Shown here one piece after another: positions 1 through 64,000 of a DNA stretch of 64,000 bases. This stretch comes from Hyphomonadaceae bacterium (GTDB taxonomy: Bacteria > Pseudomonadota > Alphaproteobacteria > Caulobacterales > Maricaulaceae): NCBI GenBank assembly GCA_013001295.1, contig JABDMW010000040.1, positions 1 through 64,000 on the forward strand, given 5' to 3'. How positions within the stretch are numbered: position 1 is the first letter of the stretch; each line of letters begins with the position of its first letter. The translations under genes and the position numbers were made by a program. The notes beneath the pieces are model-generated. The model was not told where the DNA came from and made no database searches. It saw only the letters and a program-made list of their open reading frames with translations.

Positions 1-366
1 CTTCACCGATGTCAAAGGACGCTCCGGATGCGCCGCACCGTCCCCGATCAGAATGGCCGCCCCGCCGAGCAACCGCGCTGCCTGCACCGCATTGTGCACA
101 GCCCCGCGCACATTCATGTCCCGCTCGGCCTGCTCCATTTTATCAATGTCAGTTGCCGCGCCCTGCCAGCGCCGCCATTTGCGGGTCATGTCATGGGCCG
201 GCTCGTCAATGATATTGCGCGCCAGCCAGCTCGAACGGTACAGCTCAATCATTTGCTGCGGCGCATAGGCGATCAGGGTGTGGGCGTCACCGGCGGTTTT
301 ATCATAAGCAGGGTCACCCAGACCCGTCGCCAGATTGGTCATCCGGTCGTTAAATTGTATGGTCAT
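1..366 (-). CDS. phage portal protein, DUF1073 type (N-terminal part)
   Basis: The reading frame begins at ATG 366 and runs open off the left edge of the window, giving 122 residues. Near the N terminus it reads MTNLATGLGDPAYDK, followed by an ELYRSSWLARNIIDEPAHDM stretch and TRKWRRW, which is the signature start of DUF1073 proteins. Members of this family follow the large terminase in many phages and are taken to be the portal, the ring through which DNA enters the capsid; some members have extra domains tied to anti-CBASS activity, which cannot be judged here. The gene is on the same strand as the terminase genes at 23.4-26.4 kb but is parted from them by about 23 kb of host-like genes. No stop or frameshift is seen in the visible part. 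Confidence 0.8.
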   Translation of the reverse strand, partial: MTIQFNDRMTNLATGLGDPAYDKTAGDAHTLIAYAPQQMIELYRSSWLARNIIDEPAHDMTRKWRRWQGAATDIDKMEQAERDMNVRGAVHNAVQAARLLGGAAILIGDGAAHPERPLTSVK

Positions 367-401
367 ATTTTGGCTTTCTAGATTATTCCCTCTCCCCGTT
401 T

Positions 402-529
402 CGTCATTGCCCAGCCTGTCTGGGCAATCCAACTCTGATGGTATCTGCCACGCGACGGGTTACGGAAAGCGTCAGGGTTGGATTACCCACACGCGCGTTT
501 CTTTCGAAACGCTTTGGCGGGTAATGACG
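402..529. repeat. family A palindromic element (A1) with nested mini-palindrome
   Basis: The left arm has CGTCATTGCC and GGGCAATCCAACTCTG; the right arm has CAGGGTTGGATTACCC and GGGTAATGACG. Each arm folds as its own hairpin and the two arms are inverted relative to each other. The loop of the right hairpin holds the 18-base palindrome GCGTTTC-TTTC-GAAACGC at 495-512. The element lies just upstream of the portal start. Confidence 0.9.
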
Positions 530-568
530 ATTGAGGAGAAGTTTTAACGGTGCTCAACCTGGCGAGCG

Positions 569-613
569 GTCCCGGATCGGTGGCGTTGACGCGCCTGGTC
601 CGGGATGACAGAA
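569..613. repeat. imperfect inverted repeat of TCCCGGA...TCCGGGA type
   Basis: TCCCGGATC at the left and GGTCCGGGATGACA at the right can pair around a GC-rich loop. It resembles the GTCATCCCGGAC hairpins common in alphaproteobacterial intergenic DNA, such as the one at 1159-1245. Confidence 0.5.
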
Positions 614-693
614 ACAAGCGCCGCAACCTCCATATCGGGGGGGAAAGGAGATCGCGACGCCAATATAAGGACCTGATGTGCCGAGGCAGATTA

Positions 694-708
694 GAACATA
701 ACATGAAC
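694..708. promoter_or_regulatory. LexA (SOS) box candidate 1
   Basis: GAACATAACATGAAC fits GAAC-N7-GAAC, the reverse of the alphaproteobacterial LexA site GTTC-N7-GTTC. About 80 bases around it (roughly 660-745, including CCCGTGTAAACCCCT) resemble the surroundings of a second box at 30395. It lies about 105 bases before the small membrane protein gene at 815 and some 330 bases upstream of the minus-strand portal gene, so the target is not certain. Confidence 0.6.
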
Positions 709-814
709 ATATGCCATTATACCGGCCCGTGTAAACCCCTAATTTCAGGTTTTTGAAAATAAATCATACGCCGCCGATCTTGTCGCGCACGGGTCACATC
801 ACTATAGTTAAATT

Positions 815-1159
815 ATGGGCATTAGATTGTACGAACGTATTGTTTACGGAATTTCTGGTTTTATGATCGGCGGAATTATTGGTTGGTTGACCGCGTTCTC
901 CAATAATATTTCCGGACCGGATGGTACGTTAATCGTGATCGGGTTTGCCCTGACGGGTGCGCTGCTCGTTGCTGCGGTGCCAATGATCATCGCATTAACA
1001 GCATCAATTCTTTTTGGCGGTGATGGCGATGTCGATCTCGGCTTTGACATTGAGGTTGCCAACCATGACGACATTCACATCGATCCCGTCAGAGTCGATG
1101 AGCTCCCCAGCGGCAAGCGTTCGCCGTGGCGACGCCATAGAAGAGATGAATCAACCTAA
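815..1159 (+). CDS. small membrane protein, unknown function
   Basis: The product has 114 residues with two hydrophobic stretches, at about 9-28 and 39-69, the second long enough for one kinked or two short helices, and then a charged cytoplasm-like tail rich in Asp, His and Arg. I do not recognise a family. No clear ribosome binding site precedes ATG 815; TATAGTTAAATT sits directly before it, so the message may be nearly leaderless. A LexA-like box lies about 105 bases upstream, so SOS control is possible but unproven. It converges on the GNAT gene, with a long inverted repeat between them. Confidence 0.6.
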   Translation: MGIRLYERIVYGISGFMIGGIIGWLTAFSNNISGPDGTLIVIGFALTGALLVAAVPMIIALTASILFGGDGDVDLGFDIEVANHDDIHIDPVRVDELPSGKRSPWRRHRRDEST

Positions 1160-1245
1160 ATGTCATCCCGGACTTGCTCCGGGATCGGGTGAAATTTAAG
1201 GCGCTTTCGTCTGCGGACGATCCCGGAGCAAGTCCGGGATGACAG
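1159..1245. terminator. long inverted repeat between convergent genes
   Basis: Two perfect arms of about 27 bases, beginning TGTCATCCCGGACTTGCTCC at 1159 and ending at 1245, flank a 33-base spacer. The repeat fills the gap between two convergent genes (ends at 1159 and 1251), so it may act as a bidirectional terminator. It also belongs to a widespread alphaproteobacterial repeat type. No T run is present. Confidence 0.6.
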
Positions 1246-1250
1246 TAGGA

Positions 1251-1922
1251 TTAGCCCCGACACGCCTTAAGTGACCGTCGTTGGTGGCCGTCATCGTCGA
1301 AATTATCATCTGCCAGCCACGCTTCAAACCCGGCCTTTACCCCCGGCCATTCGGTGTCGGTGATCGAGAACCAGGCCGTGTCGCGGTTTTTGCCTTTGAC
1401 GATCAGGTCTTGGCGAAATAACCCCTCATAGGCGAAACCGAACCGCAGGGCGGCACGCTTGGACGCCGCATTATCATTGTGGCATTTCCACTCATAACGG
1501 CGATAGTCGAGATCGTCGAACACATGCCGCGCCATCACATACATGGCCTCGGTGGCGGCACGGGTGCGCTGCAATTCGTGGCCAAACACGATGCATCCGA
1601 CTTCGCACGAGCCGTGCTCAGGCCGCAGGCGCATATAACTGGCCATGCCGAGCGCCCGCTCATCCGACGCCCGGACAATCGCCATAGGAATCCAGCCAAA
1701 CATCTTGGCCCCATAGTCCATGCTGGCACTAAGCTCCGGCAAATCTGCAATCGGGGTAAACGGCATATAGCGCCACAGTTCCGGGCGTTCCGGTCCGCAA
1801 ATCGCTGCGGCCAGATCCGCGCCGTGCCTGTCCCAATCGAGCGGTTCAATGCGGACCGACTTGCCCGTCAGCGTCACTCCGCCGGGCAGCGCCCGTTTTT
1901 CATATTTGGATAAATCCTGCAT
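1251..1922 (-). CDS. GNAT family N-acetyltransferase (RimJ/RimL-like)
   Basis: The 223-residue product has the RimJ/RimL layout: an early VRIEPLDWDRHGADL segment, a central GMASYMRLRPEHGSCEVGCI strand pair, an acetyl-CoA binding region around ELQRTRAATEAM, and a late YRRYEWKCHNDNAASKRAAL segment that is highly typical of this group. Members move an acetyl group from acetyl-CoA to protein N-termini or small amines; the substrate cannot be read from sequence. The start is supported by GGAGGGCGGC directly before ATG 1922. It is a single gene, convergent with the membrane protein at 815. Confidence 0.85.
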   Translation of the reverse strand: MQDLSKYEKRALPGGVTLTGKSVRIEPLDWDRHGADLAAAICGPERPELWRYMPFTPIADLPELSASMDYGAKMFGWIPMAIVRASDERALGMASYMRLRPEHGSCEVGCIVFGHELQRTRAATEAMYVMARHVFDDLDYRRYEWKCHNDNAASKRAALRFGFAYEGLFRQDLIVKGKNRDTAWFSITDTEWPGVKAGFEAWLADDNFDDDGHQRRSLKACRG

Positions 1923-2240
1923 GCCGCCCTCCTGCTCTCCGCCTGCATATCCAATAAAGCACGCGGCGTTAAATCACATCCTGTCACAATCCGTTAGGCA
2001 AGGATCAATCCTCTTTGTGATCCGGGTGTCCGCGCGCCGCGTATAGATAGAAGGATTTTACCATTCAGCGATACCGGTCAGTAGTCACCCACATGTGCGC
2101 TGGCCGGGACGCAAGAGACAATGTTTTCAACTCTTGCGTTGCTCCCCTAAGGTAAAATTCAGGCGGGTATGAATGGTTTTGCTTCCCCTATGACGGAAAG
2201 CCTGACATGCCCGTCGCTTGCTCTTTTAGATTGATTATGA
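1923..2240. other. intergenic region with one hairpin
   Basis: No gene is supported here. A 9-base-pair stem (ACGCAAGAG with CTCTTGCGT, about 2109-2137, loop 13) is the only structure seen. It lies about 100 bases beyond the hydrolase stop and has no T run, so it is not called a terminator. Confidence 0.4.
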
Positions 2241-3209
2241 CTATTCCAGCGACCCGGATTGGCTCGTCACACCGGTCCACCAGTGCTTGAAATCACGAGC
2301 AACATCGGCCGGAATTTCTTCCATCGGCAAGTGCCCGACACCCTCATAGATGATGAGTTCCTCGCCTGTGAGAGCCTCCGCAAATGTGTCGGCCCGCGAC
2401 ACATCGATCAGCTGATCCTCACGGCCCCACATGATCAATATGGGCATGGTTAATTGGCCAATTTCGGACCATGGCGATAAATCCGCGGCACGTTCCATGG
2501 CTTTGACAGCAGCCCGTCGATTGCCGGGATAGCGCGTCAGCTCATAATACCGGTCGACCATTTCGTCTGTGACGATCTCATCTTTTTCAACTGTTTGTAA
2601 AACCGACTGTTTGACCATGGCCTTGGGGGTAAAATACGGCATCAGGGCTTTGCCCACGGGCGACTGCATTAGCTTGAAGGCCATATTGCTTTTTTCTGTA
2701 TCCTCACCCGGAGCCCCCCAGGGATCGAGTAAGACAAGACCCTCTATGCGCTCGGGATGAGACACGCCCATGCGCCATGCCGTCCACCCGCCCATGGAAT
2801 TCCCCATGATCACCGCCGTCTCCTCGTTCGCGGCGTCCATCACGGCCATAACGGCTTCAATATAAACCTCGGGTCCGTATTCACCATCCGGGTTAGGGCC
2901 GGTCAGGCCAAAGCCCGGCAGATCCAGAGATAAAATTCTAAAGTCGTCGCCTATTTCGGTGATCAGCGGTTCCCAGGTTTGGAGATGCGAACTCATGCCG
3001 TGGATCATTACGACTACCGGCGCATCCGCGGGGCCCTGATCGCGGTAATGCACTTCGAGCCCATTGGCCATTGTTGCAAACCTGGCCTGATCGCCGCCAT
3101 ATTTGGCCAGCATGGCGTCCTTATCCGTATCCGGTGCGTAGCTGAGCGCGAGTCCCAGGACAATCAATGCCAAAAGCGAGATCATGGCCCATTTCAACAT
3201 TTTTTTCAT
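2241..3209 (-). CDS. membrane-anchored or exported alpha/beta hydrolase
   Basis: The product has 322 residues. Residues 5-24 form a hydrophobic signal anchor without a clear cleavage site or lipobox. The rest is an alpha/beta hydrolase fold: oxyanion motif HGMSSH at 70-75, nucleophile elbow GNSMGG with Ser138, an acid in WGREDQLID (Asp265) and GVGHLPMEE with His293. Such proteins cleave esters, lactones or C-C bonds, and the substrate is not predictable. The N-terminal anchor places it at the periplasmic face. It is divergent from the methyltransferase gene, with about 150 bases between the two starts for both promoters. Confidence 0.85.
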   Translation of the reverse strand: MKKMLKWAMISLLALIVLGLALSYAPDTDKDAMLAKYGGDQARFATMANGLEVHYRDQGPADAPVVVMIHGMSSHLQTWEPLITEIGDDFRILSLDLPGFGLTGPNPDGEYGPEVYIEAVMAVMDAANEETAVIMGNSMGGWTAWRMGVSHPERIEGLVLLDPWGAPGEDTEKSNMAFKLMQSPVGKALMPYFTPKAMVKQSVLQTVEKDEIVTDEMVDRYYELTRYPGNRRAAVKAMERAADLSPWSEIGQLTMPILIMWGREDQLIDVSRADTFAEALTGEELIIYEGVGHLPMEEIPADVARDFKHWWTGVTSQSGSLE

Positions 3210-3357
3210 GAGGCGTGTCTAGCACGGGTTGCAGCCTTAACCCACCCTTAACCGTAACCACCGGGAAATGTAGTAACCACACCAGAATTTTGCTACATTC
3301 ACATTGAACGATACCTTTAAAAAAACCTGGGTGGGCGATAATTTAAAGGGGGCGCAT

Positions 3358-4197
3358 ATGGCGTTCGCAGCTCGTCAATTCGGTCGCAGAGAGGCCAACT
3401 TTATACCTTCGCAATTTGTCCCGGATACCGCTCGGGTGTTCGACGATGCCTTGGTTCCTTATATTTTCGAGGATTTCGCGTTTGAACTGATCCGCAGGGC
3501 CGTTGCCCTTCAGCCGAAGCGGGTGCTCGAACTCTCCGCCGGGACCGGCTATTTTTCACGCAAATTGCGCGATGCCTTACCGCCGGACACCGAACTGGTG
3601 ATTACCGATCTTGATCCGGATATGCTCAATCTGGCCCGGTCAAAATTCCGTCCCGGTGAAAACGTGTATTTCGATCAGGTCGACGCGACAACGCTGGGCT
3701 TCCCGGCGGGCAGCTTCGATCTGGTGATTTGCCAGTTGGGCGCCATGTTCTTCCCGGACAAACGAGCAGCCTTTGCCGGCATTCGCCACGCGCTGGAACC
3801 GCACGGAACCGTGCTGTTCAATACCTGGAGCCCGATGACGCAAAACCCGTTCTCGCAGATCGTCCAGGAAGGCACGGCGAAATTCTTCCCCGCGCTCGCA
3901 CCACCGCAATACTACCATCTTCAGTTCTCATACTCCGATCCGTATGAAATCTCGAAGGACATGACCGCCGCTGGGTTTGACAATATCGATTTTGAAAACA
4001 TCGACGTCAAAAAACAGGTGAATGAGTTCAGAATTTTCGCGCACGGCCTGGTGCATGGCAGCCGCCTGATCGATGAAATCCGATCTTTGCGCATTGATGA
4101 AGTTGAAGTCGTCCATACCATCAAGGATCATCTGATTGCCGCCTTCCCGGATGGCATCATCCCGATGCGCGCCATTCTGTTTGAAGCCTGGGTTTAA
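3358..4197 (+). CDS. class I SAM-dependent methyltransferase
   Basis: From ATG 3358 the product has 279 residues. This start is chosen because AAAGGGGG stands six bases before it; an in-frame TTG at 3304 has no such site. The glycine-rich SAM motif I is VLELSAGTGYFSRKL, followed by the acidic strand end TELVITDLDPDML and a motif like DLVICQLGAMFFPD that is typical of UbiE/COQ5-like methyltransferases. The methyl acceptor is unknown. It stands alone between a divergent hydrolase and a repeat-filled gap. Confidence 0.85.
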   Translation: MAFAARQFGRREANFIPSQFVPDTARVFDDALVPYIFEDFAFELIRRAVALQPKRVLELSAGTGYFSRKLRDALPPDTELVITDLDPDMLNLARSKFRPGENVYFDQVDATTLGFPAGSFDLVICQLGAMFFPDKRAAFAGIRHALEPHGTVLFNTWSPMTQNPFSQIVQEGTAKFFPALAPPQYYHLQFSYSDPYEISKDMTAAGFDNIDFENIDVKKQVNEFRIFAHGLVHGSRLIDEIRSLRIDEVEVVHTIKDHLIAAFPDGIIPMRAILFEAWV

Positions 4198-4326
4198 ACC
4201 AAACACTTCAGGGCCCTTCATACCAAATAAGTATTCATCATCCCGCACCAGTTGCGGGGTGATTAAGCTTGTCAGAATACAATTCCGCCCCCTCCGCGCG
4301 CTCATTCGCGCGGACGGATGACGGAC

Positions 4327-4520
4327 GGGATCTCATGCGAAGGGAGGCGCCCCTTCCCACCATGAGATCCCACCTTTTTACGACAGAGATAAACGTCACA
4401 AACTGCACCCGTCCGACACGTTTTAAGAAAAACGTTGGGACGGGATCTCATGCGAAGGGAGGCGCCCTTTTACGCTCATCCCGCCATAGGGCGGGGCCCA
4501 CCATGAGATCCCACCTTTTC
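4327..4520. repeat. twofold repeat of a GGGATCTCATG hairpin
   Basis: CGGGATCTCATGCGAAGG with GGAGGCGCCC and later CCATGAGATCCCACCTTTT occurs twice (4327-4379 and 4441-4520). Each unit can fold by pairing GGGATCTCATG with CATGAGATCCC. The second unit has an extra stretch of about 28 bases, CGCTCATCCCGCCATAGG and onward, which looks like a piece of a family B element inserted into the loop. No gene is seen in 4198-4635. Confidence 0.75.
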
Positions 4521-4635
4521 CTCTGAAATTAAAGTAAGTTGAGATTGTGCTTCACTTATCGTTGTTGACAATCCCCCCTACTTTATGCTTTCGTGTCCAC
4601 AGTCCAAGGACAATGGACAAACAAGAAAGATCAAA

Positions 4636-5190
4636 ATGAAAAGCCAAGACATTGTCGTATTGTTAAAACTGATAAGTTTGCAAAAAAACGACCAATTCAA
4701 ACACGATGAAAACCGGAGCGAGAATTATTCGGTGCGGGCTTTGGCAGAATTACTGGGTATAAGCAAATCTGAAGTCAATTACTCGATTAACCGAAGTAAA
4801 TATTCCGGACTCTTAATAAAAAGCCGCAATAACTCAAATCCACATGTGAATATCCGCGCCTTCCATCAATTCATTGTGCATGGATTGAAATATGTATTTC
4901 CCACAAAGCCAGGCCCTTTAGCACGCGGAATTGCAACCGGATTCGCTGCTCCTGTCTTAGAAAACAAACTGTTAAGCGCCGGCGAAGAAATCTATGTTTG
5001 GCCGGACGCCAAGGGCGACGAGAAGGGACAATCGATAGAGCCTCTATTTAAAACCGTACCCTTCGCGATTAAGAACGATGAATTTCTTTACGGAGCCTTG
5101 GCATTAATCGACGCAATTCGACTGGGAAAGCCGCGAGAAGTAAAAGTAGCGACCGAAGAATTAGCTCAAAAACTGTTGAATGATGGCTGA
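4636..5190 (+). CDS. winged-helix-like DNA-binding protein paired with a nucleotidyltransferase
   Basis: The product has 184 residues from ATG 4636; AAGAAAG stands upstream, while an in-frame ATG at 4585 has no ribosome site. Residues about 30-60 (SVRALAELLGISKSEVNYSI followed by an SKYSGLL turn) look like a helix-turn-helix. The C-terminal half has the motif FLVHG-like FIVHGLKYVFP and a VWPDAKGDEKGQSIEPLFKT-type stretch, seen in unnamed proteins that accompany nucleotidyltransferases. It overlaps the next gene by 8-11 bases, so the two are translated together. Base composition is AT-rich relative to neighbours, which suggests transfer. A role as antitoxin or regulator is inference. Confidence 0.65.
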   Translation: MKSQDIVVLLKLISLQKNDQFKHDENRSENYSVRALAELLGISKSEVNYSINRSKYSGLLIKSRNNSNPHVNIRAFHQFIVHGLKYVFPTKPGPLARGIATGFAAPVLENKLLSAGEEIYVWPDAKGDEKGQSIEPLFKTVPFAIKNDEFLYGALALIDAIRLGKPREVKVATEELAQKLLNDG

Positions 5191-5881
5191 TATTAACGAA
5201 GAGCTATTGGCCATGATATCGACTGTTGCCCGTGCTCTGGACGAAGATTTGCGGCAACGAACAGTCTTCGTTGGCGGCGTTACTACAGGGCTGTTTGTGA
5301 CCGATGAGATCGCCAAAGAAGGCATCCGGCTTACTGACGATGTAGACATCATTGTTGATATCGCCAGTCGTGCCAAATGGATGCAATTTGAACAGCAACT
5401 TAGCGAAAAGGGCTTCAAACACTCCTTAGATGACGAACACATTTGCCGCATGCGTCTTGGAAAACTCAAAGTCGATTTCATGCCAGACGATGAGGAAATA
5501 CTGGGCTTCACGAACAAATGGTATGCACTTGGAATCGATACTGCAGAGATCTATACCGTAGCTCATGATCTCAAGATCCGCATACTGACGCCACCTTTAT
5601 TTGTTGCAACGAAACTAGAAGCGCATCTCGGACGAGGAGCAGAAGATTTGCTCATGAGTCGCGATCTCGAAGATATTCTGACCTTGATAGATGGGAGAAA
5701 AGAACTGGTCACGGAAATTAGCGAAGCTAACAGAGAAATCCTTGCCTATATCATCGAGCAATTTAAGGCTCTACTCCACCATGACGATTTTGAATTTGCC
5801 GTCGAAGCCAATGTGTTTGGCGATGAAGGTAGAAAAGAGCTGATTTATGAACGCGTGAATTTAATCCTACAAATGGAATAA
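5180..5881 (+). CDS. nucleotidyltransferase of AbiEii-like type
   Basis: The 233-residue product carries the nucleotidyltransferase core: VFVGGVTTGLFVTDE, then RLTDDVDIIVD, where the two Asp residues would bind metal, and later KVDFMPDDEEILGF, which would supply the third carboxylate. This is the layout of AbiEii/MNT-like enzymes that move a nucleotide onto protein or tRNA in toxin-antitoxin and phage defence pairs. Two start codons (5180, 5183) are possible; both lie inside the end of the upstream DNA-binding gene. The C-terminal half, about 130-233, is helical and unassigned. Function as toxin or defence enzyme is inference from family and pairing. Confidence 0.7.
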   Translation: MMADINEELLAMISTVARALDEDLRQRTVFVGGVTTGLFVTDEIAKEGIRLTDDVDIIVDIASRAKWMQFEQQLSEKGFKHSLDDEHICRMRLGKLKVDFMPDDEEILGFTNKWYALGIDTAEIYTVAHDLKIRILTPPLFVATKLEAHLGRGAEDLLMSRDLEDILTLIDGRKELVTEISEANREILAYIIEQFKALLHHDDFEFAVEANVFGDEGRKELIYERVNLILQME

Positions 5882-5945
5882 ATAGCTGGGACAAATAGAA
5901 GCATATAAATACACCAGTGCCACAATACAACGTATAGGATTATAC

Positions 5946-6275
5946 ATGAAAACCTTACCCTCCTGCCCGCAATGCGCCTGTGAATACACCTATGCGGACG
6001 GCGCTTTGCTCGTCTGCCCGGAGTGCGCCCATGAATGGAACCCGGCTCATTACGCCGACGCCGCCATGATCCGCGACGTTAATGGCAATGAACTTAAGGA
6101 CGGCGATACGGTCAGCGTCATCAAAGACCTCAAAGTCAAAGGTTCGTCCCTGGTGGTGAAGGTCGGCACCAAGGTCAAAAACATCCGCTTGGTCGACGGC
6201 GATCACGACATCGATTGCAAAATCGACGGTATCGGCGCGATGAAACTGAAATCGGAGTTCGTCAAGAAGGTATGA
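5946..6275 (+). CDS. yjdM: PhnA-family zinc-ribbon protein (YjdM-like)
   Basis: The 109-residue product has a zinc ribbon at the N terminus (CPQCACEY and CPECAHEW, Cys-x2-Cys twice) and then the small beta domain [20 protein letters not shown], with a conserved KVKGSS and [10 protein letters not shown]. Length and order match PhnA/YjdM proteins. The name PhnA is historical: the family is not the phosphonoacetate hydrolase, and its role is unclear. It starts 64 bases after the nucleotidyltransferase stop and is probably its own unit. Confidence 0.9.
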
Positions 6276-6347
6276 AATTTAGCATGCGTAACATCTTGAG
6301 GAATTCCTAAGCAATGTCAGACAAGTTCTGGCGCGGGAGGAATTAAA

Positions 6348-6821
6348 ATGAATACCTTGACAAAACTTATCACGATTGGCGGGCTGGCCCTGTTCACCGC
6401 ATGCGGCAACACAACCGAAGCGCCAACCACCACACCGTCAGACGCATCAGAAAAAACCGATCCGAATGCCGATGTTCGGGCCTCCCTGGCCACCGACGCT
6501 TCCCTGTTTGATGTGCATTTGGCAGCATTAAAACAGATCACCGATGACTTGAATGCGATCAATACGATGGACGACGCCATGCGCTTAAAAAAACGCATCG
6601 CCGCCAATGTCTCGGTTATGAAGACATCGTTCAAGAAATATGCAGCGCAGCCCTATGGAAATAAAAGTGCTGAAACCGACGCTTTTCGTGTCCGGCAAGA
6701 CGAATACGAAACCGCCATGGAAAATTACTCGGACGCCATGCAAACCCTTGGCGAAAAGGATCCTAAATTATGGGGATTTATCGCAGATGAGCTTAGTATT
6801 ATGCCCAGGAAAACGGATTAG
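6348..6821 (+). CDS. small lipoprotein, first of a tandem pair
   Basis: The 157-residue product has a lipoprotein signal (LALFTAC, Cys19 as lipid site), a Thr/Pro/Ser-rich linker, then a helical domain with AALKQITDDLNAINTMDDAM and LKKRIAANVSVMKTSFKKY. The next gene encodes a clear paralogue in the same order, so this is a local tandem duplication. GGGAGG stands before ATG 6348. It is probably anchored in the periplasm; I do not recognise a family and assign no function. Confidence 0.75.
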   Translation: MNTLTKLITIGGLALFTACGNTTEAPTTTPSDASEKTDPNADVRASLATDASLFDVHLAALKQITDDLNAINTMDDAMRLKKRIAANVSVMKTSFKKYAAQPYGNKSAETDAFRVRQDEYETAMENYSDAMQTLGEKDPKLWGFIADELSIMPRKTD

Positions 6822-6994
6822 TCTCGCGCAATCTTTGTCCTGCAGCACTGGACCCACAAATCCGGCCACGACAAACGCAAATACAAAATTGTGCGTAAAT
6901 TACAGCAGCGGAAACGCGAAATAATTGGCTAATCATTTTCATGTATGGAATTTTAAACGCGCAAGCGTAAACGAATTTGGCTTGGAGGGCACAC

Positions 6995-7474
6995 ATGAAC
7001 ACGGTCACAAAATTAATCGCTATCAGTTGTTTGTCCTTGCTCACGGCGTGCGGGAGCAAAACCGAAGCGCCGACCACCCCACCGTCAGAAGCAGCAGCAG
7101 AAAAACTCAACCCGCATGCCGATGTGCGCGCGTCTATGCCGGCCAATGCGAAACCCTTTGATATTCATCTGGCGGCAATCCGACAAATCACCGAGGATAT
7201 GAACGCCATCGAAAGCATGGGTGACGCCTTGAAATTGAAAAAACGTATTGCCGCCAATGTTGTTGTGATGAATGACGCGCGCGAGGAATACGAAGCGCAG
7301 GCTAAAACCAATACGGCGGCCGAAATTAATGCGTTTCGTACCCGGCAAAAAGAATACACTATCGCGATGGAAAACTACATGAAAGCGATGCGGGACCTTG
7401 GTGAAAAAAACCCAAAACTGTTCGGGATCGTCGCGGTCGAACTGAGCAAAGCGGCAATGGCGCAGCGCAAATAA
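6995..7474 (+). CDS. small lipoprotein, second of a tandem pair
   Basis: From ATG 6995, with GGAGG six bases upstream, the product has 159 residues. It matches the preceding gene along its whole length: signal peptide with LSLLTAC, linker TEAPTTPPSE, then DVRASMPANAKPFDIHLAAI and LKKRIAANVVVM. The pair arose by duplication and the copies have since diverged. Conserved features are charged helices without Cys or obvious catalytic residues, which suggests a structural or binding role, but nothing more can be said. It is convergent with the transporter gene. Confidence 0.75.
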   Translation: MNTVTKLIAISCLSLLTACGSKTEAPTTPPSEAAAEKLNPHADVRASMPANAKPFDIHLAAIRQITEDMNAIESMGDALKLKKRIAANVVVMNDAREEYEAQAKTNTAAEINAFRTRQKEYTIAMENYMKAMRDLGEKNPKLFGIVAVELSKAAMAQRK

Positions 7475-7479
7475 AATAT

Positions 7480-8358
7480 TTACGGGTGGGTCTCGACCGG
7501 TTCCATATTGCGGGCGCCGAGCGCCTGATAAACAACCCCGGCCAGAACAACCGCGCCGCCGATCAGCGTGGTTGCACTCGGCGTTTCACCGGCAAACAGC
7601 CAGACCCAGAGCGGGCTTAACACCACTTCCACAAGCGCCAGGATCGAGACCTGCGCGGCTGGCACATGGCGCGCGCCCATCAACACAAACAAACCACCCA
7701 GTCCGATTTGCACAACGCCCAACCCCAGGCAGATTAAAAGATCATTCCTCGTGATCGCAAACCCGTCGACCAGAAACAGCATGGCGACAATGGTCAACGC
7801 CGCATTGAGCGTACAGATCAGAATGATATTGGCATGCGGAATGGTGCGCACGATCACGATTGAGGCCGCGTAACAAACCGCCATCATCATGGCGAGCGCC
7901 ATGCCGATCACCCCTTCGCCGTTCATATTGGTGCCGAAAATAATCGTGACGCCGAGCAAGGCGATGGCCAAAGCGAGCCCGGTTCGGCGGCTGACCCGTT
8001 CGCGTAAGAATATCCAGCCGAGCATCGCCGCAAACAAGGGCGTCAGGGACACGAAGAATATCGCATTGGCCACGAGCGTATATTGGAAAGACATGATCAG
8101 GAAAAACCCGGCCGCCGCCATGATAGCGGCTGCCGCCCAGCCCCTGCGCCCGATGTCGCGGAACTCCTGCGCGACCGAATTCTTTTTAAGCGCCCAAAAC
8201 ACAAAACTGAAAAACACGGTTTGTCCCACGGCCCGGTACAGCGCGATCTGCGGGCCCGTGGCCGCTTCCATATTGCGATCAGCAATACCCAACAGGGAGA
8301 GGCACATGCCGCCCAGAATCACCATCAATACGGATTTATTATATTGCGTTGTCGGCAC
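7480..8358 (-). CDS. EamA/DMT-family transporter
   Basis: The 292-residue product has about ten hydrophobic segments in two repeated halves, with the typical EamA signs: an early VILGGMCLSLLGIADR helix, ALYRAVGQTVFFS, a LTPLFAAMLGWIFLRERVSR end of the first half, and SILALVEVVLSPLWVWLFAGE near the end of the second. EamA proteins export or import small metabolites; the substrate is unknown. The start is GTG 8358 with GAGGGTG just upstream. It converges on the lipoprotein pair with only five bases between the ends. Confidence 0.9.
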   Translation of the reverse strand: MPTTQYNKSVLMVILGGMCLSLLGIADRNMEAATGPQIALYRAVGQTVFFSFVFWALKKNSVAQEFRDIGRRGWAAAAIMAAAGFFLIMSFQYTLVANAIFFVSLTPLFAAMLGWIFLRERVSRRTGLALAIALLGVTIIFGTNMNGEGVIGMALAMMMAVCYAASIVIVRTIPHANIILICTLNAALTIVAMLFLVDGFAITRNDLLICLGLGVVQIGLGGLFVLMGARHVPAAQVSILALVEVVLSPLWVWLFAGETPSATTLIGGAVVLAGVVYQALGARNMEPVETHP

Positions 8359-8418
8359 GCCACCCTCTTTTAAAGCGAACGTGCACCTTCACCAAAATTC
8401 ATACAGGTTTGCAAGGCC

Positions 8419-8937
8419 TTATTTGCGCCGCGCAATCTGATCAAGATCTCGGCGCATTTGTGAGCGCTGAAATCTCTTGCCGGCAAACACCCGTTTAAGA
8501 TCGGCTTTATTGTCGAAGTAATTGAGTTGCCGGTGGTAGTAATTAATATATTCCAAAACGGCGAGGACGGCCATAACAGTGATGGCGATTTGATCGGGAC
8601 GCCCCCTGGATAAATCCGGCTTTACCCATAACAAAACACAATACCCTGCAGACAATAAGGTCAGAATTAAAGACGGCAGCTGTAGTGATTTTATCAAGTA
8701 CATCGTCGGTTCGAAATTCTGCCCGCGCCCTTGGATTTGATGCAGTTTTGCCCGCCAATACATCGTTCCAACACCCAGCAGTAAAACCGCCGCCAAAGTC
8801 GCAATGACTGTCCACCAACTGATTTGCAATTTGGTCAAAAACAACATTAAGGCGGGAATCGCCAGCATGTTGAACCCCTCCATTTTCCAATACCCGGAAA
8901 GGCGCTTGATCAAATAGTCTTTGGTGCTGAGTGTCAT
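8419..8937 (-). CDS. multi-pass membrane protein, unknown
   Basis: The 172-residue product has four likely membrane helices (about 22-36, 40-57, 88-105 and 118-132) and a strongly basic C-terminal tail, KADLKRVFAGKRFQRSQMRR, that should lie in the cytoplasm. I recognise no family. It follows the SDR gene on the same strand by 13 bases and may be cotranscribed with it. Confidence 0.7.
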   Translation of the reverse strand: MTLSTKDYLIKRLSGYWKMEGFNMLAIPALMLFLTKLQISWWTVIATLAAVLLLGVGTMYWRAKLHQIQGRGQNFEPTMYLIKSLQLPSLILTLLSAGYCVLLWVKPDLSRGRPDQIAITVMAVLAVLEYINYYHRQLNYFDNKADLKRVFAGKRFQRSQMRRDLDQIARRK

Positions 8938-8950
8938 GGATTTTTATCGC

Positions 8951-9955
8951 CTAGTCGCGGCCGTGCACGGCTTTAATCCAGGGCGCAAGTGGTGACTTTC
9001 CCAGGAACGTAAGTTGCGCCTCGGCCGCCGCCTTATTCAACTTTTCCTGTGGGCGCCAGGTGGGGTGGATTTCCTTGCGCAAGGGCCGCGTGCCTTTCGG
9101 CAGGGCCATGAGGCGGGCGATCTCGCGCGGCACATCCATCGGATCAGTGGAGCGCGACGACCCGTCTTCCACGCCCATGCCTTTGGCCAACATTGGATAA
9201 CCCGCCACCCGCGCCGGGTCAGAACGTTTTTTCAAATCCCCGGTATAGACATTGCGGTTGACCCAGATCTTGGTCGGATAGCCGCCGGGTTCGATAATAG
9301 TGACATCAATACCGCGCGGCACCATTTCATAAGCCAATTGCTCGCTTAAAGATTCGAGCGCGAATTTGGTGGCGCAATAATGCCCGGCGCCCGGTACGAC
9401 CAGCCGTCCGATCTGTGAGGAGATATTGAAGATCTGCCCCTCGCCCGCCGCGCGCATGGCCGGCAGGCAAGCGCGCAGCATACGCTGGACACCAAATACA
9501 TTGGTATCAAAAGCGAGCTTGGTCGCTTGCATGTCCTGCAACTCGACCGGTCCGGTAATGCCGATACCGGCATTGTTGATCAGCACGTCCAGCTTATTAT
9601 CGGTCGCTTCCAAGACTTTCGTGACACCGCGCTCGACCTGTTGGTCGGACAACACGTCGATCTCAATGATCTCAAGTTCAAGCTTATCCTTGTCGGCAAT
9701 CGCTTGCAGTGATTTAGCCTCCTCGCGCGGCAGATTGCGCATGCTGGCAAACACCTTGGCGCCGAGGCTGGCATAATAAATCGCGCCCAGGCGCCCGAAC
9801 CCGGAGGAACATCCGGTGATCAGCACCGACTTGCCGGAAAGATCGGGTTTTGATTCTGATTCGCTGGCGGCACAGGCGGCAATCGGCAGCGCCGCGCCCG
9901 CGATAGCTGTCCCGATCATCAATTGGCGGCGATTAAAATCTGTTGGTTTTGGCAT
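8951..9955 (-). CDS. SDR oxidoreductase with Tat-type signal and lipobox
   Basis: The 334-residue product begins NRRQLMIGTAIAG, a twin-arginine-like signal, and continues LPIAACAAS with a lipobox Cys28, so it is probably exported folded and lipid-anchored. The mature part is a classical short-chain dehydrogenase: cofactor loop TGCSSGFG (47-54), NNAGIG, and the active-site YCATK. The charge near the first glycine loop suggests NADP(H) or NAD(H) without a firm choice. AGGAGG precedes ATG 9955. An exported Rossmann enzyme is unusual, since free nucleotide cofactor is scarce in the periplasm; Tat export with bound cofactor would solve this. Confidence 0.85.
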   Translation of the reverse strand: MPKPTDFNRRQLMIGTAIAGAALPIAACAASESESKPDLSGKSVLITGCSSGFGRLGAIYYASLGAKVFASMRNLPREEAKSLQAIADKDKLELEIIEIDVLSDQQVERGVTKVLEATDNKLDVLINNAGIGITGPVELQDMQATKLAFDTNVFGVQRMLRACLPAMRAAGEGQIFNISSQIGRLVVPGAGHYCATKFALESLSEQLAYEMVPRGIDVTIIEPGGYPTKIWVNRNVYTGDLKKRSDPARVAGYPMLAKGMGVEDGSSRSTDPMDVPREIARLMALPKGTRPLRKEIHPTWRPQEKLNKAAAEAQLTFLGKSPLAPWIKAVHGRD

Positions 9956-10013
9956 GAGCGCCTCCTGTCAGCCCCAGACTAACGCGGATCACCTAATGGA
10001 TAAAGCCCGCTCT

Positions 10014-10685
10014 TTATTTTCGGTCGGCTTCACGCCCGCGCATTACAACGGCGACGTCTTGATCGGCATGACTTCCGGATGCCAGTCCGTCAATTGCGCC
10101 CACCCGGTTCCCTTCGGGATGGTTCTGGCTCATCTTCCAAACGCCCCTTAAATCCGTCACCTCCATCCGCAGCCCGACAATCCCCTCGAGCATGGTTTCC
10201 ATATAATCCGCCGGCGCGTCCGTGATTGCCCAGGGATCAGCACGGCCCTGCTCCATGGCCTGGCTGAGCACGTCGACATGGGCACGCAACCGGGCCTCAT
10301 CGCGAACAGTTTCCACCACGCCGCGTGCCTGTACGGAAATATAATTCCAGGTCGGGACAACTTTGCCGGTTTGTTTTTTGGTGGCATACCATCCCGGATG
10401 CACATAGGCATGCGGGCCCTGGAAGACCACCAAGGCTTTGCGGCCCGCGGCCTGTCTCCATATCGGATTGGCAACACCCACATGACAGTCCAGAAACAGT
10501 TTCTCGCCGGCCTGTTTGACCAGCATGGGTACATGGACGGCTGAAAGTTCTTCGACGTCACACGTCGTCACCAACAGGCCCAGACGCAAGGTCTCCATTG
10601 TTTCAATCAGGACGTCGCGACGGGTTTCCCGAAACGGTTTGGGCGGATAAGAGGATAGCGTCATGAAGGTAGACTCGCTGTGCAT
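10014..10685 (-). CDS. PaiB-family FMN-binding protein
   Basis: The product (up to 223 residues) has the hallmarks of PaiB: AVHVPMLV, VANPIWRQ, ALVVFQGPHAYVHPGWYATK, VPTWNYISVQ and the C-terminal KMSQNHPEGNR. These proteins share a split-barrel flavin-binding fold and were described as regulators of sporulation and protease genes in Bacillus; in Proteobacteria the role is unknown. The start may be ATG 10685 or the in-frame ATG 10664 (MTLSSYPP); neither has a strong ribosome site. Confidence 0.9.
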   Translation of the reverse strand: MHSESTFMTLSSYPPKPFRETRRDVLIETMETLRLGLLVTTCDVEELSAVHVPMLVKQAGEKLFLDCHVGVANPIWRQAAGRKALVVFQGPHAYVHPGWYATKKQTGKVVPTWNYISVQARGVVETVRDEARLRAHVDVLSQAMEQGRADPWAITDAPADYMETMLEGIVGLRMEVTDLRGVWKMSQNHPEGNRVGAIDGLASGSHADQDVAVVMRGREADRK

Positions 10686-10745
10686 TTAACCAAACGGTAA
10701 CACGACCAGAAAAGCGGTAAACCCATAAGTGTTCAAACTGTAAAA

Positions 10746-11561
10746 CTAAGGCAGGTCTGGAAACTCAAACAAAACGTCATCAAACGGTTTGTTGATCCGG
10801 ATTTCGTGAACGGTGCTCGTCTCGGTTTTATTATTTCTATCCAGTTCGCTTATCATCGTCATGGTGAATGAATGCGGAAACATTGTTCCCCTGACTTTCC
10901 GGTAATCGGAGAAGGTCTCCTCTATTTTGAATCCGTCCAACATACTACTATTTGATAGATCATTGACATATTTGTCCATCATGAGGGAGTCCGTATTGAT
11001 GTAATAAATCATGGTCGATTGATTGTCGCCCATTTGCAGGCGGTGATAATTGGTTCCGGCCTCTTCGATATCGCCAAGACGTTTTAAACGATATCCGGCT
11101 GTTAGCATTCGATAATTGACTGGAAAACCAAGATTAAGATCAACCTGGTTTTGTATCATCGGGCCCGCCATTTCGGCCGGTATTTTCGTGCCTTTTGAGT
11201 CTGCGCCGCCGACTTGCCAACCGCCGGTTGGGAGGATGGCGAAACGGTTTTGCATTTGGTAGTCATCATCACTATTTTCGCGGTGAAACGTTTCCGTATA
11301 ATAGCGTCCGTCCCGGTCGATATATGTTCGTGATTTTTTCTGAAACGACACTTCCGGATAGCGCTGGCCCGTAGATGTGGTGACGATTTCGCGCGAATGT
11401 ATCGCGTTCAACGCTTTTTCACCGCCCAAGGCCTCGATATGATTGGCCATAAGCCAGTCAAGACTGCCATCATTTTTCTGCGCTTGCGCCTTGCCGGAAC
11501 ACGCGGTCACCAACAGGAAGCCAAAACAAATCAATATGGCCAGAGTAAATCTTTGTGGCAT
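10746..11561 (-). CDS. lipoprotein, possibly LolA/LolB-like fold
   Basis: From ATG 11561, with GGAGG six bases before it, the product has 271 residues. An upstream in-frame ATG (11588) lacks such a site. The signal peptide ends in LLVTACSG (lipobox). The mature protein contains MANHIEALGGEKALNAI and later beta-rich segments such as YHRLQMGDNQSTMIYYINTD and FEFPDLP. The HIEALGG start and repeated strand pattern resemble the outer-membrane lipoprotein-sorting beta fold found in many periplasmic proteins, but this is only a resemblance. It stands alone on the minus strand. Confidence 0.7.
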   Translation of the reverse strand: MPQRFTLAILICFGFLLVTACSGKAQAQKNDGSLDWLMANHIEALGGEKALNAIHSREIVTTSTGQRYPEVSFQKKSRTYIDRDGRYYTETFHRENSDDDYQMQNRFAILPTGGWQVGGADSKGTKIPAEMAGPMIQNQVDLNLGFPVNYRMLTAGYRLKRLGDIEEAGTNYHRLQMGDNQSTMIYYINTDSLMMDKYVNDLSNSSMLDGFKIEETFSDYRKVRGTMFPHSFTMTMISELDRNNKTETSTVHEIRINKPFDDVLFEFPDLP

Positions 11562-11701
11562 GTGGTGCCTCCGTATAACGCGCCTCATCGATACCGGAAA
11601 TCGGTTCCGTCAACAATCCATATTTTGGAAACCGGGGTTTAACCTTATGGGTATAAAGGGGGATCGAAATTCGACGCCAAACCCTTTTTCAGGAGATTCA
11701 A

Positions 11702-12301
11702 ATGCGTGCCATCGTTAAATTCACTTTGATGTCCTTTGCAGCGACAAGCCTGCTGGCCGGGTGTGACATACAGCCAAAAACCAAAACCATGGCGGACGTG
11801 GTTAAAGAGGTCGGGCGATGGAATATCCCGAAAGACCAAAAGGCGAAATATTCGCATCTGCCGACCAATGAAGCCCGCTCGCATTACGTCCGTGATACCT
11901 ATTTAAACCAGATCGGCGTCATGGAATCTGACGCCGAGCGGCACCGGCTCGCTGCCGCTATTTACTTGAATTACGCCATGCTGCAGGGCGAGGCTATTCC
12001 CAATTATTGCAAAGGCATGAATGTGGATATCTCGGCGTTTCAAACCGGATTTAAACGGATAAACGGCCGCATCGAGTCCGGCGTTAAAAAAATTCTCGCG
12101 GCGGAAGGAACAACCCTCGAGGCGATCCATACGGAATTTGTCCCCAAATATAAAACCGCAGCCAAGTACGAATTGATGAGCACGGGCAGTTCCTATTCCG
12201 CCTGCCAGACCATCAAGGAAAAGTCGGCCCAGCTGACCAATATGGTGAAGTTCTCGAATTTCTATCCGGGCATCGCCCAGACCCTGCGCAATATTAATTA
12301 G
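11702..12301 (+). CDS. lipoprotein, unknown function
   Basis: The 199-residue product has a lipoprotein signal (SLLAGC, Cys21) and a mature helical region with two further Cys (in NYCKG and SACQT), which may form a disulfide. AGGAG stands eight bases before ATG 11702. I recognise no family. The gene is divergent from the lipoprotein at 10746-11561 and is followed by a short gap before a small gene at 12427. Confidence 0.7.
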   Translation: MRAIVKFTLMSFAATSLLAGCDIQPKTKTMADVVKEVGRWNIPKDQKAKYSHLPTNEARSHYVRDTYLNQIGVMESDAERHRLAAAIYLNYAMLQGEAIPNYCKGMNVDISAFQTGFKRINGRIESGVKKILAAEGTTLEAIHTEFVPKYKTAAKYELMSTGSSYSACQTIKEKSAQLTNMVKFSNFYPGIAQTLRNIN

Positions 12302-12426
12302 ACCACCCCCGCGAGCGATACGCAGAATTAAAATCCAGAGAGTGAAGGCACCAACTGGACGCGCATGAATTCTTGGCGTAAAATAGGCCTAGTCCCTGCA
12401 CCTCTCAAAAACGCAAAGGTCAGACT

Positions 12427-12669
12427 ATGGAACAAGACACCTATCAAGCCATGCTAAATTCATCGTTGTCGGAGCTTCGTAAAGCCCGTCAATTATTGCT
12501 GAGCGAGATTTCGGCGTATCCCTCGCCGATTGCGGGATGTGATGAACAATTCAACAAACTCCTGAGCGATCGCGCGCGCATTTCAAACGCGATCAAGGCT
12601 TTGGAATCGAGCCCGTTCGTCGCTACGCCGTGCGACCTGCAACCCGGATCCGTTTCTGAAAGCCGCTAG
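12427..12669 (+). CDS. small acidic helical protein, unknown
   Basis: This 80-residue product is mostly helical (QAMLNSSLSELRKARQLLL and DRARISNAIKALESS), with two Cys, in PIAGCDE and TPCDL. AAAGGTCAG precedes ATG 12427 at good distance. The heptad-like leucines suggest a coiled coil. No function is assigned. It converges on the GFA-like gene. Confidence 0.55.
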   Translation: MEQDTYQAMLNSSLSELRKARQLLLSEISAYPSPIAGCDEQFNKLLSDRARISNAIKALESSPFVATPCDLQPGSVSESR

Positions 12670-12691
12670 CGTCAGACTTGCGCAATATCAA

Positions 12692-13186
12692 TTAAGGTCG
12701 ACTGAACCGAGCTTTAAGAATACGCACCCACAGGCGAAACGGAAACCCTTTGTAAAACGGGAGATCTTCCGGCACCGGTAAGTCCGAACTGCGGGCATCT
12801 AATTTGTGCCGCCACTCCAATGGCGGGATGTCATCCACATATCTGTTTCTATAGGTCGACACCCAAAACCCATATTTGTTTTTAAGATATAGCGCTGAAT
12901 TGCAACACGGCGCCACATAACGCGTCGTCGGTGCTTTTGGAGTCAGTTGCATTCCGGTCAGCAGGTCCTGCCCATCTATGATCTGCCATTGATCGTCCCT
13001 GTACGTTAAATATTCGGTGCCGCCATCTTTTGTGCAAACGGGCTGCGCATCCGCAAGCGCTTCGATTTTTTGCCCCGCCGTTTGACAATCAACGCAATAA
13101 CAAGCGGCATTTAAAAATGGTTCGCCCCGCGCTTGCCCCATAACTTTGCCACACGCGCAGCGCGCTCGGCGGAGCATCGCCGTCAT
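12692..13186 (-). CDS. GFA/CENP-V-like zinc protein
   Basis: The 164-residue product has the cysteine pattern of the glutathione-dependent formaldehyde-activating (GFA) fold: RCACGK near residue 9, CYCVDCQ about 20 residues later, and VAPCCNSALYL near residue 92. The family binds zinc in a beta-sandwich; most members have no shown enzyme activity. The gene starts in an ATGA overlap with the stop of the cupin gene, so the two are translationally coupled. The C-terminal third is basic and unassigned. Confidence 0.75.
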   Translation of the reverse strand: MTAMLRRARCACGKVMGQARGEPFLNAACYCVDCQTAGQKIEALADAQPVCTKDGGTEYLTYRDDQWQIIDGQDLLTGMQLTPKAPTTRYVAPCCNSALYLKNKYGFWVSTYRNRYVDDIPPLEWRHKLDARSSDLPVPEDLPFYKGFPFRLWVRILKARFSRP

Positions 13187-13614
13187 GCAGACTGCGCCGC
13201 CTCTATCGCGGCCACATCATTAAAGGTCAAAGCGCCGAGCACGTCGCCCTTATCGTCGAGAATTTCAATGATCTCGGCCACGCCATGTCCGCGCACGGAG
13301 TAAAGGACAATCGCCCCGTCCGGCCCGCCGCCTTCGGTATGGGCATCATCCCTTGTGCCGCGATAGTATTTACCAGCGGTGCGCCGATCGCGTATGGAAC
13401 CATCTTCTTCGAAAATCTGAAGCTCGCCGTCCAGGATCATCATATTGGTTTGCGACACATGCCGGTGCATGGCCACCAATTGATTGGGCGGGAACCGGAA
13501 CACGGCATCGGCGATTTGCCGGTCAAGATCGACATCGAGCACCCGCACCTCGAGCCCCTCAATCGCCGGCATCGGTCCGAATTTTATATCTTTGAGTGTT
13601 GGGATATTGGTCAT
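13183..13614 (-). CDS. cupin-domain protein
   Basis: The 143-residue product has a cupin barrel: FRFPPNQLVAMHRHVSQTNM with the first-motif His residues, then GELQIFEEDGS and DDAHTEGG with a further His. Cupins hold a metal ion and act as isomerases, dioxygenases or sensors; this one cannot be assigned. Its stop overlaps the start of the GFA-like gene by four bases, so a two-gene operon is clear. Confidence 0.8.
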   Translation of the reverse strand: MTNIPTLKDIKFGPMPAIEGLEVRVLDVDLDRQIADAVFRFPPNQLVAMHRHVSQTNMMILDGELQIFEEDGSIRDRRTAGKYYRGTRDDAHTEGGGPDGAIVLYSVRGHGVAEIIEILDDKGDVLGALTFNDVAAIEAAQSA

Positions 13615-13742
13615 GATCGCTCCTCTGGGCTGGCCACAACCCTATAGATAGAGATAAACTGTGTGAAGAGACTAAGTGTCCGCAAAATTTTTGCGTCAAA
13701 ACACCGCCGCCGGCAGATGATCGGAAGTAACGTGCAAAGCGA

Positions 13743-14099
13743 CTAACCCTCGCTGCGGTAAATCGGATCAAACCCGGCATAGATCATGCGTTTGCCGTCA
13801 AACGGCATTTCGCCCATCTTGGCGAAGCGTTCGTCGGCTTGCATTTTGTCCGCCGCCGCGTCACAGGTCGCTTTGTCTGGCCACTCCATCCATGAAAACA
13901 CGATCGCCTCGCCGTCCTCCGCTTTGACCGCGCGGTTGAAATCCGTGACCTTGCCGTCGGGCAGGTTCTCGGCCCAGTTTTCGACAATGCGCGTCGCGCC
14001 GTACTCGCGAAAGATCTCGCCCGACGCTTCCGCCAGTTTGATATAGTCCTGCTTCTTTGAAGCCGGAACCGGAATAATAAATCCTTGGGTATAGCTCAT
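13743..14099 (-). CDS. DUF1428 family protein
   Basis: The 118-residue product begins MSYTQGFIIPVPASKKQDYI and has the conserved EYGATRIVENWAENLPDGK and the C-terminal MPFDGKRMIYAGF that define DUF1428 (YbaA-like). The fold is a ferredoxin-like dimeric barrel; no reaction is known. The start follows AAGGAGAGTGTC on the minus strand. It stands alone. Confidence 0.9.
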   Translation of the reverse strand: MSYTQGFIIPVPASKKQDYIKLAEASGEIFREYGATRIVENWAENLPDGKVTDFNRAVKAEDGEAIVFSWMEWPDKATCDAAADKMQADERFAKMGEMPFDGKRMIYAGFDPIYRSEG

Positions 14100-14273
14100 G
14101 ACACTCTCCTTAATGGCTCAGGTAGTTTCCCAGTCTAGCAAGATTTCGCGCAAAAATCTATGATGAGTAAAATGTCGCTCAGTTAGAGCCGACGACCTCG
14201 CCGCCAATAATCGTCACGGTTCACGCCGCGCTGGTTTGAACCGGGTGAATTATTTCTGCCCTTTCCCAATCAC

Positions 14274-14394
14274 GTCATTGCCGGGCCGGTTGGCACGGCG
14301 CCCCGGCCGGCAATCCAACTCTGAGATTTTTCGTCTCCCGACAAGAGAACAATTAGCACAGGGTTGGATTACCCCGACAAGCGGGGTAATGACG
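14274..14394. repeat. family A palindromic element (A2)
   Basis: The left arm CGTCATTGCCGGGCC...GGCCGGCAATCCAACTC and the right arm CAGGGTTGGATTACCCCG...CGGGGTAATGACG are complete. It lies 25 bases before the GIY-YIG-bearing element A3, in the same orientation. Confidence 0.9.
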
Positions 14395-14419
14395 GGCGAG
14401 GATTTGAAGTTAAATTTAT

Positions 14420-14789
14420 CGTCATTGTCGGGCTTGTCCCGGCAATCCAACTCTGGTGTAATCAACTGGTGAAAAAGGGATATGTCTATCTGCTGGCCTC
14501 GCGGAAATACGGTACGCTTTATGTAGGTGTTACCAGCGATTTGCAGCGTAGACTTCACGAACATGAAAACGGACTTACGCCCGGATTTTCCTCAAGACAC
14601 AAGGTATCGATACTGGTCTGGTACGAGGAATATGATCTGATAACTGACGCCATTGCCCGTGAAAAACAAATCAAAAAATACAAGCGGCAATGGAAAATCA
14701 ATTTGATTGAAGCGGGCAATCCGGACTGGAAACCACTTTTGCCTTACTGACCTCAGGGTTGGATTACCCCGACAAGCGGGGTAATGACG
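14420..14789. mobile_element. family A element (A3) carrying a GIY-YIG gene between its arms
   Basis: The left arm (CGTCATTGTCGGGCTTG through CCGGCAATCCAACTCTGG, 14420-14457) and right arm (CAGGGTTGGATTACCCCG through GGGGTAATGACG, ending 14789) are ordinary family A arms, but the usual spacer of about 50 bases is replaced by a complete small nuclease gene. A decayed copy with the same layout sits at 25227-25492. The nesting suggests one mobile unit. Confidence 0.8.
14469..14750 (+). CDS. small GIY-YIG endonuclease inside repeat A3
   Basis: From GTG 14469 the product has 93 residues; the frame is also open upstream through the left repeat arm to ATG 14364, so the start is uncertain. It has the GIY-YIG core: GYVYLLASRKYGTLYVGV (two tyrosine motifs), the arginine-bearing SDLQRRLHEHENG, and the metal-binding glutamate in IAREKQIKKYKRQWK. 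These single-domain proteins (YhbQ/UPF0213-like) cut DNA, with few known roles. The gene is bounded on both sides by family A repeat arms, which points to a part in repeat spread. The end is NPDWKPLLPY. Confidence 0.85.
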   Translation: MKKGYVYLLASRKYGTLYVGVTSDLQRRLHEHENGLTPGFSSRHKVSILVWYEEYDLITDAIAREKQIKKYKRQWKINLIEAGNPDWKPLLPY

Positions 14790-14815
14790 CAAGGAGCCCT
14801 CGAGTCTCACATACC

Positions 14816-14976
14816 CGCTCATCCCCGCGAAGGCGGGGATCCATCTTAATATGTGGGCAAGTCCGAGAACGGGCCACGGAAAGCGCGGTCGATGCGTCAG
14901 ACATCCGATTTAAATCTAAACACCCATCACGCGGAACCATCAAGATGGATCCCCCTCTCCAGGGAGATGATCGGAT
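14816..14976. repeat. family B palindromic element (B1)
   Basis: The left arm CGCTCATCCCCGCGAAGG...GGGGATCCATCTTAAT and the right arm ATCAAGATGGATCCCCCTC...GGGAGATGATCGG flank about 90 bases that include GGTCGATGCGTCAGACATCC and are shared with other B copies (19021, 21247, 23225). Confidence 0.85.
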
Positions 14977-15026
14977 GGTTGGGAGATTGGTTTTCTAATC
15001 GCCTGGTTTATAATCATCCAAGGTGA

Positions 15027-15794
15027 TCATTCCTTAGAACCTTTATCACTAAAGACAAGCCGCCGGGCAAAACCCAAGAGGCCAAGTTTGTACAGAAGAT
15101 AAACGACTATCGCGATCATGCCCGCGATATATGTCAAGATTTTGATAACAGCTTGGCGCGGGCTAAGAGTTACCACAGCACTGTCTTCTGTGAAGGTTAC
15201 GTCCTTAAGCGCCAGGCTGGCGACGGATCCTTTGAGGCCTGCATTATTCAAATTATAGATCGGGACTGTTTCAAAAAATACCTTCGCCGAGTTGACAGCA
15301 TAATCTTTGGCTTTTTTGTCACTGTTGGCCACAATGCGGCCGAGAGCGTTCTGCTCCTTGCCAGCTAATAGTTTCTCTTTCTCACGTTTGATATAATTGT
15401 TGGCCACATCTCTATACTCCGAGAATTCGCTAGCCACGTCTTCTTCAACCACGGTTTCGAGTCCAGTAGACTGTACATCCGCTAAATATAATCTGGGCTG
15501 GTTATACCTAATCCCGGTTGCCATATCCCCGCGGAGTTTGCCCGCATAGCCGTATCCGTCCGCATCAATATCAACATTGATGGCCGCCGTGTTATTGGCT
15601 TTGAAATCGACGATCGCTGAATTCAAAGTGAGATTTATACCTAACGACCTAACCGAACCTTTCTCGATCTGGGCGTTGACCGATTGCTGGACTGTCGATT
15701 CAGAGATCGTCACATCCACATCTTCAACAAACAACAACACAAAAGTGCACGCCACCGCAAACAGCAGACCGACGCCTATCAAAATCTTCTTCAC
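15027..15794 (-). CDS. membrane protein, possibly DUF1439/YceB-like
   Basis: The 255-residue product has an N-terminal hydrophobic segment (5-23, with a Cys16 but no proper lipobox), a long periplasmic domain beginning VDVTISESTVQQSVNAQIEK, and a C-terminal helix (about 215-235) followed by a basic tail. The early strand-helix pattern resembles DUF1439 lipid-binding-like proteins such as YceB, but the second membrane helix is not typical of them. The start is GTG 15794 with GGGGAT upstream. It stands alone. Confidence 0.6.
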   Translation of the reverse strand: MKKILIGVGLLFAVACTFVLLFVEDVDVTISESTVQQSVNAQIEKGSVRSLGINLTLNSAIVDFKANNTAAINVDIDADGYGYAGKLRGDMATGIRYNQPRLYLADVQSTGLETVVEEDVASEFSEYRDVANNYIKREKEKLLAGKEQNALGRIVANSDKKAKDYAVNSAKVFFETVPIYNLNNAGLKGSVASLALKDVTFTEDSAVVTLSPRQAVIKILTYIAGMIAIVVYLLYKLGLLGFARRLVFSDKGSKE

Positions 15795-16200
15795 GTAAAA
15801 TCCCCAAAATGGTGAGGCAGCTGACCCGCCCCGATACTAATTATGTGGGGATGAATAGTGGATCTTCAAGGTGCACCACCCGGCTATTCGGGTCACCTAA
15901 ATCCCGACGCATTTCCTGATCAATCTTCACAAACCCGTGCCGCAGGTGAATGAGTGAATTCCTAATATGATGGACTTGGAGGCAGTTTTTGTGTATACTC
16001 GGAAATCTGGGGCGCGAACGGATATGTTTAGACGACCATCTCTTTTGGTCGTTTATGACGCCATCGCGGTGTACACTTCACACAGGAAAATTCTGGGGAC
16101 CAGCTGGGGAATGAGCGGGCGGCTTGCCGTCTACCCGGGAGTGGTCGCAGCGTGTGGGTTTTCCGGCCTTCCTCTCAATTATCTTGTGAAGGAAATCGCA
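15795..16200. other. intergenic region, one hairpin
   Basis: No gene is supported. GACGACC-ATCTCTTTT-GGTCGTTT at about 16030-16052 can form a six-base-pair stem and is the only visible structure. The open frame that runs through 15967-16200 ahead of the secreted protein has no start signal and is read as leader or chance. Confidence 0.4.
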
Positions 16201-16659
16201 ATGAAAAAATCTACATTGACACTCACCCTTTTGGCCACCGTTCTGGTCTGCGGCACGGCGCAAGCTGAAAGTTTCACCTATGAAGCCACCCAAACTAGTT
16301 TCAAAACCATTGGCGGCGTCGGCCCTGACGGAACACAATATGTCGGAGGCTATGCTGAAGGCGAAAGCACAGCTGTACGAGAAGACGGCAGAAAAACCAA
16401 ATCGACTTTTGTGTGCGTCTCGACCTCGCAACCGCCAAATGCCAAGATTTTTGATTACCACATGATGTGCGACATCACGGAAGGCGAAAGCTCGTTCAGC
16501 GCGGTCTTCGGTTGTCAAATCAACTCCGAAGACGGCAGCGAATCATCCTGTGTAGGCGGCATGACCGGCAAAACAGGGGATTATGCCGGCCGACGAGGAA
16601 ATGTGTCGTCTTATGGCAAAGACGGCACCTCAAAAGGCAGCGGCCAATGGTTTGACTGA
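16201..16659 (+). CDS. secreted protein, unknown
   Basis: From ATG 16201 (AAGGAAATCGCA just before it) the product has 152 residues. The signal peptide is MKKSTLTLTLL through CGTAQA with a clean AQA cleavage site. The mature protein has four Cys (in FVCVS, MMCDI, FGCQI, SSCVGG), likely two disulfides, and ends in a Gly/Ser-rich stretch GMTGKTGDYAGRRGNVSSYG, which looks like a small beta protein. No family is recognised. A strong terminator follows at 16711. Confidence 0.75.
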   Translation: MKKSTLTLTLLATVLVCGTAQAESFTYEATQTSFKTIGGVGPDGTQYVGGYAEGESTAVREDGRKTKSTFVCVSTSQPPNAKIFDYHMMCDITEGESSFSAVFGCQINSEDGSESSCVGGMTGKTGDYAGRRGNVSSYGKDGTSKGSGQWFD

Positions 16660-16710
16660 ATAATAATAACAAAAAACCCCTTCAAACAAACTTATTTCTT
16701 GAGAGAGAAG

Positions 16711-16733
16711 ACCCCGATTTTCGGGGTTTTTTT
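16711..16733 (+). terminator. intrinsic terminator
   Basis: ACCCCGATTTTCGGGG forms a tight stem and is followed by seven T. It lies about 50 bases after the stop of the secreted protein gene. The rest of 16660-17022 shows no gene. Confidence 0.9.
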
Positions 16734-17022
16734 GGTCGTCATCGCCGGCTTGTTCTCTTAAAAGCCGTGCAGTGCATGCGCTGGAGAGCTCAAACCGGCA
16801 ACAGCAACCTGTAAGATATTGACCAATTTCTCATAATAATATACACACTGCTCCGGGCGCGACAAAATATTATCTGGTTTACCAACAACATCGGGGCAGA
16901 TAACTCTCTCAACAATCGAGCGTCCAACGCGCACTTCTGCGCATTGAATGGTACCGTTTCACTCTGCAATAGCGAAACACAGACCGCTGTGGCAATTCCG
17001 CCACGCCAAGGGAGAAACACGC

Positions 17023-18585
17023 ATGCAGACCTCACCACGTACGACACTTTTCACATCCACCGCCATCAAGACGATGGCCCTCGCCGCCGGCCTGACGCTG
17101 CTCGCCGGGTGCGAAACCGCAACCAATTTCGACGCAACCACATCCAAAATCGTCAAGACCGAAAAAATGGTCAGCACCATGGTGTTGCCCGCAACCACCA
17201 AAAACGAATCCGCGCAAGCCCATTACGACGCCGGATGGGCCGACTATGAGAACGCCCGCAATGTCACCGCGCACAAGCATTTCGTAGCCGCCGCAGCCGC
17301 TGATCCATCCTTCACCATGGCCGATATGATGGCCGCGTGGACAGCCAATTCCACCAAAGGATTTGTCACCCACACCAGAAGAGCCGCCGCCAGCAAGGCC
17401 GGGGCCAGCCAAGCCGAACAACACCTGGTCGGCATGATTGAAAGTTTCCTCGCCAATGACGCCGAAGGTGCAACCAAGCACGCCAAATTGGCCACCGATC
17501 TGGTGCCGAAATCCGCGCGTGCGTGGGATTTCCTGGGTGCCACTTACGCCAACACCAACTCGACCGACAAAGCCCGCGCCGCCTATAAGATGGCCACCAA
17601 GCTTGACGCCGCCTATGTGCCGGGATTCCTCAATCTCGGAAATAATTACATGACAGCCGAACCGAAGGACTTCGCCAAGGCCGAGAAATATTTCCGCAAA
17701 GCGGTCGCCTTGACCCCGAACGAGCCCAACCCGCACGACCTTCTGGGGGATGTGCACCGGGCGCAAAACAATCTAAAAGCGGCCTATAAGGATTACACCA
17801 AAGCAGCCGAATTGGCACCCGAACTCGGCTCAGGCCTGCAGCAGCGTGGCCATGTCAATTCCTTCATGGGCAATTACGCCGAAGCGCGCGCCGACTACAC
17901 AAGAGCCGCAGAACTTGAAGAAGCGCGCGGCAGTAATGCCGGTCCGGCATTCCGTGTCTTTGGCGCTTATGTGCACTTGCACAAAGGCGATCATGCCGCC
18001 GCGATTAAAGAGCTTCAGGAAATTGCCGATGGTCTGGCGGGCTCCACGATGGAAGGGGCCTCCGGTCAGCGGGTGAACGCCTTGCAAAATATTGCCTTGA
18101 TCGCCACGGAAATCGGGAAGTTCGATATCGCCAAGCAAGCCATAGCCGACGCGGGCGAAACTGCCATGAAACAGGCCGAGGCGGTGGATTCGGACGACAT
18201 CAAAAGCGCGGTCAAAGCCAATCAGTATTATATGAAAGGCCTGCTGGCAGCGCGCATGGGTGACTCTGAGAAAGCCATGGCCAAGGCCAAAGCGTTCAAG
18301 GAGCAAGTGGCGTCAAACACCAACCCGCGCAAGCATGAACGCCTGTATGAAATCAAGGGCATGACCGCTTACCATCAGGGGGATTACGCCAAGGCGGCCG
18401 AGTATCTGGCCAAGAGCAATCACGTCAATAATATGCACGCGAAATATTATCTGGCGCGGGCCCATGAAAAGGCCGGTAACACGGCCGGTGCCGCGAAACT
18501 GTATGACGAAATGGCCGTCTATAACTTTAACGGGCCAGGCTATGCGATGTTCCGCAAGGACATTGTCGAGCGCGCGAAAGGGTAA
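17023..18585 (+). CDS. TPR-repeat lipoprotein
   Basis: From ATG 17023, with AGGGAGAAAC just upstream, the product has 520 residues. The signal peptide ends GLTLLAGC (lipobox Cys). The mature protein is built of tetratricopeptide repeats over nearly its whole length, clearest at AWDFLGATYANTNSTDKARA, AKAEKYFRKAVALTPNEP, NPHDLLGDVHRAQNNLKAAY and GNYAEARADYTRAAELEEA, and again near the end (AYHQGDYAKAAEYLAKS, AKYYLARAHEKAGNTAGAAK). TPR lipoproteins act as scaffolds for envelope complexes; the partner is unknown. It stands as a single gene. Confidence 0.85.
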   Translation: MQTSPRTTLFTSTAIKTMALAAGLTLLAGCETATNFDATTSKIVKTEKMVSTMVLPATTKNESAQAHYDAGWADYENARNVTAHKHFVAAAAADPSFTMADMMAAWTANSTKGFVTHTRRAAASKAGASQAEQHLVGMIESFLANDAEGATKHAKLATDLVPKSARAWDFLGATYANTNSTDKARAAYKMATKLDAAYVPGFLNLGNNYMTAEPKDFAKAEKYFRKAVALTPNEPNPHDLLGDVHRAQNNLKAAYKDYTKAAELAPELGSGLQQRGHVNSFMGNYAEARADYTRAAELEEARGSNAGPAFRVFGAYVHLHKGDHAAAIKELQEIADGLAGSTMEGASGQRVNALQNIALIATEIGKFDIAKQAIADAGETAMKQAEAVDSDDIKSAVKANQYYMKGLLAARMGDSEKAMAKAKAFKEQVASNTNPRKHERLYEIKGMTAYHQGDYAKAAEYLAKSNHVNNMHAKYYLARAHEKAGNTAGAAKLYDEMAVYNFNGPGYAMFRKDIVERAKG

Positions 18586-18734
18586 TTCGCGCAACGGCCG
18601 GCATGCCCCCTGGCCTACGGTTTATGGAAAAGGCCCTCCGAGCTACTTTTCCGCAGCCGTAGGCTTGGCGGGACACCTACATCCCGCATCTGCTTAATCT
18701 GGTCGGACCACTCGTCCTCTTGCCGGTGCGGCGT

Positions 18735-18920
18735 CTAGGATTTATCCGCTTTGATAAACTCCAGGCACCCGGTTTGAAACCTGGTTTCCCGGATCCCGTG
18801 AATCGTGCGGTAAGCCACCGTCACCGTGCCATAGTCAAAATCGACCACCATCATATCCGGCCCGCCGCTATTGAGGCGTACTGTGTCCCCAATGCAGAAC
18901 GGGGTTGAAATGCTGTGCAT
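18735..18920 (-). CDS. YodC-like DUF2158 small protein
   Basis: From ATG 18920, with GGAGGGGAG just upstream, the product has 61 residues. The frame extends further upstream, but into a family B repeat. The core FCIGDTVRLNSGGPDMMVVD and VAYRTIHGIRETRF fits DUF2158 (YodC), a small SH3-like protein of unknown role; the usual Ser-Gly-Gly-Pro motif is present as NSGGPDMMV. Length agrees with the family. Confidence 0.85.
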   Translation of the reverse strand: MHSISTPFCIGDTVRLNSGGPDMMVVDFDYGTVTVAYRTIHGIRETRFQTGCLEFIKADKS

Positions 18921-19020
18921 AGAACTCCCCTCCTTCCCCGGTTGATGGGAAAATCTAAACACGGTCGGATTAACAAAAGGTGAGTCGGTGTGGAATTTTG
19001 CGCGCAGGCGTTCCCCTTTT

Positions 19021-19205
19021 CCGATCACCCCGTCATAGGACGGGGCCCATCTTAATGTATGGACAAGTTGCAATGCGTGCCGCGGAAGGCACGGTCGATG
19101 GGTCAATCATCCAAATTAAAAAACTAATAACCATCACGCGGAAACATCAAGAAAAATCCCGTCCCGTGCGCATATCTTCAACGTCAGGACGGTATGATCG
19201 GGTGG
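19021..19205. repeat. family B palindromic element (B2 copy)
   Basis: CCGATCACCCCGTCATAGG...GGGGCCCATCTTAATG at the left and CAGGACGGTATGATCGGG at the right flank a core with ATGGACAAGTTGCAATGCG and GGTCGATGGGTC. The right arm is diverged. Confidence 0.8.
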
Positions 19206-19236
19206 TGGGGACCTCAGATTCCATCGCCCCTTCTTC

Positions 19237-19344
19237 CGTCATTGCCGGGCAAGGTCCCGGCAATCCAACTCTGAAGTATTCCGTCATACAACAGGGTGCG
19301 GATCGGCACAGAGTTGGATTACCCCTACAAGCGGGGTAATGACG
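19237..19344. repeat. family A palindromic element (A4)
   Basis: Both arms are complete: CGTCATTGCCGGG...CCCGGCAATCCAACTCTG and CAGAGTTGGATTACCCC...CGGGGTAATGACG, with spacer text AGTATTCCGTCATACAACAG. Confidence 0.9.
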
Positions 19345-19371
19345 AGCTGAGGTTTTAAGATTATATTATTC

Positions 19372-19493
19372 CGTCATTGCCGTCTTCATGACGGCAATCC
19401 AACCCTAGTGTTTTCCGCCGCACAATTGGTTGCAATAAAGCATAGGGTTTGATTATCCCGAGGGGTGGCGGACCGACGAGCGGGGTAATGACG
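19372..19493. repeat. family A palindromic element (A5), diverged right arm
   Basis: The left arm CGTCATTGCCGTC...GACGGCAATCCAACCCT is clear. The right hairpin is enlarged (GATTATCCCGAGGGG, then GCGGACCGACGAGCGGGGT), ending GGTAATGACG. The spacer differs from other copies. Confidence 0.85.
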
Positions 19494-19567
19494 GATAGGT
19501 TTTTGAGGCGTTTAATCAACATCCCATCTGGCCAGCGCTCCGGCGGGCTGGCTCCAGTGGCCATTGC

Positions 19568-19822
19568 TCACCCAAAGCCGACCCAGGCCAGGATTTTGAA
19601 CAGCTTGACCGAGAGCCAGCCGCTGATCAATCCGATGAGCGCCGCCCCGCCCCATTGCATCAGCGCCGGTTTTTCCATCACGCCCAGAATTATGAATGTG
19701 AAATAGCCGATAAACCCGGCCGCAATGGCAAACACAATCCAGTCCATCACCCGAAACCCGACATCCAAAGCCTTGTCGACTTTTTTCACGCGGTCGGGAC
19801 GTTCATCTTTGGGGGTGGTCAT
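19568..19822 (-). CDS. small membrane protein, unknown
   Basis: The 84-residue product has a charged N terminus (KDERPDRVKKVDKALDVG) and two membrane helices, at about 28-46 and 57-80. GGAG stands eight bases before ATG 19822. No family is recognised. Its 3' end abuts the region of repeats at 19.2-19.5 kb. Confidence 0.65.
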   Translation of the reverse strand: MTTPKDERPDRVKKVDKALDVGFRVMDWIVFAIAAGFIGYFTFIILGVMEKPALMQWGGAALIGLISGWLSVKLFKILAWVGFG

Positions 19823-19991
19823 GGGTAAGCTCCGCGGGCGTCAATAAAATTCGTTCATCGCATCATACACGATTGCGCGGGAAAATCCCGCGAAAATCGA
19901 CAGATCGGCCAATCACGCTTTTTTGCCCAAGATCAAATTTTCGAACCGCGCCCGTTTTAGGGTCTCACAAAATCCGGTGTGAAAGGAGCAC

Positions 19992-20204
19992 ATGATGAAA
20001 CCCAATGTTGGAACTGCGGACCGGTTGATCCGGTTGTTGATCGGCGTCTTGGCGATCACCGCCGTTTTTATCGGCCCATTTGCCGTGCCCGGATGGGAAC
20101 GCACCGCCCTGGCCATAGTCGGGGCCATTATGGTCGCCACGGCGGCCGTGAAATTCTGCCCGCTCTATCAGATATTTGGCTGGCGGACCTGCCCGGCGAA
20201 ATAA
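19992..20204 (+). CDS. DUF2892 inner-membrane protein
   Basis: The 70-residue product begins MKPNVGTADRLIRLLIGVLA and ends FCPLYQIFGWRTCP, the signature of DUF2892 (YgaP-type membrane segment). Two membrane helices are visible. AAAGGAG lies upstream of a double ATG (19992, 19995). The family often accompanies rhodanese or sulfur-handling genes, but none is near here. Confidence 0.9.
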   Translation: MMKPNVGTADRLIRLLIGVLAITAVFIGPFAVPGWERTALAIVGAIMVATAAVKFCPLYQIFGWRTCPAK

Positions 20205-20223
20205 AGCGCGATAACAGCGCAGC

Positions 20224-20253
20224 AAAAACCCCGCGCCGGTTTGGACGCGGGGT
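20224..20253. terminator. terminator hairpin between convergent genes
   Basis: CCCCGCG and CGCGGGG pair around a ten-base loop. The A run before it (T run on the minus strand) suits the minus-strand DUF2853 gene; it also lies right after the plus-strand DUF2892 gene. Confidence 0.75.
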
Positions 20254-20308
20254 CATGTTTTCTAAAACCGCCAGGCCTTTATGCGGGGCGGTTCGTCAAA
20301 GCATGGGT

Positions 20309-20644
20309 CTATTTATAAACGCTGGCTTTGCGGAAATGCTTGGTCAGCATGTAATAGACAACCGCGCGGTATTTTGTACGCTCGGTGTAGGCCGCCATGA
20401 CTTCGGCCAGGCCTTCGTCGGTTTTGGCTGTGTCTTTCAGGCCAAGCTTTTTCATCAGGAAGTTCTTCTTGACGGTTTCCAGCTCTTTCTTGTCAGACGC
20501 GGCAACGGTTGATGCGTCGCGGTTATAGATGGACGGGCCGCAGCCAATCGTGACAGCGCGCAGCAATTTCATGTCCGGCGTCATGCCGAGTTTCTCTGTC
20601 ATTTGTTTGGCATATTTTTCGATCAAGTCGTCACGTTTTCCCAT
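20309..20644 (-). CDS. DUF2853 family protein
   Basis: From ATG 20644, with AAAGGAAA upstream, the product has 111 residues. The frame is open further upstream, but that part is not like the family. MGKRDDLIEKYAKQM, LGMTPDMKLLRAVTIGCGPS, NRDASTVAASDKKELETVKK and KYRAVVYYMLTKHF match DUF2853, a small all-helical family with known structure and no known activity. Length is as expected. Confidence 0.93.
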   Translation of the reverse strand: MGKRDDLIEKYAKQMTEKLGMTPDMKLLRAVTIGCGPSIYNRDASTVAASDKKELETVKKNFLMKKLGLKDTAKTDEGLAEVMAAYTERTKYRAVVYYMLTKHFRKASVYK

Positions 20645-20839
20645 GGGTATTTCCTTTTGATAAGAGGCGCGGCCTGTGCCGAACCTGAATTTTTGTCTGT
20701 GATAAAACCGCCCCGCCCGGAGCGGGCAAATCAGTATGCTCGCCTGATGCGGGTTTGAAGCTGAACGATTGCTGAATGGTTTGGCCAAATGGATTGCCCA
20801 AATGGATGGCGTCGACGGGTTGATGATGGCGCGGCGGCC

Positions 20840-20869
20840 AAAAAAAAGGCCCGGACCTGGTCCGAGCCT
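20840..20869 (-). terminator. intrinsic terminator on the minus strand
   Basis: On the minus strand GGCTCGGA-CCAGG-TCCGGGCC is followed by eight T. It is a strong terminator that lies upstream of the DUF2853 gene, so it must end a transcript coming from the right, where only a possible short gene (20906) is seen. Confidence 0.8.
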
Positions 20870-20905
20870 AAAAGTTGAGTATCAGGGGAGTGATACTTAA
20901 GTGTG

Positions 20906-21100
20906 TTAAAACCCGAGCCCGCGCTTTTGCCTATCGGTTTTTGCAGTCACGCTTAACAATTCCTGTCCCGCGTAATTTTTGGTGAAACGCTGGGCAGCAA
21001 AATCCCGCAATGACCAATCCTTGTGCAGGGATGTGGTGGGGATGTGAGGATTACGTTTACTGTCGCTGTAAATTCGGTGCGAATGGCAATCATCCTCCCT
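20906..21100 (-). CDS. possible small gene, start unclear
   Basis: A minus-strand frame ending at TGA 20906 reads LHKDWSLRDFAAQRFTKNYA and then GQELLSVTAKTDRQKRGLGF, and its stop lies 36 bases before a strong terminator. The only ATG in frame (21151) lies in a family A repeat, so the true start is unknown or was lost when the repeat inserted. It may be a small or broken gene, or the terminator may belong to a small RNA. I recognise no family. Confidence 0.3.
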   Translation of the reverse strand, partial: REDDCHSHRIYSDSKRNPHIPTTSLHKDWSLRDFAAQRFTKNYAGQELLSVTAKTDRQKRGLGF

Positions 21101-21105
21101 TACTT

Positions 21106-21227
21106 CGTCATTGCCGGGCCGGTTGGTCCGGCGCCCCGGGCGGCAATCCAACTCTGAAGATTTCCGTCACACGACAGGGTGCGGATCAGCACAGGGTTGG
21201 ATTACCCCGACAAGCGGGGTAATGACG
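21106..21227. repeat. family A palindromic element (A6)
   Basis: Both arms are complete; the left hairpin is enlarged (CGGGCCGGTTGGTCCGGCGC). The spacer AGATTTCCGTCACACGACAG is the same as in A8 at 23048, so these two copies are close relatives. Confidence 0.9.
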
Positions 21228-21246
21228 AGTGTTTTCCACTCCCCTC

Positions 21247-21437
21247 CGCTCATCCCCTCGTAGGAGGGGATCCGTCTTAATGTATGGACAAGGCCGGGTG
21301 CGGGCTGCGGAATGCGCAGTCGAAGCGTCGCCTGTCCGATTTAAAATTCAAATAGCCATAACGCGGAGACACCAAGACAAATCCCCGCTGCCCTTCACGC
21401 GTTTCGAGAGAAACGCTTTGATGAGCGGGTGGTGGGG
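21247..21437. repeat. family B palindromic element (B3) with nested mini-palindrome
   Basis: CGCTCATCCCCTCGTAGG...GGGGATCCGTCTTAATG begins the element and TTGATGAGCGGGTGGTGGGG ends it. The mini-palindrome GCGTTTC-GAGA-GAAACGC at 21399-21416 sits within the right arm. Confidence 0.85.
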
Positions 21438-21474
21438 ATTGCTGACTGTCACCGCAATTCATCACCACTGGTGC

Positions 21475-21687
21475 TCAGCGGAATTTTTTAGCGTCTTCGA
21501 GCTGCGCCGCGACACGTTCGCGTTGGATATAGTCGATGTCACGGGCTTTATCGCGGGCGATCCGCCGATCCAGTCTTTTCAGCTTACGTTTCAGATAGCT
21601 GACCGTGAGACTATAGCGTCTTGACCGGGGTTTGCGGGTCAGATTCGGCGATAGCTTAAACACTTGCGCAACGGATTTCGTCACCAT
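21475..21687 (-). CDS. small very basic protein, unknown
   Basis: The 70-residue product is rich in Arg and Lys (NLTRKPRSRRYSLTVSYLKR, then KLKRLDRRIARDKARDIDYI), which suggests nucleic-acid binding. GGAGGCGGAA stands directly before ATG 21687, a strong ribosome site. No family is recognised. It lies between repeat elements. Confidence 0.6.
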   Translation of the reverse strand: MVTKSVAQVFKLSPNLTRKPRSRRYSLTVSYLKRKLKRLDRRIARDKARDIDYIQRERVAAQLEDAKKFR

Positions 21688-21832
21688 TTCCGCCTCCTTT
21701 CATTCGTCCGGGATGGCCAAGGCAGTATGGCACAATACCGGCAAAAAATCCAGATGTCTGTTTGCAATAAGAAAATCCAAAAATCGGAAAGTGTAACTGT
21801 GTATTTCTAACCACACCTACCCCGCTCATCCC

Positions 21833-21938
21833 TGACAGTCGCGAAGCGACGCCCGATCAGGGATCCAGCGCAAAAGCATGCGCATCGCGCATTCCTTTGG
21901 ACTCGGACTGGATCCCAAGTCAAGCTTGGGATGAGCGG
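21833..21938. repeat. family B2 palindromic element
   Basis: CGCTCATCCCTGACAG, GATCAGGGATCCAGCGC, a core with AAGCATGCGCATCGCGCATT, then GGACTGGATCCCAAG and CTTGGGATGAGCGG. It shares outer ends with family B but has a different core. Related copies are at 22835, 30493 and 32726. Confidence 0.85.
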
Positions 21939-22003
21939 AAGGTGGAGAAATGCGGTAACTGTCACCGTAATTCCGAAGTCGAGCGAGGTGTGGAGAAACC
22001 TAT

Positions 22004-22264
22004 TTAAGTTAGTAATTTGCGAAAATATGGTTCGAGTTCTTTATATGAGTTCAAAAGGTTGGAAGTCTGGCCCAGATGAGTTCCGGCACGCCAAGCAAAG
22101 AACAACTCTGTTTGCAAATCAATTAACGTCTCACGTTTTTTAAGATTGGCAGCATCCGCACAGGCTTCAAATGAACCATAATGATCATACCCGTTAAAAT
22201 TCGCCGCGAACAATATGATCTGTTCATAGTCATTTTTGTCCGGAAGATCTTGTATTGAAATCAT
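22004..22264 (-). CDS. small protein, unknown
   Basis: The 86-residue product (ISIQDLPDKNDYEQIILFAA, then NFNGYDHYGSFEACADAANL) is soluble, acidic in its first half and basic in its second, with good coding character: mixed aromatic residues and no low complexity. The family is not recognised. No strong ribosome site is seen before ATG 22264, so it may be a remnant. Confidence 0.5.
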   Translation of the reverse strand: MISIQDLPDKNDYEQIILFAANFNGYDHYGSFEACADAANLKKRETLIDLQTELFFAWRAGTHLGQTSNLLNSYKELEPYFRKLLT

Positions 22265-22425
22265 ACCGACACCCTAATATAAATTCGCGATAAGTAAATC
22301 TCGCGCTAAGCCCTCCGCGCTTCCGATCGCCAAAGCGTTTCGAGAGAGGTCTGTTTGCAATAAGAAAATCCAAAAATCGGAAATTATCACTGGGGTTTCA
22401 GTCGCGCGACTGGACGCTGATCACC

Positions 22426-22463
22426 ACAGCGTAGGATGACCCCGACAAGCGGGGTAATGGCGG
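22426..22463. repeat. family A right arm only (A7)
   Basis: AGGATGACCCCGACAAGCGG and GGTAATGGCGG match the right hairpin of family A. No left arm is present; the 5' flank has a degenerate mini-palindrome (AAGCGTTTCGAGAGAGG near 22334). Confidence 0.7.
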
Positions 22464-22524
22464 GTAAAGATTAGCTCCACCCAAACGCAGGGAAATCTTT
22501 ACCTTCCGGCCCTAGCATATCCGC

Positions 22525-22806
22525 ATGATGACCGACTTAAATCCAGGCCAGCGCTGCGCCCTCTGGTTTGCCTTCGGCTTTACGGTCTATGTATTTTGGG
22601 TGTTATTCGGTATGCCGAGCAATTTGCACTGGGCGGTCAAGGTCACGGCGCCGCTGGCGCTGATCGTAGGCATGCTGTGGTTCATAGTCCCGGGCATAAG
22701 GTTCAAATCCATCAAACAAAAATCCGACAAATTACAGTTCTTCGCCGCACTCGCCGGTGCCCTGGTTGGCATCTTCGCCGGCCAAGTTCTAAAAGCCATG
22801 CTCTAG
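22525..22806 (+). CDS. small membrane protein, unknown
   Basis: The 93-residue product has three hydrophobic stretches (about 12-29, 38-57 and 72-92), with a basic loop FKSIKQKSDKLQ between the second and third. Two ATG codons (22525, 22528) could start it; no clear ribosome site is visible. No family is recognised. Confidence 0.55.
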   Translation: MMTDLNPGQRCALWFAFGFTVYVFWVLFGMPSNLHWAVKVTAPLALIVGMLWFIVPGIRFKSIKQKSDKLQFFAALAGALVGIFAGQVLKAML

Positions 22807-22834
22807 GCGCGCCCGCCTACAGAAGCCTCACCCC

Positions 22835-23014
22835 CGCTCATCTAAGCGTTTCTTTTGAAACGCGTGGAGGACAGTCGCGAAGCGACGCCCGATCAGGGAT
22901 CCAGCGCATAAGCATGCGCATCGCGCATTCATCTGGTTTGGGACTGGATCCCAAGTCAAACGGTCCGGCGTCCCGGTCGAGCGTTTTCCTTAAAACGCAA
23001 GCGGGATGAGCGGG
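22835..23014. repeat. family B2 element with two nested mini-palindromes
   Basis: The outline equals the copy at 21833, but the left arm carries GCGTTTC-TTTT-GAAACGC (22846-22863) and the right arm GCGTTTT-CCTT-AAAACGC (22981-22998). The nested palindromes lie where the simpler copy has short hairpin loops. Confidence 0.85.
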
Positions 23015-23047
23015 AGGTGGGGAATTGCGGCGCGTTCTACCTTATCT

Positions 23048-23154
23048 CGTCATTGCCGCTCTTGTAGCGGCAATCCAACTCTGAAGATTTCCGTCACACG
23101 ACAGGGTGCGGATCAGCACAGGGTTGGATTACCCCGACAAGCGGGGTAATGACG
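23048..23154. repeat. family A palindromic element (A8)
   Basis: Both arms are complete: CGTCATTGCCGC...GCGGCAATCCAACTCTG and CAGGGTTGGATTACCCCG...GGGGTAATGACG. It lies 250 bases beyond the 3' end of the large terminase gene. Confidence 0.9.
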
Positions 23155-23224
23155 GTTAGGAAATGGTCGCAATTAAACAACATCCCACATGGTCACGCGC
23201 CTCGGCATGGGCGATTTCTATATT

Positions 23225-23386
23225 CCGATCGCCCCGTCGGAGGACGGGGTCCATCTTAATGTGCGGACAAGACCGTAAAACTGGTACTTAAGGCGCGGTC
23301 GAAGCGTCACCTGTCCTATTTCAAAAACAAATACCTGATACGCGGGGACACCAAGATGGATCCCGGCCTCCGCCGGGACGTACGGA
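23225..23386. repeat. family B palindromic element (B4) next to terminase
   Basis: CCGATCGCCCCGTCGGAGG...GGGGTCCATCTTAATG begins it and ACCAAGATGGATCCCGGCC...GCCGGGACGTACGG ends it. It ends 20 bases before the 3' end of the large terminase gene. Confidence 0.85.
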
Positions 23387-23405
23387 AGTAGGGTGTATCT
23401 ATTCC

Positions 23406-25058
23406 TCAAACAACGTCCCACATGGTCACGCGTCTTGGCATCGGCCAGAAGGCCATCATCACCGCGTCGGCGAGGTTGGGGGAGCGGGTGCCGGCGGGGG
23501 CTTTGTCGACTTTGAGGCGCAGGCGGGCGCTGTGGGTGGCGACCGGTTGGCTGAGTTCCTTGATCAATGTGTTGAGGTGGGCGAGGTCAGCGGGCAATGA
23601 GATGAGCTGGTCGGCGGGATAAATAATGCCTTCATGCACGGCGCGATAGGTGCGCTGAAAGCGCAGGCGCAATAGCCACCAGCCCTGGGCTTTGAGGTTT
23701 TCATAAAAATCGCCGTTCAGCGGTGAGTTTGGATCGTCCGACCCGTCGGCGTTTTCCACCACATGCCGGTCGGGCCACAACACCCCGGCGCCCGCATCCC
23801 AAGACACGAAGCGCACAGTTTTCTGCACCAGCCCTTCTTCAGCCAGCCGATTGACTTCGGCTTTGACACCCGCGCCCACCCCGATGCAATCATAATTGAT
23901 CTCGATTCCCGGCTTGCCCCGGGCCAAGGCGAGAGACCGCCGCGTCGTCTCGCCGGTATCGCGCGCCGCCCAACAATCCAACGCCCGCAGCACCGGCCCT
24001 TGCCGGGCCGCGAAGGCGTTTTTGTCCATGCCGCCAAAAGCAAAAGAGTCGGCAACGTCCAATGCCCCGACCCACGCCCCGCCTTCCGCAAATCCCAACA
24101 GTTTGTGCGCGTCGACAGCGGCGCGCACCCAGTCGGGCGGGATGATCACGCCCTCGACCGAAGCCGCGTAATTGCGCTCCACTTCCTGGGCGAATATATG
24201 CGCCAGACCGTCGGCGGTCGCCTTACGTTTGCGCGCCTTATACCATGCGTTGGTCTTGCCGGGATGATCACGCCAATCGAGCACAAACACATTGGTGACG
24301 CCCGTGTAGGCTTCTCCGGATTGCCACTCCCGTCCCGCCTCCCGGCGGCGGTGAAACACATTGCCGATGCCGTTGACGCTCGACATATCGATCTGCACAT
24401 TCGTCGTGTCGGCGAGCGCCGCCTCAATGCTTTCGGCCTGCTCATAATGGGCGCTCTCATCCTTGAAATAGATCAGCTTGCGGCCGCCGCGCCCGATATT
24501 GTGGCCCGCCTCGCCGGTTATACTGGCCCCGTTTTCCGGGTTGAGGATTTTCATACGGGCACAGTGCAGGCGCGGGGTGAAGCCGGTGGGTAAAAACTCG
24601 CGCGGGATATCGGCGAGCAGCATGCGCATTTTCTCAAACAGGCTATCCGGATCGCCGGCCCGGTCGACCAGCTGCTCCTTGCGTGATCCCCAGCCGATGC
24701 TGGCCCCGTCCCAGAACAGGAACAGCCAGACCGAGAAAGCGCAGGCGAGCCAGCTCGCCCCCATATCGCGGGATTTCTCGATCAACCCGTTTTCCTTCGC
24801 TCGCAGGCAGGCGAGCAGGAACTGCACCATCTGCTTTTGGCGGGCGAACAAGAGGAACGGCATGGTCGCGGGGTGGTCACTGCCCGCCAATCGCGGATCA
24901 TAGGTGTTCATCCAGTGCTCGATAAAGTCCACTGGGTGGGTGCGGTAATAAGCCTTGGCACTGGCGAGCAATGCGGGGTCGGCACGAAGCGCGCGCAGCT
25001 TCGCCTGCCGCCATTGATAAACCGGCACCGGATCCGGCGGGAAAGTGTGTGGGGTCAT
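23406..25058 (-). CDS. phage terminase large subunit
   Basis: The 550-residue product is a full-length packaging motor. The Walker A-like loop is EKSRDMGASW (94-103), Walker B is LIYFKDES (195-202), and GAGHN-type residues at 184-187 precede it. The C-terminal nuclease has GALDVADS (331-338, Asp334), INYDCIGVGAG (387-397, Asp390) and a last acidic residue in NLADAVMMAF, as expected for an RNase H-like fold that cuts DNA to length. Nothing is missing. Family A and B repeats lie within 20 bases of both ends of the gene. The small subunit gene lies upstream at 25880, after an insertion of repeats and a membrane protein gene. Confidence 0.93.
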   Translation of the reverse strand: MTPHTFPPDPVPVYQWRQAKLRALRADPALLASAKAYYRTHPVDFIEHWMNTYDPRLAGSDHPATMPFLLFARQKQMVQFLLACLRAKENGLIEKSRDMGASWLACAFSVWLFLFWDGASIGWGSRKEQLVDRAGDPDSLFEKMRMLLADIPREFLPTGFTPRLHCARMKILNPENGASITGEAGHNIGRGGRKLIYFKDESAHYEQAESIEAALADTTNVQIDMSSVNGIGNVFHRRREAGREWQSGEAYTGVTNVFVLDWRDHPGKTNAWYKARKRKATADGLAHIFAQEVERNYAASVEGVIIPPDWVRAAVDAHKLLGFAEGGAWVGALDVADSFAFGGMDKNAFAARQGPVLRALDCWAARDTGETTRRSLALARGKPGIEINYDCIGVGAGVKAEVNRLAEEGLVQKTVRFVSWDAGAGVLWPDRHVVENADGSDDPNSPLNGDFYENLKAQGWWLLRLRFQRTYRAVHEGIIYPADQLISLPADLAHLNTLIKELSQPVATHSARLRLKVDKAPAGTRSPNLADAVMMAFWPMPRRVTMWDVV

Positions 25059-25077
25059 ATGTAAACTTAAATTTTTC

Positions 25078-25199
25078 CGTCATTGCCGGGCTTGTCGGTC
25101 CGGCCATCCGGTGGGCAATCCAACTCTGGTGATTTCCGTCGCCCGACTGGATAAGGGTCAGCACAGGGTTGGATTACCCCGACAAGCGGGGTAATGACG
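25078..25199. repeat. family A palindromic element (A9) just upstream of terminase
   Basis: Both arms are complete; the left hairpin is enlarged (CGGGCTTGTCGGTCCGGCCA). It begins 20 bases upstream of the large terminase start and 28 bases from element A10, so it lies where the terminase promoter or operon link would be. Confidence 0.9.
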
Positions 25200-25226
25200 T
25201 GTGAGGTTTTGTGATTATATTTTATC

Positions 25227-25492
25227 GTCATTGCCCACCAGAGCGTTTCAAGAGAAACGCGTGCGTGTGGGCAATCCAACTCTGGTGTAATCAGCTTGTG
25301 AATTAGGGATATGTCTACCTGCTGGCCTCGCGAAAATATGGTACGCTTTATGTGGGTGTAAAGAGTGATTTGCCGCGCCGACTTCACGAACATGAAAATG
25401 GACTCACACCCGGATTTGAATCCACTTCTGCCCGACTGATCTCAGGGCTGGATTACCCCCGGAGCGCCGGACCGATAAAGCCGGTAATGACG
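25227..25492. mobile_element. family A element (A10) carrying a decayed GIY-YIG gene
   Basis: The left arm CGTCATTGCCCACC...GTGGGCAATCCAACTCTG has the mini-palindrome GCGTTTC-AAGA-GAAACGC (25244-25261) in its hairpin loop. The right arm is diverged (CAGGGCTGGATTACCCCC through CCGGTAATGACG). Between them lies a broken GIY-YIG gene closely similar to the one in A3. Confidence 0.8.
25298..25438 (+). pseudogene. GIY-YIG nuclease remnant
   Basis: The translation reads GYVYLLASRKYGTLYVGVKS and PRRLHEHENGLTPGF, nearly the same as the gene at 14469. A TAG stop stands at the third codon, and about 145 bases are missing between GGATTT and the codons for the last residues, so the glutamate-bearing helix is lost. 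It cannot be an active nuclease. Confidence 0.85.
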
Positions 25493-25540
25493 GGTTGTTT
25501 TTATCTACCCTCCCCGATCTCTTGCTGATAAAGAAACGGC

Positions 25541-25870
25541 ATGAGCTTCTTCTTCCTATTTTTCATCATCGCCTACTGTATCCCCTTGGTTTTACGGGGC
25601 TGGAAAAGCTTGACGGTTTGGGCGCTGCTGATTCTGGTGCTCGCCGTCTACATGTTGACAAAGGGTTCAGGCCCACAGGTCGAAGGGGCCGCCATTTTAG
25701 CGTTTCTGGGTTGGATGATCGTGGCGGGTGGCGTTTTCGGTACGCTGATCCGTGCCCTCATCCTGTATTTCAGGCCCCGCAGGGATGTGCCTCGGATGGT
25801 TTATGTTTTGGCCGCTTTGTTGTTTTGTTCGCCATTCGTCTGGTTTGTGCATCTGTTAGGACAAGCGTAA
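25541..25870 (+). CDS. small membrane protein between the terminase genes
   Basis: The 109-residue product has four hydrophobic stretches, about 2-18, 24-41, 48-74 and 86-106, with basic residues FRPRRDVPR before the last. The family is not recognised. It lies on the opposite strand between terminase large and small genes and ends nine bases from the small subunit's 3' end. It may be phage-borne cargo or an inserted chromosomal gene. Confidence 0.6.
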   Translation: MSFFFLFFIIAYCIPLVLRGWKSLTVWALLILVLAVYMLTKGSGPQVEGAAILAFLGWMIVAGGVFGTLIRALILYFRPRRDVPRMVYVLAALLFCSPFVWFVHLLGQA

Positions 25871-25879
25871 GCGCGGGCG

Positions 25880-26401
25880 CTAGCTCTCCAACTCTCTCGC
25901 ATACAGATCCGCCGCGGTCGCTGCGGTCATGTCGGCCGTAATGGTGGGGAGGTCTTCGGGGGCGAAGAGCAGCGGTTGTTCCGGCTCGCGGGTCATCAGG
26001 CCGAGCTCGCGCGCGACCAGGGCCGGGTTAAACAGGCCGACACAGGCGCCGGTAAATTTATGCTCGAAAATCACGGAGTCGACCGTGGCGACCACGTCGG
26101 CGAACGGCTCCTCGCGTTGGCGCCAGCTTTGCCAGGTTTGGTGCGCGATCCCCAGATACACACACAGGCCCGCCTGGGTCATCGGGCGCGGGCGCGGTAT
26201 ATGGATCACGGTGGCCTCGCCGGCATATTTCATCACATCGACGGTGGGCACCGGATGCGCCTCGACCCATTCAAAATACGAGATGCAGTCGAGCCACGGC
26301 TCATTGGGGTCTTCATAATACGGGTACGGCCCGAGCTTAGGGCGATGCGCCCACAGTTTCTCATCTGTCGGCACACACAAGGGTGTCAGGGTTATGGTCA
26401 T
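25880..26401 (-). CDS. terminase small subunit, gp3-like
   Basis: The 173-residue product matches the DNA-packaging protein gp3 type of small terminase: PWLDCISYFEWVEAHPVPTV, the helix-turn-helix-like TQAGLCVYLGIAHQTWQSW, then VIFEHKFTGACVGLFNPALV and ARELGL. The small subunit binds the packaging start site and loads the large subunit. AAGAGAA precedes ATG 26401. It reads toward the large subunit gene, as in phages, though 820 bases of repeats and a membrane gene stand between. Confidence 0.85.
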   Translation of the reverse strand: MTITLTPLCVPTDEKLWAHRPKLGPYPYYEDPNEPWLDCISYFEWVEAHPVPTVDVMKYAGEATVIHIPRPRPMTQAGLCVYLGIAHQTWQSWRQREEPFADVVATVDSVIFEHKFTGACVGLFNPALVARELGLMTREPEQPLLFAPEDLPTITADMTAATAADLYARELES

Positions 26402-26488
26402 GGGGTTCTCTTGGTTAATTCCGGATGTGTATTCACGGGTTCTCGGACTTTTCTCTTCCGCTCATCCCCGTCATGCGTTTTTTCTCTT

Positions 26489-26963
26489 CCGCTCATCCCC
26501 CTGGAGAGGGGGATCCATAGAGATCTAACCGCGCCCTTGTCCGAGAAGAACTAATGATATATGTTCGTGTTATGTTCTTTACTTACATGGTGACAAATCA
26601 ATATCTGGGCACGCTGTATACAGGCCACACAGATGATCTTTCTCGTCGCATTGATGAACACAGAAACGGTGCCCTTCCGGGGTTTTCAAAGAAGTATGGA
26701 TGCACGCATTTGGTCTGGTTTGAACTTCACGAAACGCGTGCATCGGCCTTTCGACGCGAGCGTCAAATTAAAAGATGGAACCGCGCCTGGAAAATTCGGT
26801 TGATCAAAAAACTCAATCCGAAATGGGATGATTTATATCCCAAGCTTTCCGAAGCTTTCGTCTATGACGAGCAAAGAATTTTCAATCCGGCGCGTCTTTA
26901 ACCCGCCAGCCGCGCTGTTCCGATATTTTTATGGATCCCCACCTGCGTGGGGATGAGCGGGAG
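26489..26963. mobile_element. family B element carrying a GIY-YIG gene between its arms
   Basis: The left arm CGCTCATCCCCCTGGAG...GGGGGATCCATAGAG (26490-26523) and the right arm TTTTATGGATCCCCACC...GTGGGGATGAGCGGGA (26929-26963) are family B ends in inverted order. The shared B core is replaced by a complete GIY-YIG gene. This repeats, with an unrelated repeat family, the layout of element A3. Confidence 0.8.
26554..26901 (+). CDS. small GIY-YIG endonuclease inside a family B element
   Basis: The 115-residue product has the GIY-YIG core FFTYMVTNQYLGTLYTGH, the arginine helix DDLSRRIDEHRNGALPGF, and the glutamate in AFRRERQIKRWNRAWKIRL. It differs a good deal from the enzyme at 14469, as its host repeat differs from family A. 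A C-terminal tail (YPKLSEAFVYDEQRIFNPAR) follows the domain. GAGAAG stands before ATG 26554; ATG 26572 is an alternative. It probably cuts DNA; a role in copying family B repeats is inference. Confidence 0.85.
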   Translation: MIYVRVMFFTYMVTNQYLGTLYTGHTDDLSRRIDEHRNGALPGFSKKYGCTHLVWFELHETRASAFRRERQIKRWNRAWKIRLIKKLNPKWDDLYPKLSEAFVYDEQRIFNPARL

Positions 26964-27156
26964 GTTAGGTACGACGGTTTTTCTACGGGGATGAGCGGGA
27001 TGTGGGGTTGGTGTTTCTGCGCATATGAGCGGGATGTGGGGTTGATGCTTCTGCGCAGATGAGCGGAAGGAGCGGAAGTTTACCTTCCCTTTCCCCTCGC
27101 GCGAAACTTGAAATTGTGCTATGGTGGTCGGAATCATAATTTGTGGGGGCGCCACA

Positions 27157-27519
27157 ATGCGGGAAACTCTTTCCATCATTTTTTTAGTTCTGATTGTTTT
27201 TTTTCTATTGGCTTCCATTCTGGAAGTCCTGTTCGGGCTGATCGCGGCCGCTCTGGTAATTGTCTGGCTGGTGATCATTTATTTTTGGCCGGGTAATGCG
27301 ATCGACAATTATATGGACCTTGCCGTCATGGGCATCAGCTACGCGATTTTACTGACGGCTATTTTGTGGTCCTGGGTGTTTCGCGTGCGGCATGTCGAGG
27401 TGTCCGATTTTGCGGACCTGATCGCGAACAAACTGCATCTGGACCTGCTTGCCCTCACCTGCCTGTTTATTATCGGCGCTCTGATCGCGATGTTATACAA
27501 TCTGGCGCGGCAAAAATAG
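27157..27519 (+). CDS. membrane protein, unknown
   Basis: From ATG 27157, with GTGGGGGCG upstream, the product has 120 residues and about four membrane helices (roughly 5-22, 24-44, 54-75 and 98-115), with FRVRHVEVSDFADLIANKL as the loop before the last. No family is recognised. It lies just beyond a family B element and three short copies of GAGCGGGATGTGGGG at 26990-27060. Confidence 0.6.
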   Translation: MRETLSIIFLVLIVFFLLASILEVLFGLIAAALVIVWLVIIYFWPGNAIDNYMDLAVMGISYAILLTAILWSWVFRVRHVEVSDFADLIANKLHLDLLALTCLFIIGALIAMLYNLARQK

Positions 27520-27573
27520 GTGCTGGTTCGTGGTAAATTGTGCCCTTAAAAACGGCAACGGGCCGAACAATTA

Positions 27574-27750
27574 AGCCCCTCACCCGCAGCTTACTTGGTA
27601 AACGCGACCTCTCCCAACGGGAGAGGCAAACAATTAAGTCTCCTTCCCGGCACTCCCTTCACATGCTAAAAATTGTAAGAATCTTGACCTGACCTCCGCA
27701 TCCTGAGGCGCTGCGGAGCGGCATCTCGAAGGATCGGGGAGAGGATTGAT
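27574..27750. repeat. family C element (CCCCTCACCC...CTCTCCC type), decayed
   Basis: GCCCCTCACCCGCAGC, GCGACCTCTCCCAACGGG and GAGAGG, with a right part near GATCGGGGAGAGGATTG, follow the pattern of the other two C copies at 34125 and 37301. No gene is seen in 27520-27881. Confidence 0.55.
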
Positions 27751-27881
27751 CGCATTTATATCGGTGGCGATATCGATATTTCAGACGAATGTGCGTAAGG
27801 TCGTTATACAACTTTTAGCTTTACTTACTTTCTTCTTAAACCTATGCATGTGTATTGCATCGATACTCTCGGGATCACAAT

Positions 27882-28280
27882 ATGGATTGGAAATCTTGTT
27901 TCAAAACTGTCGGCATTGTCGTGCCGCTATTGGCGCTCCCGGCCTGCTCGACCATCGTCAATGGCAAAAACCAAAGCGTGAAGGTCAGAACCGGCTATGT
28001 CGGCGGCGCCGATTGCCTGTTATCCGGCGGCAGCAAATATGCAGTCAAAGCCCGCTTTACCACCCCGGCGCAAATCCAGATTCCCCGCAGCAAGAAAGCG
28101 CTCAAGCTGTATTGCAAAAAAGACGGATATCTGGACGCGGTCCAACAGGTTGACGCCTATATGGAAGAAACCGCCGTCGGCAATTTGCTGTTGGTCGGCG
28201 CCGGTGTTGATGCGTATACGGGCGCGCTCTACAAATATCCGGACACGATTATATTAGAGATGGTCGAAGCCTCCCGGTAA
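27882..28280 (+). CDS. small lipoprotein with PEGA-like fold
   Basis: From ATG 27882 the product has 132 residues. The signal peptide ends LLALPACST (lipobox), and the mature protein begins STIVNGKNQSVKVRTG, with ADCLLSGGSKYAVK and a later LKLYCKKDGYLDAVQQVDAY. This CSTIVNG start and Cys-x-Leu strand is common to small outer-membrane lipoproteins with a PEGA-like beta sandwich. Role unknown. A weak hairpin with T-rich tail follows at 28267-28292. Confidence 0.75.
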   Translation: MDWKSCFKTVGIVVPLLALPACSTIVNGKNQSVKVRTGYVGGADCLLSGGSKYAVKARFTTPAQIQIPRSKKALKLYCKKDGYLDAVQQVDAYMEETAVGNLLLVGAGVDAYTGALYKYPDTIILEMVEASR

Positions 28281-28292
28281 GGGCTTTCTTTT
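28267..28292 (+). terminator. weak terminator-like hairpin
   Basis: AAGCC and GGCTT pair around a short loop and are followed by TCTTTT. The stem is only about five base pairs and overlaps the lipoprotein stop, so this is a weak call. Confidence 0.35.
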
Positions 28293-28415
28293 ATCCACTC
28301 ATCCCGCTCACTCCCCTTGCACGCGAAAAGTTGATAAAGTTTTCCCCACCCTTGCGGTCAAGTGAACATTATGTTAGATTGTTACTACATCACACATCGC
28401 CGTTTGGATTTTCCT

Positions 28416-28829
28416 ATGCGCGTCAAGACCGTCACATCCCAATTGCCGACCCTGCTGGCTTTGTGTGTGTTGATGTTTGCCGCCACAATGGCGTTTGGCG
28501 GGCGCTATCTGGTCACCTCTGAAAAATCGATCACGGAAGGCTGTGAGGCCTCATTCTGCGTCGGTCAGGACCAGGCCTCGGTCGATGCCGTATTGCAGGC
28601 CAGTGATGACCGCATTGACCAGACCCTCAAATCAAAGCCGTTCGATGTCTTGCAGATCTCGGCCGAAACCATCAAGAATAACGAAGTTTTGGGCTATGAC
28701 CGCTTTGATTATTGGCATGTGATCTTGAAAAAAGACCGCGGCTGGGAAAAGCATGTGCGTCTGAAGTTCAAAAACGATGTCCTGATCGAGATCGATATCA
28801 AATCCTACGGACCGCTGGCCATCAGCTAG
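28416..28829 (+). CDS. exported protein, unknown
   Basis: From ATG 28416 the product has 137 residues; in-frame ATG codons at 28362 and 28371 would add a short N-terminal stretch. A hydrophobic segment (LPTLLALCVLMFAATMAFGG) acts as signal or anchor. The mature part has a Cys pair (EGCEASFCVG) and then ASVDAVLQASDDRIDQTL and YWHVILKKDRGWEKHVRLKF. No family is recognised. Confidence 0.6.
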   Translation: MRVKTVTSQLPTLLALCVLMFAATMAFGGRYLVTSEKSITEGCEASFCVGQDQASVDAVLQASDDRIDQTLKSKPFDVLQISAETIKNNEVLGYDRFDYWHVILKKDRGWEKHVRLKFKNDVLIEIDIKSYGPLAIS

Positions 28830-28933
28830 ACAGTACCGTTATTAGGACTGACATTAAGCCTTTGTTTTTACAATAATTATCATCATTTTACGTGTGTCCT
28901 AAGGCGCGGCACACGCCGCTATCCCCGGCTATT

Positions 28934-28949
28934 TTAACCAAATGCTAAC
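28934..28949. promoter_or_regulatory. weak CtrA-like site ahead of the vWA gene
   Basis: TTAACCAAATGCTAAC fits TTAA-N7-TTAAC with one mismatch. CtrA controls pilus genes in Caulobacter and relatives, and this site lies about 70 bases before a TadG-like gene. One mismatch and a short motif make this a tentative call. Confidence 0.3.
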
Positions 28950-29019
28950 CCTGTTTTTTCAACTGGTTTTAAATGATCCTCCTTAAGCTTTGCGTTGAGC
29001 GGGCAAGTGGGCGATTAAA

Positions 29020-30336
29020 ATGTTGAGAAAATACCGTAAAAACAGCGACGGAAATGTCGCCATGATGTTTGGCGCTACGGCTCTGTTGGTATTGGCCCTG
29101 GTAGGTTTTGCCGTCGATTACAATGGCATCACGGCAAGCAAGGTTAAATATCAGGCCATGGCCGACGCGGCCGTGCTGATGGCGGCCGGTTCCGGTGTGC
29201 AAGACGAAGCCGAGCTACAAGCCCTGGCGGAACAGGTGGTTGCCGCCCACAATTATGAGAGCGAAACTCTGATCACGGATTTGTCGATCCTGGAAGACAA
29301 TACCTTGCGGGTCGAGGTATCCGCCCAAAAACAACTCGCCATAATGAGCATGTTCGGGGCGCCTACTCCAACAGTCCGGGTCGGATCAGAATCGCCCCCC
29401 AAGGGCGATGTCAAACTTAACCTTGCACTGGTTCTGGATGTGACCGGATCAATGGAAGGGACAAAAATCACCACCCTGAAATCAGCGGCGACGACACTGG
29501 TCGATGATCTGGATACCGGCGAACCGGGCGATGTGATGATCAGCGTCGTGCCATTTTCACGCTATATGAAAATCCCGACCAGCTATCTTGGCTCACCATG
29601 GCTCGAAGTGGAACCGACCTCGGAACATTGCTGGAACCGGCTTGACGAGGATGCCTCGACAGGATGCGAAGTCGATGTTGACGATGAAGACGGGGATATG
29701 GAGTGCGACGTCGAAGTTTATTATGAGGTCTGCGAAATCTTGTCCTGGAACGGGTGTATGGGCTCACGCGCCGAGCCATGGGACAAGCGTGACTATTATG
29801 GCGGCACAAGATTGCAGGGATTTGCAGGTGGTGGCAGCTGTCATTCAGAACTGCAAACACTGTCCTCAAATTTTGATACTGTCAGGAGTGTGATTGCCGG
29901 ACTCGATACGCGCGAAGACACATTCATTCCATCCGGCCTGATGTGGGGCTGGCGTACACTTTCTGAAGACATGCCGTTCACCCAAGCCAATACCGCCGAT
30001 AAAAACGAACGCAAAAGCGCCATGCTATTGATGTCGGACGGGCAGAACACCCGCTCTTACGGCGGCACCAATGCAACCTTTAACGGCGTCTTCCACTGGA
30101 ACAGCGACACGGATGATGCCAATGCCGATACAGCCGAAATTTGCGCCAATATTAAAAATGACGGCATTATCATCTATTCGGTCGCGTTTGAAGTTACCGA
30201 TCCGGATACAATCGCCATGATGCGCAATTGTGCCACGGATCCCGGCAAATTCTTTGACGCAGCAGATACGGCCGCACTTGAAATTGCCTTTGCGGATGTC
30301 GGAAAAGACCTGGCCCAAATCCGCCTGTCAAAATAG
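29020..30336 (+). CDS. TadG-like protein with von Willebrand A domain
   Basis: The 438-residue product has the TadE/TadG N terminus: basic start, then DGNVAMMFGATALLVLALVG with the single membrane helix and AVDYNG. A vWA domain follows, with the metal site LALVLDVTGSMEG near residue 143, ending in a Cys-rich loop (CWNRLDEDASTGCEVD, ECDVEVYYEVCEIL) and the conserved LLMSDGQNT. Such proteins accompany Flp/Tad pili and are thought to bind envelope or surface partners. It is related to the pair at 50361 and 51783 but stands 20 kb away. Confidence 0.85.
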   Translation: MLRKYRKNSDGNVAMMFGATALLVLALVGFAVDYNGITASKVKYQAMADAAVLMAAGSGVQDEAELQALAEQVVAAHNYESETLITDLSILEDNTLRVEVSAQKQLAIMSMFGAPTPTVRVGSESPPKGDVKLNLALVLDVTGSMEGTKITTLKSAATTLVDDLDTGEPGDVMISVVPFSRYMKIPTSYLGSPWLEVEPTSEHCWNRLDEDASTGCEVDVDDEDGDMECDVEVYYEVCEILSWNGCMGSRAEPWDKRDYYGGTRLQGFAGGGSCHSELQTLSSNFDTVRSVIAGLDTREDTFIPSGLMWGWRTLSEDMPFTQANTADKNERKSAMLLMSDGQNTRSYGGTNATFNGVFHWNSDTDDANADTAEICANIKNDGIIIYSVAFEVTDPDTIAMMRNCATDPGKFFDAADTAALEIAFADVGKDLAQIRLSK

Positions 30337-30394
30337 ATGTATCACTTAAGATCAGCGCGCAAATGTCACGCACATGTGTGAGGCGCATTATCTA

Positions 30395-30409
30395 GAACAT
30401 AAAGTGAAC
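30395..30409. promoter_or_regulatory. LexA (SOS) box candidate 2
   Basis: GAACATAAAGTGAAC fits GAAC-N7-GAAC. It shares flanks with the box at 694 (CCCGTGTAAACCCC follows both), so the two belong to one repeated block of about 80 bases. It lies after the vWA gene and before a family B2 element; no gene starts directly beside it, so it may be a relic of a moved segment. Confidence 0.55.
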
Positions 30410-30492
30410 ATAGCCCGGTTTACCGACCCGTGTAAACCCCTTTTTTATTGAAAATATTATCCTGCCATTCACCCCCGGTATATCCCCTCTTC

Positions 30493-30655
30493 CGCTCATC
30501 TAAGCGTTTCTTTTGAAACGCGTCGAAGACAGGCGCGGATGCGCCGCCCGATCAGGGATCCAGCGAATGAGCATGCGCGTCAGCGCATCCCGCAAGTCTC
30601 GAACTGGATCCCAGCTCACGCGTTTGGAGAGAAACGCTCGGCTGGGATGAGCGGG
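30493..30655. repeat. family B2 element with two nested mini-palindromes
   Basis: CGCTCATCTAAGCG and the core GATCAGGGATCCAGCG, GAGCATGCGCGTCAGCGCAT, ending GCTGGGATGAGCGGGG. Mini-palindromes sit at 30504-30521 (GCGTTTC-TTTT-GAAACGC) and 30620-30637 (GCGTTTG-GAGA-GAAACGC), at the same places as in the copy at 22835. Confidence 0.85.
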
Positions 30656-30697
30656 GTGTGGGGTTGAAATTATCTGGTCTTGCGGGAAGAGCGGGGC

Positions 30698-31123
30698 TCA
30701 TTCACCCGCGAGATAAAACTGAGCATCTTCGCTCTTGTCGGGGCGGACGATCGCCCACGCCACCCCGGCGGTAAACAGGGCTGAGGGGATGATGATTGCG
30801 GCCACTAAACCAATCAATTGCCAAGAAATGGCCGCGCTGCTCAACATTGAAATTCCCATCGCAGCGACAGGAACCAATCCGATCATGCCGGCTGCGATTA
30901 AATAATCCCTGAGCGAATATTGTTTGGATTTGTTGAGAACAATATGAGACGGCAGCCCAAACAACAGCGTCCCCAAAAAAGCGAAAAAGAGCGAATACAC
31001 TGCAACAAACAAAGCCTGTTGCCATAGACCACCCATGATCAACCAAATCAGCCCCCATACACATGCGAGGGACAGCGGTGCTAAAAACACCGCCGCGATC
31101 AGGCGATTGGTTTCGGGTTTCAT
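30698..31123 (-). CDS. multi-pass membrane protein, unknown
   Basis: The 141-residue product has four likely helices (about 8-29, 33-57, 74-95 and 103-125) with the sequence LFGLPSHIVLNKSKQYSLRD between the second and third, and ends in an acidic tail. No family is recognised. It follows the DoxX gene on the same strand by 22 bases and may be cotranscribed. Confidence 0.65.
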   Translation of the reverse strand: MKPETNRLIAAVFLAPLSLACVWGLIWLIMGGLWQQALFVAVYSLFFAFLGTLLFGLPSHIVLNKSKQYSLRDYLIAAGMIGLVPVAAMGISMLSSAAISWQLIGLVAAIIIPSALFTAGVAWAIVRPDKSEDAQFYLAGE

Positions 31124-31145
31124 GTGCCGGTTTAAATCCGCTGAT

Positions 31146-31568
31146 TTATGGGTCGGTTTTTGGGTCCGCTTTCCATATCCCGCTTAATGACAGCTTGCGC
31201 TTGGGCGAGGCCGCCGCCAGCACCAACAGCCCGGCCATAATGCCGAGGTTTTTGATGAAGTTCTGCATTTCGTGCGGCTTGATGTCCGCCTCCATATTCC
31301 AAAACCCGTGCATCATCACATTGATGACGATGATCAACAGGGCCAGACCCAACGCCCCAAAGCGCACAAACCGGCCGGTGATCAACATCAGCCCGGCGAT
31401 GATTTCCGCGATCGTCGCGATCATCAACAGCGCCGGTGCGGCCGGGATATCGAGCTCGGTCATCATGTCGATATGCATGTTCCAGGCAACGATTTTCATC
31501 ACGCCGGGAATGAGGAAATATAGCCCGAGCAAATACCGCCCAATGGTCATTAAAACTGTGTCGCTCAT
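31146..31568 (-). CDS. DoxX-family membrane protein
   Basis: The 140-residue product has four membrane helices and the DoxX motifs: IGRYLLGLYFLIPGVMKIVA, then APALLMIATIAEIIAGLMLI and GRFVRFGALGLALL. HEMQNFIKNLGIMAGLL closes the domain. DoxX proteins are linked with quinone or thiol redox functions, and no substrate can be given. GGGAGCG precedes ATG 31568. Confidence 0.9.
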   Translation of the reverse strand: MSDTVLMTIGRYLLGLYFLIPGVMKIVAWNMHIDMMTELDIPAAPALLMIATIAEIIAGLMLITGRFVRFGALGLALLIIVINVMMHGFWNMEADIKPHEMQNFIKNLGIMAGLLVLAAASPKRKLSLSGIWKADPKTDP

Positions 31569-31705
31569 AGCGCGCTCCCCGTGTGTTATTGTGTGGCGTA
31601 AAGCCTACCCTTGCCTAACACAAGTGGGTAGGATTGTGAAATGGCGTGTTGGGGTTGTCGGCTCAGCATTTATCCGGTTAGATTAACAGCGAATGGGAGG
31701 CATTT

Positions 31706-32458
31706 ATGAGTGAAGAATGGAATACATTTATGCGGTTCAAAGGCGAGACACCCGTTTCCATTGCCTTGGATACCGGTATCGCGCGCGAGTGCCCGCTACC
31801 CGGCTATCCAATTCTAGGCACATTAGCGCTGCAACTCAATGCGCCGGGTCTGCACGGGCTTACAGACAATCAGGAATATGAACGGGTCGGTGAGATTGAT
31901 GACCGGGTGACGGCGATCCTCGATGTCGACGATCTGGCAATCAATGTCGGTCGGTCGACCAGTAACGGCATTCGCACACTCTATTTTTACACCAGAGATG
32001 CCGATACATGGGCGAAGGCGGTCAAAGCCGCGATGAAACAGTTTCCAAATTATAATTTCGACGTTAAACAAGTTGAAGATTCAAATTGGGATCAATATTG
32101 GCAGGATTTATCCCCGTCGCAATGGGAATGGCAATCCATCGGAAATCAGGGCGTGCTTCGCTCTCTTCACGAACACGGCGATGACCCCTCGGTCGCGCGT
32201 ATGATCGATCATATGGCCTTATTTGCCAGCAAAGCGGCGCTCTATACATATTCGGAGTTTCTCAAAAGCCAAAAGTTTGACATTACGCGAATCCGCCGGG
32301 AAAAGCTCATGCGCGGCAAACATATGATCGAATTCGAACGCGTGGACATTCCAAATGATATCGACACCATCGTAAAACCCTTGTTTGACAAAGCCCTGGA
32401 ATTGTCCGGCGAGTATGATGGCTGGGCCAGCATTGTGGTGAAACGGGAAGACGGGTAA
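31706..32458 (+). CDS. DUF695-RraB fusion protein
   Basis: The 250-residue product has two parts. Residues 1 to about 140 match DUF695 (MSEEWNTFMRFKGETPVSIA, then AINVGRSTSNGIRTLYFYTR, PNYNFDVKQVEDSNWDQYW). Residues about 150-250 match RraB: SKAALYTYSEFLKSQKFDIT, then FERVDIPNDIDTIVKPLFDK and the signature GEYDGWASIVV. RraB binds RNase E and lowers its activity in E. coli; whether this fusion does so is unknown. GGGAGG precedes ATG 31706. Confidence 0.85.
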   Translation: MSEEWNTFMRFKGETPVSIALDTGIARECPLPGYPILGTLALQLNAPGLHGLTDNQEYERVGEIDDRVTAILDVDDLAINVGRSTSNGIRTLYFYTRDADTWAKAVKAAMKQFPNYNFDVKQVEDSNWDQYWQDLSPSQWEWQSIGNQGVLRSLHEHGDDPSVARMIDHMALFASKAALYTYSEFLKSQKFDITRIRREKLMRGKHMIEFERVDIPNDIDTIVKPLFDKALELSGEYDGWASIVVKREDG

Positions 32459-32581
32459 ATTTGTCGGGACAGCTGATCCAACACAACAACTTTGTACATC
32501 ATATGAGAAGCACATCCTGATACATCCCCTCTTCTGATCAGTGTGAATTCGATACATCCCTACTCCGCTCATCCCGGTATT

Positions 32582-32688
32582 CGTCATTGCCGGGTTTAGC
32601 CCGGCAATCCAACTCTGAAGTTTTCCGTTCCGCGGCATATCACGGCTCGGCACAGGGTTGGATTACCGCCACAAGGGCGGTAATGACG
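32582..32688. repeat. family A palindromic element (A11)
   Basis: Arms CGTCATTGCCGGG...CCCGGCAATCCAACTCTG and CAGGGTTGGATTACCGCC...GGCGGTAATGACG are complete. The right hairpin uses CCGCC/GGCGG in place of CCCCG/CGGGG, a compensated change that keeps the stem paired. Confidence 0.9.
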
Positions 32689-32725
32689 GATTAAAGATGT
32701 TGAGCAACTCCATATATCCCCCACC

Positions 32726-32795
32726 CGCTCATCCCTGTGAAAACAGGGATCCAGCGAATGAGTATGCGCGCGAGTGTATCCCATTGATGCGGCGT
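32726..32795. repeat. family B2 element, right arm missing
   Basis: CGCTCATCCCTGTG...CAGGGATCCAGCG and GAGTATGCGCGCGAGTG are present, but the closing TGGATCCC...GGGATGAGCG is absent. With A11 it fills the gap 32459-32827, which has no gene. Confidence 0.7.
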
Positions 32796-32827
32796 GTGGG
32801 TTCAGCCACCTTAATCGTCTTTTAATT

Positions 32828-33154
32828 TCAGCTCCGCCAGCCTTTAAAATACCCAAGCTCCTGTAAGCTGGCTTTGTGTTTTCTTTTAAAATACCAATAG
32901 GCGGCGATGGATTGTACGAGCAATAAAATTTGGGATGTCCAAGGAATCCATATCTGTTTTGTCTCGGTGAATTCGAGGTGCAAAGTAAGAATGTTTATCA
33001 ATATTATAAGGTATGCAACAAACGCTATCTGTCCGACAACAAATTTTGACGACGGCTGAAAACGTGTTCCAACCCAATACAAAAAATGGAAATAACTAGC
33101 CGCGGCGCAGGCAGACAAAGCAAAACTTAATACCAGAACAATTAGGAAATTCAT
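32828..33154 (-). CDS. membrane protein, unknown
   Basis: From ATG 33154 the product has 108 residues; the frame extends upstream but only as shadow of the next gene. It has three hydrophobic stretches (about 2-25, 38-56 and 68-85), the first with an LSAC that could be a lipobox. FKRKHKASLQELGYFKGW is the tail. No family is recognised. It may be the last gene of the phage block or a neighbour. Confidence 0.55.
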   Translation of the reverse strand: MNFLIVLVLSFALSACAAASYFHFLYWVGTRFQPSSKFVVGQIAFVAYLIILINILTLHLEFTETKQIWIPWTSQILLLVQSIAAYWYFKRKHKASLQELGYFKGWRS

Positions 33155-33200
33155 GTCAGCATTATGCTGGACAACCTTACTTTGATCAACGAGGAATACT

Positions 33201-33614
33201 CTAACCCCGCACAGCGCGGGCATTGACAAAACCTCTCCACGTCGCCGCTTCTTCCCTTGGGATAATCTTACACCCTGAGACATGGGCGGCGTGGCGTAGC
33301 GTGCGTTCGAGCACGGTGAGCGAGTTGCGCACATAGGGGATGTGGTGCTCGCGTTCGATCTCGATGCCCGCCTTTGAAATGATGTAGAGGGTGCGCGACA
33401 GCACCGCATCGGCCGCCTCATCATCCTCAAACCACAGGATCGGTCCGGGCTGATAGTCGAGCCCGAGTTTGGCCGCGCTATTCAGCGTGCGTTTCTGGGC
33501 CCGTTCCGGGTATTTACCGCGCCGCAACGACGTGCGCCCGTCCACCCGGTCGAGGAACACGGCCCGGCACGGCAGGAATTTGCGCCTATCCTTGTTTTTG
33601 GTATCCTTGATCAT
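33201..33614 (-). CDS. phage-block protein, unknown
   Basis: The 137-residue product is basic at its N terminus (IKDTKNKDRRKFLPCRAVFL, then LRRGKYPERAQKRTLNSAAK) and has a helical C-terminal half (NSLTVLERTLRHAAHVSGCK). Its ATG overlaps the stop of the upstream HTH gene (ATGA at 33614-33611), so it is translated with it. No family is recognised; position between DUF1376 and terminase genes suits a phage middle gene. Confidence 0.6.
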   Translation of the reverse strand: MIKDTKNKDRRKFLPCRAVFLDRVDGRTSLRRGKYPERAQKRTLNSAAKLGLDYQPGPILWFEDDEAADAVLSRTLYIISKAGIEIEREHHIPYVRNSLTVLERTLRHAAHVSGCKIIPREEAATWRGFVNARAVRG

Positions 33615-34072
33615 GCGGCCGCGACCTCATCGCGGAGGCTCGCTGCCTCGATCAAATCATAACAGGCGAGGATTTTGTTGCGAACGGCCGTGTGAGAACA
33701 GCCGAGCCGACGCCCGATCGCCGCGTAGCTGGCGCCACGCCCATGCCATTTTAAGGCCCGCCAATGATCGGCGTAATGGGCATTGGAATAGATCAGCCGC
33801 GCCAAGCGCATGGCGGGCAAATAATCATCAATATCAGCGGCACTGGCGCGCAGCCCCACATGCGCCTCAGCCGCCAATTCCAGATCGCTCTTTTTGTCCT
33901 CATCCCACGCGCCCGCGTGCCAGTATTCCTCGCGCATTTCCGGGCGGTAATCGGGCCAGCTGGTCAGGTTGGCATAGAGATGATGGGCGTCGCCGGCCCG
34001 GATCATCGGCTCAATCATCAGAGCCCGCAACACGCGGATCACCGGCGCTGATTTTTGTTTTCGTTGAGTCAT
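33611..34072 (-). CDS. phage-block protein with C-terminal helix-turn-helix
   Basis: From ATG 34072, with GGAAGGAACA upstream, the product has 153 residues. The C-terminal part ALKWHGRGASYAAIGRRLGC then SHTAVRNKILACYDL is a clear helix-turn-helix. The central part DYLPAMRLARLIYSNAHYAD is helical. A regulator of late phage genes or a packaging-linked DNA-binding protein is likely, which one is not known. It is coupled to the next gene by an ATGA overlap. Confidence 0.7.
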   Translation of the reverse strand: MTQRKQKSAPVIRVLRALMIEPMIRAGDAHHLYANLTSWPDYRPEMREEYWHAGAWDEDKKSDLELAAEAHVGLRASAADIDDYLPAMRLARLIYSNAHYADHWRALKWHGRGASYAAIGRRLGCSHTAVRNKILACYDLIEAASLRDEVAAA

Positions 34073-34124
34073 ATTTGTTCCTTCCATTCACTTTGTTTTT
34101 TTGTCGTAGACCTGATCCATCCAA

Positions 34125-34250
34125 GCCCCTCACCCTCGCCATGCGTTTCTCTCGAAACGCCCGGCTCGACCTCTCCCCACGGGAGAGGTTAAGTTACGGA
34201 TTATCCCGTGCGTCCCCTCTCCTGGGGGAGAGGGTTAGGGTGAGGGGCTC
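34125..34250. repeat. family C element with nested mini-palindrome
   Basis: GCCCCTCACCCTCGCC and CTCGACCTCTCCCCACGG...GAGAGG at the left, CCCCTCTCCTGGGGGAGAGG and GTTAGGGTGAGGGGC at the right. The mini-palindrome GCGTTTC-TCTC-GAAACGC (34143-34160) sits in the left arm. It lies between two phage-block genes. Confidence 0.85.
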
Positions 34251-34254
34251 GGAT

Positions 34255-34662
34255 TTAAGCATGCGGGCCTCCATGCTCGGTGAACTCCTGCATCTCAAAC
34301 CGCGCGCAGCCGTCGCCGGGCATCATATCGTGGGAGCTGAGCAGGTTGCGCTTCGCGCCAATCGCGCAGCGCCCGGTCAGGGGCATATTGGAGCGCCAAT
34401 GCACGCATTTGTAGCAGCGCGGTCGGTGCGTCCCGTCCGGCCTGAGCGGCCAAGCCTGCCCGGGGTGTTTGGCGTGGGGCGGGACGATCGCGCGTCCTTC
34501 GGAACAACTGAGCGGCCCTATTTCCCTATTACCGTCATTGCCCACCCTGTGTGGGCAATCCAACTCGGATGATTTCCATCGCACGTCAGGTCGCAGGTCA
34601 GCACAGGGTTGGATTACCCCGACAAGCGGGGTAATGATGGATTGAAGGCAAACCCCCATCAT
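34255..34662 (-). CDS. phage-block Cys-rich protein interrupted in frame by a family A repeat
   Basis: The frame starts at ATG 34662, overlapping the DUF1376 stop (ATGA), with GGGGGAGG five bases upstream. After about eight codons it runs straight through family A element A12 and then into a real domain: HRPRCYKCVHWRSNMPLTGR, CAIGAKRN and MMPGDGCARFEMQEF. The four Cys (CYKC...C...C) suggest a zinc site. The repeat adds about 37 residues without breaking the 136-codon frame. Whether the protein is made with the insert is unknown. The domain is seen in small phage proteins of unknown role. Confidence 0.65.
   Translation of the reverse strand: MMGVCLQSIITPLVGVIQPCADLRPDVRWKSSELDCPHRVGNDGNREIGPLSCSEGRAIVPPHAKHPGQAWPLRPDGTHRPRCYKCVHWRSNMPLTGRCAIGAKRNLLSSHDMMPGDGCARFEMQEFTEHGGPHA
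34533..34639. repeat. family A palindromic element (A12) inside a coding frame
   Basis: CGTCATTGCCCACC...GTGGGCAATCCAACTC and CAGGGTTGGATTACCCCG...GGGGTAATGATGG are both present. The element lies near the start codon of the Cys-rich phage gene and is read through in frame on the minus strand. Confidence 0.88.
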
Positions 34663-35330
34663 CGCACCTCCCCCAGCTCGAAGCCGGCATCGCTCAAAGC
34701 GTCCTCATAATCGTTGCTGATCTTGGAGCGAATGAATTTGGTGCGCGGCCTTAGGGTCGAGCCGTACAGGGTCGCCTGCCCCGGCCGGAACCAGGCCAGC
34801 CACACGCCCTCGCCATACGCCGCCACCACATGGTCATACAGGTGCCGCAACGGCGATCCCACGTCGGGTGGCTCGATGGTCGAACCCGCTCCCTCTTGAT
34901 CAATTTTTTTGTTTATTTTTTTATGGAGTCTGGCTTCTAGCTTCTTAACCTCAGCTAAGCCCTTGATTTTACGCCATTCCGGGAAAATTAAAACGAGATT
35001 ATGTAAAGATAATGTCGAGATAAAGTCGGGTTTAAGTTCTTTAAATACCCGTTTGTTGAACAGGCGGTCATGCCTGTGGATAACTTTTCCCTCGTCAAAA
35101 AGGCGCTCCATAATGATGTTGAACCGCCGCGTATTGCTACCGCAGGCACTGGCCAATCGCGCCGGTGATCCGGGCCGGTCGGGACGGGCATTTTTGATAT
35201 AGGGTATCGACCCACCTTGATCATACATCATGTCGAGCAGGCTGGCATACACGCCCCGTTCTTCTGCGGTCATACGCGTCACACCATGTAGAAAATCCGA
35301 CGGGAAATGCTTGTACCAAACAATGGTCAT
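34659..35330 (-). CDS. DUF1376 phage replication-region protein
   Basis: The 223-residue product begins VWYKHFPSDFLHGVTRMTAE and continues ERGVYASLLDMMYDQGGSI, the signature of DUF1376 (YdaU-like). Such proteins lie in the early region of many prophages and are thought to help replication start. The middle is very basic (ARLHKKINKKIDQEG) and the C-terminal third (HVVAAYGEGVWLAWFRPGQA) may be a second DNA-binding domain. The coding text is intact. The upstream region holds a family A element, a LexA box and three operator sites. Confidence 0.9.
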   Translation of the reverse strand: MTIVWYKHFPSDFLHGVTRMTAEERGVYASLLDMMYDQGGSIPYIKNARPDRPGSPARLASACGSNTRRFNIIMERLFDEGKVIHRHDRLFNKRVFKELKPDFISTLSLHNLVLIFPEWRKIKGLAEVKKLEARLHKKINKKIDQEGAGSTIEPPDVGSPLRHLYDHVVAAYGEGVWLAWFRPGQATLYGSTLRPRTKFIRSKISNDYEDALSDAGFELGEVR

Positions 35331-35376
35331 GGGTTTATTCCCCCTTCCATGTCATCCCGGCCAATCCCACACCACT

Positions 35377-35483
35377 CGTCATTGCCGGGTTTATCCCGGC
35401 AATCCAACTCGGATGATTTCCGTCGCGCGATTGGAAACGGGACGGCACAGAGTTGGATTATCCACACAAGGTGGGTAATGACG
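35377..35483. repeat. family A palindromic element (A13) in the phage control region
   Basis: Arms CGTCATTGCCGGG...CCCGGCAATCCAACTC and CAGAGTTGGATTATCCACAC...GTGGGTAATGACG are complete. It sits between the DUF1376 start and the LexA box, so it separates that gene from its likely promoter. Confidence 0.9.
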
Positions 35484-35527
35484 AGCCGTATATGATGTCC
35501 CTGTACCCACCGCTTGCGTTTTATAAT

Positions 35528-35542
35528 GTTCATGTTATGTTC
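35528..35542. promoter_or_regulatory. LexA (SOS) box candidate 3
   Basis: GTTCATGTTATGTTC is a perfect GTTC-N7-GTTC site; its reverse, GAACATAACATGAAC, is identical to the box at 694. It lies between the DUF1376 gene and the repressor, 18 bases from the first repressor operator, so damage could switch on the early phage genes. Confidence 0.75.
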
Positions 35543-35559
35543 CCTAATGAATCGGGTTA

Positions 35560-35640
35560 TTGCCATATTGTCAATTTTTGGTCAAGGAAAAATTGCCATA
35601 ATGGCACTTTTAATTTATGAATAAATTGCCATAATGGAAA
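35560..35640. promoter_or_regulatory. three phage-repressor operators at 33-base spacing
   Basis: TTGCCATATTGTCAA (35560-35574), TTGCCATAATGGCAC (35593-35607) and TTGCCATAATGGAAA (35626-35640) are near-palindromes with starts exactly 33 bases apart, about three helical turns. The last ends one base before the repressor start codon, so the repressor should control its own gene. The consensus is TTGCCATAATGGCAA. Confidence 0.85.
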
Positions 35641-35641
35641 A

Positions 35642-36211
35642 ATGATCTTGCGTATCAAAGAATTACTGAAAGACGCCGGCCACACGCTCGAGGAGCTGTC
35701 CGAGGCCATCGACATGAATCCGGGCCAGGTGTCGCGCTTCGTCAATGGCCGCCGCCGCACCAATACCGAGTTTCTGGAAAAAACCGCCGACTTCCTGGGC
35801 CTTGCCGTGTCGGATCTGTTCCAGGCCCGTGAGCTTAATGTCGTTGGTTTTATCGGCGCCGGCGCGGAGTTCCACCCCATCGATGATCACGCCAAGGGAG
35901 CCGGCATGGATACGGTTGACGCCCCGCCCGGCTGTCCGCCTGATGCGGTCGCCGTGCAGATTAAAGGCGACAGCATGGTGCCCGCCTATTTTGACGGCGA
36001 CATTTTGGTCTACGCCGAACGCCGCCCCGACATTGATGAGTTTTTCAACCGCCGCTGTGTCGTCGGTCTGGCCGATGGGCGCATCTTGGTCAAAACCGTG
36101 CGCCGCGGTTCCGCCCCCGGTCTCTACACCCTGACCAGTTTCAACTCCGGCCCCATCGACGACGTGGTCATCGACTGGGCCGCAAGGATCATCGCGGTCA
36201 TGCCACGGTGA
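35642..36211 (+). CDS. phage CI-like repressor (XRE + S24 peptidase)
   Basis: The 189-residue product has an N-terminal XRE helix-turn-helix (about 1-60, ELSEAIDMNPGQVSRFVNGR) and a C-terminal LexA-like S24 domain: FIGAGAEFHPI with a possible Ala73-Gly74 cleavage site, KGDSMVPAYFDGD with nucleophile Ser111, and ILVKTVRRG with Lys151. Such repressors keep a prophage silent and cut themselves when RecA is active. The start ATG 35642 abuts an operator. The stop overlaps the GTG of the next gene. All catalytic residues are present, so it looks functional. Confidence 0.92.
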   Translation: MILRIKELLKDAGHTLEELSEAIDMNPGQVSRFVNGRRRTNTEFLEKTADFLGLAVSDLFQARELNVVGFIGAGAEFHPIDDHAKGAGMDTVDAPPGCPPDAVAVQIKGDSMVPAYFDGDILVYAERRPDIDEFFNRRCVVGLADGRILVKTVRRGSAPGLYTLTSFNSGPIDDVVIDWAARIIAVMPR

Positions 36212-36906
36212 AAGGAGTATTAAAATGGATAGTCATAGCTTTGTTAATCGGATTGGCGGCCTTTACCGCTCTGATCGGTTTTGGAGTTGCAAGCGGTGAC
36301 ATACAGGCCAGATCAATTTATCAGGAATGGCAGTACAATCGGCTAACCAAACAGCTCGCCGGAAAGACTGACCCCGACAGTCTCCATAAAACGAAAGTCC
36401 TTGCGGCGTGCGATGAGTTTTTCGGTGTGCAAAGGCCAGACGATGCGTTCCATTGTTATGAAAGTGTTTACAATGACCAAAAGCGGAAGTGGGCACCATA
36501 TATCAATTTGGGAACTGACAGACTAAATGTGCTTGCACTGAGTTCCGCAAATATAATTTATGACGATGATCGCGTTAAAATGGCTGACATAGAGATGGTC
36601 TGTGAAAAGAACGCCGTGAATATTTATTGGGTGGCATATGAGCGCAATGAAGTCGGGCCTCATAACCTGCAAATTTTGCTTCAGGGTGAACCGCTCGAAA
36701 ATATCGACTTTGTGTATTCTCCTATTACAGGCAGCGTAGGTTTCGCAACATTAGAAAACCAGCAATACTTTTTGGAGAAGGTGAAGAGACAACGCCAACT
36801 AGTGTTAACTTATTCGAACGAGAATGGGGATAATCGAGAATTCCGGTTTGATGTTGCTAAGCTTCCCAAAAAACTGTCGATACTTCGTGAGGCCTGTGGA
36901 TTGTGA
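36208..36906 (+). CDS. membrane-anchored protein coupled to the repressor
   Basis: The start is GTG 36208, overlapping the repressor stop (GTGA). The 232-residue product has one N-terminal membrane helix (about 5-27, LKWIVIALLIGLAAFTALIG) and a soluble domain with LAACDEFFGVQRPDDAFHCY and DIEMVCEKNAVNIYWVAYER. No family is recognised. Cotranscription with a CI-type repressor suggests a lysogenic function such as exclusion of other phages, which is inference only. Confidence 0.65.
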   Translation: MKGVLKWIVIALLIGLAAFTALIGFGVASGDIQARSIYQEWQYNRLTKQLAGKTDPDSLHKTKVLAACDEFFGVQRPDDAFHCYESVYNDQKRKWAPYINLGTDRLNVLALSSANIIYDDDRVKMADIEMVCEKNAVNIYWVAYERNEVGPHNLQILLQGEPLENIDFVYSPITGSVGFATLENQQYFLEKVKRQRQLVLTYSNENGDNREFRFDVAKLPKKLSILREACGL

Positions 36907-36972
36907 AACGCCGCGCGCAAACCATCCCGGAAAAAATGATCAAGGTCGGCATGCGATGACCCTACCCCCTTC

Positions 36973-37100
36973 CGCTCATCCCCCTGTCGAGGGGGATTCA
37001 TCTGGAATGTCTCGGCTTGCAAAAAGCTATGTCCACCGAAACTCGGTATCGCGGTGATATCAAAGACGGATCCCCACCTCCGTGGGGATGAGCGCGGGAT
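36973..37100. repeat. family B palindromic element (B5)
   Basis: CGCTCATCCCCCTGTCGAGG...GGGATTCATCTGG at the left and AAAGACGGATCCCCACC...GTGGGGATGAGCGCGGGA at the right, around a core of about 75 bases. Confidence 0.85.
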
Positions 37101-37286
37101 GGAGGCATCAATTATTCATTTCTGACGCATTTCCGCAGAAACGCGAAAGCGGGACGAGCGCGAATACCATGACAGTGCCAAAGAAAAGCTCGACCCGACA
37201 CACAGGCTCAGCCGGGCCTTAATTATCATTGTCAAAGCCTGCACCGAGGGTGTCATCGGGTTCGGCATGCGATAGGAATAACGTCG
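37099..37286. repeat. 188-base direct repeat, copy 1
   Basis: The block from ATGGAGGCATCAATTATTC to GAATAACGTCG recurs at 38313-38500 with scattered changes. A 50-codon frame (37126-37275) reads DPTHRLSRALIIIVKACTEG and VIGFGMR with a stop; the second copy reads GPTHRLSRALIFIVKVCMQG and VIRFGMR. Most changes are conservative, which suggests the segment once coded for protein. A mini-palindrome GCATTTC-CGCA-GAAACGC (37127-37144) lies at its start. Confidence 0.8.
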
Positions 37287-37300
37287 GTCTTCACACAGTG

Positions 37301-37457
37301 CATCCTCTCTTCCGCGTTTCGAGAGAAACGCTCTAAGGAGAGGAATGAGGTGAGGGGAAATAAGATTACCTACTTCCGAGCACCGCGAAATCGGAAACCT
37401 CATCCCCTCACCCGCAACGTGCTGCGCACGCGCGACCTCTCCCCAAGGAGAGGTTAG
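37301..37457. repeat. family C element with nested mini-palindrome
   Basis: CCTCTCTTCC, then GCGTTTC-GAGA-GAAACGC (37314-37331), TAAGGAGAGG and GAGGTGAGGGG form one arm; CATCCCCTCACCCGC, CGCGACCTCTCCCCAAGG and GAGAGG form the other. No gene is supported in 36907-37623. Confidence 0.8.
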
Positions 37458-37623
37458 GAATGACCACTATGCCTAATATTCGCCACCGCACTCATGGCCT
37501 GGCTTGCCGCCATAGTGGACAATAGAAGTTTTGGTTATTGTCTAAGACGGCTACTTGAAATAGATAGAAGCTGTCTAAAATTTTAATATGTGCCCTGAAT
37601 AATAATATGGTGATCGTTCTTTC

Positions 37624-38100
37624 ATGACAGACTTACCGCAATATCTTGTATTAACATCGTCACGGCTGAAATGGGCATTTTTGCTGATCGGATTTTTGAT
37701 TTTTGTCAGCGGTGGCATCGCTCTCCTCCTGATCGGCGACGAAACGGATGCCGTTTTGGCGTGGGTCTGTATCGCGTTGTTCGGGTTTTTTGCTGTGGTC
37801 AGTCTGGTGCAGCTGTTTAATCCGGCCCGACTTGAATTGGGGCCCGACGGTTTTCGCCGAACGATGAATTTCAGGCAATCATCTTATCAATGGCGGGACA
37901 TATCCGAATTCAGGCTCTTTCAATATAAATCAACAAAAATGATACAGTTTAATGTCCTGGGGCGGCCCGCCGGATTGCTCAAAAAAATGGCCGGCAACTA
38001 TGAGAGTCTGGGGGATAATTACAGTATGAAGCCGCAGGCCTTGATGGACCTCATGAACGCCTTTCGCCAACGGGCACTCGACTCCACACAATTTAGATAA
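37624..38100 (+). CDS. membrane protein of STM3941-like type
   Basis: The 158-residue product has two N-terminal helices (about 16-37 and 43-64) and a C-terminal PH-like beta domain: LELGPDGFRRTMNFRQSSYQ, WRDISEFRLFQYKSTKMIQF. This two-helix plus beta-domain layout and the WRDI motif fit the STM3941 group of unknown role. It sits between the two copies of the 188-base direct repeat, so the unit could be lost or amplified by recombination. Confidence 0.7.
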   Translation: MTDLPQYLVLTSSRLKWAFLLIGFLIFVSGGIALLLIGDETDAVLAWVCIALFGFFAVVSLVQLFNPARLELGPDGFRRTMNFRQSSYQWRDISEFRLFQYKSTKMIQFNVLGRPAGLLKKMAGNYESLGDNYSMKPQALMDLMNAFRQRALDSTQFR

Positions 38101-38280
38101 AGCATGATTTTTGCAGGACAAGAAATTGATGTTTCGCGATTTTATATCGATGCGGTTTGGCGCTGTGTATGATGGGATGGTTGAATGGATCGGGAATGCG
38201 TAAAGGTGTGCATTCGGGGCGAACTGGACATAAACGCAGTGCAATTTTAATATTTAAAGTGGACCCCGTTCGTCAACCAC

Positions 38281-38297
38281 GCGTTTCGGTGAAACGC
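38281..38297. repeat. stand-alone mini-palindrome
   Basis: GCGTTTC-GGT-GAAACGC lies outside a full family element, 16 bases before copy 2 of the 188-base repeat, in text resembling the right arm of family B (GAGCGAGCGGGGGATGG). Confidence 0.7.
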
Positions 38298-38312
38298 TCG
38301 AGCGAGCGGGGG

Positions 38313-38500
38313 ATGGAGGCATCAATTATTCATTTCTGACGCATTTCCGCAGAAACGGGAGAGCGGGACGAGCGAGAACATCACGACACGGCCAAAGACA
38401 AGCTCGGCCCGACCCACAGGCTCAGCCGGGCTTTAATCTTCATTGTCAAAGTCTGCATGCAGGGCGTCATCAGGTTCGGCATGCGATAAGAATGACGTCG
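38313..38500. repeat. 188-base direct repeat, copy 2
   Basis: This is the partner of 37099-37286. The 50-codon frame is 38340-38489 and ends GVIRFGMR and a stop. Both copies have a TGA nine codons after the same upstream ATG, so the frame has no obvious start. Confidence 0.8.
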
Positions 38501-38540
38501 TATTTGACGATACCGCTATTCCTCCAAAGCCCACTTTCCC

Positions 38541-38662
38541 CGTCATTGCCGGGTTTGTTGGTCCGGCGCTCCGGCCGGCAATCCAACTCTGATGCTTTCC
38601 GTCGTACAACAGGCCTTTTGTCCCTACAGGGTTGGATTACCGCCACAAGGGCGGTAATGACG
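38541..38662. repeat. family A palindromic element (A14)
   Basis: The left arm CGTCATTGCCGGG has an enlarged hairpin (TTTGTTGGTCCGGCGCTCCG) and ends GGCAATCCAACTCTG. The right arm CAGGGTTGGATTACCGCC...GGCGGTAATGACG has the same compensated stem as A11. Confidence 0.9.
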
Positions 38663-38794
38663 GATTGGGAATTATGCAAAAAAAAGTTGTTTTCCCTCAA
38701 ACCGATTTAGATGACAGGCGCGGCCAGGTTGGCTATTCCTCAAACCAGCAGGATTGCCCACCGACAATCTATTCGACGCACGACAGGAGCAAGC

Positions 38795-39742
38795 ATGGCA
38801 GACACTGAATTTGGCCCCAAAGGCTGGACGCCCGACCGGCTTGGTTCCCTTGCCGGCAAGACCTATCTGATTACCGGGGCCAATTCCGGTACCGGGTTTG
38901 AGGCCTCGCGCATATTACTCCGTAAAGGCGCGAAAGTTGTGATGCTCAACCGCAGTCCGGAGAAGTCCGCCGCCGCCATCGAGACTTTAAAAGCCGAGTT
39001 CGGGCCCGATGCGGACGTCAGCTTTGTGCGCATGGATTTGGCCGAGCTCGCCAGCGTGCGCGACGCGGCAAAGCAGGTTTTGAAAACTGTCCCCCGGATC
39101 GACGCACTGATTTGCAATGCCGCCATCGCCCAGGTGCCAACCCAGAAATTCACCAAGGACGGGTTTGAAAGCCAGCTCGGCACCAATCATTACGGCCATT
39201 TCGTCCTGTGCGGCCTGCTGTTTGAGCGCATCGAAAAAACGGCCGGGCGGATCGTGGTCGTGGCCAGCCTCGGCTATAAAATGGGCATCAAAACCATCCA
39301 GTTTGACGACATCAATTGGGACAAAAACTATAGCGCCAATCCGGTGTACAGCCAAAGCAAGCTGGCGCAGATGATGTTTGCCTATGAGTTGCAAGACCGG
39401 GTCAAGGCCGCCGATAAGACCGTCGAGGTTTATGTCTGTCATCCCGGCTCGTCCGCAACCTCGCTGATCAGCACCAGCGGCGGTCTGGGCACGCGGATCG
39501 CCTGGTGGCTGATGACCAAATCGCCCATGGTCCAAACCGCCGAAAAAGGCGCCTACCCGGAAGTGATGTGCGCGACCGAAGAGGGCTTAGAACAGCGCGC
39601 GTTTTACGGGCCGACGGGCCGCATGGAATTTGTCGGCCCTGTCGGCACAGGCACGCTCGAACCCTACGCCCACGACAAAACCGTCATGAGCAAGCTCTGG
39701 GACGTCTCGGAAACTGCTACAGGATTTAAGTGGGATATTTGA
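38795..39742 (+). CDS. SDR oxidoreductase, protochlorophyllide-reductase-like
   Basis: From ATG 38795, with GACAGGAGC upstream, the product has 315 residues. Motifs: LITGANSGTGFEASRILLRK, DALICNAAI, the catalytic Ser in VVVASLGYKMG and YSQSKLAQMM with Tyr and Lys, then VYVCHPGSSATSL. The long N-terminal helix (GPKGWTPDRLGSLAGKTYL) and overall shape suggest the retinol or protochlorophyllide-reductase branch of SDRs. The substrate is unknown. Confidence 0.85.
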   Translation: MADTEFGPKGWTPDRLGSLAGKTYLITGANSGTGFEASRILLRKGAKVVMLNRSPEKSAAAIETLKAEFGPDADVSFVRMDLAELASVRDAAKQVLKTVPRIDALICNAAIAQVPTQKFTKDGFESQLGTNHYGHFVLCGLLFERIEKTAGRIVVVASLGYKMGIKTIQFDDINWDKNYSANPVYSQSKLAQMMFAYELQDRVKAADKTVEVYVCHPGSSATSLISTSGGLGTRIAWWLMTKSPMVQTAEKGAYPEVMCATEEGLEQRAFYGPTGRMEFVGPVGTGTLEPYAHDKTVMSKLWDVSETATGFKWDI

Positions 39743-39921
39743 GTCCTATAATGGATCCCGGCCTTCGCCGGGACAATCGGGTTGGAAGGAAATTGTGGTG
39801 CCGTGATGAAGATTGAAGCGAATGTCTTCTGTGGGGGCCAATGAGACATTCGAGCATTTAGGTTTATGTCTCAATCTCCGTTTTTAAGCCGCGGTTTATA
39901 GAGGCGGAGCCGCCCACTTCG

Positions 39922-40821
39922 TTACTTTGGATTTACGAGGCCAACGTCATAGCGTCCTTCCGCGCTGATATATAAAACGCAGTCCTCAGCCACCCTGCAT
40001 GTTATCGTATGCGTCCCGCCATCTTTAGAGCCAAAATAGCTGCCTGTTCCTAAGGGGGTAATGTCTGTTTCGGCATGGTAGGAGAGATCACCCTTCGTCA
40101 CGACGGCGCGGAGCCATGCTGTATTTCCTTTTACGGTAACAGAGCTTTGTGGGGGAAGTTTGAGAAAGGTGCCGTTCTTTTGACCGACTTGCGTGTCGCC
40201 CCAGAGAAACGCCATTTGTACGCTATTGTCCGACGTGCTCGCGTTTACCCAACTGACGTCTGAAGCATCGAGCCAAACAACATTATTCGCCGCGACGTTG
40301 ATAGGCCGCTCGCCAGTATCATAGGCTTGATCTGAAGGCTGAACTAGATAGGGGCCCTCCATGATTTCAAGGAAGGCAGTTGCACCTGCGCCGGGCCGTC
40401 CTGCTGTGATGTGATTTTCTCCGGCAGGCTGAGTCCAAAATGAGCCCGGCTCCATCCACATATTCACTGCAGTGGGGTCATCATTATGGACGGCGCCTTC
40501 AATCACAACCGCGCGATAAGTAATGTTGTGAATATGAGGTGGAGACGTGAAGCCATCTGCGAATTTCAAAAGCACGCCGCTTGGCATATCTGCGCGAATA
40601 TCGCCCCACAAAACACCTGCTTGTGGGGCAGCGTCGCCCCGCGCAGGATTTAGAGGGATGAAGTCGAGATTTGCGTTAGTAACAATTTCAGGGACAGCTT
40701 TAACTTCAGTTTTGACGTTAGTTTCGGACTGCGAGCAGGCTGCAATTGTAACGGCGCCGAGCAAAATCGTCGCATTTTGCGCCCGTCTCATGATTTTATA
40801 ATTTTGCAAGCTCACATTCAA
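39922..40821 (-). CDS. DUF4437-like double-cupin lipoprotein
   Basis: The product has up to 299 residues; if translation starts at ATG 40791 the signal peptide [19 protein letters not shown] has a lipobox at Cys19. The mature part has two cupin-like halves: [20 protein letters not shown] and [20 protein letters not shown] in the first, [20 protein letters not shown] in the second, matching DUF4437. The second half lacks the metal His pair, so only the first may be active. Function unknown. Confidence 0.85.
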
Positions 40822-41051
40822 CTCTTTCTTTGTAGTTGTTCCAACGTATCGGTACTCTAAATTATGTAAACAGCCTTTTCACACGGAAAACGTCCTTATT
40901 AAAGTAAAGTAGGCATCTTCTTACTTGGGCTAAATCCGTTTCCGGGTTTCGTCCGCAATGGGGATCTTTCCATCAAAAACTTTACCCCCCAAACTCCCCA
41001 ACATGACAGGCGCGTACTTTCGCGCTATTCTCTCCTTGCGGGAGGATACAC

Positions 41052-41447
41052 ATGACGGACGCGAAGAAATTATCAGAGAGCTTTGTCCACTTGGGATTGG
41101 GTGCCACGGCTGTTTCCCAACCCCCCTTGTCGGGGGCGGAGTGGTATGCGGATTATGTGGCGCGTCACGGATCGGACGGGGCGGAAGGCCGGCTGGTTTC
41201 CTATTATACCTTCACGGAACCGTGGGACGTTTGGGAGATGCACCCGAAAGGGAGCGAAGTCGTTGTGTGCACCGTCGGTGAAATCACGCTTATTCAAGAG
41301 GTAGACGGGAAAGAGCAACGGATCACGCTGGCGGCCGGAGACTACGCCATCAATTCACCGGGCGTCTGGCACACGGCCGATGTGGAGCGCGAAGCCACCG
41401 CCCTGTTTATCACCGCCGGTGAAGGCACCGAGCATCGCCCGAGATAG
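41052..41447 (+). CDS. cupin-domain protein
   Basis: The 131-residue product has a cupin fold with the late motif AAGDYAINSPGVWHTADV, and YYTFTEPWDVWEMHPKGSEV in place of a standard first motif, keeping one His. GGGAGGATACAC precedes ATG 41052. The metal site may be incomplete. It stands alone. Confidence 0.8.
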   Translation: MTDAKKLSESFVHLGLGATAVSQPPLSGAEWYADYVARHGSDGAEGRLVSYYTFTEPWDVWEMHPKGSEVVVCTVGEITLIQEVDGKEQRITLAAGDYAINSPGVWHTADVEREATALFITAGEGTEHRPR

Positions 41448-41496
41448 GGACAAGTAGGTTCGTGCGCTCAGATCAGCAATGCAGTCATTTAAAAGA

Positions 41497-42342
41497 TCAC
41501 CTTCCCGGTGTGGATAAGACCTTGTTTTTGGCAATGTAAATATCGTCATAGCGAACACCGCCATTGCCGTAAGGTTGTTTTTTGGATCCGGTATTGCTGA
41601 TGGCGATGAAGGCGGTCAGCGGGGCACCGCGTTTCATGCGGAAGCTCGCACCGCTATACACCAGCGTCTGTGAGGTAAATTCGCCGCCGCGCACATATAC
41701 TTCATAGCTCTGTCCCCCCGCATCTGCTGCGCTATTATCCATCACGGCCCAGACCTCATACCAGACATTGGGCGCCAGAGGCTTTGCCGCCGCGCCCGTT
41801 TCCGGATTGATGATTTTGGCGTAGCTTTTGTACCCGCTTGACACCATCAGCGTCCCGTCATTTTTGGTGCCGTCGGACTCCGCCTTGTCGGTGATGCGGA
41901 TAATGGGCTCAAACGCGTCATAATTTGCATCAGGAATTTCAGAAGCCGTGAGATTGCTGAGACCGAAAGAATGATTGTTGGGAAAATACTCGACATTGAC
42001 CCTTGTGTACAGAGAATAGGTCTCGCCAATCCCGATGGCGGTTGGCAGCGGCACAAAGCCGAGCGCTTTTCGATTGCCGATAACGCCGTCGGCGGCAGGT
42101 TTACGAAGCATATATTGATTGTCGATCCCGGCCTCAGCGCTCAGTTCCGTAATTTGTGCATCGGGCACGAAGGGATCGGTTTCATTTTCAACATCGACAT
42201 TGGTCCACGCGTCCAACGCGTCTTCCCGTTCAAAATCACTGACGAGAAGCCAGTCTCCCGGCTGATCTGCGGGCGGCATCGTTGTGGCACAGCCCACCAG
42301 CGTGAGCATGCCAACAAATAAGAGGACGCTGTTTTTAATCAT
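41497..42342 (-). CDS. lipoprotein with lectin-like beta-sandwich
   Basis: From ATG 42342 the product has 281 residues with a lipobox in LTLVGCAT. The mature protein begins PGDWLLVSDFEREDALDAWT and has long beta segments (YSLYTRVNVEYFPNNHSFGL, NVWYEVWAVMDNSA, YEVYVRGGEF, RYDDIYIAK). This is the look of concanavalin-like jelly rolls found in carbohydrate-binding or lyase proteins, by pattern only. It lies beside the SGNH hydrolase on the same strand, so a carbohydrate-related pair is possible. Confidence 0.65.
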   Translation of the reverse strand: MIKNSVLLFVGMLTLVGCATTMPPADQPGDWLLVSDFEREDALDAWTNVDVENETDPFVPDAQITELSAEAGIDNQYMLRKPAADGVIGNRKALGFVPLPTAIGIGETYSLYTRVNVEYFPNNHSFGLSNLTASEIPDANYDAFEPIIRITDKAESDGTKNDGTLMVSSGYKSYAKIINPETGAAAKPLAPNVWYEVWAVMDNSAADAGGQSYEVYVRGGEFTSQTLVYSGASFRMKRGAPLTAFIAISNTGSKKQPYGNGGVRYDDIYIAKNKVLSTPGR

Positions 42343-42447
42343 CGCAAACTTTATGAATGTTTTAAGGCGCCCTCGCAAGATTCTGCTTTTGTAGACGCGC
42401 GTGTTTTCCAACACATAGAAATTAACGGGCGTCTCTCGTCCGCCGCC

Positions 42448-43212
42448 CTAATCCGCCATTATTCGCGCCACGTCGGCTTCGATCACTTCCGCCCACAGCC
42501 GGTAGCCTTCCGGGCTGAGGTGCAGCAGATCCGGCATGATGGTTTCGGAAATCACTCCGTCATCACCCACAAAAATAGAGCCGATATCGCGGTAATGCAC
42601 ATTGGCATGTTTGCGTTGCCATTTTCGGTTTACCGCATTGGCCTTGAGACGTCGATTGATTTGTTGATTGCGCAGGCGCGCGGGATCATCCGGTGTTGCC
42701 CCTCGTGGGAAAATGCCGAGCAGCAGAATATCCGTAGCGGGTAATTTTTGTTTGAGTTTTTTGAGAATGGCATTTATGCCTGCGACCGTATCCTCGACAC
42801 TGTCCATACGGTGGCCCGTATTGTTGGTCCCGATCATCAAGATCACGAGTTTGGGCGACAGACCATCAACGGCACCGTTATCCAGCCGCCACAAAACGTT
42901 TTCTGTGCGGTCCCCGCCAAAGCCGAGATTAAAACCATTGCGCGGCGCAAAGTATTCATCCCAAACCGCTTCGCCTTCGCCTTCCCATCCATGGGTGATC
43001 GAGTCGCCCAGCACAATCAGGTCGACCTTTTGCTTGTCCTTATCTTTAAGTTTTTGTTTGTGGCGCGGCAGCCACCACTCCACAGCCCATTCTGTATTCA
43101 GCGTATCGGCCTGAACCGATAAGGGCGCGGGCCCAGCTGGCGGCGCATCGCAAGCTGATAAAACGGGTGCGATCAAAAACAGCGCCGCCAACAATATTGT
43201 GAATACCCTCAT
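42448..43212 (-). CDS. SGNH/GDSL hydrolase, exported
   Basis: The 254-residue product has a signal with PVLSAC (lipobox Cys21). The SGNH blocks are all present: VLGDSITHGW (Ser71), NLGFGGDRTENV (Gly100), MIGTNNTGH (Asn130) and PDLLHLSPEGY (Asp228, His231). The pattern fits the acetylhydrolase/rhamnogalacturonan acetylesterase-like branch, which removes acetyl groups from sugars or lipids. The lectin-like lipoprotein gene follows in the same direction. Confidence 0.9.
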   Translation of the reverse strand: MRVFTILLAALFLIAPVLSACDAPPAGPAPLSVQADTLNTEWAVEWWLPRHKQKLKDKDKQKVDLIVLGDSITHGWEGEGEAVWDEYFAPRNGFNLGFGGDRTENVLWRLDNGAVDGLSPKLVILMIGTNNTGHRMDSVEDTVAGINAILKKLKQKLPATDILLLGIFPRGATPDDPARLRNQQINRRLKANAVNRKWQRKHANVHYRDIGSIFVGDDGVISETIMPDLLHLSPEGYRLWAEVIEADVARIMAD

Positions 43213-43333
43213 CGTGTCTGTTTACAGGCGCCGATGGAAATTTCCAAGGCCTTCCTGCGTTTCGGGTGTGGGCAGGTATTTGCGGCAATATACTTCAGCA
43301 AAATGGCTGGTAAGCCGTTTCACCAAAATTAAT

Positions 43334-44896
43334 TTACAACGGCAGTGGTGGTTCGAAATAAGAAACTTCGCCCGAAATTTGCGTGGCGCTGAAAACCCCT
43401 GAACGAATATAACTGGTGAGGCCCGCACCGGAATATGATGCAAGCAGTGTAACCCAATTTTGTGGCAAACCTTCGATATCATCCAAATTAATTGTCTGGT
43501 CTGGCATTAACAAGGTTGTTTGTAAGAGCCAAATTTCTCCAGAATAAAAGTCGGAAAATATCAAATGGCTTTCACGCGCTACGTCCGTTTCCCAGTACGA
43601 AAAATCCCCTACAATTATTGAACGACGATCGCCAGTGTGCGCATATTCCAGGACAGGTGGCGTCAGTCCCGTAGAGTCCGTTCCCGTATTTGGCAATAAC
43701 CCTTCAAATAACGGCCAGCCAAAATTCACGCCAGGCTCGGACAAGGATAAACGGTTTATTTCTTCTCGTCGATTTTGCCCGACATCTCCAAGATAAAGTT
43801 CGCCGGTAAATGGTTCCACCGCACCCCGAAAGGGGTTGCGTAGCCCAAGCGCGAAGACTTCAGGCGCCCCTTCACTACCATCTGCAAAAGGATTGTCTGA
43901 TGGGATTGCATAATTTTTAGAAATATTGCTGGAGTAATCGTCTCCGGTGACATCAATGCGCAGAACTTTTCCTTGCAAAGCAAACGGATCCTGAGCCAAA
44001 TTATCCGGGTCATTGGCACCGCCACTATCACCGGTAGGAATCCATAATGTGCCATCCGGTGCGAATCCTATCCATCCTGCATTATGGTTAGCGCGCGGAC
44101 GATTAATCGTAATAATGGACTTTTGAGTTGCGGGATCAAACATATCGTCTTGATCAGCAAATAGGCTATAGCTTCGAATTTCGATATCGCCGTCCAGATT
44201 TGTGAAACAAAGATAGATCGTCCGGTCGGTATCAAAATCGGGTGACAGCGCACCGCCCAGAAGCCCTCTTTCTCCTTCACTCGTTATCTGACTTCTTAGA
44301 TCAAGCATGGTTGTGCTGGCCATGGTCGGAAAACCGTTTTCATCTTCTAAAACCACTCGACCGGCTTTTTCTAAGATAATTTCGCGACTATTTTGAAATC
44401 CAACAATTTGCATTGGTGCAACAAGGCCACTGGTACTTGTTATTTGCTGACCGATAGCAATCGACCGATCAGCAAGGGTCAGTTGGCTATCAATTGAATG
44501 TGTCGCTTGACCATCATCAACGGTCACAGTGACGTCGTAAATACCATCCCCATTCGCGTCAGACGGATTTTCAAAATCCTGAACCAGATTAACAACAAGA
44601 TCCAAATCGGCTCTTGTGCCATCATAGCGCGGGGCGCTGAGGCTAAAGAAATCGGCATCCGGACCTGAAATAGTATGGACTCGCTGATCACGATTGCCAT
44701 CTGTTGACGTGAAACTGAAAGCGATGCCTTCACTGCCCTCCAGAAAATTTTCGGCAAGGGGAAATTGTACGCGCGGAGGAATGTTGTCAGCTACAGGTGG
44801 CGGGTTTACAACAGTTGAAGAATTTCCGCCGCCGCCACATGACACCATCGTCGTCAGCAAAGCAGCTACAAACATCAGTTGAAATTCGATTTTCAC
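43334..44896 (-). CDS. PQQ-type sugar dehydrogenase lipoprotein
   Basis: The 520-residue product has a lipobox (TTMVSC, Cys20). After a cadherin-like stretch (about 35-145) comes the six-bladed glucose/sorbosone dehydrogenase domain: GERGLLGGALSPDF, NHNAGWIGFAPDGTLWIPTG followed by DSGGANDPDNLAQDP, LQGKVLRIDV, VFALGLRNPFRGAVEP, LYLGDVGQNRREEINR and VNFGWPLFEG. Relatives use PQQ and calcium to oxidise sugars at the cell surface; several members lack activity. The His and Arg of the active site are retained in NHNAG and GLRNP. It stands alone. Confidence 0.9.
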   Translation of the reverse strand: MKIEFQLMFVAALLTTMVSCGGGGNSSTVVNPPPVADNIPPRVQFPLAENFLEGSEGIAFSFTSTDGNRDQRVHTISGPDADFFSLSAPRYDGTRADLDLVVNLVQDFENPSDANGDGIYDVTVTVDDGQATHSIDSQLTLADRSIAIGQQITSTSGLVAPMQIVGFQNSREIILEKAGRVVLEDENGFPTMASTTMLDLRSQITSEGERGLLGGALSPDFDTDRTIYLCFTNLDGDIEIRSYSLFADQDDMFDPATQKSIITINRPRANHNAGWIGFAPDGTLWIPTGDSGGANDPDNLAQDPFALQGKVLRIDVTGDDYSSNISKNYAIPSDNPFADGSEGAPEVFALGLRNPFRGAVEPFTGELYLGDVGQNRREEINRLSLSEPGVNFGWPLFEGLLPNTGTDSTGLTPPVLEYAHTGDRRSIIVGDFSYWETDVARESHLIFSDFYSGEIWLLQTTLLMPDQTINLDDIEGLPQNWVTLLASYSGAGLTSYIRSGVFSATQISGEVSYFEPPLPL

Positions 44897-45237
44897 CGGT
44901 CTGACTCCTGAAAGGTTAAAAGGTATACATTTAGTCTTTAATTTGTCACTTCAAATTGCAGTTAACCAGAAACATTGAGTTAACCCGATGAATGAACGGT
45001 TCAAGAAGTTGCGAGATCGATACCCTTCGCCTTGCACGACCGCCCAAACTTCGACAATGGCAAAAAACGACGGCCTTTACAGCTGTGGACGAAAATTTCA
45101 CCTACGTTTAAGGTCTCGCTCATGGACAAAAAATCGCGGCAATAATACGATAACGGCAACACCTGAAAGCACATTCAAAACATCAAAGACCAGACGCTTG
45201 ATTTGTGCGTTTAATCAAAATCAATCGCCATTCAGGT
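44897..45237. other. gene-free region
   Basis: No open frame with coding character and no repeat family member is seen. A promoter for the dehydrogenase gene is expected near its right-hand start but is not clear. Confidence 0.4.
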
Positions 45238-45576
45238 TTACGCGCGGGCGTCCCCCAGCATGATTTTTTTGATATCGCCGTCGGTTTTAAAAGTCAGATA
45301 GAACAGATAAGCCGACAGGAACAAGATGCCGCCGAACACGGCAATCAATCCCAGGATCAAGCCCGCCGGGGTAAATTGATTGCGCCAACTCACCCACAGG
45401 CCGGACAGCAGTAAGAACCCGAAGAAATCAAAATTGAACTGGCCCGGCCAGGTCATCGCTTTCATGTCGCCGAAAAAGATCGGGAGCAAATTCCAGCCAT
45501 GGTTGGAAATCGTGACCAGTGTGTAGCCGAGCAGGCTGATAAAAATCACGCTTAAAAATATACGAAACAGTTTCAT
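45238..45576 (-). CDS. membrane protein, unknown
   Basis: The 112-residue product has three likely helices (about 5-22, 46-62 and 70-92) and a short charged tail TDGDIKKIMLGDARA. No family is recognised. It is divergent from the MscS gene. Confidence 0.65.
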   Translation of the reverse strand: MKLFRIFLSVIFISLLGYTLVTISNHGWNLLPIFFGDMKAMTWPGQFNFDFFGFLLLSGLWVSWRNQFTPAGLILGLIAVFGGILFLSAYLFYLTFKTDGDIKKIMLGDARA

Positions 45577-45724
45577 ACCGATACTTCCCCCTTTTCAGTC
45601 TTATTTTGGCCGTGCCGGGATATTCTGTCCAGCACTTCCTTTTATCCAAACTATCTCGGCAGCGTCATGGAACCAACTCGCTATCCGTGCGTTTGGAAGG
45701 TGAAATTTAACGAGAGACAATACC

Positions 45725-46780
45725 ATGGCAGCACAACAAGACAATAATTCGAGTCCGGACTCGTCCAGCACAGCAGCGGACACAGCTGGTCAGATTGACC
45801 TTAATCCGGCCATCGCCATCGAGCGGATTGATTCCTGGCTCGACGGGTTGGTGCGGTTATTGCCCAATATCGTGGTCGCCATCATAGTCTTTATCGTTTT
45901 TTGGATGTTGGCCAAGCTCGTCAAGCGCGTAATCAAGCGTACCACCGAGTCGCGCGGACGCACGAATCTGGGCGAAGTGTTAGGAGGTTTCTTCAAGGCC
46001 GCTATACTTGTATTCGGTGGGTTGATCGCCGCGACCATCGTTGTCCCGACCTTGAATCCCGGCGATCTGGTGGCCGGGCTCGGTGTCAGCTCAGTCGCCA
46101 TCGGCTTCGCATTTAAGGATATTTTGCAAAACTGGCTCGCCGGTCTGCTGATCTTGCTTCGGCAACCGTTTGAAGTCGGTGACCAGATCGAAGTCAACGG
46201 GTTCGAAGGCACGGTCGACCATATCGAAACTCGCGCAACCATTATGAAAACCTATGACGGTCAAAAAGTGGTCATCCCTAATAGCGATATTTACACCAAT
46301 GCCGTAACCGTCAAAACCGGCTTTGATTTCAGACGGTCGCAGTATGATATCGGCATTGGCTATGGTGACGATGTCGAAGAAGCGCAGAAAATAATCCTCG
46401 ACGTCTTGAAAGACGTAAAAGACGTGGAAACCGATCCGGCACCGCAGGCCCTGCCCTGGGATTTGGCTGCAAGCTGGGTTACCATCCGCGCGCGCTGGTG
46501 GACCAATAGTCACAAAGCGGATGTGGTTGGCGTGCGCGCCGACGTGATCATGAAAATGAAACGCGCGCTCGACAAAGCCGGTATCGACATGCCGTATGAA
46601 ACCCAGGTGCATCTGTTCCACGACCAGACTGAAGACCGCGATGGACAACCCGGCGAACAGCGTGAAGGTTGGCCGGCACCGGCGGACAGAGAGGTCAAAC
46701 CACGCTACAAAGCGATCGAAGAATCCACGGGAAAGAAGTCCTCGACCCGCAGAAAGAAACCCGCTAAAACCGGTTCATGA
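45725..46780 (+). CDS. MscS-type mechanosensitive channel
   Basis: The 351-residue product has three membrane helices and the MscS core: LGEVLGGFFKAAILVFGGLI, then LVAGLGVSSVAIGFAFKDIL (pore helix) and NWLAGLLILLRQPFEVGDQI with EVNGFEGTVDHIETRATIMK and the VIPNSDI motif. MscS channels release solutes when membrane tension rises. The tail after about 290 is charged and low in order (KKSSTRRKKPAKTGS). Its stop overlaps the DUF2254 start by four bases (ATGA). Confidence 0.93.
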   Translation: MAAQQDNNSSPDSSSTAADTAGQIDLNPAIAIERIDSWLDGLVRLLPNIVVAIIVFIVFWMLAKLVKRVIKRTTESRGRTNLGEVLGGFFKAAILVFGGLIAATIVVPTLNPGDLVAGLGVSSVAIGFAFKDILQNWLAGLLILLRQPFEVGDQIEVNGFEGTVDHIETRATIMKTYDGQKVVIPNSDIYTNAVTVKTGFDFRRSQYDIGIGYGDDVEEAQKIILDVLKDVKDVETDPAPQALPWDLAASWVTIRARWWTNSHKADVVGVRADVIMKMKRALDKAGIDMPYETQVHLFHDQTEDRDGQPGEQREGWPAPADREVKPRYKAIEESTGKKSSTRRKKPAKTGS

Positions 46781-48174
46781 ATGCCCGCCTGATCAAGCTG
46801 TGGCAGGACCTGCAGAGCAGCTATTATTTCATCCCCGCTTTGATGGCCATTGGCGCTGTGATTTTGGCCTATGTGACCAGTCATATCGACCAGACCATGG
46901 ATATCGCGGTGGTTAAGAAATTCGACTGGCTGTACGCCAACAGCCCGGGTGCCGCGCGCGCCATTCTGTCAACCATTGCGGGATCGATGATCACGGTGGC
47001 CGGCGTCACCTTCTCCATGACCATGGTCGCGGTGACCAGCGCCGCTTCCCAGTACGGGCCGCGCCTGATCGGAAATTTCATGCGCGATAAGGCCAACCAA
47101 TTCACTTTGGGGACCTTCACCGCAACATTTGTATATTGTTTGCTGGTGATGCGCGTGGCGCGGACCGGTGATGATGCGGATGCGGCCAACCGGCTGACGG
47201 AAATTATTCCCAGCGTCTCGCTGCTTGTGGCGATGATTATGACACTAATGAGCGTTGGCGTGCTGATCTTTTTCATCCACCACATCCCGGAAACCCTCAA
47301 TGTCGGCAATATTACATCGCGTGTCGGCTACCGCCTGCGTGACAATATCAACAAACTTTTCCCCACAGACATTGGCGAGTCGGGCGATGACGACGTCGAT
47401 CTGTCAAAGTTCGATCTGAAATCCTCGCACAAGGTTGAAACCGACAATGAAGGCTATTTGCAAACCCTGGATGATCAAGCGGTTCTCGATATTGCCTGCG
47501 CGCATGACCTGGTTATCCGCCTCGAATACCGGCCCGGTGATTTCTGTGTCACCGGCAATGTGCTGGCTCATTATTGGAGCGACAGTGACGATCTCGACCA
47601 TGATGAGATCAAAAAACAGATTAACTCCTGCTTCGCCCTGGGCAATGAACGCACCGAGCACCAAAACGTCCTGTTTCTGGCCGACGAACTTGTGGAAATA
47701 TTGGGCCGCGCCCTGTCGCCCGGCATCAATGATCCGTTCACGGCTATTAATTGCATGAACTGGTTCCACAGTGCCCTGGCCGCCATTTGTCAGGGCAAAG
47801 CGCCGTCGCCATTCCGCTATGACGCCAGCGATACCGACAGGCTACGCCTGATTGCTTACCCGGTCTCGTTTGAACGCTTCCTGTCGGTGATTTGTGACCA
47901 AAGCCGGCCGTATATCGCAGCGGACCGCAATGCGGCGCTGCATATGATGACGATTCTGACGGAGCTGGCAGCGACCGCCCGCACCGGGCATCAAAAGGAA
48001 TTATTCGTCAAACAGCTCGACAATCTCACCAAGGCGGCCGCGCAACAACTGCCGTCAGACGTGGATAAAAAGGAAATCGAGACGCGCCACAAACAAGCCA
48101 AGAAAATCATCGACAGTGACGAGGTTTTCCGGGAGGAACGCGACCGGCAAAGCTGGATTGGCGGCCGGGCGTAA
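46777..48174 (+). CDS. DUF2254 membrane protein
   Basis: The 465-residue product begins MNARLIKLWQDLQSSYYFIP and has four N-terminal helices (about 17-35, 62-85, 105-127 and 148-172) with the DUF2254 motifs TIAGSMITVAGVTFSMTMVA and ASQYGPRLIGNFMRD, then a long soluble part with LADELVEILGRALSPGINDP and FTAINCMNWFHSAL. Role unknown. Translational coupling with the MscS gene suggests they work in the same membrane stress response. Confidence 0.9.
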   Translation: MNARLIKLWQDLQSSYYFIPALMAIGAVILAYVTSHIDQTMDIAVVKKFDWLYANSPGAARAILSTIAGSMITVAGVTFSMTMVAVTSAASQYGPRLIGNFMRDKANQFTLGTFTATFVYCLLVMRVARTGDDADAANRLTEIIPSVSLLVAMIMTLMSVGVLIFFIHHIPETLNVGNITSRVGYRLRDNINKLFPTDIGESGDDDVDLSKFDLKSSHKVETDNEGYLQTLDDQAVLDIACAHDLVIRLEYRPGDFCVTGNVLAHYWSDSDDLDHDEIKKQINSCFALGNERTEHQNVLFLADELVEILGRALSPGINDPFTAINCMNWFHSALAAICQGKAPSPFRYDASDTDRLRLIAYPVSFERFLSVICDQSRPYIAADRNAALHMMTILTELAATARTGHQKELFVKQLDNLTKAAAQQLPSDVDKKEIETRHKQAKKIIDSDEVFREERDRQSWIGGRA

Positions 48175-48333
48175 GGGCAGTATCTGAAACAAAACCTGCC
48201 CGGGCTCATATGCGCAGGATTAACTTCATTATTTATTAGCCAAAACATTTCACAACCTTTTCATGTATTTTTATTATTTACCCGCTTGTACACATTTGTC
48301 GAGGCCGCGGCTTTGAATACCTGGGGGGTAGTT

Positions 48334-49608
48334 TTGATTGAAAAATTTGCAACGAGACTGCAAGAATTCCGGACGAATACCGACGGCAGTACGGCCGGTA
48401 TCGTTGCCATGGCACTGCCGATCCTGATCGGTGCTTTGGCGGTGAGTATCGAAGCCGGATTTTGGATGAAGTCCAAAACCGACGTCCAACTATACGCTGA
48501 TCTGGCCGCCTATGCAGGCGCATTGGAATTGCAAACGGCAACGCCGGTAAACGCCAAAAATTATGCCAAACTGCACGCTCTTGATAATGGTTTTGATTTC
48601 AGCAAAGGATCCATAACGGTAAACTCCCCGCCGACCAGCGGTGCACATCAGGGAGACAGTGACGCGCTGGAAGTTTTAATCGATCAAAGCAGCTTAAAAT
48701 TTTTCAGCGGTATCGTCAGCGACAAAGCGATTACCACCCGGGTGCGATCCGTCGCGGCCATGGTGACGGAAAACGGCGACGATGTCTGTGCCCTCGCCCT
48801 GAATACGACCGATCCAAGCACTATCAACATTGCCGGCAGCACAACCGCCGATCTGGCCGGATGTGACATGCATTCCAATTCAACCAGCAGTTCGGCCATT
48901 GCCATCAAAGGTGGTCCTGTTGTGACGGCCCGGTGCGTCAGCGCCTCAGGCGGCATACCGGCAACGTTCAGCAATTTGGAGTGCGACGACGTCATAGAAA
49001 ATGCCGATCCGGTTGTCGATCCATACGCTTCTCTTCCGGCCCCGGATATCAGCACAAAAACATGTGAAGCAAACCCTGTTGCCGACTCGTTTGGCAATAT
49101 CAAAATTGATCCGGGTCTGTATTGTTCAAGTATCTCCGTAAATAACAAACTGACTTTCGATAAGCCCGGTACTTATTATTTTAATAACGCTGATCTCAAT
49201 ATCAAGAAAAACGCCTTGATTACGGGCACTGGTATTACGATCGTTTTAATGAACGGTTCTGCGATCAACGGATTGAACGGCCAGGCGGTTATCCAAGTCA
49301 GCGCAGCACAGGCACCCGAGCCCTATCCGGGCGTCGTTATTTATAGCGACCCGCTGACCCAGCCCGCCGGCTCAGCAACAACGTTCAAAGGGAATACAGG
49401 GTCGTTTTTCGAAGGCCTGCTATATTATCCGAACCAGAATTTGAGCTTCGGCGGCAATGGATCAACGTCGGCGGATTGCACGATGGTCGTCGCCAATAAA
49501 ATTTTCATGAGCGGGACGTCCAGTTTCGTTTCGACGGGCTGTAAAGCCAATTTTGGATTGGATGTCGCCAGTGCCAATTCAACTACCGTCATACGGGTCA
49601 TGGAATGA
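48334..49608 (+). CDS. TadE/TadG-like surface protein
   Basis: The start is probably TTG 48334, because a GGGGGG run stands six bases before it; an in-frame TTG at 48286 has no site. That gives 424 residues. The N terminus TDGSTAGIVAMALPILIGAL and SIEAGFWMKSKTDVQLYADL is the TadE/G membrane segment. The rest is Cys-containing and beta-rich (VCALALNTTDPSTINIAGST, LNIKKNALITGTGITIVLMN), resembling polymer-like surface repeats, without a vWA domain. It probably works with the Flp/Tad-type proteins downstream. Confidence 0.8.
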   Translation: MIEKFATRLQEFRTNTDGSTAGIVAMALPILIGALAVSIEAGFWMKSKTDVQLYADLAAYAGALELQTATPVNAKNYAKLHALDNGFDFSKGSITVNSPPTSGAHQGDSDALEVLIDQSSLKFFSGIVSDKAITTRVRSVAAMVTENGDDVCALALNTTDPSTINIAGSTTADLAGCDMHSNSTSSSAIAIKGGPVVTARCVSASGGIPATFSNLECDDVIENADPVVDPYASLPAPDISTKTCEANPVADSFGNIKIDPGLYCSSISVNNKLTFDKPGTYYFNNADLNIKKNALITGTGITIVLMNGSAINGLNGQAVIQVSAAQAPEPYPGVVIYSDPLTQPAGSATTFKGNTGSFFEGLLYYPNQNLSFGGNGSTSADCTMVVANKIFMSGTSSFVSTGCKANFGLDVASANSTTVIRVME

Positions 49609-49677
49609 CCTCATGCGGTCAAGACGCTATATAAAAACGGCGATTCCGCTGAACGTATCGGTCTAACCGCATATATT

Positions 49678-49726
49678 TTGCCATTTTGGCATTTTATGCC
49701 TTGATCCAATATTGCCATTATGGCAT
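49678..49726. promoter_or_regulatory. two phage-repressor-like operators inside the TadG cluster
   Basis: TTGCCATTTTGGCAT (49678-49692) and TTGCCATTATGGCAT (49712-49726) match the operators at 35560-35640; their starts are 34 bases apart against 33 there. A GGCATTTTATGCC palindrome lies partly between them. They stand just upstream of the gene at 49755, so the CI-like repressor could control it. Confidence 0.8.
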
Positions 49727-49754
49727 TATTTGTAAAAATCACACAGGAATGAAT

Positions 49755-50246
49755 ATGGGGGTTATAAATCCGGCGTCAGCGCCCGTCCCGTCGGTGCCTG
49801 AGGCGACGGAAACCACGCATTACGACAAGATACGCGCCGAAATCGCCCGGCTCGACCAGGACGCCTCGTTATTGCGCAATCGCTCGCAGATCACGCCCTC
49901 CACGCGCGTAAAAATGCAGGCCCTTGCCGCGAAAAGTGCCCGGCTTTCGCATAATATCCCGAAATCTCCGGCGGACTGCGATCAATTAGATAAAGCAAAT
50001 AAGGCCAAGCGTCTGGCATTTGACCATGGACACGCGCTTTATCTCAAGCATCAAGCCCCGGCCCTGTCCCGGGCTCGCCAATCATTAAGCGAATTGATCA
50101 ATTGTACGGTCCCGCCGCCTCTGGAGCGGGCAATCCTTGCCCTGCTTGCCGATCTCGACCGTCAGGACGCCGGCATGCGACATTTCACGCCGTCCCAAGG
50201 CATACCGGCCGCCATGGCGCGCCTGATGACGGCGTATGGACGCTGA
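49755..50246 (+). CDS. operator-controlled helical protein, unknown
   Basis: From ATG 49755 (AGGA just upstream; ATG 49749 is in frame) the product has 163 residues. It is helical and charged: HYDKIRAEIARLDQDASLLR, RVKMQALAAKSARLSHNIPK, KAKRLAFDHGHALYLKHQAP, LERAILALLADLDRQDAGMR. No family is recognised. The two upstream sites resemble the prophage repressor operators, so it may be a moved phage gene or a host gene captured by phage control. It lies between TadG-like genes but is unlike them. Confidence 0.65.
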   Translation: MGVINPASAPVPSVPEATETTHYDKIRAEIARLDQDASLLRNRSQITPSTRVKMQALAAKSARLSHNIPKSPADCDQLDKANKAKRLAFDHGHALYLKHQAPALSRARQSLSELINCTVPPPLERAILALLADLDRQDAGMRHFTPSQGIPAAMARLMTAYGR

Positions 50247-50259
50247 TGTTTACCCGCCA

Positions 50260-50277
50260 TTAACCGTGTCGCTTAGC
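50260..50277 (+). promoter_or_regulatory. shared upstream block, copy 1
   Basis: TTAACCGTGTCGCTTAGC here and TTAACAGTGTCTCTTAGC at 51694-51711 agree at 16 of 18 positions. Both stand about 90-100 bases before the starts of the two near-identical vWA genes, so they probably hold the same promoter or activator site. Confidence 0.6.
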
Positions 50278-50360
50278 CGTTATTATACCTTTTTCTAATA
50301 TAAATCGGGCGATTAAGCCGCATTTGGGTGGCTTTTACACGGGGTGGTGGGAAAAAGAAA

Positions 50361-51662
50361 ATGTCGATTAAAGACCTATACACGTCCTATATTAGAGACA
50401 CCCAGGGCAACTTTGCCATGATGTTCGGTGTGCTGTCAGTGCCGATACTGATCGCGACCGGGATGGCGATTGATATCAGCCGGCTGCAATCCTTTGATTC
50501 AAAATTGCAGGACGCCGCCGATGCCGCCGCCATTTTCGGCACCGTCATACCGGACGGCATGAATAATGAAAATTACAATCAAAACGAATTCGAAGCCAAG
50601 GTCAGGGAAATTTTTGAACTTAATCTCGGCCGGGCTGACGCGATCATCACCGAATTTGATGCGACCCCGAATGAAGACGGGTCGGTCTCCGTATCGGCCC
50701 GTGCTCATATCCCGGCCACCTTCGCCCAAATCGGCGGCTTTCCCCGTATGCACACGGTCGTTGGCACGGACGCCGATGCCGACTCCGGTAAAGATCTGGA
50801 AATTGTGATTGCCTTTGATACGACAAATTCCATGGGCTTTGGCTCGACCTGGACCACCGCCATGAATACACTGAGCAATGTGTTGCTCGAACTCGAACAA
50901 TACACGGGATCCGACAATTTTTACGTCACCCTGTTGCCGTTTTCAGACCGGGTCAATATCGGCACCACCAATAGCGACTGGCTTTCAGCCGCAGCGCCGG
51001 TTGGCTGGAATGGCTGTGTGGAACCGCGCGAATTTGATAATGGAACCGTCACCTGGGCCATCGACGCTGCAAAACCCAATGGGTCCAATAAATTTGACGC
51101 CTCGATTGTTGGTGTCACCGGTGGCCTGGTTGGGTTTAGCGGCTCCTATCCGTATTGTCCAAGTGTAGCAATCACCGGGCCCACATCCAATGTTGCTGAA
51201 GTCATTACCGCGGCTAACGCCATTACCAAAAGCGGCACCGGCCGGTTTGACGTCGCCATGGCCTGGGCCTGGCGCGTCCTTGCCAAGAAATGGCGTACGG
51301 AATGGCCGGGCATGCCCAATTCATTTTCAGCCGACAAGGAACGGCGTCAAATCGCGATTTTGGTCACGGACGGAAAAACCGAAGCCTATACCTGGGAAGT
51401 GGACCAGGTCAGCTCCTGGGGCTGGAATAACGGTTCGGTTGGCGGATTTGAGAACATGGTCGCGGTTTGCGACGGCATGAAGGACGAAAACATGGAGATT
51501 TTCATGGTTCGCGTTAATGGCAATGTCAATGCGACCGGCTATATGCAGGACTGTGCCTCCACGCCCGATCATTATTACGAGATCAGCACCAATGCCGATC
51601 TGGAATTGGCGCTTGTCGACGTTGTGAAAGTGGTCAAATCAAACGTGCGCTTGACCGAGTAA
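50361..51662 (+). CDS. TadG-like vWA protein, first of a tandem pair
   Basis: From ATG 50361 (GGTGGGAAAAAGAAA before it) the product has 433 residues. The N terminus DTQGNFAMMFGVLSVPILIA is the TadE/G membrane segment. The vWA domain has LEIVIAFDTTNSMGFGSTW as its metal site; an unusual Asn stands where Gly is common. Later conserved stretches are ASIVGVTGGLVGFSGSYPYC, AITKSGTGRFDVAMAWAWRV and ILVTDGKTEAYTWEVDQVSS. The next gene is nearly the same over its whole length. Such proteins are thought to be exposed adhesion or pilus-related factors. Confidence 0.85.
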   Translation: MSIKDLYTSYIRDTQGNFAMMFGVLSVPILIATGMAIDISRLQSFDSKLQDAADAAAIFGTVIPDGMNNENYNQNEFEAKVREIFELNLGRADAIITEFDATPNEDGSVSVSARAHIPATFAQIGGFPRMHTVVGTDADADSGKDLEIVIAFDTTNSMGFGSTWTTAMNTLSNVLLELEQYTGSDNFYVTLLPFSDRVNIGTTNSDWLSAAAPVGWNGCVEPREFDNGTVTWAIDAAKPNGSNKFDASIVGVTGGLVGFSGSYPYCPSVAITGPTSNVAEVITAANAITKSGTGRFDVAMAWAWRVLAKKWRTEWPGMPNSFSADKERRQIAILVTDGKTEAYTWEVDQVSSWGWNNGSVGGFENMVAVCDGMKDENMEIFMVRVNGNVNATGYMQDCASTPDHYYEISTNADLELALVDVVKVVKSNVRLTE

Positions 51663-51693
51663 ATCCCGCTTATCCAAACAAATTCAGTGTTTG

Positions 51694-51711
51694 TTAACAG
51701 TGTCTCTTAGC
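51694..51711 (+). promoter_or_regulatory. shared upstream block, copy 2
   Basis: This is the partner of 50260-50277; the duplication of the vWA gene included its control region. Confidence 0.6.
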
Positions 51712-51782
51712 TGAACATACATGCTCTCTGTATAATAAGTGTTCCTGGGAATGTCATTGTGGGAAATGGCAGTGGGAATAAA

Positions 51783-53171
51783 ATGCTGATTAAACATCTA
51801 TGCAGATCCTATATCGAGGATACGGGTGGCAATTTCGCCACCATATTCGGTGTGATGGCCGTGCCGATTCTTATGGCGACCGGTATGGCGATCGATATCA
51901 GCCGCGTGCAATCCTTTGACCAAAAATTACAAGACGCTGTTGATGCAGCAGCAATTTACGCCACGGTTGTGCCGGACGATTCCGGCAACAACAGCAATAA
52001 TGGTCGCGGCGGCGGAAACGGCGACGACGATAACGATGATGATGATGACGGTAACGTTTCCAATGGCGGCGGCAATGGCAACGGCAATAGCGGCAGCTTC
52101 GAAGAGCGGGTGCGCGCCTATCTGGAAAATAATTTAAACGTCGACGGCGCGGAAATTTCCTATTTCAAGGCCACACCCTTTGATGATGGATCGGTCGCCG
52201 TGACAGCGCGCGCCTCAATCCCGGCCATGTTCGCCCAGGTCAACGGATTTCCGAAAATGTCAACCCTGGCAACCACCGACGCGGATGCGGATGCGGGTCA
52301 GGATTTGGAACTCGTCATCGCATTTGACACCACAAATTCAATGGGGTTTGACAATACCTGGACAGCCGCCATGGGCACGCTGAACAATGTCTTGAACGAG
52401 CTCGACCAATACACCGGATCTGACAATTTCTATGTCACGCTCGTGCCGTTTTCAGACCGGGTCAATATCGGCACCGGTAATGACGGATGGTTATCCGGTT
52501 CTGCGCCTGTCAACTGGAATGGATGCGTCGAACCGCGTGAAGTGAATAATGGCACCGTGAGCTGGGCATTGGACGCCGCGAAACCCAATGGGGCCAACAA
52601 ATTCGATGCGTCCATCGTCGGCGTAACAGGTGGCCTGGTTGGCTTTAGCGGCAGTTATCCCTATTGTCCGGGCGTCCCGATTACCGGCCCCACCAACAAT
52701 GTCAGCCAGGTGATTACCGCGGCCAACGCCATCACCAAAAGCGGCACCGGCCGCTTTGATGTCGCCATGGCCTGGGCCTGGCGGGTCCTCGCCAAAAAAT
52801 GGCGCACGGAATGGCCCAATATGCACAATTCATTTGCACAGGATAAGGAACGCCGCCAGATCGCCATCATGGTGACAGACGGCAAAACCGAAGCCTATAG
52901 CTGGGAAGTGGATCAGGTCAGCTCCTGGGGCTGGAATAACGGCTCGGTCGGTGGGTTTGAAAACATGGTCGCCGTGTGCGACGGCATGAAAGCCGAAAAC
53001 ATCGAACTGTTCATGGTCCGCGTCAATGGCAATGCCAATGCAACCGGCTATATGCAGGACTGTGCGTCCTCGGATGATCATTATTACGAAATCAGCAGCA
53101 ATGCGGAACTGGAACTTGCGTTTGAGGAGGTTTTGAAAGTTGTCAAAACCAATGTGCGCCTAACCCAGTAA
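51783..53171 (+). CDS. TadG-like vWA protein, second of a tandem pair, with Asp/Asn/Gly insert
   Basis: From ATG 51783 (AGTGGGAATAAA before it) the product has 462 residues. It matches the previous gene from the membrane segment (TGGNFATIFGVMAVPILMAT) to the end (DVALVRLTQ-type close), including FDTTNSMGF and TGYMQDCAS. Between residues 67 and 105 it carries a run made almost only of Asp, Asn and Gly (DNA 51981-52097), absent from its twin. Such runs can bind calcium or act as a flexible spacer. A strong terminator ends the unit. Confidence 0.85.
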   Translation: MLIKHLCRSYIEDTGGNFATIFGVMAVPILMATGMAIDISRVQSFDQKLQDAVDAAAIYATVVPDDSGNNSNNGRGGGNGDDDNDDDDDGNVSNGGGNGNGNSGSFEERVRAYLENNLNVDGAEISYFKATPFDDGSVAVTARASIPAMFAQVNGFPKMSTLATTDADADAGQDLELVIAFDTTNSMGFDNTWTAAMGTLNNVLNELDQYTGSDNFYVTLVPFSDRVNIGTGNDGWLSGSAPVNWNGCVEPREVNNGTVSWALDAAKPNGANKFDASIVGVTGGLVGFSGSYPYCPGVPITGPTNNVSQVITAANAITKSGTGRFDVAMAWAWRVLAKKWRTEWPNMHNSFAQDKERRQIAIMVTDGKTEAYSWEVDQVSSWGWNNGSVGGFENMVAVCDGMKAENIELFMVRVNGNANATGYMQDCASSDDHYYEISSNAELELAFEEVLKVVKTNVRLTQ

Positions 53172-53200
53172 AACAGTTTTGGCTTCCCACAGCCAACCTT

Positions 53201-53239
53201 GGCGGCTGACCCTTCCCGGGTTGGCCGCCTTTTTTTTTA
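53201..53239 (+). terminator. intrinsic terminator
   Basis: GGCGGCTGACCC and GGGTTGGCCGCC form a long stem, followed by nine T. It ends the TadG-like cluster. Confidence 0.92.
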
Positions 53240-53261
53240 TTGTTTCTTTGGCACCTTACAT

Positions 53262-53289
53262 AAAAAAACACCCGGCGTTAGCCGGGTGC
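53262..53289 (-). terminator. intrinsic terminator on the minus strand
   Basis: On the minus strand CACCCGGC-TAAC-GCCGGGTG is followed by seven T. It lies just beyond the stop of the glycine-zipper gene. Confidence 0.92.
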
Positions 53290-53302
53290 CGCAACGACCT
53301 CA

Positions 53303-53818
53303 TTAATCGTAATAATCGTTTCTATGTTTGTTTTTGCTCTTGTGCTTGGTCTTATGCTTGTTCTTGTACAGGCCTTTGCCCTTGCCCTGTCCGGGATGCA
53401 CGGCAAATACCGGATGCGCTTTTTTACGCCCGTCGCGGTAATAATAAGGATCACGGTCCCCGATCGGGAATGAAACAATCCCGTATTGATCGTCGCGGTA
53501 GCGGCGAAAGGCTTTTCCGTCTTGCTGGTAATACTCACCCGGGCCACCTGCATGCCGACGCGCCACATCCCGGTCCCCTTCAAGGGCCCCGCCAACGACA
53601 TATCCGAGCGCTCCACCGACCAGTCCGCCAATAATCCGGCCTTCGGTTTTCGAGCCTTTATTATCGAGCTCGCCGCCGACATAGGCGCCAGCACCGCCGC
53701 CAATAACTGCACCGACAACTTCTTCCGTGGACTGGGCATAGGCCGGGCTGCCGAGCGCTGCCATAAGGCCAACACAGGCGACGGCTGCAAGTCCTGGTTT
53801 TTTAATCGATCTGGTCAT
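53303..53818 (-). CDS. glycine-zipper outer-membrane-type protein
   Basis: The 171-residue product has a signal peptide ending SPAYAQS. Two glycine-zipper helices follow (VVGAVIGGGAGAYVGGELDN and IIGGLVGGALGYVVGGALEG), as in glycine-zipper 2TM proteins of the outer membrane. The C-terminal third is basic and His/Lys-rich (KNKHKTKHKSKNKHRN). AAAGGT precedes ATG 53818. Role unknown, probably envelope stability. Confidence 0.85.
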   Translation of the reverse strand: MTRSIKKPGLAAVACVGLMAALGSPAYAQSTEEVVGAVIGGGAGAYVGGELDNKGSKTEGRIIGGLVGGALGYVVGGALEGDRDVARRHAGGPGEYYQQDGKAFRRYRDDQYGIVSFPIGDRDPYYYRDGRKKAHPVFAVHPGQGKGKGLYKNKHKTKHKSKNKHRNDYYD

Positions 53819-54105
53819 AGTTCTACCTTTCGTTTCCTTATGTGTACCAAGTCCAAATGAATGGGCGATGTACGCATATATTCCAGTATTTGCCTTTGCT
53901 TTTCATACCTTTGCGCCCAATAATGGCAATGTTATGGCTGATTTTTTCGAGTGCTTTTCCTTTATTGGCGGGGCATCTACCAGCCCCCGGTCCACAAGCC
54001 GAAACCGGGCACAGGACGGCGTTTCACGACCGTCCGATTTCGACCGACTTCGAAATAAATCTATGGTAGTGAATCCCTAATATATAAGGGGACGCTGCCT
54101 GAATT

Positions 54106-54353
54106 CACTGTTCACAGAACTGAAACGCCGGAATGTGTTCCGGGTTGTCGGGGTCTATGCCGTTGTCGGCTGGTTGATGGCGCAGATAGCGGCCCTGGCG
54201 GCAAAGTGCTTCGGCGGTGCGGCGGAGGATCACGGGGCCGTGTCCTCTAGCTTTGACTGGATTTGTTGCAGGGCAGAAAGCTCAATTCTCACCCGCTGCA
54301 ATACCCCATCAGTGCGCGCCAAATTGCTAAGGAGTTTATTCTGTATCGTCTGA
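54106..54353 (+). pseudogene. 5' fragment of an LKRRNVFRV-type TPR/cyclase-like gene
   Basis: The frame reads LFTELKRRNVFRVVGVYAVV and GWLMAQIAALAAKCFGG, the well-known start of a family of inner-membrane proteins with an N-terminal helix and C-terminal TPR repeats. After about 40 residues the match ends and the frame runs antisense through the end of the DUF6090-like gene to a stop. The rest of the gene is missing. Confidence 0.7.
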
Positions 54354-54994
54354 TTTGCGCGTATGACATTTGGAACGCATGAGGTTTTAAAAGTTGAGTC
54401 GGTAATCCGCGCGACTTTCTCCCCTTCCTGCGCATTCTCCGTGCGCGTAATGTCCGGCTCGGCAATCACTCTACGCGGGAACGCATCACTGTAACTATCG
54501 CCTAAGTTAGCCAAGCCAACCATCGAAGAATTGAGTTGTTTTATGACTTCATAATGGTCTCTGAAACGCAAAAGAGACGGACGTACCAACAGGCCTTGCG
54601 GAGTGACCAATCTGCCCTTGGCAAGAATTTCGTCCAAGGATCCAAGTGGAGCGACGGGATAAAATATAAGGTGAGATGACCACATGGCCTCACAATGGGG
54701 ATCGTTTATAGTCTTTTGGCCGGGTTTATTTTGGATGATATTTATGGCTTCAAGAAGTAATACTCGATGACCCTCCATATCTGTAAGCCACTGGGTCTTT
54801 TGGGTTACAGCTGCCGACACGTCGCTGTGCATTTGTGTTAGCACCTGTCGTTCGTCGGCTCTCTCAGTAGCGACATCGTTCCAGTTGGCGACCTGGATAC
54901 CGATGAACACACCAATAACGACGATGGCAAAATCAATAAAAACAGCGAACCAGTTTTCTTTTTCAATATGGGATTTGATACGTCGGAAGATCAT
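54230..54994 (-). CDS. DUF6090-like membrane-anchored protein
   Basis: The 254-residue product starts MIFRRIKSHIEKENWFAVFI and continues DFAIVVIGVFIGIQVANWND, one membrane helix followed by a conserved Asn-Trp-Asn-Asp, typical of DUF6090-like proteins. The soluble part is helical with KTQWLTDMEGHRVLLLEAIN. No function is known. Three truncated copies of its start lie at 55140, 55383 and 59133, each cut near the same codon by a family B repeat. Confidence 0.75.
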   Translation of the reverse strand: MIFRRIKSHIEKENWFAVFIDFAIVVIGVFIGIQVANWNDVATERADERQVLTQMHSDVSAAVTQKTQWLTDMEGHRVLLLEAINIIQNKPGQKTINDPHCEAMWSSHLIFYPVAPLGSLDEILAKGRLVTPQGLLVRPSLLRFRDHYEVIKQLNSSMVGLANLGDSYSDAFPRRVIAEPDITRTENAQEGEKVARITDSTFKTSCVPNVIRANQTIQNKLLSNLARTDGVLQRVRIELSALQQIQSKLEDTAP

Positions 54995-55011
54995 AACCTC
55001 GACTCTCTAAT

Positions 55012-55136
55012 CCGGTTGTCCCGTCGCAGGACGGCATCCATTTTAAATATTAAAGCGTCACCGCGCCCTGATGGAATTAACACTTTGCTAGCGGAGATAT
55101 TCCAGATGGACCCCGTCCTCCGACGGGGCGATCGGG
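55012..55136. repeat. family B palindromic element (B6)
   Basis: TCCGGTTGTCCCGTCGCAGG...CATCCATTTTAAATAT at the left and CAGATGGACCCCGTCCTCC...GGGGCGATCGGGA at the right. It has a near-identical partner at 55253-55378, so the two arose by a local duplication of about 240 bases. Confidence 0.85.
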
Positions 55137-55139
55137 AAG

Positions 55140-55236
55140 TGGTTGGGTTTGCAACCGCGAACCATTTTTCCTTTTCAATATGGGATTTGATAGGAGCATT
55201 TTGCGTAAACGCAAATTGCTTTAGGCGGAAGATCAT
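55140..55236 (-). pseudogene. truncated DUF6090-like gene start, copy 2
   Basis: From ATG 55236 it reads MIFRLKQFAF, then HIEKEKWFAVAN and passes into element B6. It matches the intact gene's first residues and then breaks after WFAV. Confidence 0.7.
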
Positions 55237-55252
55237 AAACTCGACTCTCTAA

Positions 55253-55378
55253 TCCGGTTGTCCCGTCGCAGGACGGGATCCATTTTAAATATTAAAGCGT
55301 CACCGCGCTCTGATGGACCTAACACTTTGCTAGCGGAGATATTCCAGATGGACCCCGTCCTCTGACGGGGCGATCGGG
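55253..55378. repeat. family B palindromic element (B7)
   Basis: Same arms and core as B6 (TAAAGCGTCACCGCGC and GCTAGCGGAGATATTCC shared). Single-base differences occur between the copies. Confidence 0.85.
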
Positions 55379-55382
55379 AAGT

Positions 55383-55448
55383 GGTTGGGTTCCCTACCGC
55401 AAACCAGTTCTGCTCACGTACGTGTTTCGATATGCGTCTCAGTAACAT
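55383..55448 (-). pseudogene. truncated DUF6090-like gene start, copy 3
   Basis: From ATG 55448 it reads MLLRRISKHVREQNWFAVGN and passes into element B7. It matches the start of the intact DUF6090-like gene and again ends after WFAV. Confidence 0.7.
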
Positions 55449-55527
55449 TGTGCACCCCTGCCCTTTGGAGCATCTCTATCATTAGAGAATTCGGATGTCT
55501 AATACCTGTTTGTAATGGACCGGGCTT

Positions 55528-55659
55528 CTATTTTTTTGTGTAAGGTTTGCCGTTTATTTCGGCGTCAATAAAGGCGACGAAGTCCGGGTTGAAAATACGT
55601 TTTTGCTCGTCCCAATACTGACCAAAATCAGTGCGCTCCCGGATGGCAATGCCGGCAGC
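55528..55659 (-). pseudogene. possible C-terminal gene fragment
   Basis: A frame between stops reads AGIAIRERTDFGQYWDEQKR and IFNPDFVAFIDAEINGKPYT, then KK and a stop. It has normal coding character and reads like the end of an enzyme, but there is no start and the family is not recognised. It probably is the tail of a deleted gene. The rest of 55450-55916 shows no gene. Confidence 0.4.
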
Positions 55660-55916
55660 TTAGCAGCAATCAAACGAATTCATATGGCAATTATTGTGAG
55701 CTCAAGACGGGACGTTGGGTAATGTAACATGGCGTTCTACCGTAGGCGCTTTAACCTGCGCAGCAGAAGCTCACCTCGTTGAGTATGTCTGCTGAGTAAA
55801 TCTAAACCCGAGGAATTTTCTAGAAAATTTGGCTGCAGGTCTTCTCGAAAGACGCCCAATTCTCGCGCCGGCCAATTCAGCTGGCAATTGTTTAGCAAAT
55901 AGGCTATACATCACGC

Positions 55917-56534
55917 ATGGAGGGCCTGGCGCGCACATCGCAAGCCAATTTAGCCGCAATGATCGATAAATCATCAGTGGCGTTCATCATATGCGATCCA
56001 AATTTACCCGACACACCCATCATACATTGTAACACCGCATTTATCGAACTCACCGGCTATGATCGAGATGAAATCATCGGGCATAATTGTCGTTTTCTCG
56101 CCGGTCCCGAGACCGAAGCCGATAAATCCCAAAAGCTCGCCGACGCGATCCGCGAACACCAGCCCGTCCTCGTGCATCTTACAAATCATAAAAAAGACGG
56201 TACGCCGTTTTGCAATGCCGTGATGATTTCGCCGATACTGGGTGATGAGGGGGAACTGGCCTATTTCCTGGGGTCGCAATTGGAAGTCCCGCTGAACGCA
56301 AAATCTGCGGTCACCTCACGAAATAAATTAGCAACAAAGCTGGTGAAAAAACTTTCACCGCAACAGAAACGCGTTCTCACGCTAGTGGCCAAAGGCTATA
56401 TGAACAAGCAAATTGCGCATGATCTGGCGATCAGCGAACGCACGGTAAAAATGCACCGCGCCGAGGCATTCGCAAAGCTGAAAGTTGCCACGACGGCCGA
56501 AGCCATTCGTCTGGCGGTGGAAGCCGGGTTATAA
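55917..56534 (+). CDS. LOV-LuxR blue-light regulator, EL222-like
   Basis: The 205-residue product has a LOV domain (about 18-125): GHNCRFLAG with photoactive Cys58, VLVHLTNHKKDGTPFCN with the flavin-binding Asn90 and Asn100, and YFLGSQLEV with Gln121. The usual Gln after FL is Ala62. A LuxR-type helix-turn-helix follows (146-205): LSPQQKRVLTLVAKGYMNKQ and SERTVKMHRAEAFAKLKV. Size and order equal EL222 of Erythrobacter, where blue light frees the DNA-binding part. It probably switches genes in light; targets are unknown. No partner gene is near. Confidence 0.9.
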   Translation: MEGLARTSQANLAAMIDKSSVAFIICDPNLPDTPIIHCNTAFIELTGYDRDEIIGHNCRFLAGPETEADKSQKLADAIREHQPVLVHLTNHKKDGTPFCNAVMISPILGDEGELAYFLGSQLEVPLNAKSAVTSRNKLATKLVKKLSPQQKRVLTLVAKGYMNKQIAHDLAISERTVKMHRAEAFAKLKVATTAEAIRLAVEAGL

Positions 56535-57135
56535 CCCCCGACAATCGCACCTGTTCTTAAGGACATGTTGCAATACATCGTCGCCTGCATAATTTGGGAA
56601 GGTCTTATTGGCCCCTACCTTGTTTCAGGGAAGTAACGTGAAACAAGCCCCAAAGACTTATCGAAACGCGCACCGCGATCAGTGTCCCACATCATTGCTC
56701 GGGTGCGGCGTTTCGCAAAAGAACAGCAAACCGCAAAGAGACTGTTCATACACGGAAGTCGGTGAACACGCGCCCCGTTTTCATCGATTAGGGAGGCGGC
56801 CTGCAATGTTCGCCTCCCGCCCCTTTCCTGAATTTTCTGAATTCTGACACGCGAAAATATCAACAGAACGGGGCACACCCATAACCAGCTTAGCGATACT
56901 GGATCCGCGCCATATCCACGCTTCCCGGCACTGTACAAGTGAAACCCAAAAGGGGATCAGGGCGGCGATAACCGCAATAAAACCCGGCGTTAATATCCAC
57001 ATGGGCCATCAGTAAACGTAACTTATCTCACATAAAAATGAGAGGCCGGGTCTAAAGGGTTGACCTATCCGCGTACAAATACCAAGCTGCCTGAAAACGG
57101 GTATTAAAACGAGATCGATCAACATATGAGGCCAA
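56535..57135. other. gene-free region with two hairpins
   Basis: CTTGTTTCA (56619-56627) pairs with TGAAACAAG (56639-56647), and GGGAGGCG (56791-56798) with CGCCTCCC (56811-56818). Neither has a proper T run. A small minus-strand frame (56781-57002) has one hydrophobic segment but no ribosome site and is not called. Confidence 0.45.
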
Positions 57136-58347
57136 GTGACCAAACCTAGAAATATCGTGATTTGTCTTGATGGTACCGGCAATAAAATTCAAGAAAACTT
57201 ATCCAATGTTCTTAAGCTCTATCGGGTTTTAGAAAAATCCGATACGCAAATAGTCTATTATGATCAAGGCGTTGGCACCCTGGGCCAAATATACACCTGG
57301 GGATGGCTAAAGCAGAAAATAAAAAGCGGGCTGGGATTGGCTTTTGGATTGGGTTTGGACCGAAATGTCATTCGCGCCTATCAGTTTCTGGTCAATCATT
57401 ACCAAGAGCATACGGTCCGCGGACAAACGTCCCCCGTCAGGGATAATATATTCATCTTTGGCTTTAGCCGAGGCGCACAAACGGCCCGTGTGTTGGCGGG
57501 AATGATATATGAAATCGGTATTCTTGCACCGGAACAAGTGCATCTCAGCGGCGCCGCATTCACCGCATATAAACAGGCCAGCCCGCCTCTCAATCCAGAC
57601 GAGACAATCGATGAAAAGTTATATGAAGGCGAAGCTGCAAACTTCCGGCGCGTCGCCCGAACCAAGGTTGGTGCTATTAAATTCCTGGGAGTCTGGGATA
57701 CCGTAAACTCTGTATTCGTTCCCAACCCAAAAGGGTTTTTCCCGCCCTTAACCCGTGAAAATCCGCCGCATACGGCAATAAATCCGGCAGTGAAAACATT
57801 CAGGCAAGCGGTTGCGGTCGATGAGTTTCGCCGTATGTTTCGCGTCGATCACTGGACGCCCGATCAGAATTTCAAACCCAATATTTACGCGCAAGGAAAG
57901 CCCGAACCTCAAAATGCTTCGGAGGTCTGGTTCGTTGGGTCTCACGGTGATGTCGGCGGCGGGTATAAAAGAAAACAAAGCGGGCTCTCTCAATTTCCGT
58001 TGATATGGATGATGGACGAAGCCAAGAAGTCCGGATTAAAACTTCCGAATAGAATGGCGAAATATGTTTCGGGGGTTAAACCTTGGAGTGTCAAAACGCA
58101 CTATTTATACCCCGAACCGGATGTTAAAGCGCCGCTGCATAAATCACTGACATGGATGTGGTGGCCCCTTGAAATAATTCCGAAATCAGTCAAGCGGCGG
58201 GAATGGCCAAAGCGTAAATCATTATTCGGATTGTACATTCCCTGGGGTGAGCCCAGGTTTATTCCAAAAGATGCAAATATTCATTGGTCCGTCAAAGAGC
58301 GCATAAGTGAATGCCCTAAATACCGGCCGGTAAATATTCCCAAATAG
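57136..58347 (+). CDS. DUF2235 alpha/beta hydrolase (Tle1-like)
   Basis: The start is GTG 57136. The 403-residue product begins RNIVICLDGTGNKIQENLSN and has YYDQGVGT, the nucleophile motif FIFGFSRGAQTARVLAGMIY (Ser111), FLGVWDTVNS and EVWFVGSHGDVGGGY with the catalytic His. These are the DUF2235 motifs, shared with Tle1-type phospholipase effectors of type VI secretion. No secretion or immunity genes are near, so a housekeeping lipase role is as likely. Confidence 0.9.
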   Translation: MTKPRNIVICLDGTGNKIQENLSNVLKLYRVLEKSDTQIVYYDQGVGTLGQIYTWGWLKQKIKSGLGLAFGLGLDRNVIRAYQFLVNHYQEHTVRGQTSPVRDNIFIFGFSRGAQTARVLAGMIYEIGILAPEQVHLSGAAFTAYKQASPPLNPDETIDEKLYEGEAANFRRVARTKVGAIKFLGVWDTVNSVFVPNPKGFFPPLTRENPPHTAINPAVKTFRQAVAVDEFRRMFRVDHWTPDQNFKPNIYAQGKPEPQNASEVWFVGSHGDVGGGYKRKQSGLSQFPLIWMMDEAKKSGLKLPNRMAKYVSGVKPWSVKTHYLYPEPDVKAPLHKSLTWMWWPLEIIPKSVKRREWPKRKSLFGLYIPWGEPRFIPKDANIHWSVKERISECPKYRPVNIPK

Positions 58348-58397
58348 CGTGTTTACGCCGCGTCATTGCTGTGAGATCTCCCGGCCCGAAATCCTGA

Positions 58398-58877
58398 TCA
58401 GCACCTGCCAATTTCAATGACTTTCGGTAAGCACGGCGTCAATGATTGGGATACGAGTTTCCATTCGTTGTCTTGGTACTGGAAAACGCGCATGGATTTG
58501 AGCGGGCCCCATCGTCCAATAGGCTGCATGGTTCCATCAATATCCAGCCTGTTGATGACGGTCGCAATATTTTCATGAATTGCAACTGTCGCGCCTGAGA
58601 TTTTGATGTCTTTCACATCCCAGGCGGATAGGCCACTGATCGCGACCTGCTTGTTTTCAACGACACCTCCAGGGGCGAGCACGTGAAAACTATTCACGGC
58701 CGTGTCCTCAAATAACGTCTTGTCCCGGTCCACAATCATCGAGCGTGACAGCTCTGAATTGAGTTCTAAAATTTGGTCGATATTACTTTGAGTGTCTAAA
58801 TTATAAGATGTTGCACATCCGGAAAATAAAACAGATACCGTGCAGCACACTAGGACAAGTAGATTAGATTTTTTCAT
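58398..58877 (-). CDS. lipoprotein with SnoaL/NTF2-like domain
   Basis: From ATG 58877, with GGAGGCGCG upstream, the product has 159 residues. The signal ends SVLFSGCAT (lipobox). The mature part has the NTF2-like pattern: NSELSRSMIVDRDKTLFEDT, VKDIKISGATVAIHENIATV, RVFQYQDNEWKLVSQSLTP. Such domains bind small ligands; none can be named. Its end converges on the DUF2235 gene. Confidence 0.75.
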   Translation of the reverse strand: MKKSNLLVLVCCTVSVLFSGCATSYNLDTQSNIDQILELNSELSRSMIVDRDKTLFEDTAVNSFHVLAPGGVVENKQVAISGLSAWDVKDIKISGATVAIHENIATVINRLDIDGTMQPIGRWGPLKSMRVFQYQDNEWKLVSQSLTPCLPKVIEIGRC

Positions 58878-58984
58878 GTTCGCGCCTCCGGCTCCGACGC
58901 TAACAGACACCACGCCGACTGTCTATTCGCCTTCCGTGGTCTCGGTTTTTGGTATTATCCAATCGGGCTTCGGATTAGCGAGTT

Positions 58985-59128
58985 GATCGTCCCGTCCTGG
59001 GGTTTCAAGAGAAACGCGTGAGACGGGATTCATCTTAAGCGGTAAGGTGTCTCTGTGAAATGATAGACGAAATACTTTGAAAACCGAGTCATTCCAGATA
59101 GGCCCCGTCCTCCGACGGGGTGATCGGA
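58985..59128. repeat. family B palindromic element (B8) with nested mini-palindrome
   Basis: GATCGTCCCGTCCTGG...GACGGGATTCATCTTAAG at the left has the mini-palindrome GGGTTTC-AAGA-GAAACGC (59000-59017) in its loop. The right arm is GGCCCCGTCCTCC...GACGGGGTGATCGG. Confidence 0.85.
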
Positions 59129-59132
59129 ATAG

Positions 59133-59193
59133 TCGAGAGCTTGCCTCCAACCAGATTTTTTTCGATATGGGATATTGTCCGGCGAAGCAGCAT
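59133..59193 (-). pseudogene. truncated DUF6090-like gene start, copy 4
   Basis: From ATG 59193 it reads MLLRRTISHIEKNLVGGK and then runs into family B element B8. It is the fourth case of this gene start joined to a B repeat, here cut a few codons earlier. Confidence 0.6.
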
Positions 59194-59211
59194 TAGATGT
59201 ACCCCCCAATC

Positions 59212-59262
59212 CGATCATCCCATACAAGGCGCGACAGCGCCGCCGATATGGGATCCAGCATA
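59212..59262. repeat. family B2-like left arm only
   Basis: CCGATCATCCCATACAAGG, CGCGACAGCGCC and GATATGGGATCCAGCAT form one hairpin arm. The right arm is absent. Confidence 0.6.
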
Positions 59263-59392
59263 CCTGAACCTGCTCGTGCATACTCTGCGTGAATATCTTG
59301 AATAGGTTTGGCCTGTAACAATTATTTCATGTCGTAAATTCGAACCATATAGTGTGCGCGTTGCCTTCAAAGCGCACTATAAGGATGGGATA

Positions 59393-61783
59393 TTAAGCCA
59401 CGTTTTGTGTTATATCGTTCGAGTTTAGCGACGCCCAAATGGCTTTTTCCAGGGTTTCACGGTCGATTGGTTTCGGTATAAAACCGGAGAAGCCAAAGGT
59501 CGAAAAATCTTTTTTAAAATCGTTCAACGAATGTGCGGTGACTGCCAGAATCGGTATTTCCGGCAATGAATGATTTTTTTCAAAAGCGCGTATTGCTTTC
59601 AATGCCTCTATACCGTCCATCACCGGCATTGAAATGTCCATCAGGACAATATCGTATTGGTTCTTTTGAAAAAGCTGGTAAGCGACGCGGCCATTAACCG
59701 CGACATCAACATCGATCCCAAAGCGGTCAAGCAATACTTGGAAATATTGTTGATTGATCTCATTGTCTTCAGCAACCAAAGCCCGCGGACGGCCTTTCTT
59801 TGACGGAACAGAATTGTCGGGCAATGTCGTTTTGGAACAAGTCGTCAATTTTTGTGAGTCGACCAAGCTGGAATTTGGCGATGCAGCTATAATGTCCGCT
59901 ATAACTTTCCTAAACCCGCCGACCCGAAACGGTTTGGAAACATTCCCCGCAACGTGATAATCCGGTTCCCCAGCCCTGCCATCAAGGTCATCGTTTTCGA
60001 CGGCAAAGATAATTTTTGCATGCTCAAAACCAGCCGTCTGACCGATAAATTTCAACAAGGCGCGGCCTTTTTTACACTTCGAACCGGCATCGGCAAATAT
60101 CGCAAACGGCTGACCATTTCTCGCTGACATTCGCTTGACGAAATTAACGGCGTTTTTGAGATTTGCCGTTACGAAAGGTGAAAATCCTTCATTTACAACA
60201 AACTGCCGCAGCGCAAATCGTAATTTGTCGTCCCTCTCGAAAATTAAAACCGAAAAGTCATCATCCTTTTCTGAATCCATCTCCCCTCTGGAGGTCAAAC
60301 GACGCTCGCAAACAAGCGGGATTTTGACATCGAAAGTTGACCCTTTTCCATATTCCGAAGTCACGGCAATTGTACCGTCCATTGCATCCACCAAGCCCTT
60401 CGTAATTGACAGGCCCAGACCAGTTCCTCCAAAATTCCTTGTGGTTGAATTTTCCGCCTGTGTGAATTTATTGAATATTGATTCAATCTTGTCCGGGGGG
60501 ATTCCAATTCCGCTATCCTGTACGCGAAAAATCGCATTTCTCATTTGATCTTTGCTATCGATATCAACACTGATCGAAACGAATCCATGGTGAGTGAATT
60601 TTATTGCATTGCCCAATAAATTGGTCAAAATTTGGCGAATGCGCCCGACATCACCAATCAATCTATCCTTTAGATTCGGGCTAAAATAGCTTTTGAGTTC
60701 GATGCCTTTCTCGTCGGCACTAATTTGCAAAAGCGCACAGACGTCCTGCACAGCTTCCCGCATATCAAATGGAGTTGGATCAAACTCAATTTTACCTGCT
60801 TCCACTTTTGAAAAATCCAGTATGTCGTTGAGAATAGTTGTTAAGGCCGAGCCGGATCGGTAGATCATATTCGCATATTCGAGGTTTTTTTCAGATAAAT
60901 CGGAATTTTTCAGGAGATCGGCCATTCCGATGACACCATTCATTGGCGTTCGAATTTCGTGACTCATATTTGCCAGAAATTCCGATTTAGCAATATTGGC
61001 TCGCTCCGCAATTTCCTTTTGAACCGATAATTCGCGGGTTTGTTGTGCAAGATGCATATCCCGAGCCTCGATTTCACCAAGCATCTCGTTAAATGCTTTG
61101 GCTAGTCTATTTACTTCACGTCCGGAAAACACTTCTGCTTTGTAATTATAATCATTTGTTGATTTGACCAGAGCCATGGTTTTCGCCAAGTCCTCGATTG
61201 GTTTGGACAATCTGGCACCAAATAATTTTCCGACCAAGAACGCCAAACCGGTCATGACAAAGAGAATTACCAGCGCTGTTTGAACGTAGATTTGTATTTT
61301 TTCGTCGAGCGCGGTGAGCGACGTCTTTGCCAACAATGCACCAACAATTTCTTCACCTACGGACACGGGGGTTTGGACCAAAAGAAAATTTTCTTTGAAC
61401 TCTGTGCGACGGTCACGAATGTTGTAAAATTGATCGGGGTCGTTATCGAAGAGATCAGTATTGTTTTTTCGACGGTACTGTGATCGAACGGAGCCGTTCT
61501 CATCCAGGAGAATTACTGTTACCACATCAGGTAAATTTTCGAAAACATTTAACGCCTCATCTATCGCGAACTGATCATCAAAAACCAGGGGGGCAGCCAG
61601 ATTAACGCCAACCACTTCCAAGATATTCAATTGTTGATCTTGCAGGTTTTTCTTATATTCGCGAATTTCGATAGACACGAGACCGGCGCATGCAATCGTA
61701 ATCATCAGGCTTGCTGTTATGGTCAGGAAAATAGTAATTTTTACTTTAAAAGCCTGCTTGTTGAACCATTTCGATTTAAACAT
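59393..61783 (-). CDS. hybrid sensor histidine kinase
   Basis: The 796-residue product has helix 1 (about 13-37), a periplasmic CHASE8-like domain (about 38-160, [20 protein letters not shown]), helix 2 (about 165-190), HAMP (about 190-243), HisKA with [18 protein letters not shown] (His275), HATPase with [10 protein letters not shown] and [20 protein letters not shown], a degenerate receiver-like middle segment (about 515-640), and a C-terminal receiver, [12 protein letters not shown] with phospho-acceptor Asp716. Partner genes upstream are YfiR-like and an outer-membrane barrel. One base lies between the YfiR stop and this start. Output is not visible here. Confidence 0.93.
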
Positions 61784-61784
61784 T

Positions 61785-62315
61785 TTAACTCACCTTTTCA
61801 GCGAGTTTGAGTATTTTCGAACTGGGGTTGATGCCTGCCCGATGCATATTGGTTTGACTGATCGAAAATACTAATTTTTTTCCTCGTCGATGAATTGCAA
61901 TGCAGCCACCTTTTTCAATAAATTTTTCGCTGTCGCCTACCGTAAGAATATGTGAATCGGCAAGCGCGTTGAGGTCGAGTACCCGTTTATTTTGTTTTGT
62001 TCGAAAAATAATTCGGCAAGATTTATCAATGGGCTCTTCGTCAGAGATTTTTTGAATGACAATGCTTTGATCCTGAATTTTTTTCCCGTTGAGCGCGGAA
62101 AGCGCGTCCAGCATATCTGCATTGGTCAGGGCACATATCTTAAACGGTTTTCTGAGGTTGGTGTTAGAATCGGACGGCCATTCGCTAAACCTTACCAAAT
62201 TGTACAATATGGCAGCCGTCACCTTTTGTTCCTGATTGGATTCAGCATATGCCACACCGGCGCTCATGACAGCCAAAAGCAATAGTCCAGAAAGAAATTT
62301 AAGGTGTCGAGCCAC
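61785..62315 (-). CDS. YfiR-family periplasmic protein
   Basis: The start is GTG 62315, with AAAGGACTGCAC upstream. The 176-residue product has a signal peptide (about 1-24, AGVAYAES) and the YfiR pattern: [72 protein letters not shown], and the end [20 protein letters not shown]. YfiR binds and holds down a partner membrane enzyme in Pseudomonas; here the adjoining kinase with a CHASE8-type domain is the likely partner. Cys pairs may give redox sensing. Confidence 0.92.
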
Positions 62316-62332
62316 GTGCAGTCCTTTCCAGG

Positions 62333-63421
62333 TTAAAATTTCAGGGCTGCACCGATAGAGAAAATATTACGCTTTTTTGGTTGAATCCCATTTAGATTTT
62401 GATAAAGAGCCCCTCCATATTCAGCATTAAAGCTAATTTTGCATGATGCGTCTGTGCAGGATTTTATCATGCCTGTTAGACCAAGTTTATCACCGCCATA
62501 ATTGAGCGGATTGGTGATACTTGCCGGATAGGGAAAGGCCATCGGAACTTTCAAAGATGCATCTTCTCCTTCGATCCGCCCAATATGCCGATAATAAACC
62601 TGAACGCCGGGCTGAAAAGCGTAGTGTTTATTGAAATGCCCGAATATGGACGCACCGACGCTATTGCCCAACCGATATCCATTTTCATTCATGCCCGTAC
62701 GAACTGTTGTCCTTAGCGTAGTGCCATAGGTAAAAGCGTTCGTGTTTTTCGCATAGGTAACAGATCCCGTTAGATCCAATGTACCCGACCCGGTCTGCAT
62801 TGTGAACGGTAAGCGCTCATCCGTCCCGGACCCGTTGCGCGGCGTATCTCCTGTTTCGTTTATTGAGCCAGTTGGAATACGAACGCCGACATTGCCTTTA
62901 ATTGAGGATCGCTCAGAAACGCTGACTAACTTCGCCAAGTTTACACCGATGTCACCAAAGCCTGAAGATTTTAATGTAAAGTCTGAAAATCCCGGAACGG
63001 AGCTGATGTGCTCAGTCGATTGAGAGATATGTGGAACGAATAAATTGACCGCCATGTCCTTACCAAAAGAATAGGACACGTATACGGTTTGAATATGTTG
63101 AGATATATATGTCGGTACAACGGGGAAATTATTATTGGTCCGGATTTCACCGGGCGAAAATAATACATCATCAAAACTCACGTTTTCGGTACCAATTTGA
63201 TAACCGCCGAAACTCCCTTGAACATAGGAATATCCGATATCCCATTTATTCTTTTTGGCATCTTTATCCTTGGACGTGACATCGATATTGAGAAGGTCTT
63301 CGAGGCTAAGATCCACCAATTCCGAGGGTGTTGTTTGCGCATTGGCGACCGGCCCCCAAGCCAAAAAACAGGTTTCAAGAAGTGCGCACGCTAAGGCGAT
63401 TTTATTGGTTTTGATGCCCAT
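62333..63421 (-). CDS. outer-membrane beta-barrel in a YfiR-kinase operon
   Basis: The 362-residue product has a signal peptide ending GPVANAQT, then SELVDLSLEDLLNIDVTSKD, a short plug-like stretch seen at the start of TonB-dependent receptors, and then amphipathic strands to the C-terminal Phe (SIGAALKF). Such barrels commonly head YfiR/hybrid-kinase operons. It may let the signal ligand in or act as sensor. It is the first gene of the three, with 17 bases to the next. Confidence 0.85.
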   Translation of the reverse strand: MGIKTNKIALACALLETCFLAWGPVANAQTTPSELVDLSLEDLLNIDVTSKDKDAKKNKWDIGYSYVQGSFGGYQIGTENVSFDDVLFSPGEIRTNNNFPVVPTYISQHIQTVYVSYSFGKDMAVNLFVPHISQSTEHISSVPGFSDFTLKSSGFGDIGVNLAKLVSVSERSSIKGNVGVRIPTGSINETGDTPRNGSGTDERLPFTMQTGSGTLDLTGSVTYAKNTNAFTYGTTLRTTVRTGMNENGYRLGNSVGASIFGHFNKHYAFQPGVQVYYRHIGRIEGEDASLKVPMAFPYPASITNPLNYGGDKLGLTGMIKSCTDASCKISFNAEYGGALYQNLNGIQPKKRNIFSIGAALKF

Positions 63422-63660
63422 GGTTTAGATACCCTCTTTTATTTTGGTCATTTTTTTACACTATAAAAGTGTATTTTTTCATAACACCCTTTCTTTTTGT
63501 TTATGTAATGAAGAATGAAAAATGAAGTGTCGTATCACCGCGTGCATTTCAAAATTGCAAACGATACGGCATTTGGTTCTAAAGTGATTATAGGCTTGGT
63601 GCGCCCCATTGATCCGTGCTAATTTTCGGCAATCGATCGTTTGGAGAAAATGGGGCACAT

Positions 63661-64000
63661 ATGACACTACAGGTATTTAGCGCCGGCTTTGGTCGCACAG
63701 GCACAATGTCTTTAAAACTCGGGCTCCAAGAGTTGGGTTTCGGCCCGTGTCATCACATGCTCGAAGTGGTGGAGAACGGTGCTGAACAAGTGCCGATGTG
63801 GAACGCAGCGCACGACGGCCAAGCAGATTTCGACGCGATTTATAAGGGTTACAGGTCTGCAGTGGACTGGCCGACAGCTGCCTTTTGGCGCGAGTTGTCC
63901 GAACATTATCCAGATGCCAAAATCATCTTGTCATCCCGCTCGGCCGAGAGCTGGTACGACAGTTTTTCCCAAACGATTTTAGCTGTTCTTATGGACGAAG
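63661..64000 (+). CDS. sulfotransferase family protein (N-terminal part)
   Basis: The gene starts at ATG 63661, with ATGGGGCACAT before it, and runs off the right edge after 113 codons. The first motif, VFSAGFGRTGTMSLKLGLQE, is the PAPS-binding loop of sulfotransferases of the large NAD-family-like group, then GFGPCHHMLEV and the SSRSAESWYDS segment follow. It would move sulfate from PAPS to an alcohol or amine. The acceptor is unknown. Confidence 0.88.
   Translation, partial: MTLQVFSAGFGRTGTMSLKLGLQELGFGPCHHMLEVVENGAEQVPMWNAAHDGQADFDAIYKGYRSAVDWPTAAFWRELSEHYPDAKIILSSRSAESWYDSFSQTILAVLMDE

Follow-up and report, generated by a model that had tools for sequence, protein, structure and literature searches.

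A GIY-YIG nuclease gene between CGTC-tagged palindromes as a candidate mobilizer of bacterial repeats

We analyzed a stretch of 64,000 nucleotides from a Hyphomonadaceae bacterium (the window, below), in which a short GIY-YIG nuclease gene lies between two inverted palindromic repeats. From the sequence comparisons we consider it fairly likely that these 370 bp represent the autonomous unit of a mobile repeat system similar to the REPtron, with a small structure-selective GIY-YIG nuclease in the place of the RAYT. A common class of bacterial repeats, so far without an enzyme to disperse it, probably owes its spread to this nuclease.

The nuclease-bearing element and its relatives in the window

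The element extends from position 14420 to 14789. Its left arm (14420–14449, forward strand, CGTCATTGTCGGGCTTGTCCCGGCAATCCA) is a CGTC-tagged REP with the CCA tail towards the gene, and its right arm (14760–14789, reverse strand, CGTCATTACCCCGCTTGTCGGGGTAATCCA) is an inverted CGTC REP. Folded as single-stranded DNA, each arm forms a 9-bp stem with a 5-nt loop (z-scores of -3.87 and -5.05, respectively). The enclosed gene is located at 14469–14750 on the forward strand and encodes 93 amino acids, from a GTG start codon to a TGA stop codon at 14748–14750, which is included in the coordinates. The first-pass annotation of this sequence had described intact arms of a repeat family A around a GIY-YIG gene open from the GTG at 14469, and our analysis confirmed this to the base. 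The gene product was assigned to Pfam family PF01541 (E-value 4e-15, above the cut-off).

The CGTC REPs were described by Di Nocera et al. in 2013 (PMC3733652) as elements with the tag CGTC, or TGTC/CCTC, a stem of 8–9 bp starting with AT, a loop of 4–5 nt and a CCA tail. They occur mostly as head-to-head dimers, predominantly in the Alphaproteobacteria, and include dRS3 of Neisseria and RPE-4 and RPE-6 of Rickettsia (PMC3733652). The same study noted that they "seem lacking a dedicated transposase", and no RAYT or IS200 gene was found there to be flanked by CGTC units (PMC3733652). All A arms in our data have an unpaired terminal CGTC tag, their folds agree with the described stem from AT and loop, and the A units have unpaired CCA tails and are arranged as head-to-head dimers. 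The repeats thus belong to the CGTC REP superfamily, family A being of the 9-bp/5-nt kind. Whereas the CGTC REPs of the 2013 description had no dedicated enzyme, the repeats enclose a GIY-YIG gene here and in other genomes, which amends the description and does not exclude the repeats from it. A search of Rfam gave no match.

The window contains ten A dimers of 107–128 nt (listed without strand), and the spacer is exactly 47 nt in all ten. Thus, of the earlier description of family A, the inverted hairpins stand and the spacer of about 50 bases is to be replaced by this fixed length. Dimers with this spacer are located at 402–529, 19237–19344, 35377–35483, 38541–38662 and 34533–34639, the last of which folds into two hairpins plus an inner stem (z -3.2). 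The dimer at 21106–21227 has a spacer identical to that of the dimer at 23048–23154. The DNA folds of the latter (z -8.0) and of the dimer at 32582–32688 (z -6.6) are four-way junctions. The remaining two are located immediately upstream of the A nuclease unit (14273–14394) and upstream of a degraded nuclease unit (25078–25199). The spacers could be aligned with each other, with a mean pairwise score of 0.70 as compared to 0.37 for shuffled spacers. Pairwise identity is 91–92% across the outermost 12 nt of the A arms and approximately 29% just outside, and this abrupt drop shows that what spreads is the stretch bounded by the two CGTC tags. Using pattern searches for the repeat counts in the genome, the exact A arm pattern was found 32 times, as compared to no occurrence of the reversed control pattern. 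As anticipated in the first-pass annotation, copies with the nuclease are few, namely two A units of which one is degraded, whereas spacer-only copies are many, with ten dimers across the window.

The stems are also supported by covariation. Across 42 distinct arms from this genome and its relatives, 98.4% of the cells were paired, and the stem covariation score was 0.498 as compared to 0.136 for shuffled arms (0/500). The inner stem pairs change on both sides. Only the outer stem was prescribed by the search pattern and the inner pairs could vary, so that this inner covariation is not an artifact of the pattern. The outer AT pairs fit either the hairpins or a closing stem, and this double use may account for the invariance of AT.

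Four GIY-YIG stretches were identified in the 3.49-Mb genome. Besides the A gene, these are a degraded copy of it at 25304, the gene of family B at 26572–26901 and one stretch on another contig. The degraded unit (25226–25492, forward strand) contains the arms, with another palindrome nested in the loop of the left one, and the 5' part of the nuclease at 88% identity. It is interrupted by an in-frame TAG and has lost an internal piece between CCGGA microhomologies; it is an autonomous copy on its way to becoming a short non-coding one. The stretches 14273–14789 and 25078–25492 are homologous from the outer CGTC inwards, with 30–32% identity over 60 bp outside, and both are made up of an A dimer, a nuclease element and a short linker between them. 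The upstream dimer at 14273–14394 was duplicated jointly with the nuclease unit. The second nuclease gene is located on the forward strand and is 45% identical to the A nuclease. Its left arm (26491–26517, forward strand) has an 8-bp stem and a 4-nt loop, and its right arm (26932–26958, reverse strand) is the inverted palindrome of family B. The B arms carry the tag GCTC/GATC, divergent from CGTC. Two pairings are therefore present in one genome, an A nuclease with 5-nt-loop arms and a B nuclease with 4-nt-loop arms. The joint duplication, the degraded copy at 25078–25492 and the B gene between its arms were all absent from the first-pass annotation.

Some further features of the repeats were observed in the window. 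At 25226–25278, 479–529 and 30605–30652, loops of A and B arms harbor a small palindrome of a third kind (AGCGTTTC..GAAACGC), which has inserted there as if hairpin loops were its target. The left-arm loops of four A dimers (at 14273, 21106, 25078 and 38541) share the same 15-nt G+C-rich extension, giving an arm of 45 nt. The A-dimer flanks tend to be pyrimidine-rich outside the left CGTC and GATTGAGG-like outside the right end, a possible target preference. The genome also carries one Y1/RAYT-type transposase on another contig (G000:C19:13584-13907).

A minimal nuclease and its occurrence between palindromes

The A nuclease has intact catalytic residues and displays the marks of the GIY-YIG superfamily, as judged from Pfam, conservation and a structural model: the two tyrosine motifs, the arginine, the glutamate and the fold. 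Residues Y7, Y18, G20, R28, H32, E65 and N84 are conserved at 97–100% in 92 flanked homologues. The orthologues in Sinorhizobium differ by a dN of 0.009 and a dS of 0.279, showing purifying selection. The AlphaFold model (pLDDT 94.6) was nearest to UPF0213 structures (1ywl, 1zg2) and then to SLX1 in a fold search against solved structures. As modeled, the 93 amino acids make up the catalytic domain only and leave no space for a further domain that would bind DNA or transfer strands. To our knowledge, GIY-YIG enzymes do not join DNA, and we know of no tested function for UPF0213 proteins. SLX1 cleaves branched DNA (PMC6902002). A phage origin of the nuclease was considered and rejected, with only one distant phage homologue at 33% identity.

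We examined how general the location between palindromes is, using 106 homologue loci from the genome itself, 28 genomes of the family and 80 named genomes. Inverted repeats, scored as a match of at least 36 between the 300 bp on each side of the gene, flank 71 of the 106 loci, as compared to 2 of 404 control stretches shifted along the same loci (p = 2e-57). A stricter test, in which inward-pointing hairpins (tag TC, a stem of at least 7, tail CC) were required on both sides, identified 43 of 125 loci and none of 234 controls. Among the best matches in a class-wide sample, 15 of 29 were flanked (1/113 controls). At the strict threshold, 33–48% of the homologues are without flanks. Hosts of the flanked genes include Alpha-, Beta- and Gammaproteobacteria, Dehalococcoidia, Nitrospira, Elusimicrobia and Syntrophia. 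The pairing proposed in the first-pass annotation thus holds more widely than it had suggested, with CGTC palindromes in many bacterial groups. Some of the units are compact and IS-like; in locus L005, for example, the right arm lies within a few nucleotides of the stop codon.

Second nuclease copies within the family were flanked in 13 of 20 cases (0/80 controls). Of the more distant GIY-YIG genes, with 30–43% identity, 6 of 20 were flanked, all by a CTCATCCTGAGG..CGTCTCGAAGGATG palindrome; the controls for these genes and for the second copies together gave 0/160. The distant clade with this palindrome is represented by loci L157, L158, L164, L165, L167 and L171, suggesting a second superfamily of enzymes and palindromes.

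The architecture of the palindrome follows the nuclease lineage, as seen on a quick tree of the 90-residue proteins. Loop class (4 or 5 nt) required 5 changes on this tree, as compared to a mean of 18.8 and a minimum of 13 for shuffled classes (0/500). Similar results were obtained when the family of the window was left out (3 changes versus 13.3 shuffled, 0/500), within the family with long hairpins as a third class (9 versus 15.4, 0/500), and for the named Alphaproteobacteria alone (6 versus 10.5, 0/1000). Because loop class and nuclease may be inherited jointly, these numbers show the coupling and not its cause.

Repeat number, nuclease presence and turnover

The first-pass annotation had suggested that repeat number should track the presence of the nuclease. 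We analyzed this in a class sample of 143 other genomes (144 in all, approximately one per family), in which a nuclease was called at an E-value of 1e-15 or better. The relationship was borne out, with a median of 13 CGTC repeats in genomes with the nuclease as compared to 1 in those without (p = 3e-13). At least 10 repeats were found in 25 of the 45 genomes with the nuclease and in 8 of the 98 without (odds ratio 14, p = 2e-9), and the association was present in each of three genome-size classes. A Y1/RAYT transposase is missing from 13 of 16 CGTC-rich genomes, all 16 of which carry a GIY-YIG gene. We therefore rejected the RAYT as a general mobilizer of these repeats.

Within the family, the exact A pattern was found in 21 of 137 genomes. 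When the 136 other genomes were ranked by their nuclease matches, all nine with at least three clear A repeats fell within the top 44 (p = 2e-5, with a threshold chosen post hoc). Several family genomes with nucleases of 64–65% identity contain no A repeats, and the arms examined there (L007, L115 and L118) are of other CGTC types. The 13 congeners contain no exact A repeats, and their best nuclease matches are far below the A type. The first-pass annotation would have been refuted by relatives with the gene at this locus and no A arms around it; no such case was encountered, but the gene next to the A element has no homologue in any of these 13 genomes, and the locus is not comparable there.

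The congeners, lacking both, agree with the earlier expectation that genomes without the gene lack the repeats, but four class genomes with 29–53 repeats do not, since no convincing nuclease was found in them. Either the enzyme was lost from these four once the repeats had spread, or they are real exceptions. In a profile search of the eight repeat-carrying class genomes without the gene, one proved to have a broken nuclease, another a more distant gene and a third a weak match. In a CGTC-carrying genome with 11 repeats, the sole nuclease is broken by two stops (L226, G163:C10:15301-15483), which is consistent with loss of the enzyme after spread.

Comparisons of strains indicated how the repeats behave over short times. 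Three 50-kb stretches of the S. meliloti plasmid pSymB, 99.1% identical, displayed no CGTC polymorphism; the turnover of CGTC repeats is slow. In three 50-kb stretches of Sphingobium plasmids searched for fresh CGTC insertions, the indels were other palindromes or islands. Thus, no fresh insertion between close strains was found in pSymB or in the Sphingobium plasmids, and target-site duplications were not observed. One site in Sphingobium is occupied by arm, nuclease and arm in four strains and by a single palindrome in two, in which the outer half of one arm meets that of the other at a 7-bp CCCCGGG repeat. This palindrome is either a deletion scar or the state before insertion, and no direction can be inferred. 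A candidate empty site between hflX and mazG in Sinorhizobium was rejected because the nuclease is present in both genomes, and an indel near the nuclease of a Rhizobium plasmid, considered as an insertion, most plausibly arose by deletion between two dimers. At the orthologous sites of the Sphingobium and Rhizobium plasmids, deletions between repeats look as likely as insertions. A CCGTTCGGGCTGAGCCTGTCGAAG-type dimer is polymorphic in Sphingobium plasmids of approximately 97% identity, being present in L149 and L151 and absent from L150 (at about 31.2–31.8 kb in the compared orientation).

Interpretation and relation to known systems

Under the reading that we prefer, the 107-bp dimers with the 47-nt spacer would be non-autonomous relatives of the nuclease-bearing unit, kept and spread in trans. 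A dimer that is single-stranded or extruded as a cruciform would form two hairpins or a four-way junction. The nuclease would recognize this hairpin or junction by its architecture, that is, by loop class and tag, and may incise the base of the hairpin near the CGTC and CCA borders. The freed or broken ends would then be copied or joined into new sites by the replication and repair functions of the host, which are invoked because a strand-transfer domain is absent. The lack of target-site duplications and of a joining activity argues against classical transposition and in favor of a route through copying or repair.

The GIY-YIG enzymes are classical homing nucleases (PMC1564403), and the nuclease gene could instead be a homing-like parasite that inserts into pre-existing CGTC dimers, which would be its recognition sites, and spreads between them by cutting and gene conversion, the repeats being spread otherwise. 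The Sphingobium site with the nuclease unit in four strains and a solitary palindrome in two would suit this explanation, as would the repeat-rich genomes without a nuclease, although the solitary palindrome is equally explained by deletion at the CCCCGGG repeat. Homing would need other means for new sites to be made, and no other candidate enzyme was found, Y1 being absent from 13 of the 16 genomes. Furthermore, repeat number tracks the nuclease, and the spacer of the short dimers is not split at the ends of the nuclease unit, with the exception of a shared subterminal ACTCTG/CAGGGT. We consider this explanation unlikely.

There is a very small chance that the nuclease is a passenger, an ordinary repair gene in repeat-rich islands where REP dimers pile up in the intergenic gaps. 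REPs are known between genes, the window is rich in repeats and one ordinary gene (34659–35330) is itself located between two A dimers. This gene was the only one flanked among 150 ordinary genes in repeat-rich stretches, however, and flanks were found around 0.5–0.9% of the shifted stretches as compared to 52–67% of the nuclease genes. The coupling of loop class to the nuclease phylogeny and compact units such as L005 also argue against a passenger. The palindromes could also serve as transcription or mRNA elements, or the nuclease could be a domesticated caretaker that resolves REP hairpins during replication without moving them. The slow dynamics in S. meliloti are in line with such a role; GTAG REPs act as terminators and mRNA stabilizers, and RAYTs have been described as domesticated. 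Regulation or maintenance leaves unexplained the dispersal of units that share their ends and a constant spacer of 47 nt, and also the duplication of a nuclease unit with sharp ends, and Rfam gave no match; we regard it as highly improbable.

The mobile system that we favor is most similar to the REPtron, that is, GTAG REPs and REPINs with their RAYT. In both, the enzyme gene is flanked by palindromes that are dispersed in the genome, few enzyme copies are accompanied by many repeats, dimers are the units of spread, the enzyme lineage is matched to the palindrome type and the dynamics are slow. The RAYT (TnpA-REP) is an HUH Y1 transposase (PF01797) that performs covalent strand transfer on single-stranded DNA with a GTAG guide, whereas the enzyme described here is a 93-amino-acid GIY-YIG protein (PF01541) with another fold, a CGTC tag and no known strand-transfer activity. 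In its workings the system resembles a REPtron, but it falls outside that group, since its enzyme is not HUH and its tag is not GTAG.

The catalytic fold and the setting of a selfish gene are shared with GIY-YIG homing endonucleases of the I-TevI type. Unlike these, the A nuclease has no NUMOD or other DNA-binding domain and no intron, and its gene lies between repeats that mark many dispersed units rather than inside one allelic target; the system is not a homing endonuclease of a known sort. SLX1 and UPF0213 are nearest to the A nuclease in sequence and fold among solved structures, although SLX1 differs in being a repair nuclease with the partner SLX4 and a zinc finger. We know of no report of either in connection with palindromic repeats. 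Terminal inverted repeats are shared with insertion sequences (DDE, HUH, Tyr or Ser), but a recognized transposase is lacking here and the sole gene encodes the GIY-YIG protein. Penelope-like retroelements are also mobile elements that use a GIY-YIG nuclease domain (PMC1564403), but they encode a reverse transcriptase, whereas the A units carry no other gene. A literature search, with preprints and most subscription journals outside its scope, identified no paper that links GIY-YIG to REP, REPIN, RAYT, dRS3 or CGTC repeats.

Our opinion is evenly balanced on the broader proposal of a new minimal class of mobile element, in which a lone structure-selective GIY-YIG nuclease would recognize and mobilize cruciform-forming palindrome dimers. 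The class would be found in Proteobacteria, Dehalococcoidia, Nitrospira and others, in several matched lineages with 4-nt-loop, 5-nt-loop and long-hairpin CGTC palindromes and a distant clade with CTCATCCTGAGG-type palindromes. We see an even chance that the system deserves standing as a class of its own.

The CGTC REPs, including dRS3 of Neisseria and RPE-4 and RPE-6 of the rickettsiae, are widespread and have been without an enzyme since 2013, and they now have a candidate. This makes the question of the enzyme directly testable with one protein of 93 amino acids and 107 nt of DNA. If the proposal is true, REP-type systems arose at least twice, on the unrelated HUH and GIY-YIG enzymes. It would also provide a function for thousands of genes annotated as "GIY-YIG nuclease family protein" or, misleadingly, as "excinuclease ABC subunit C".
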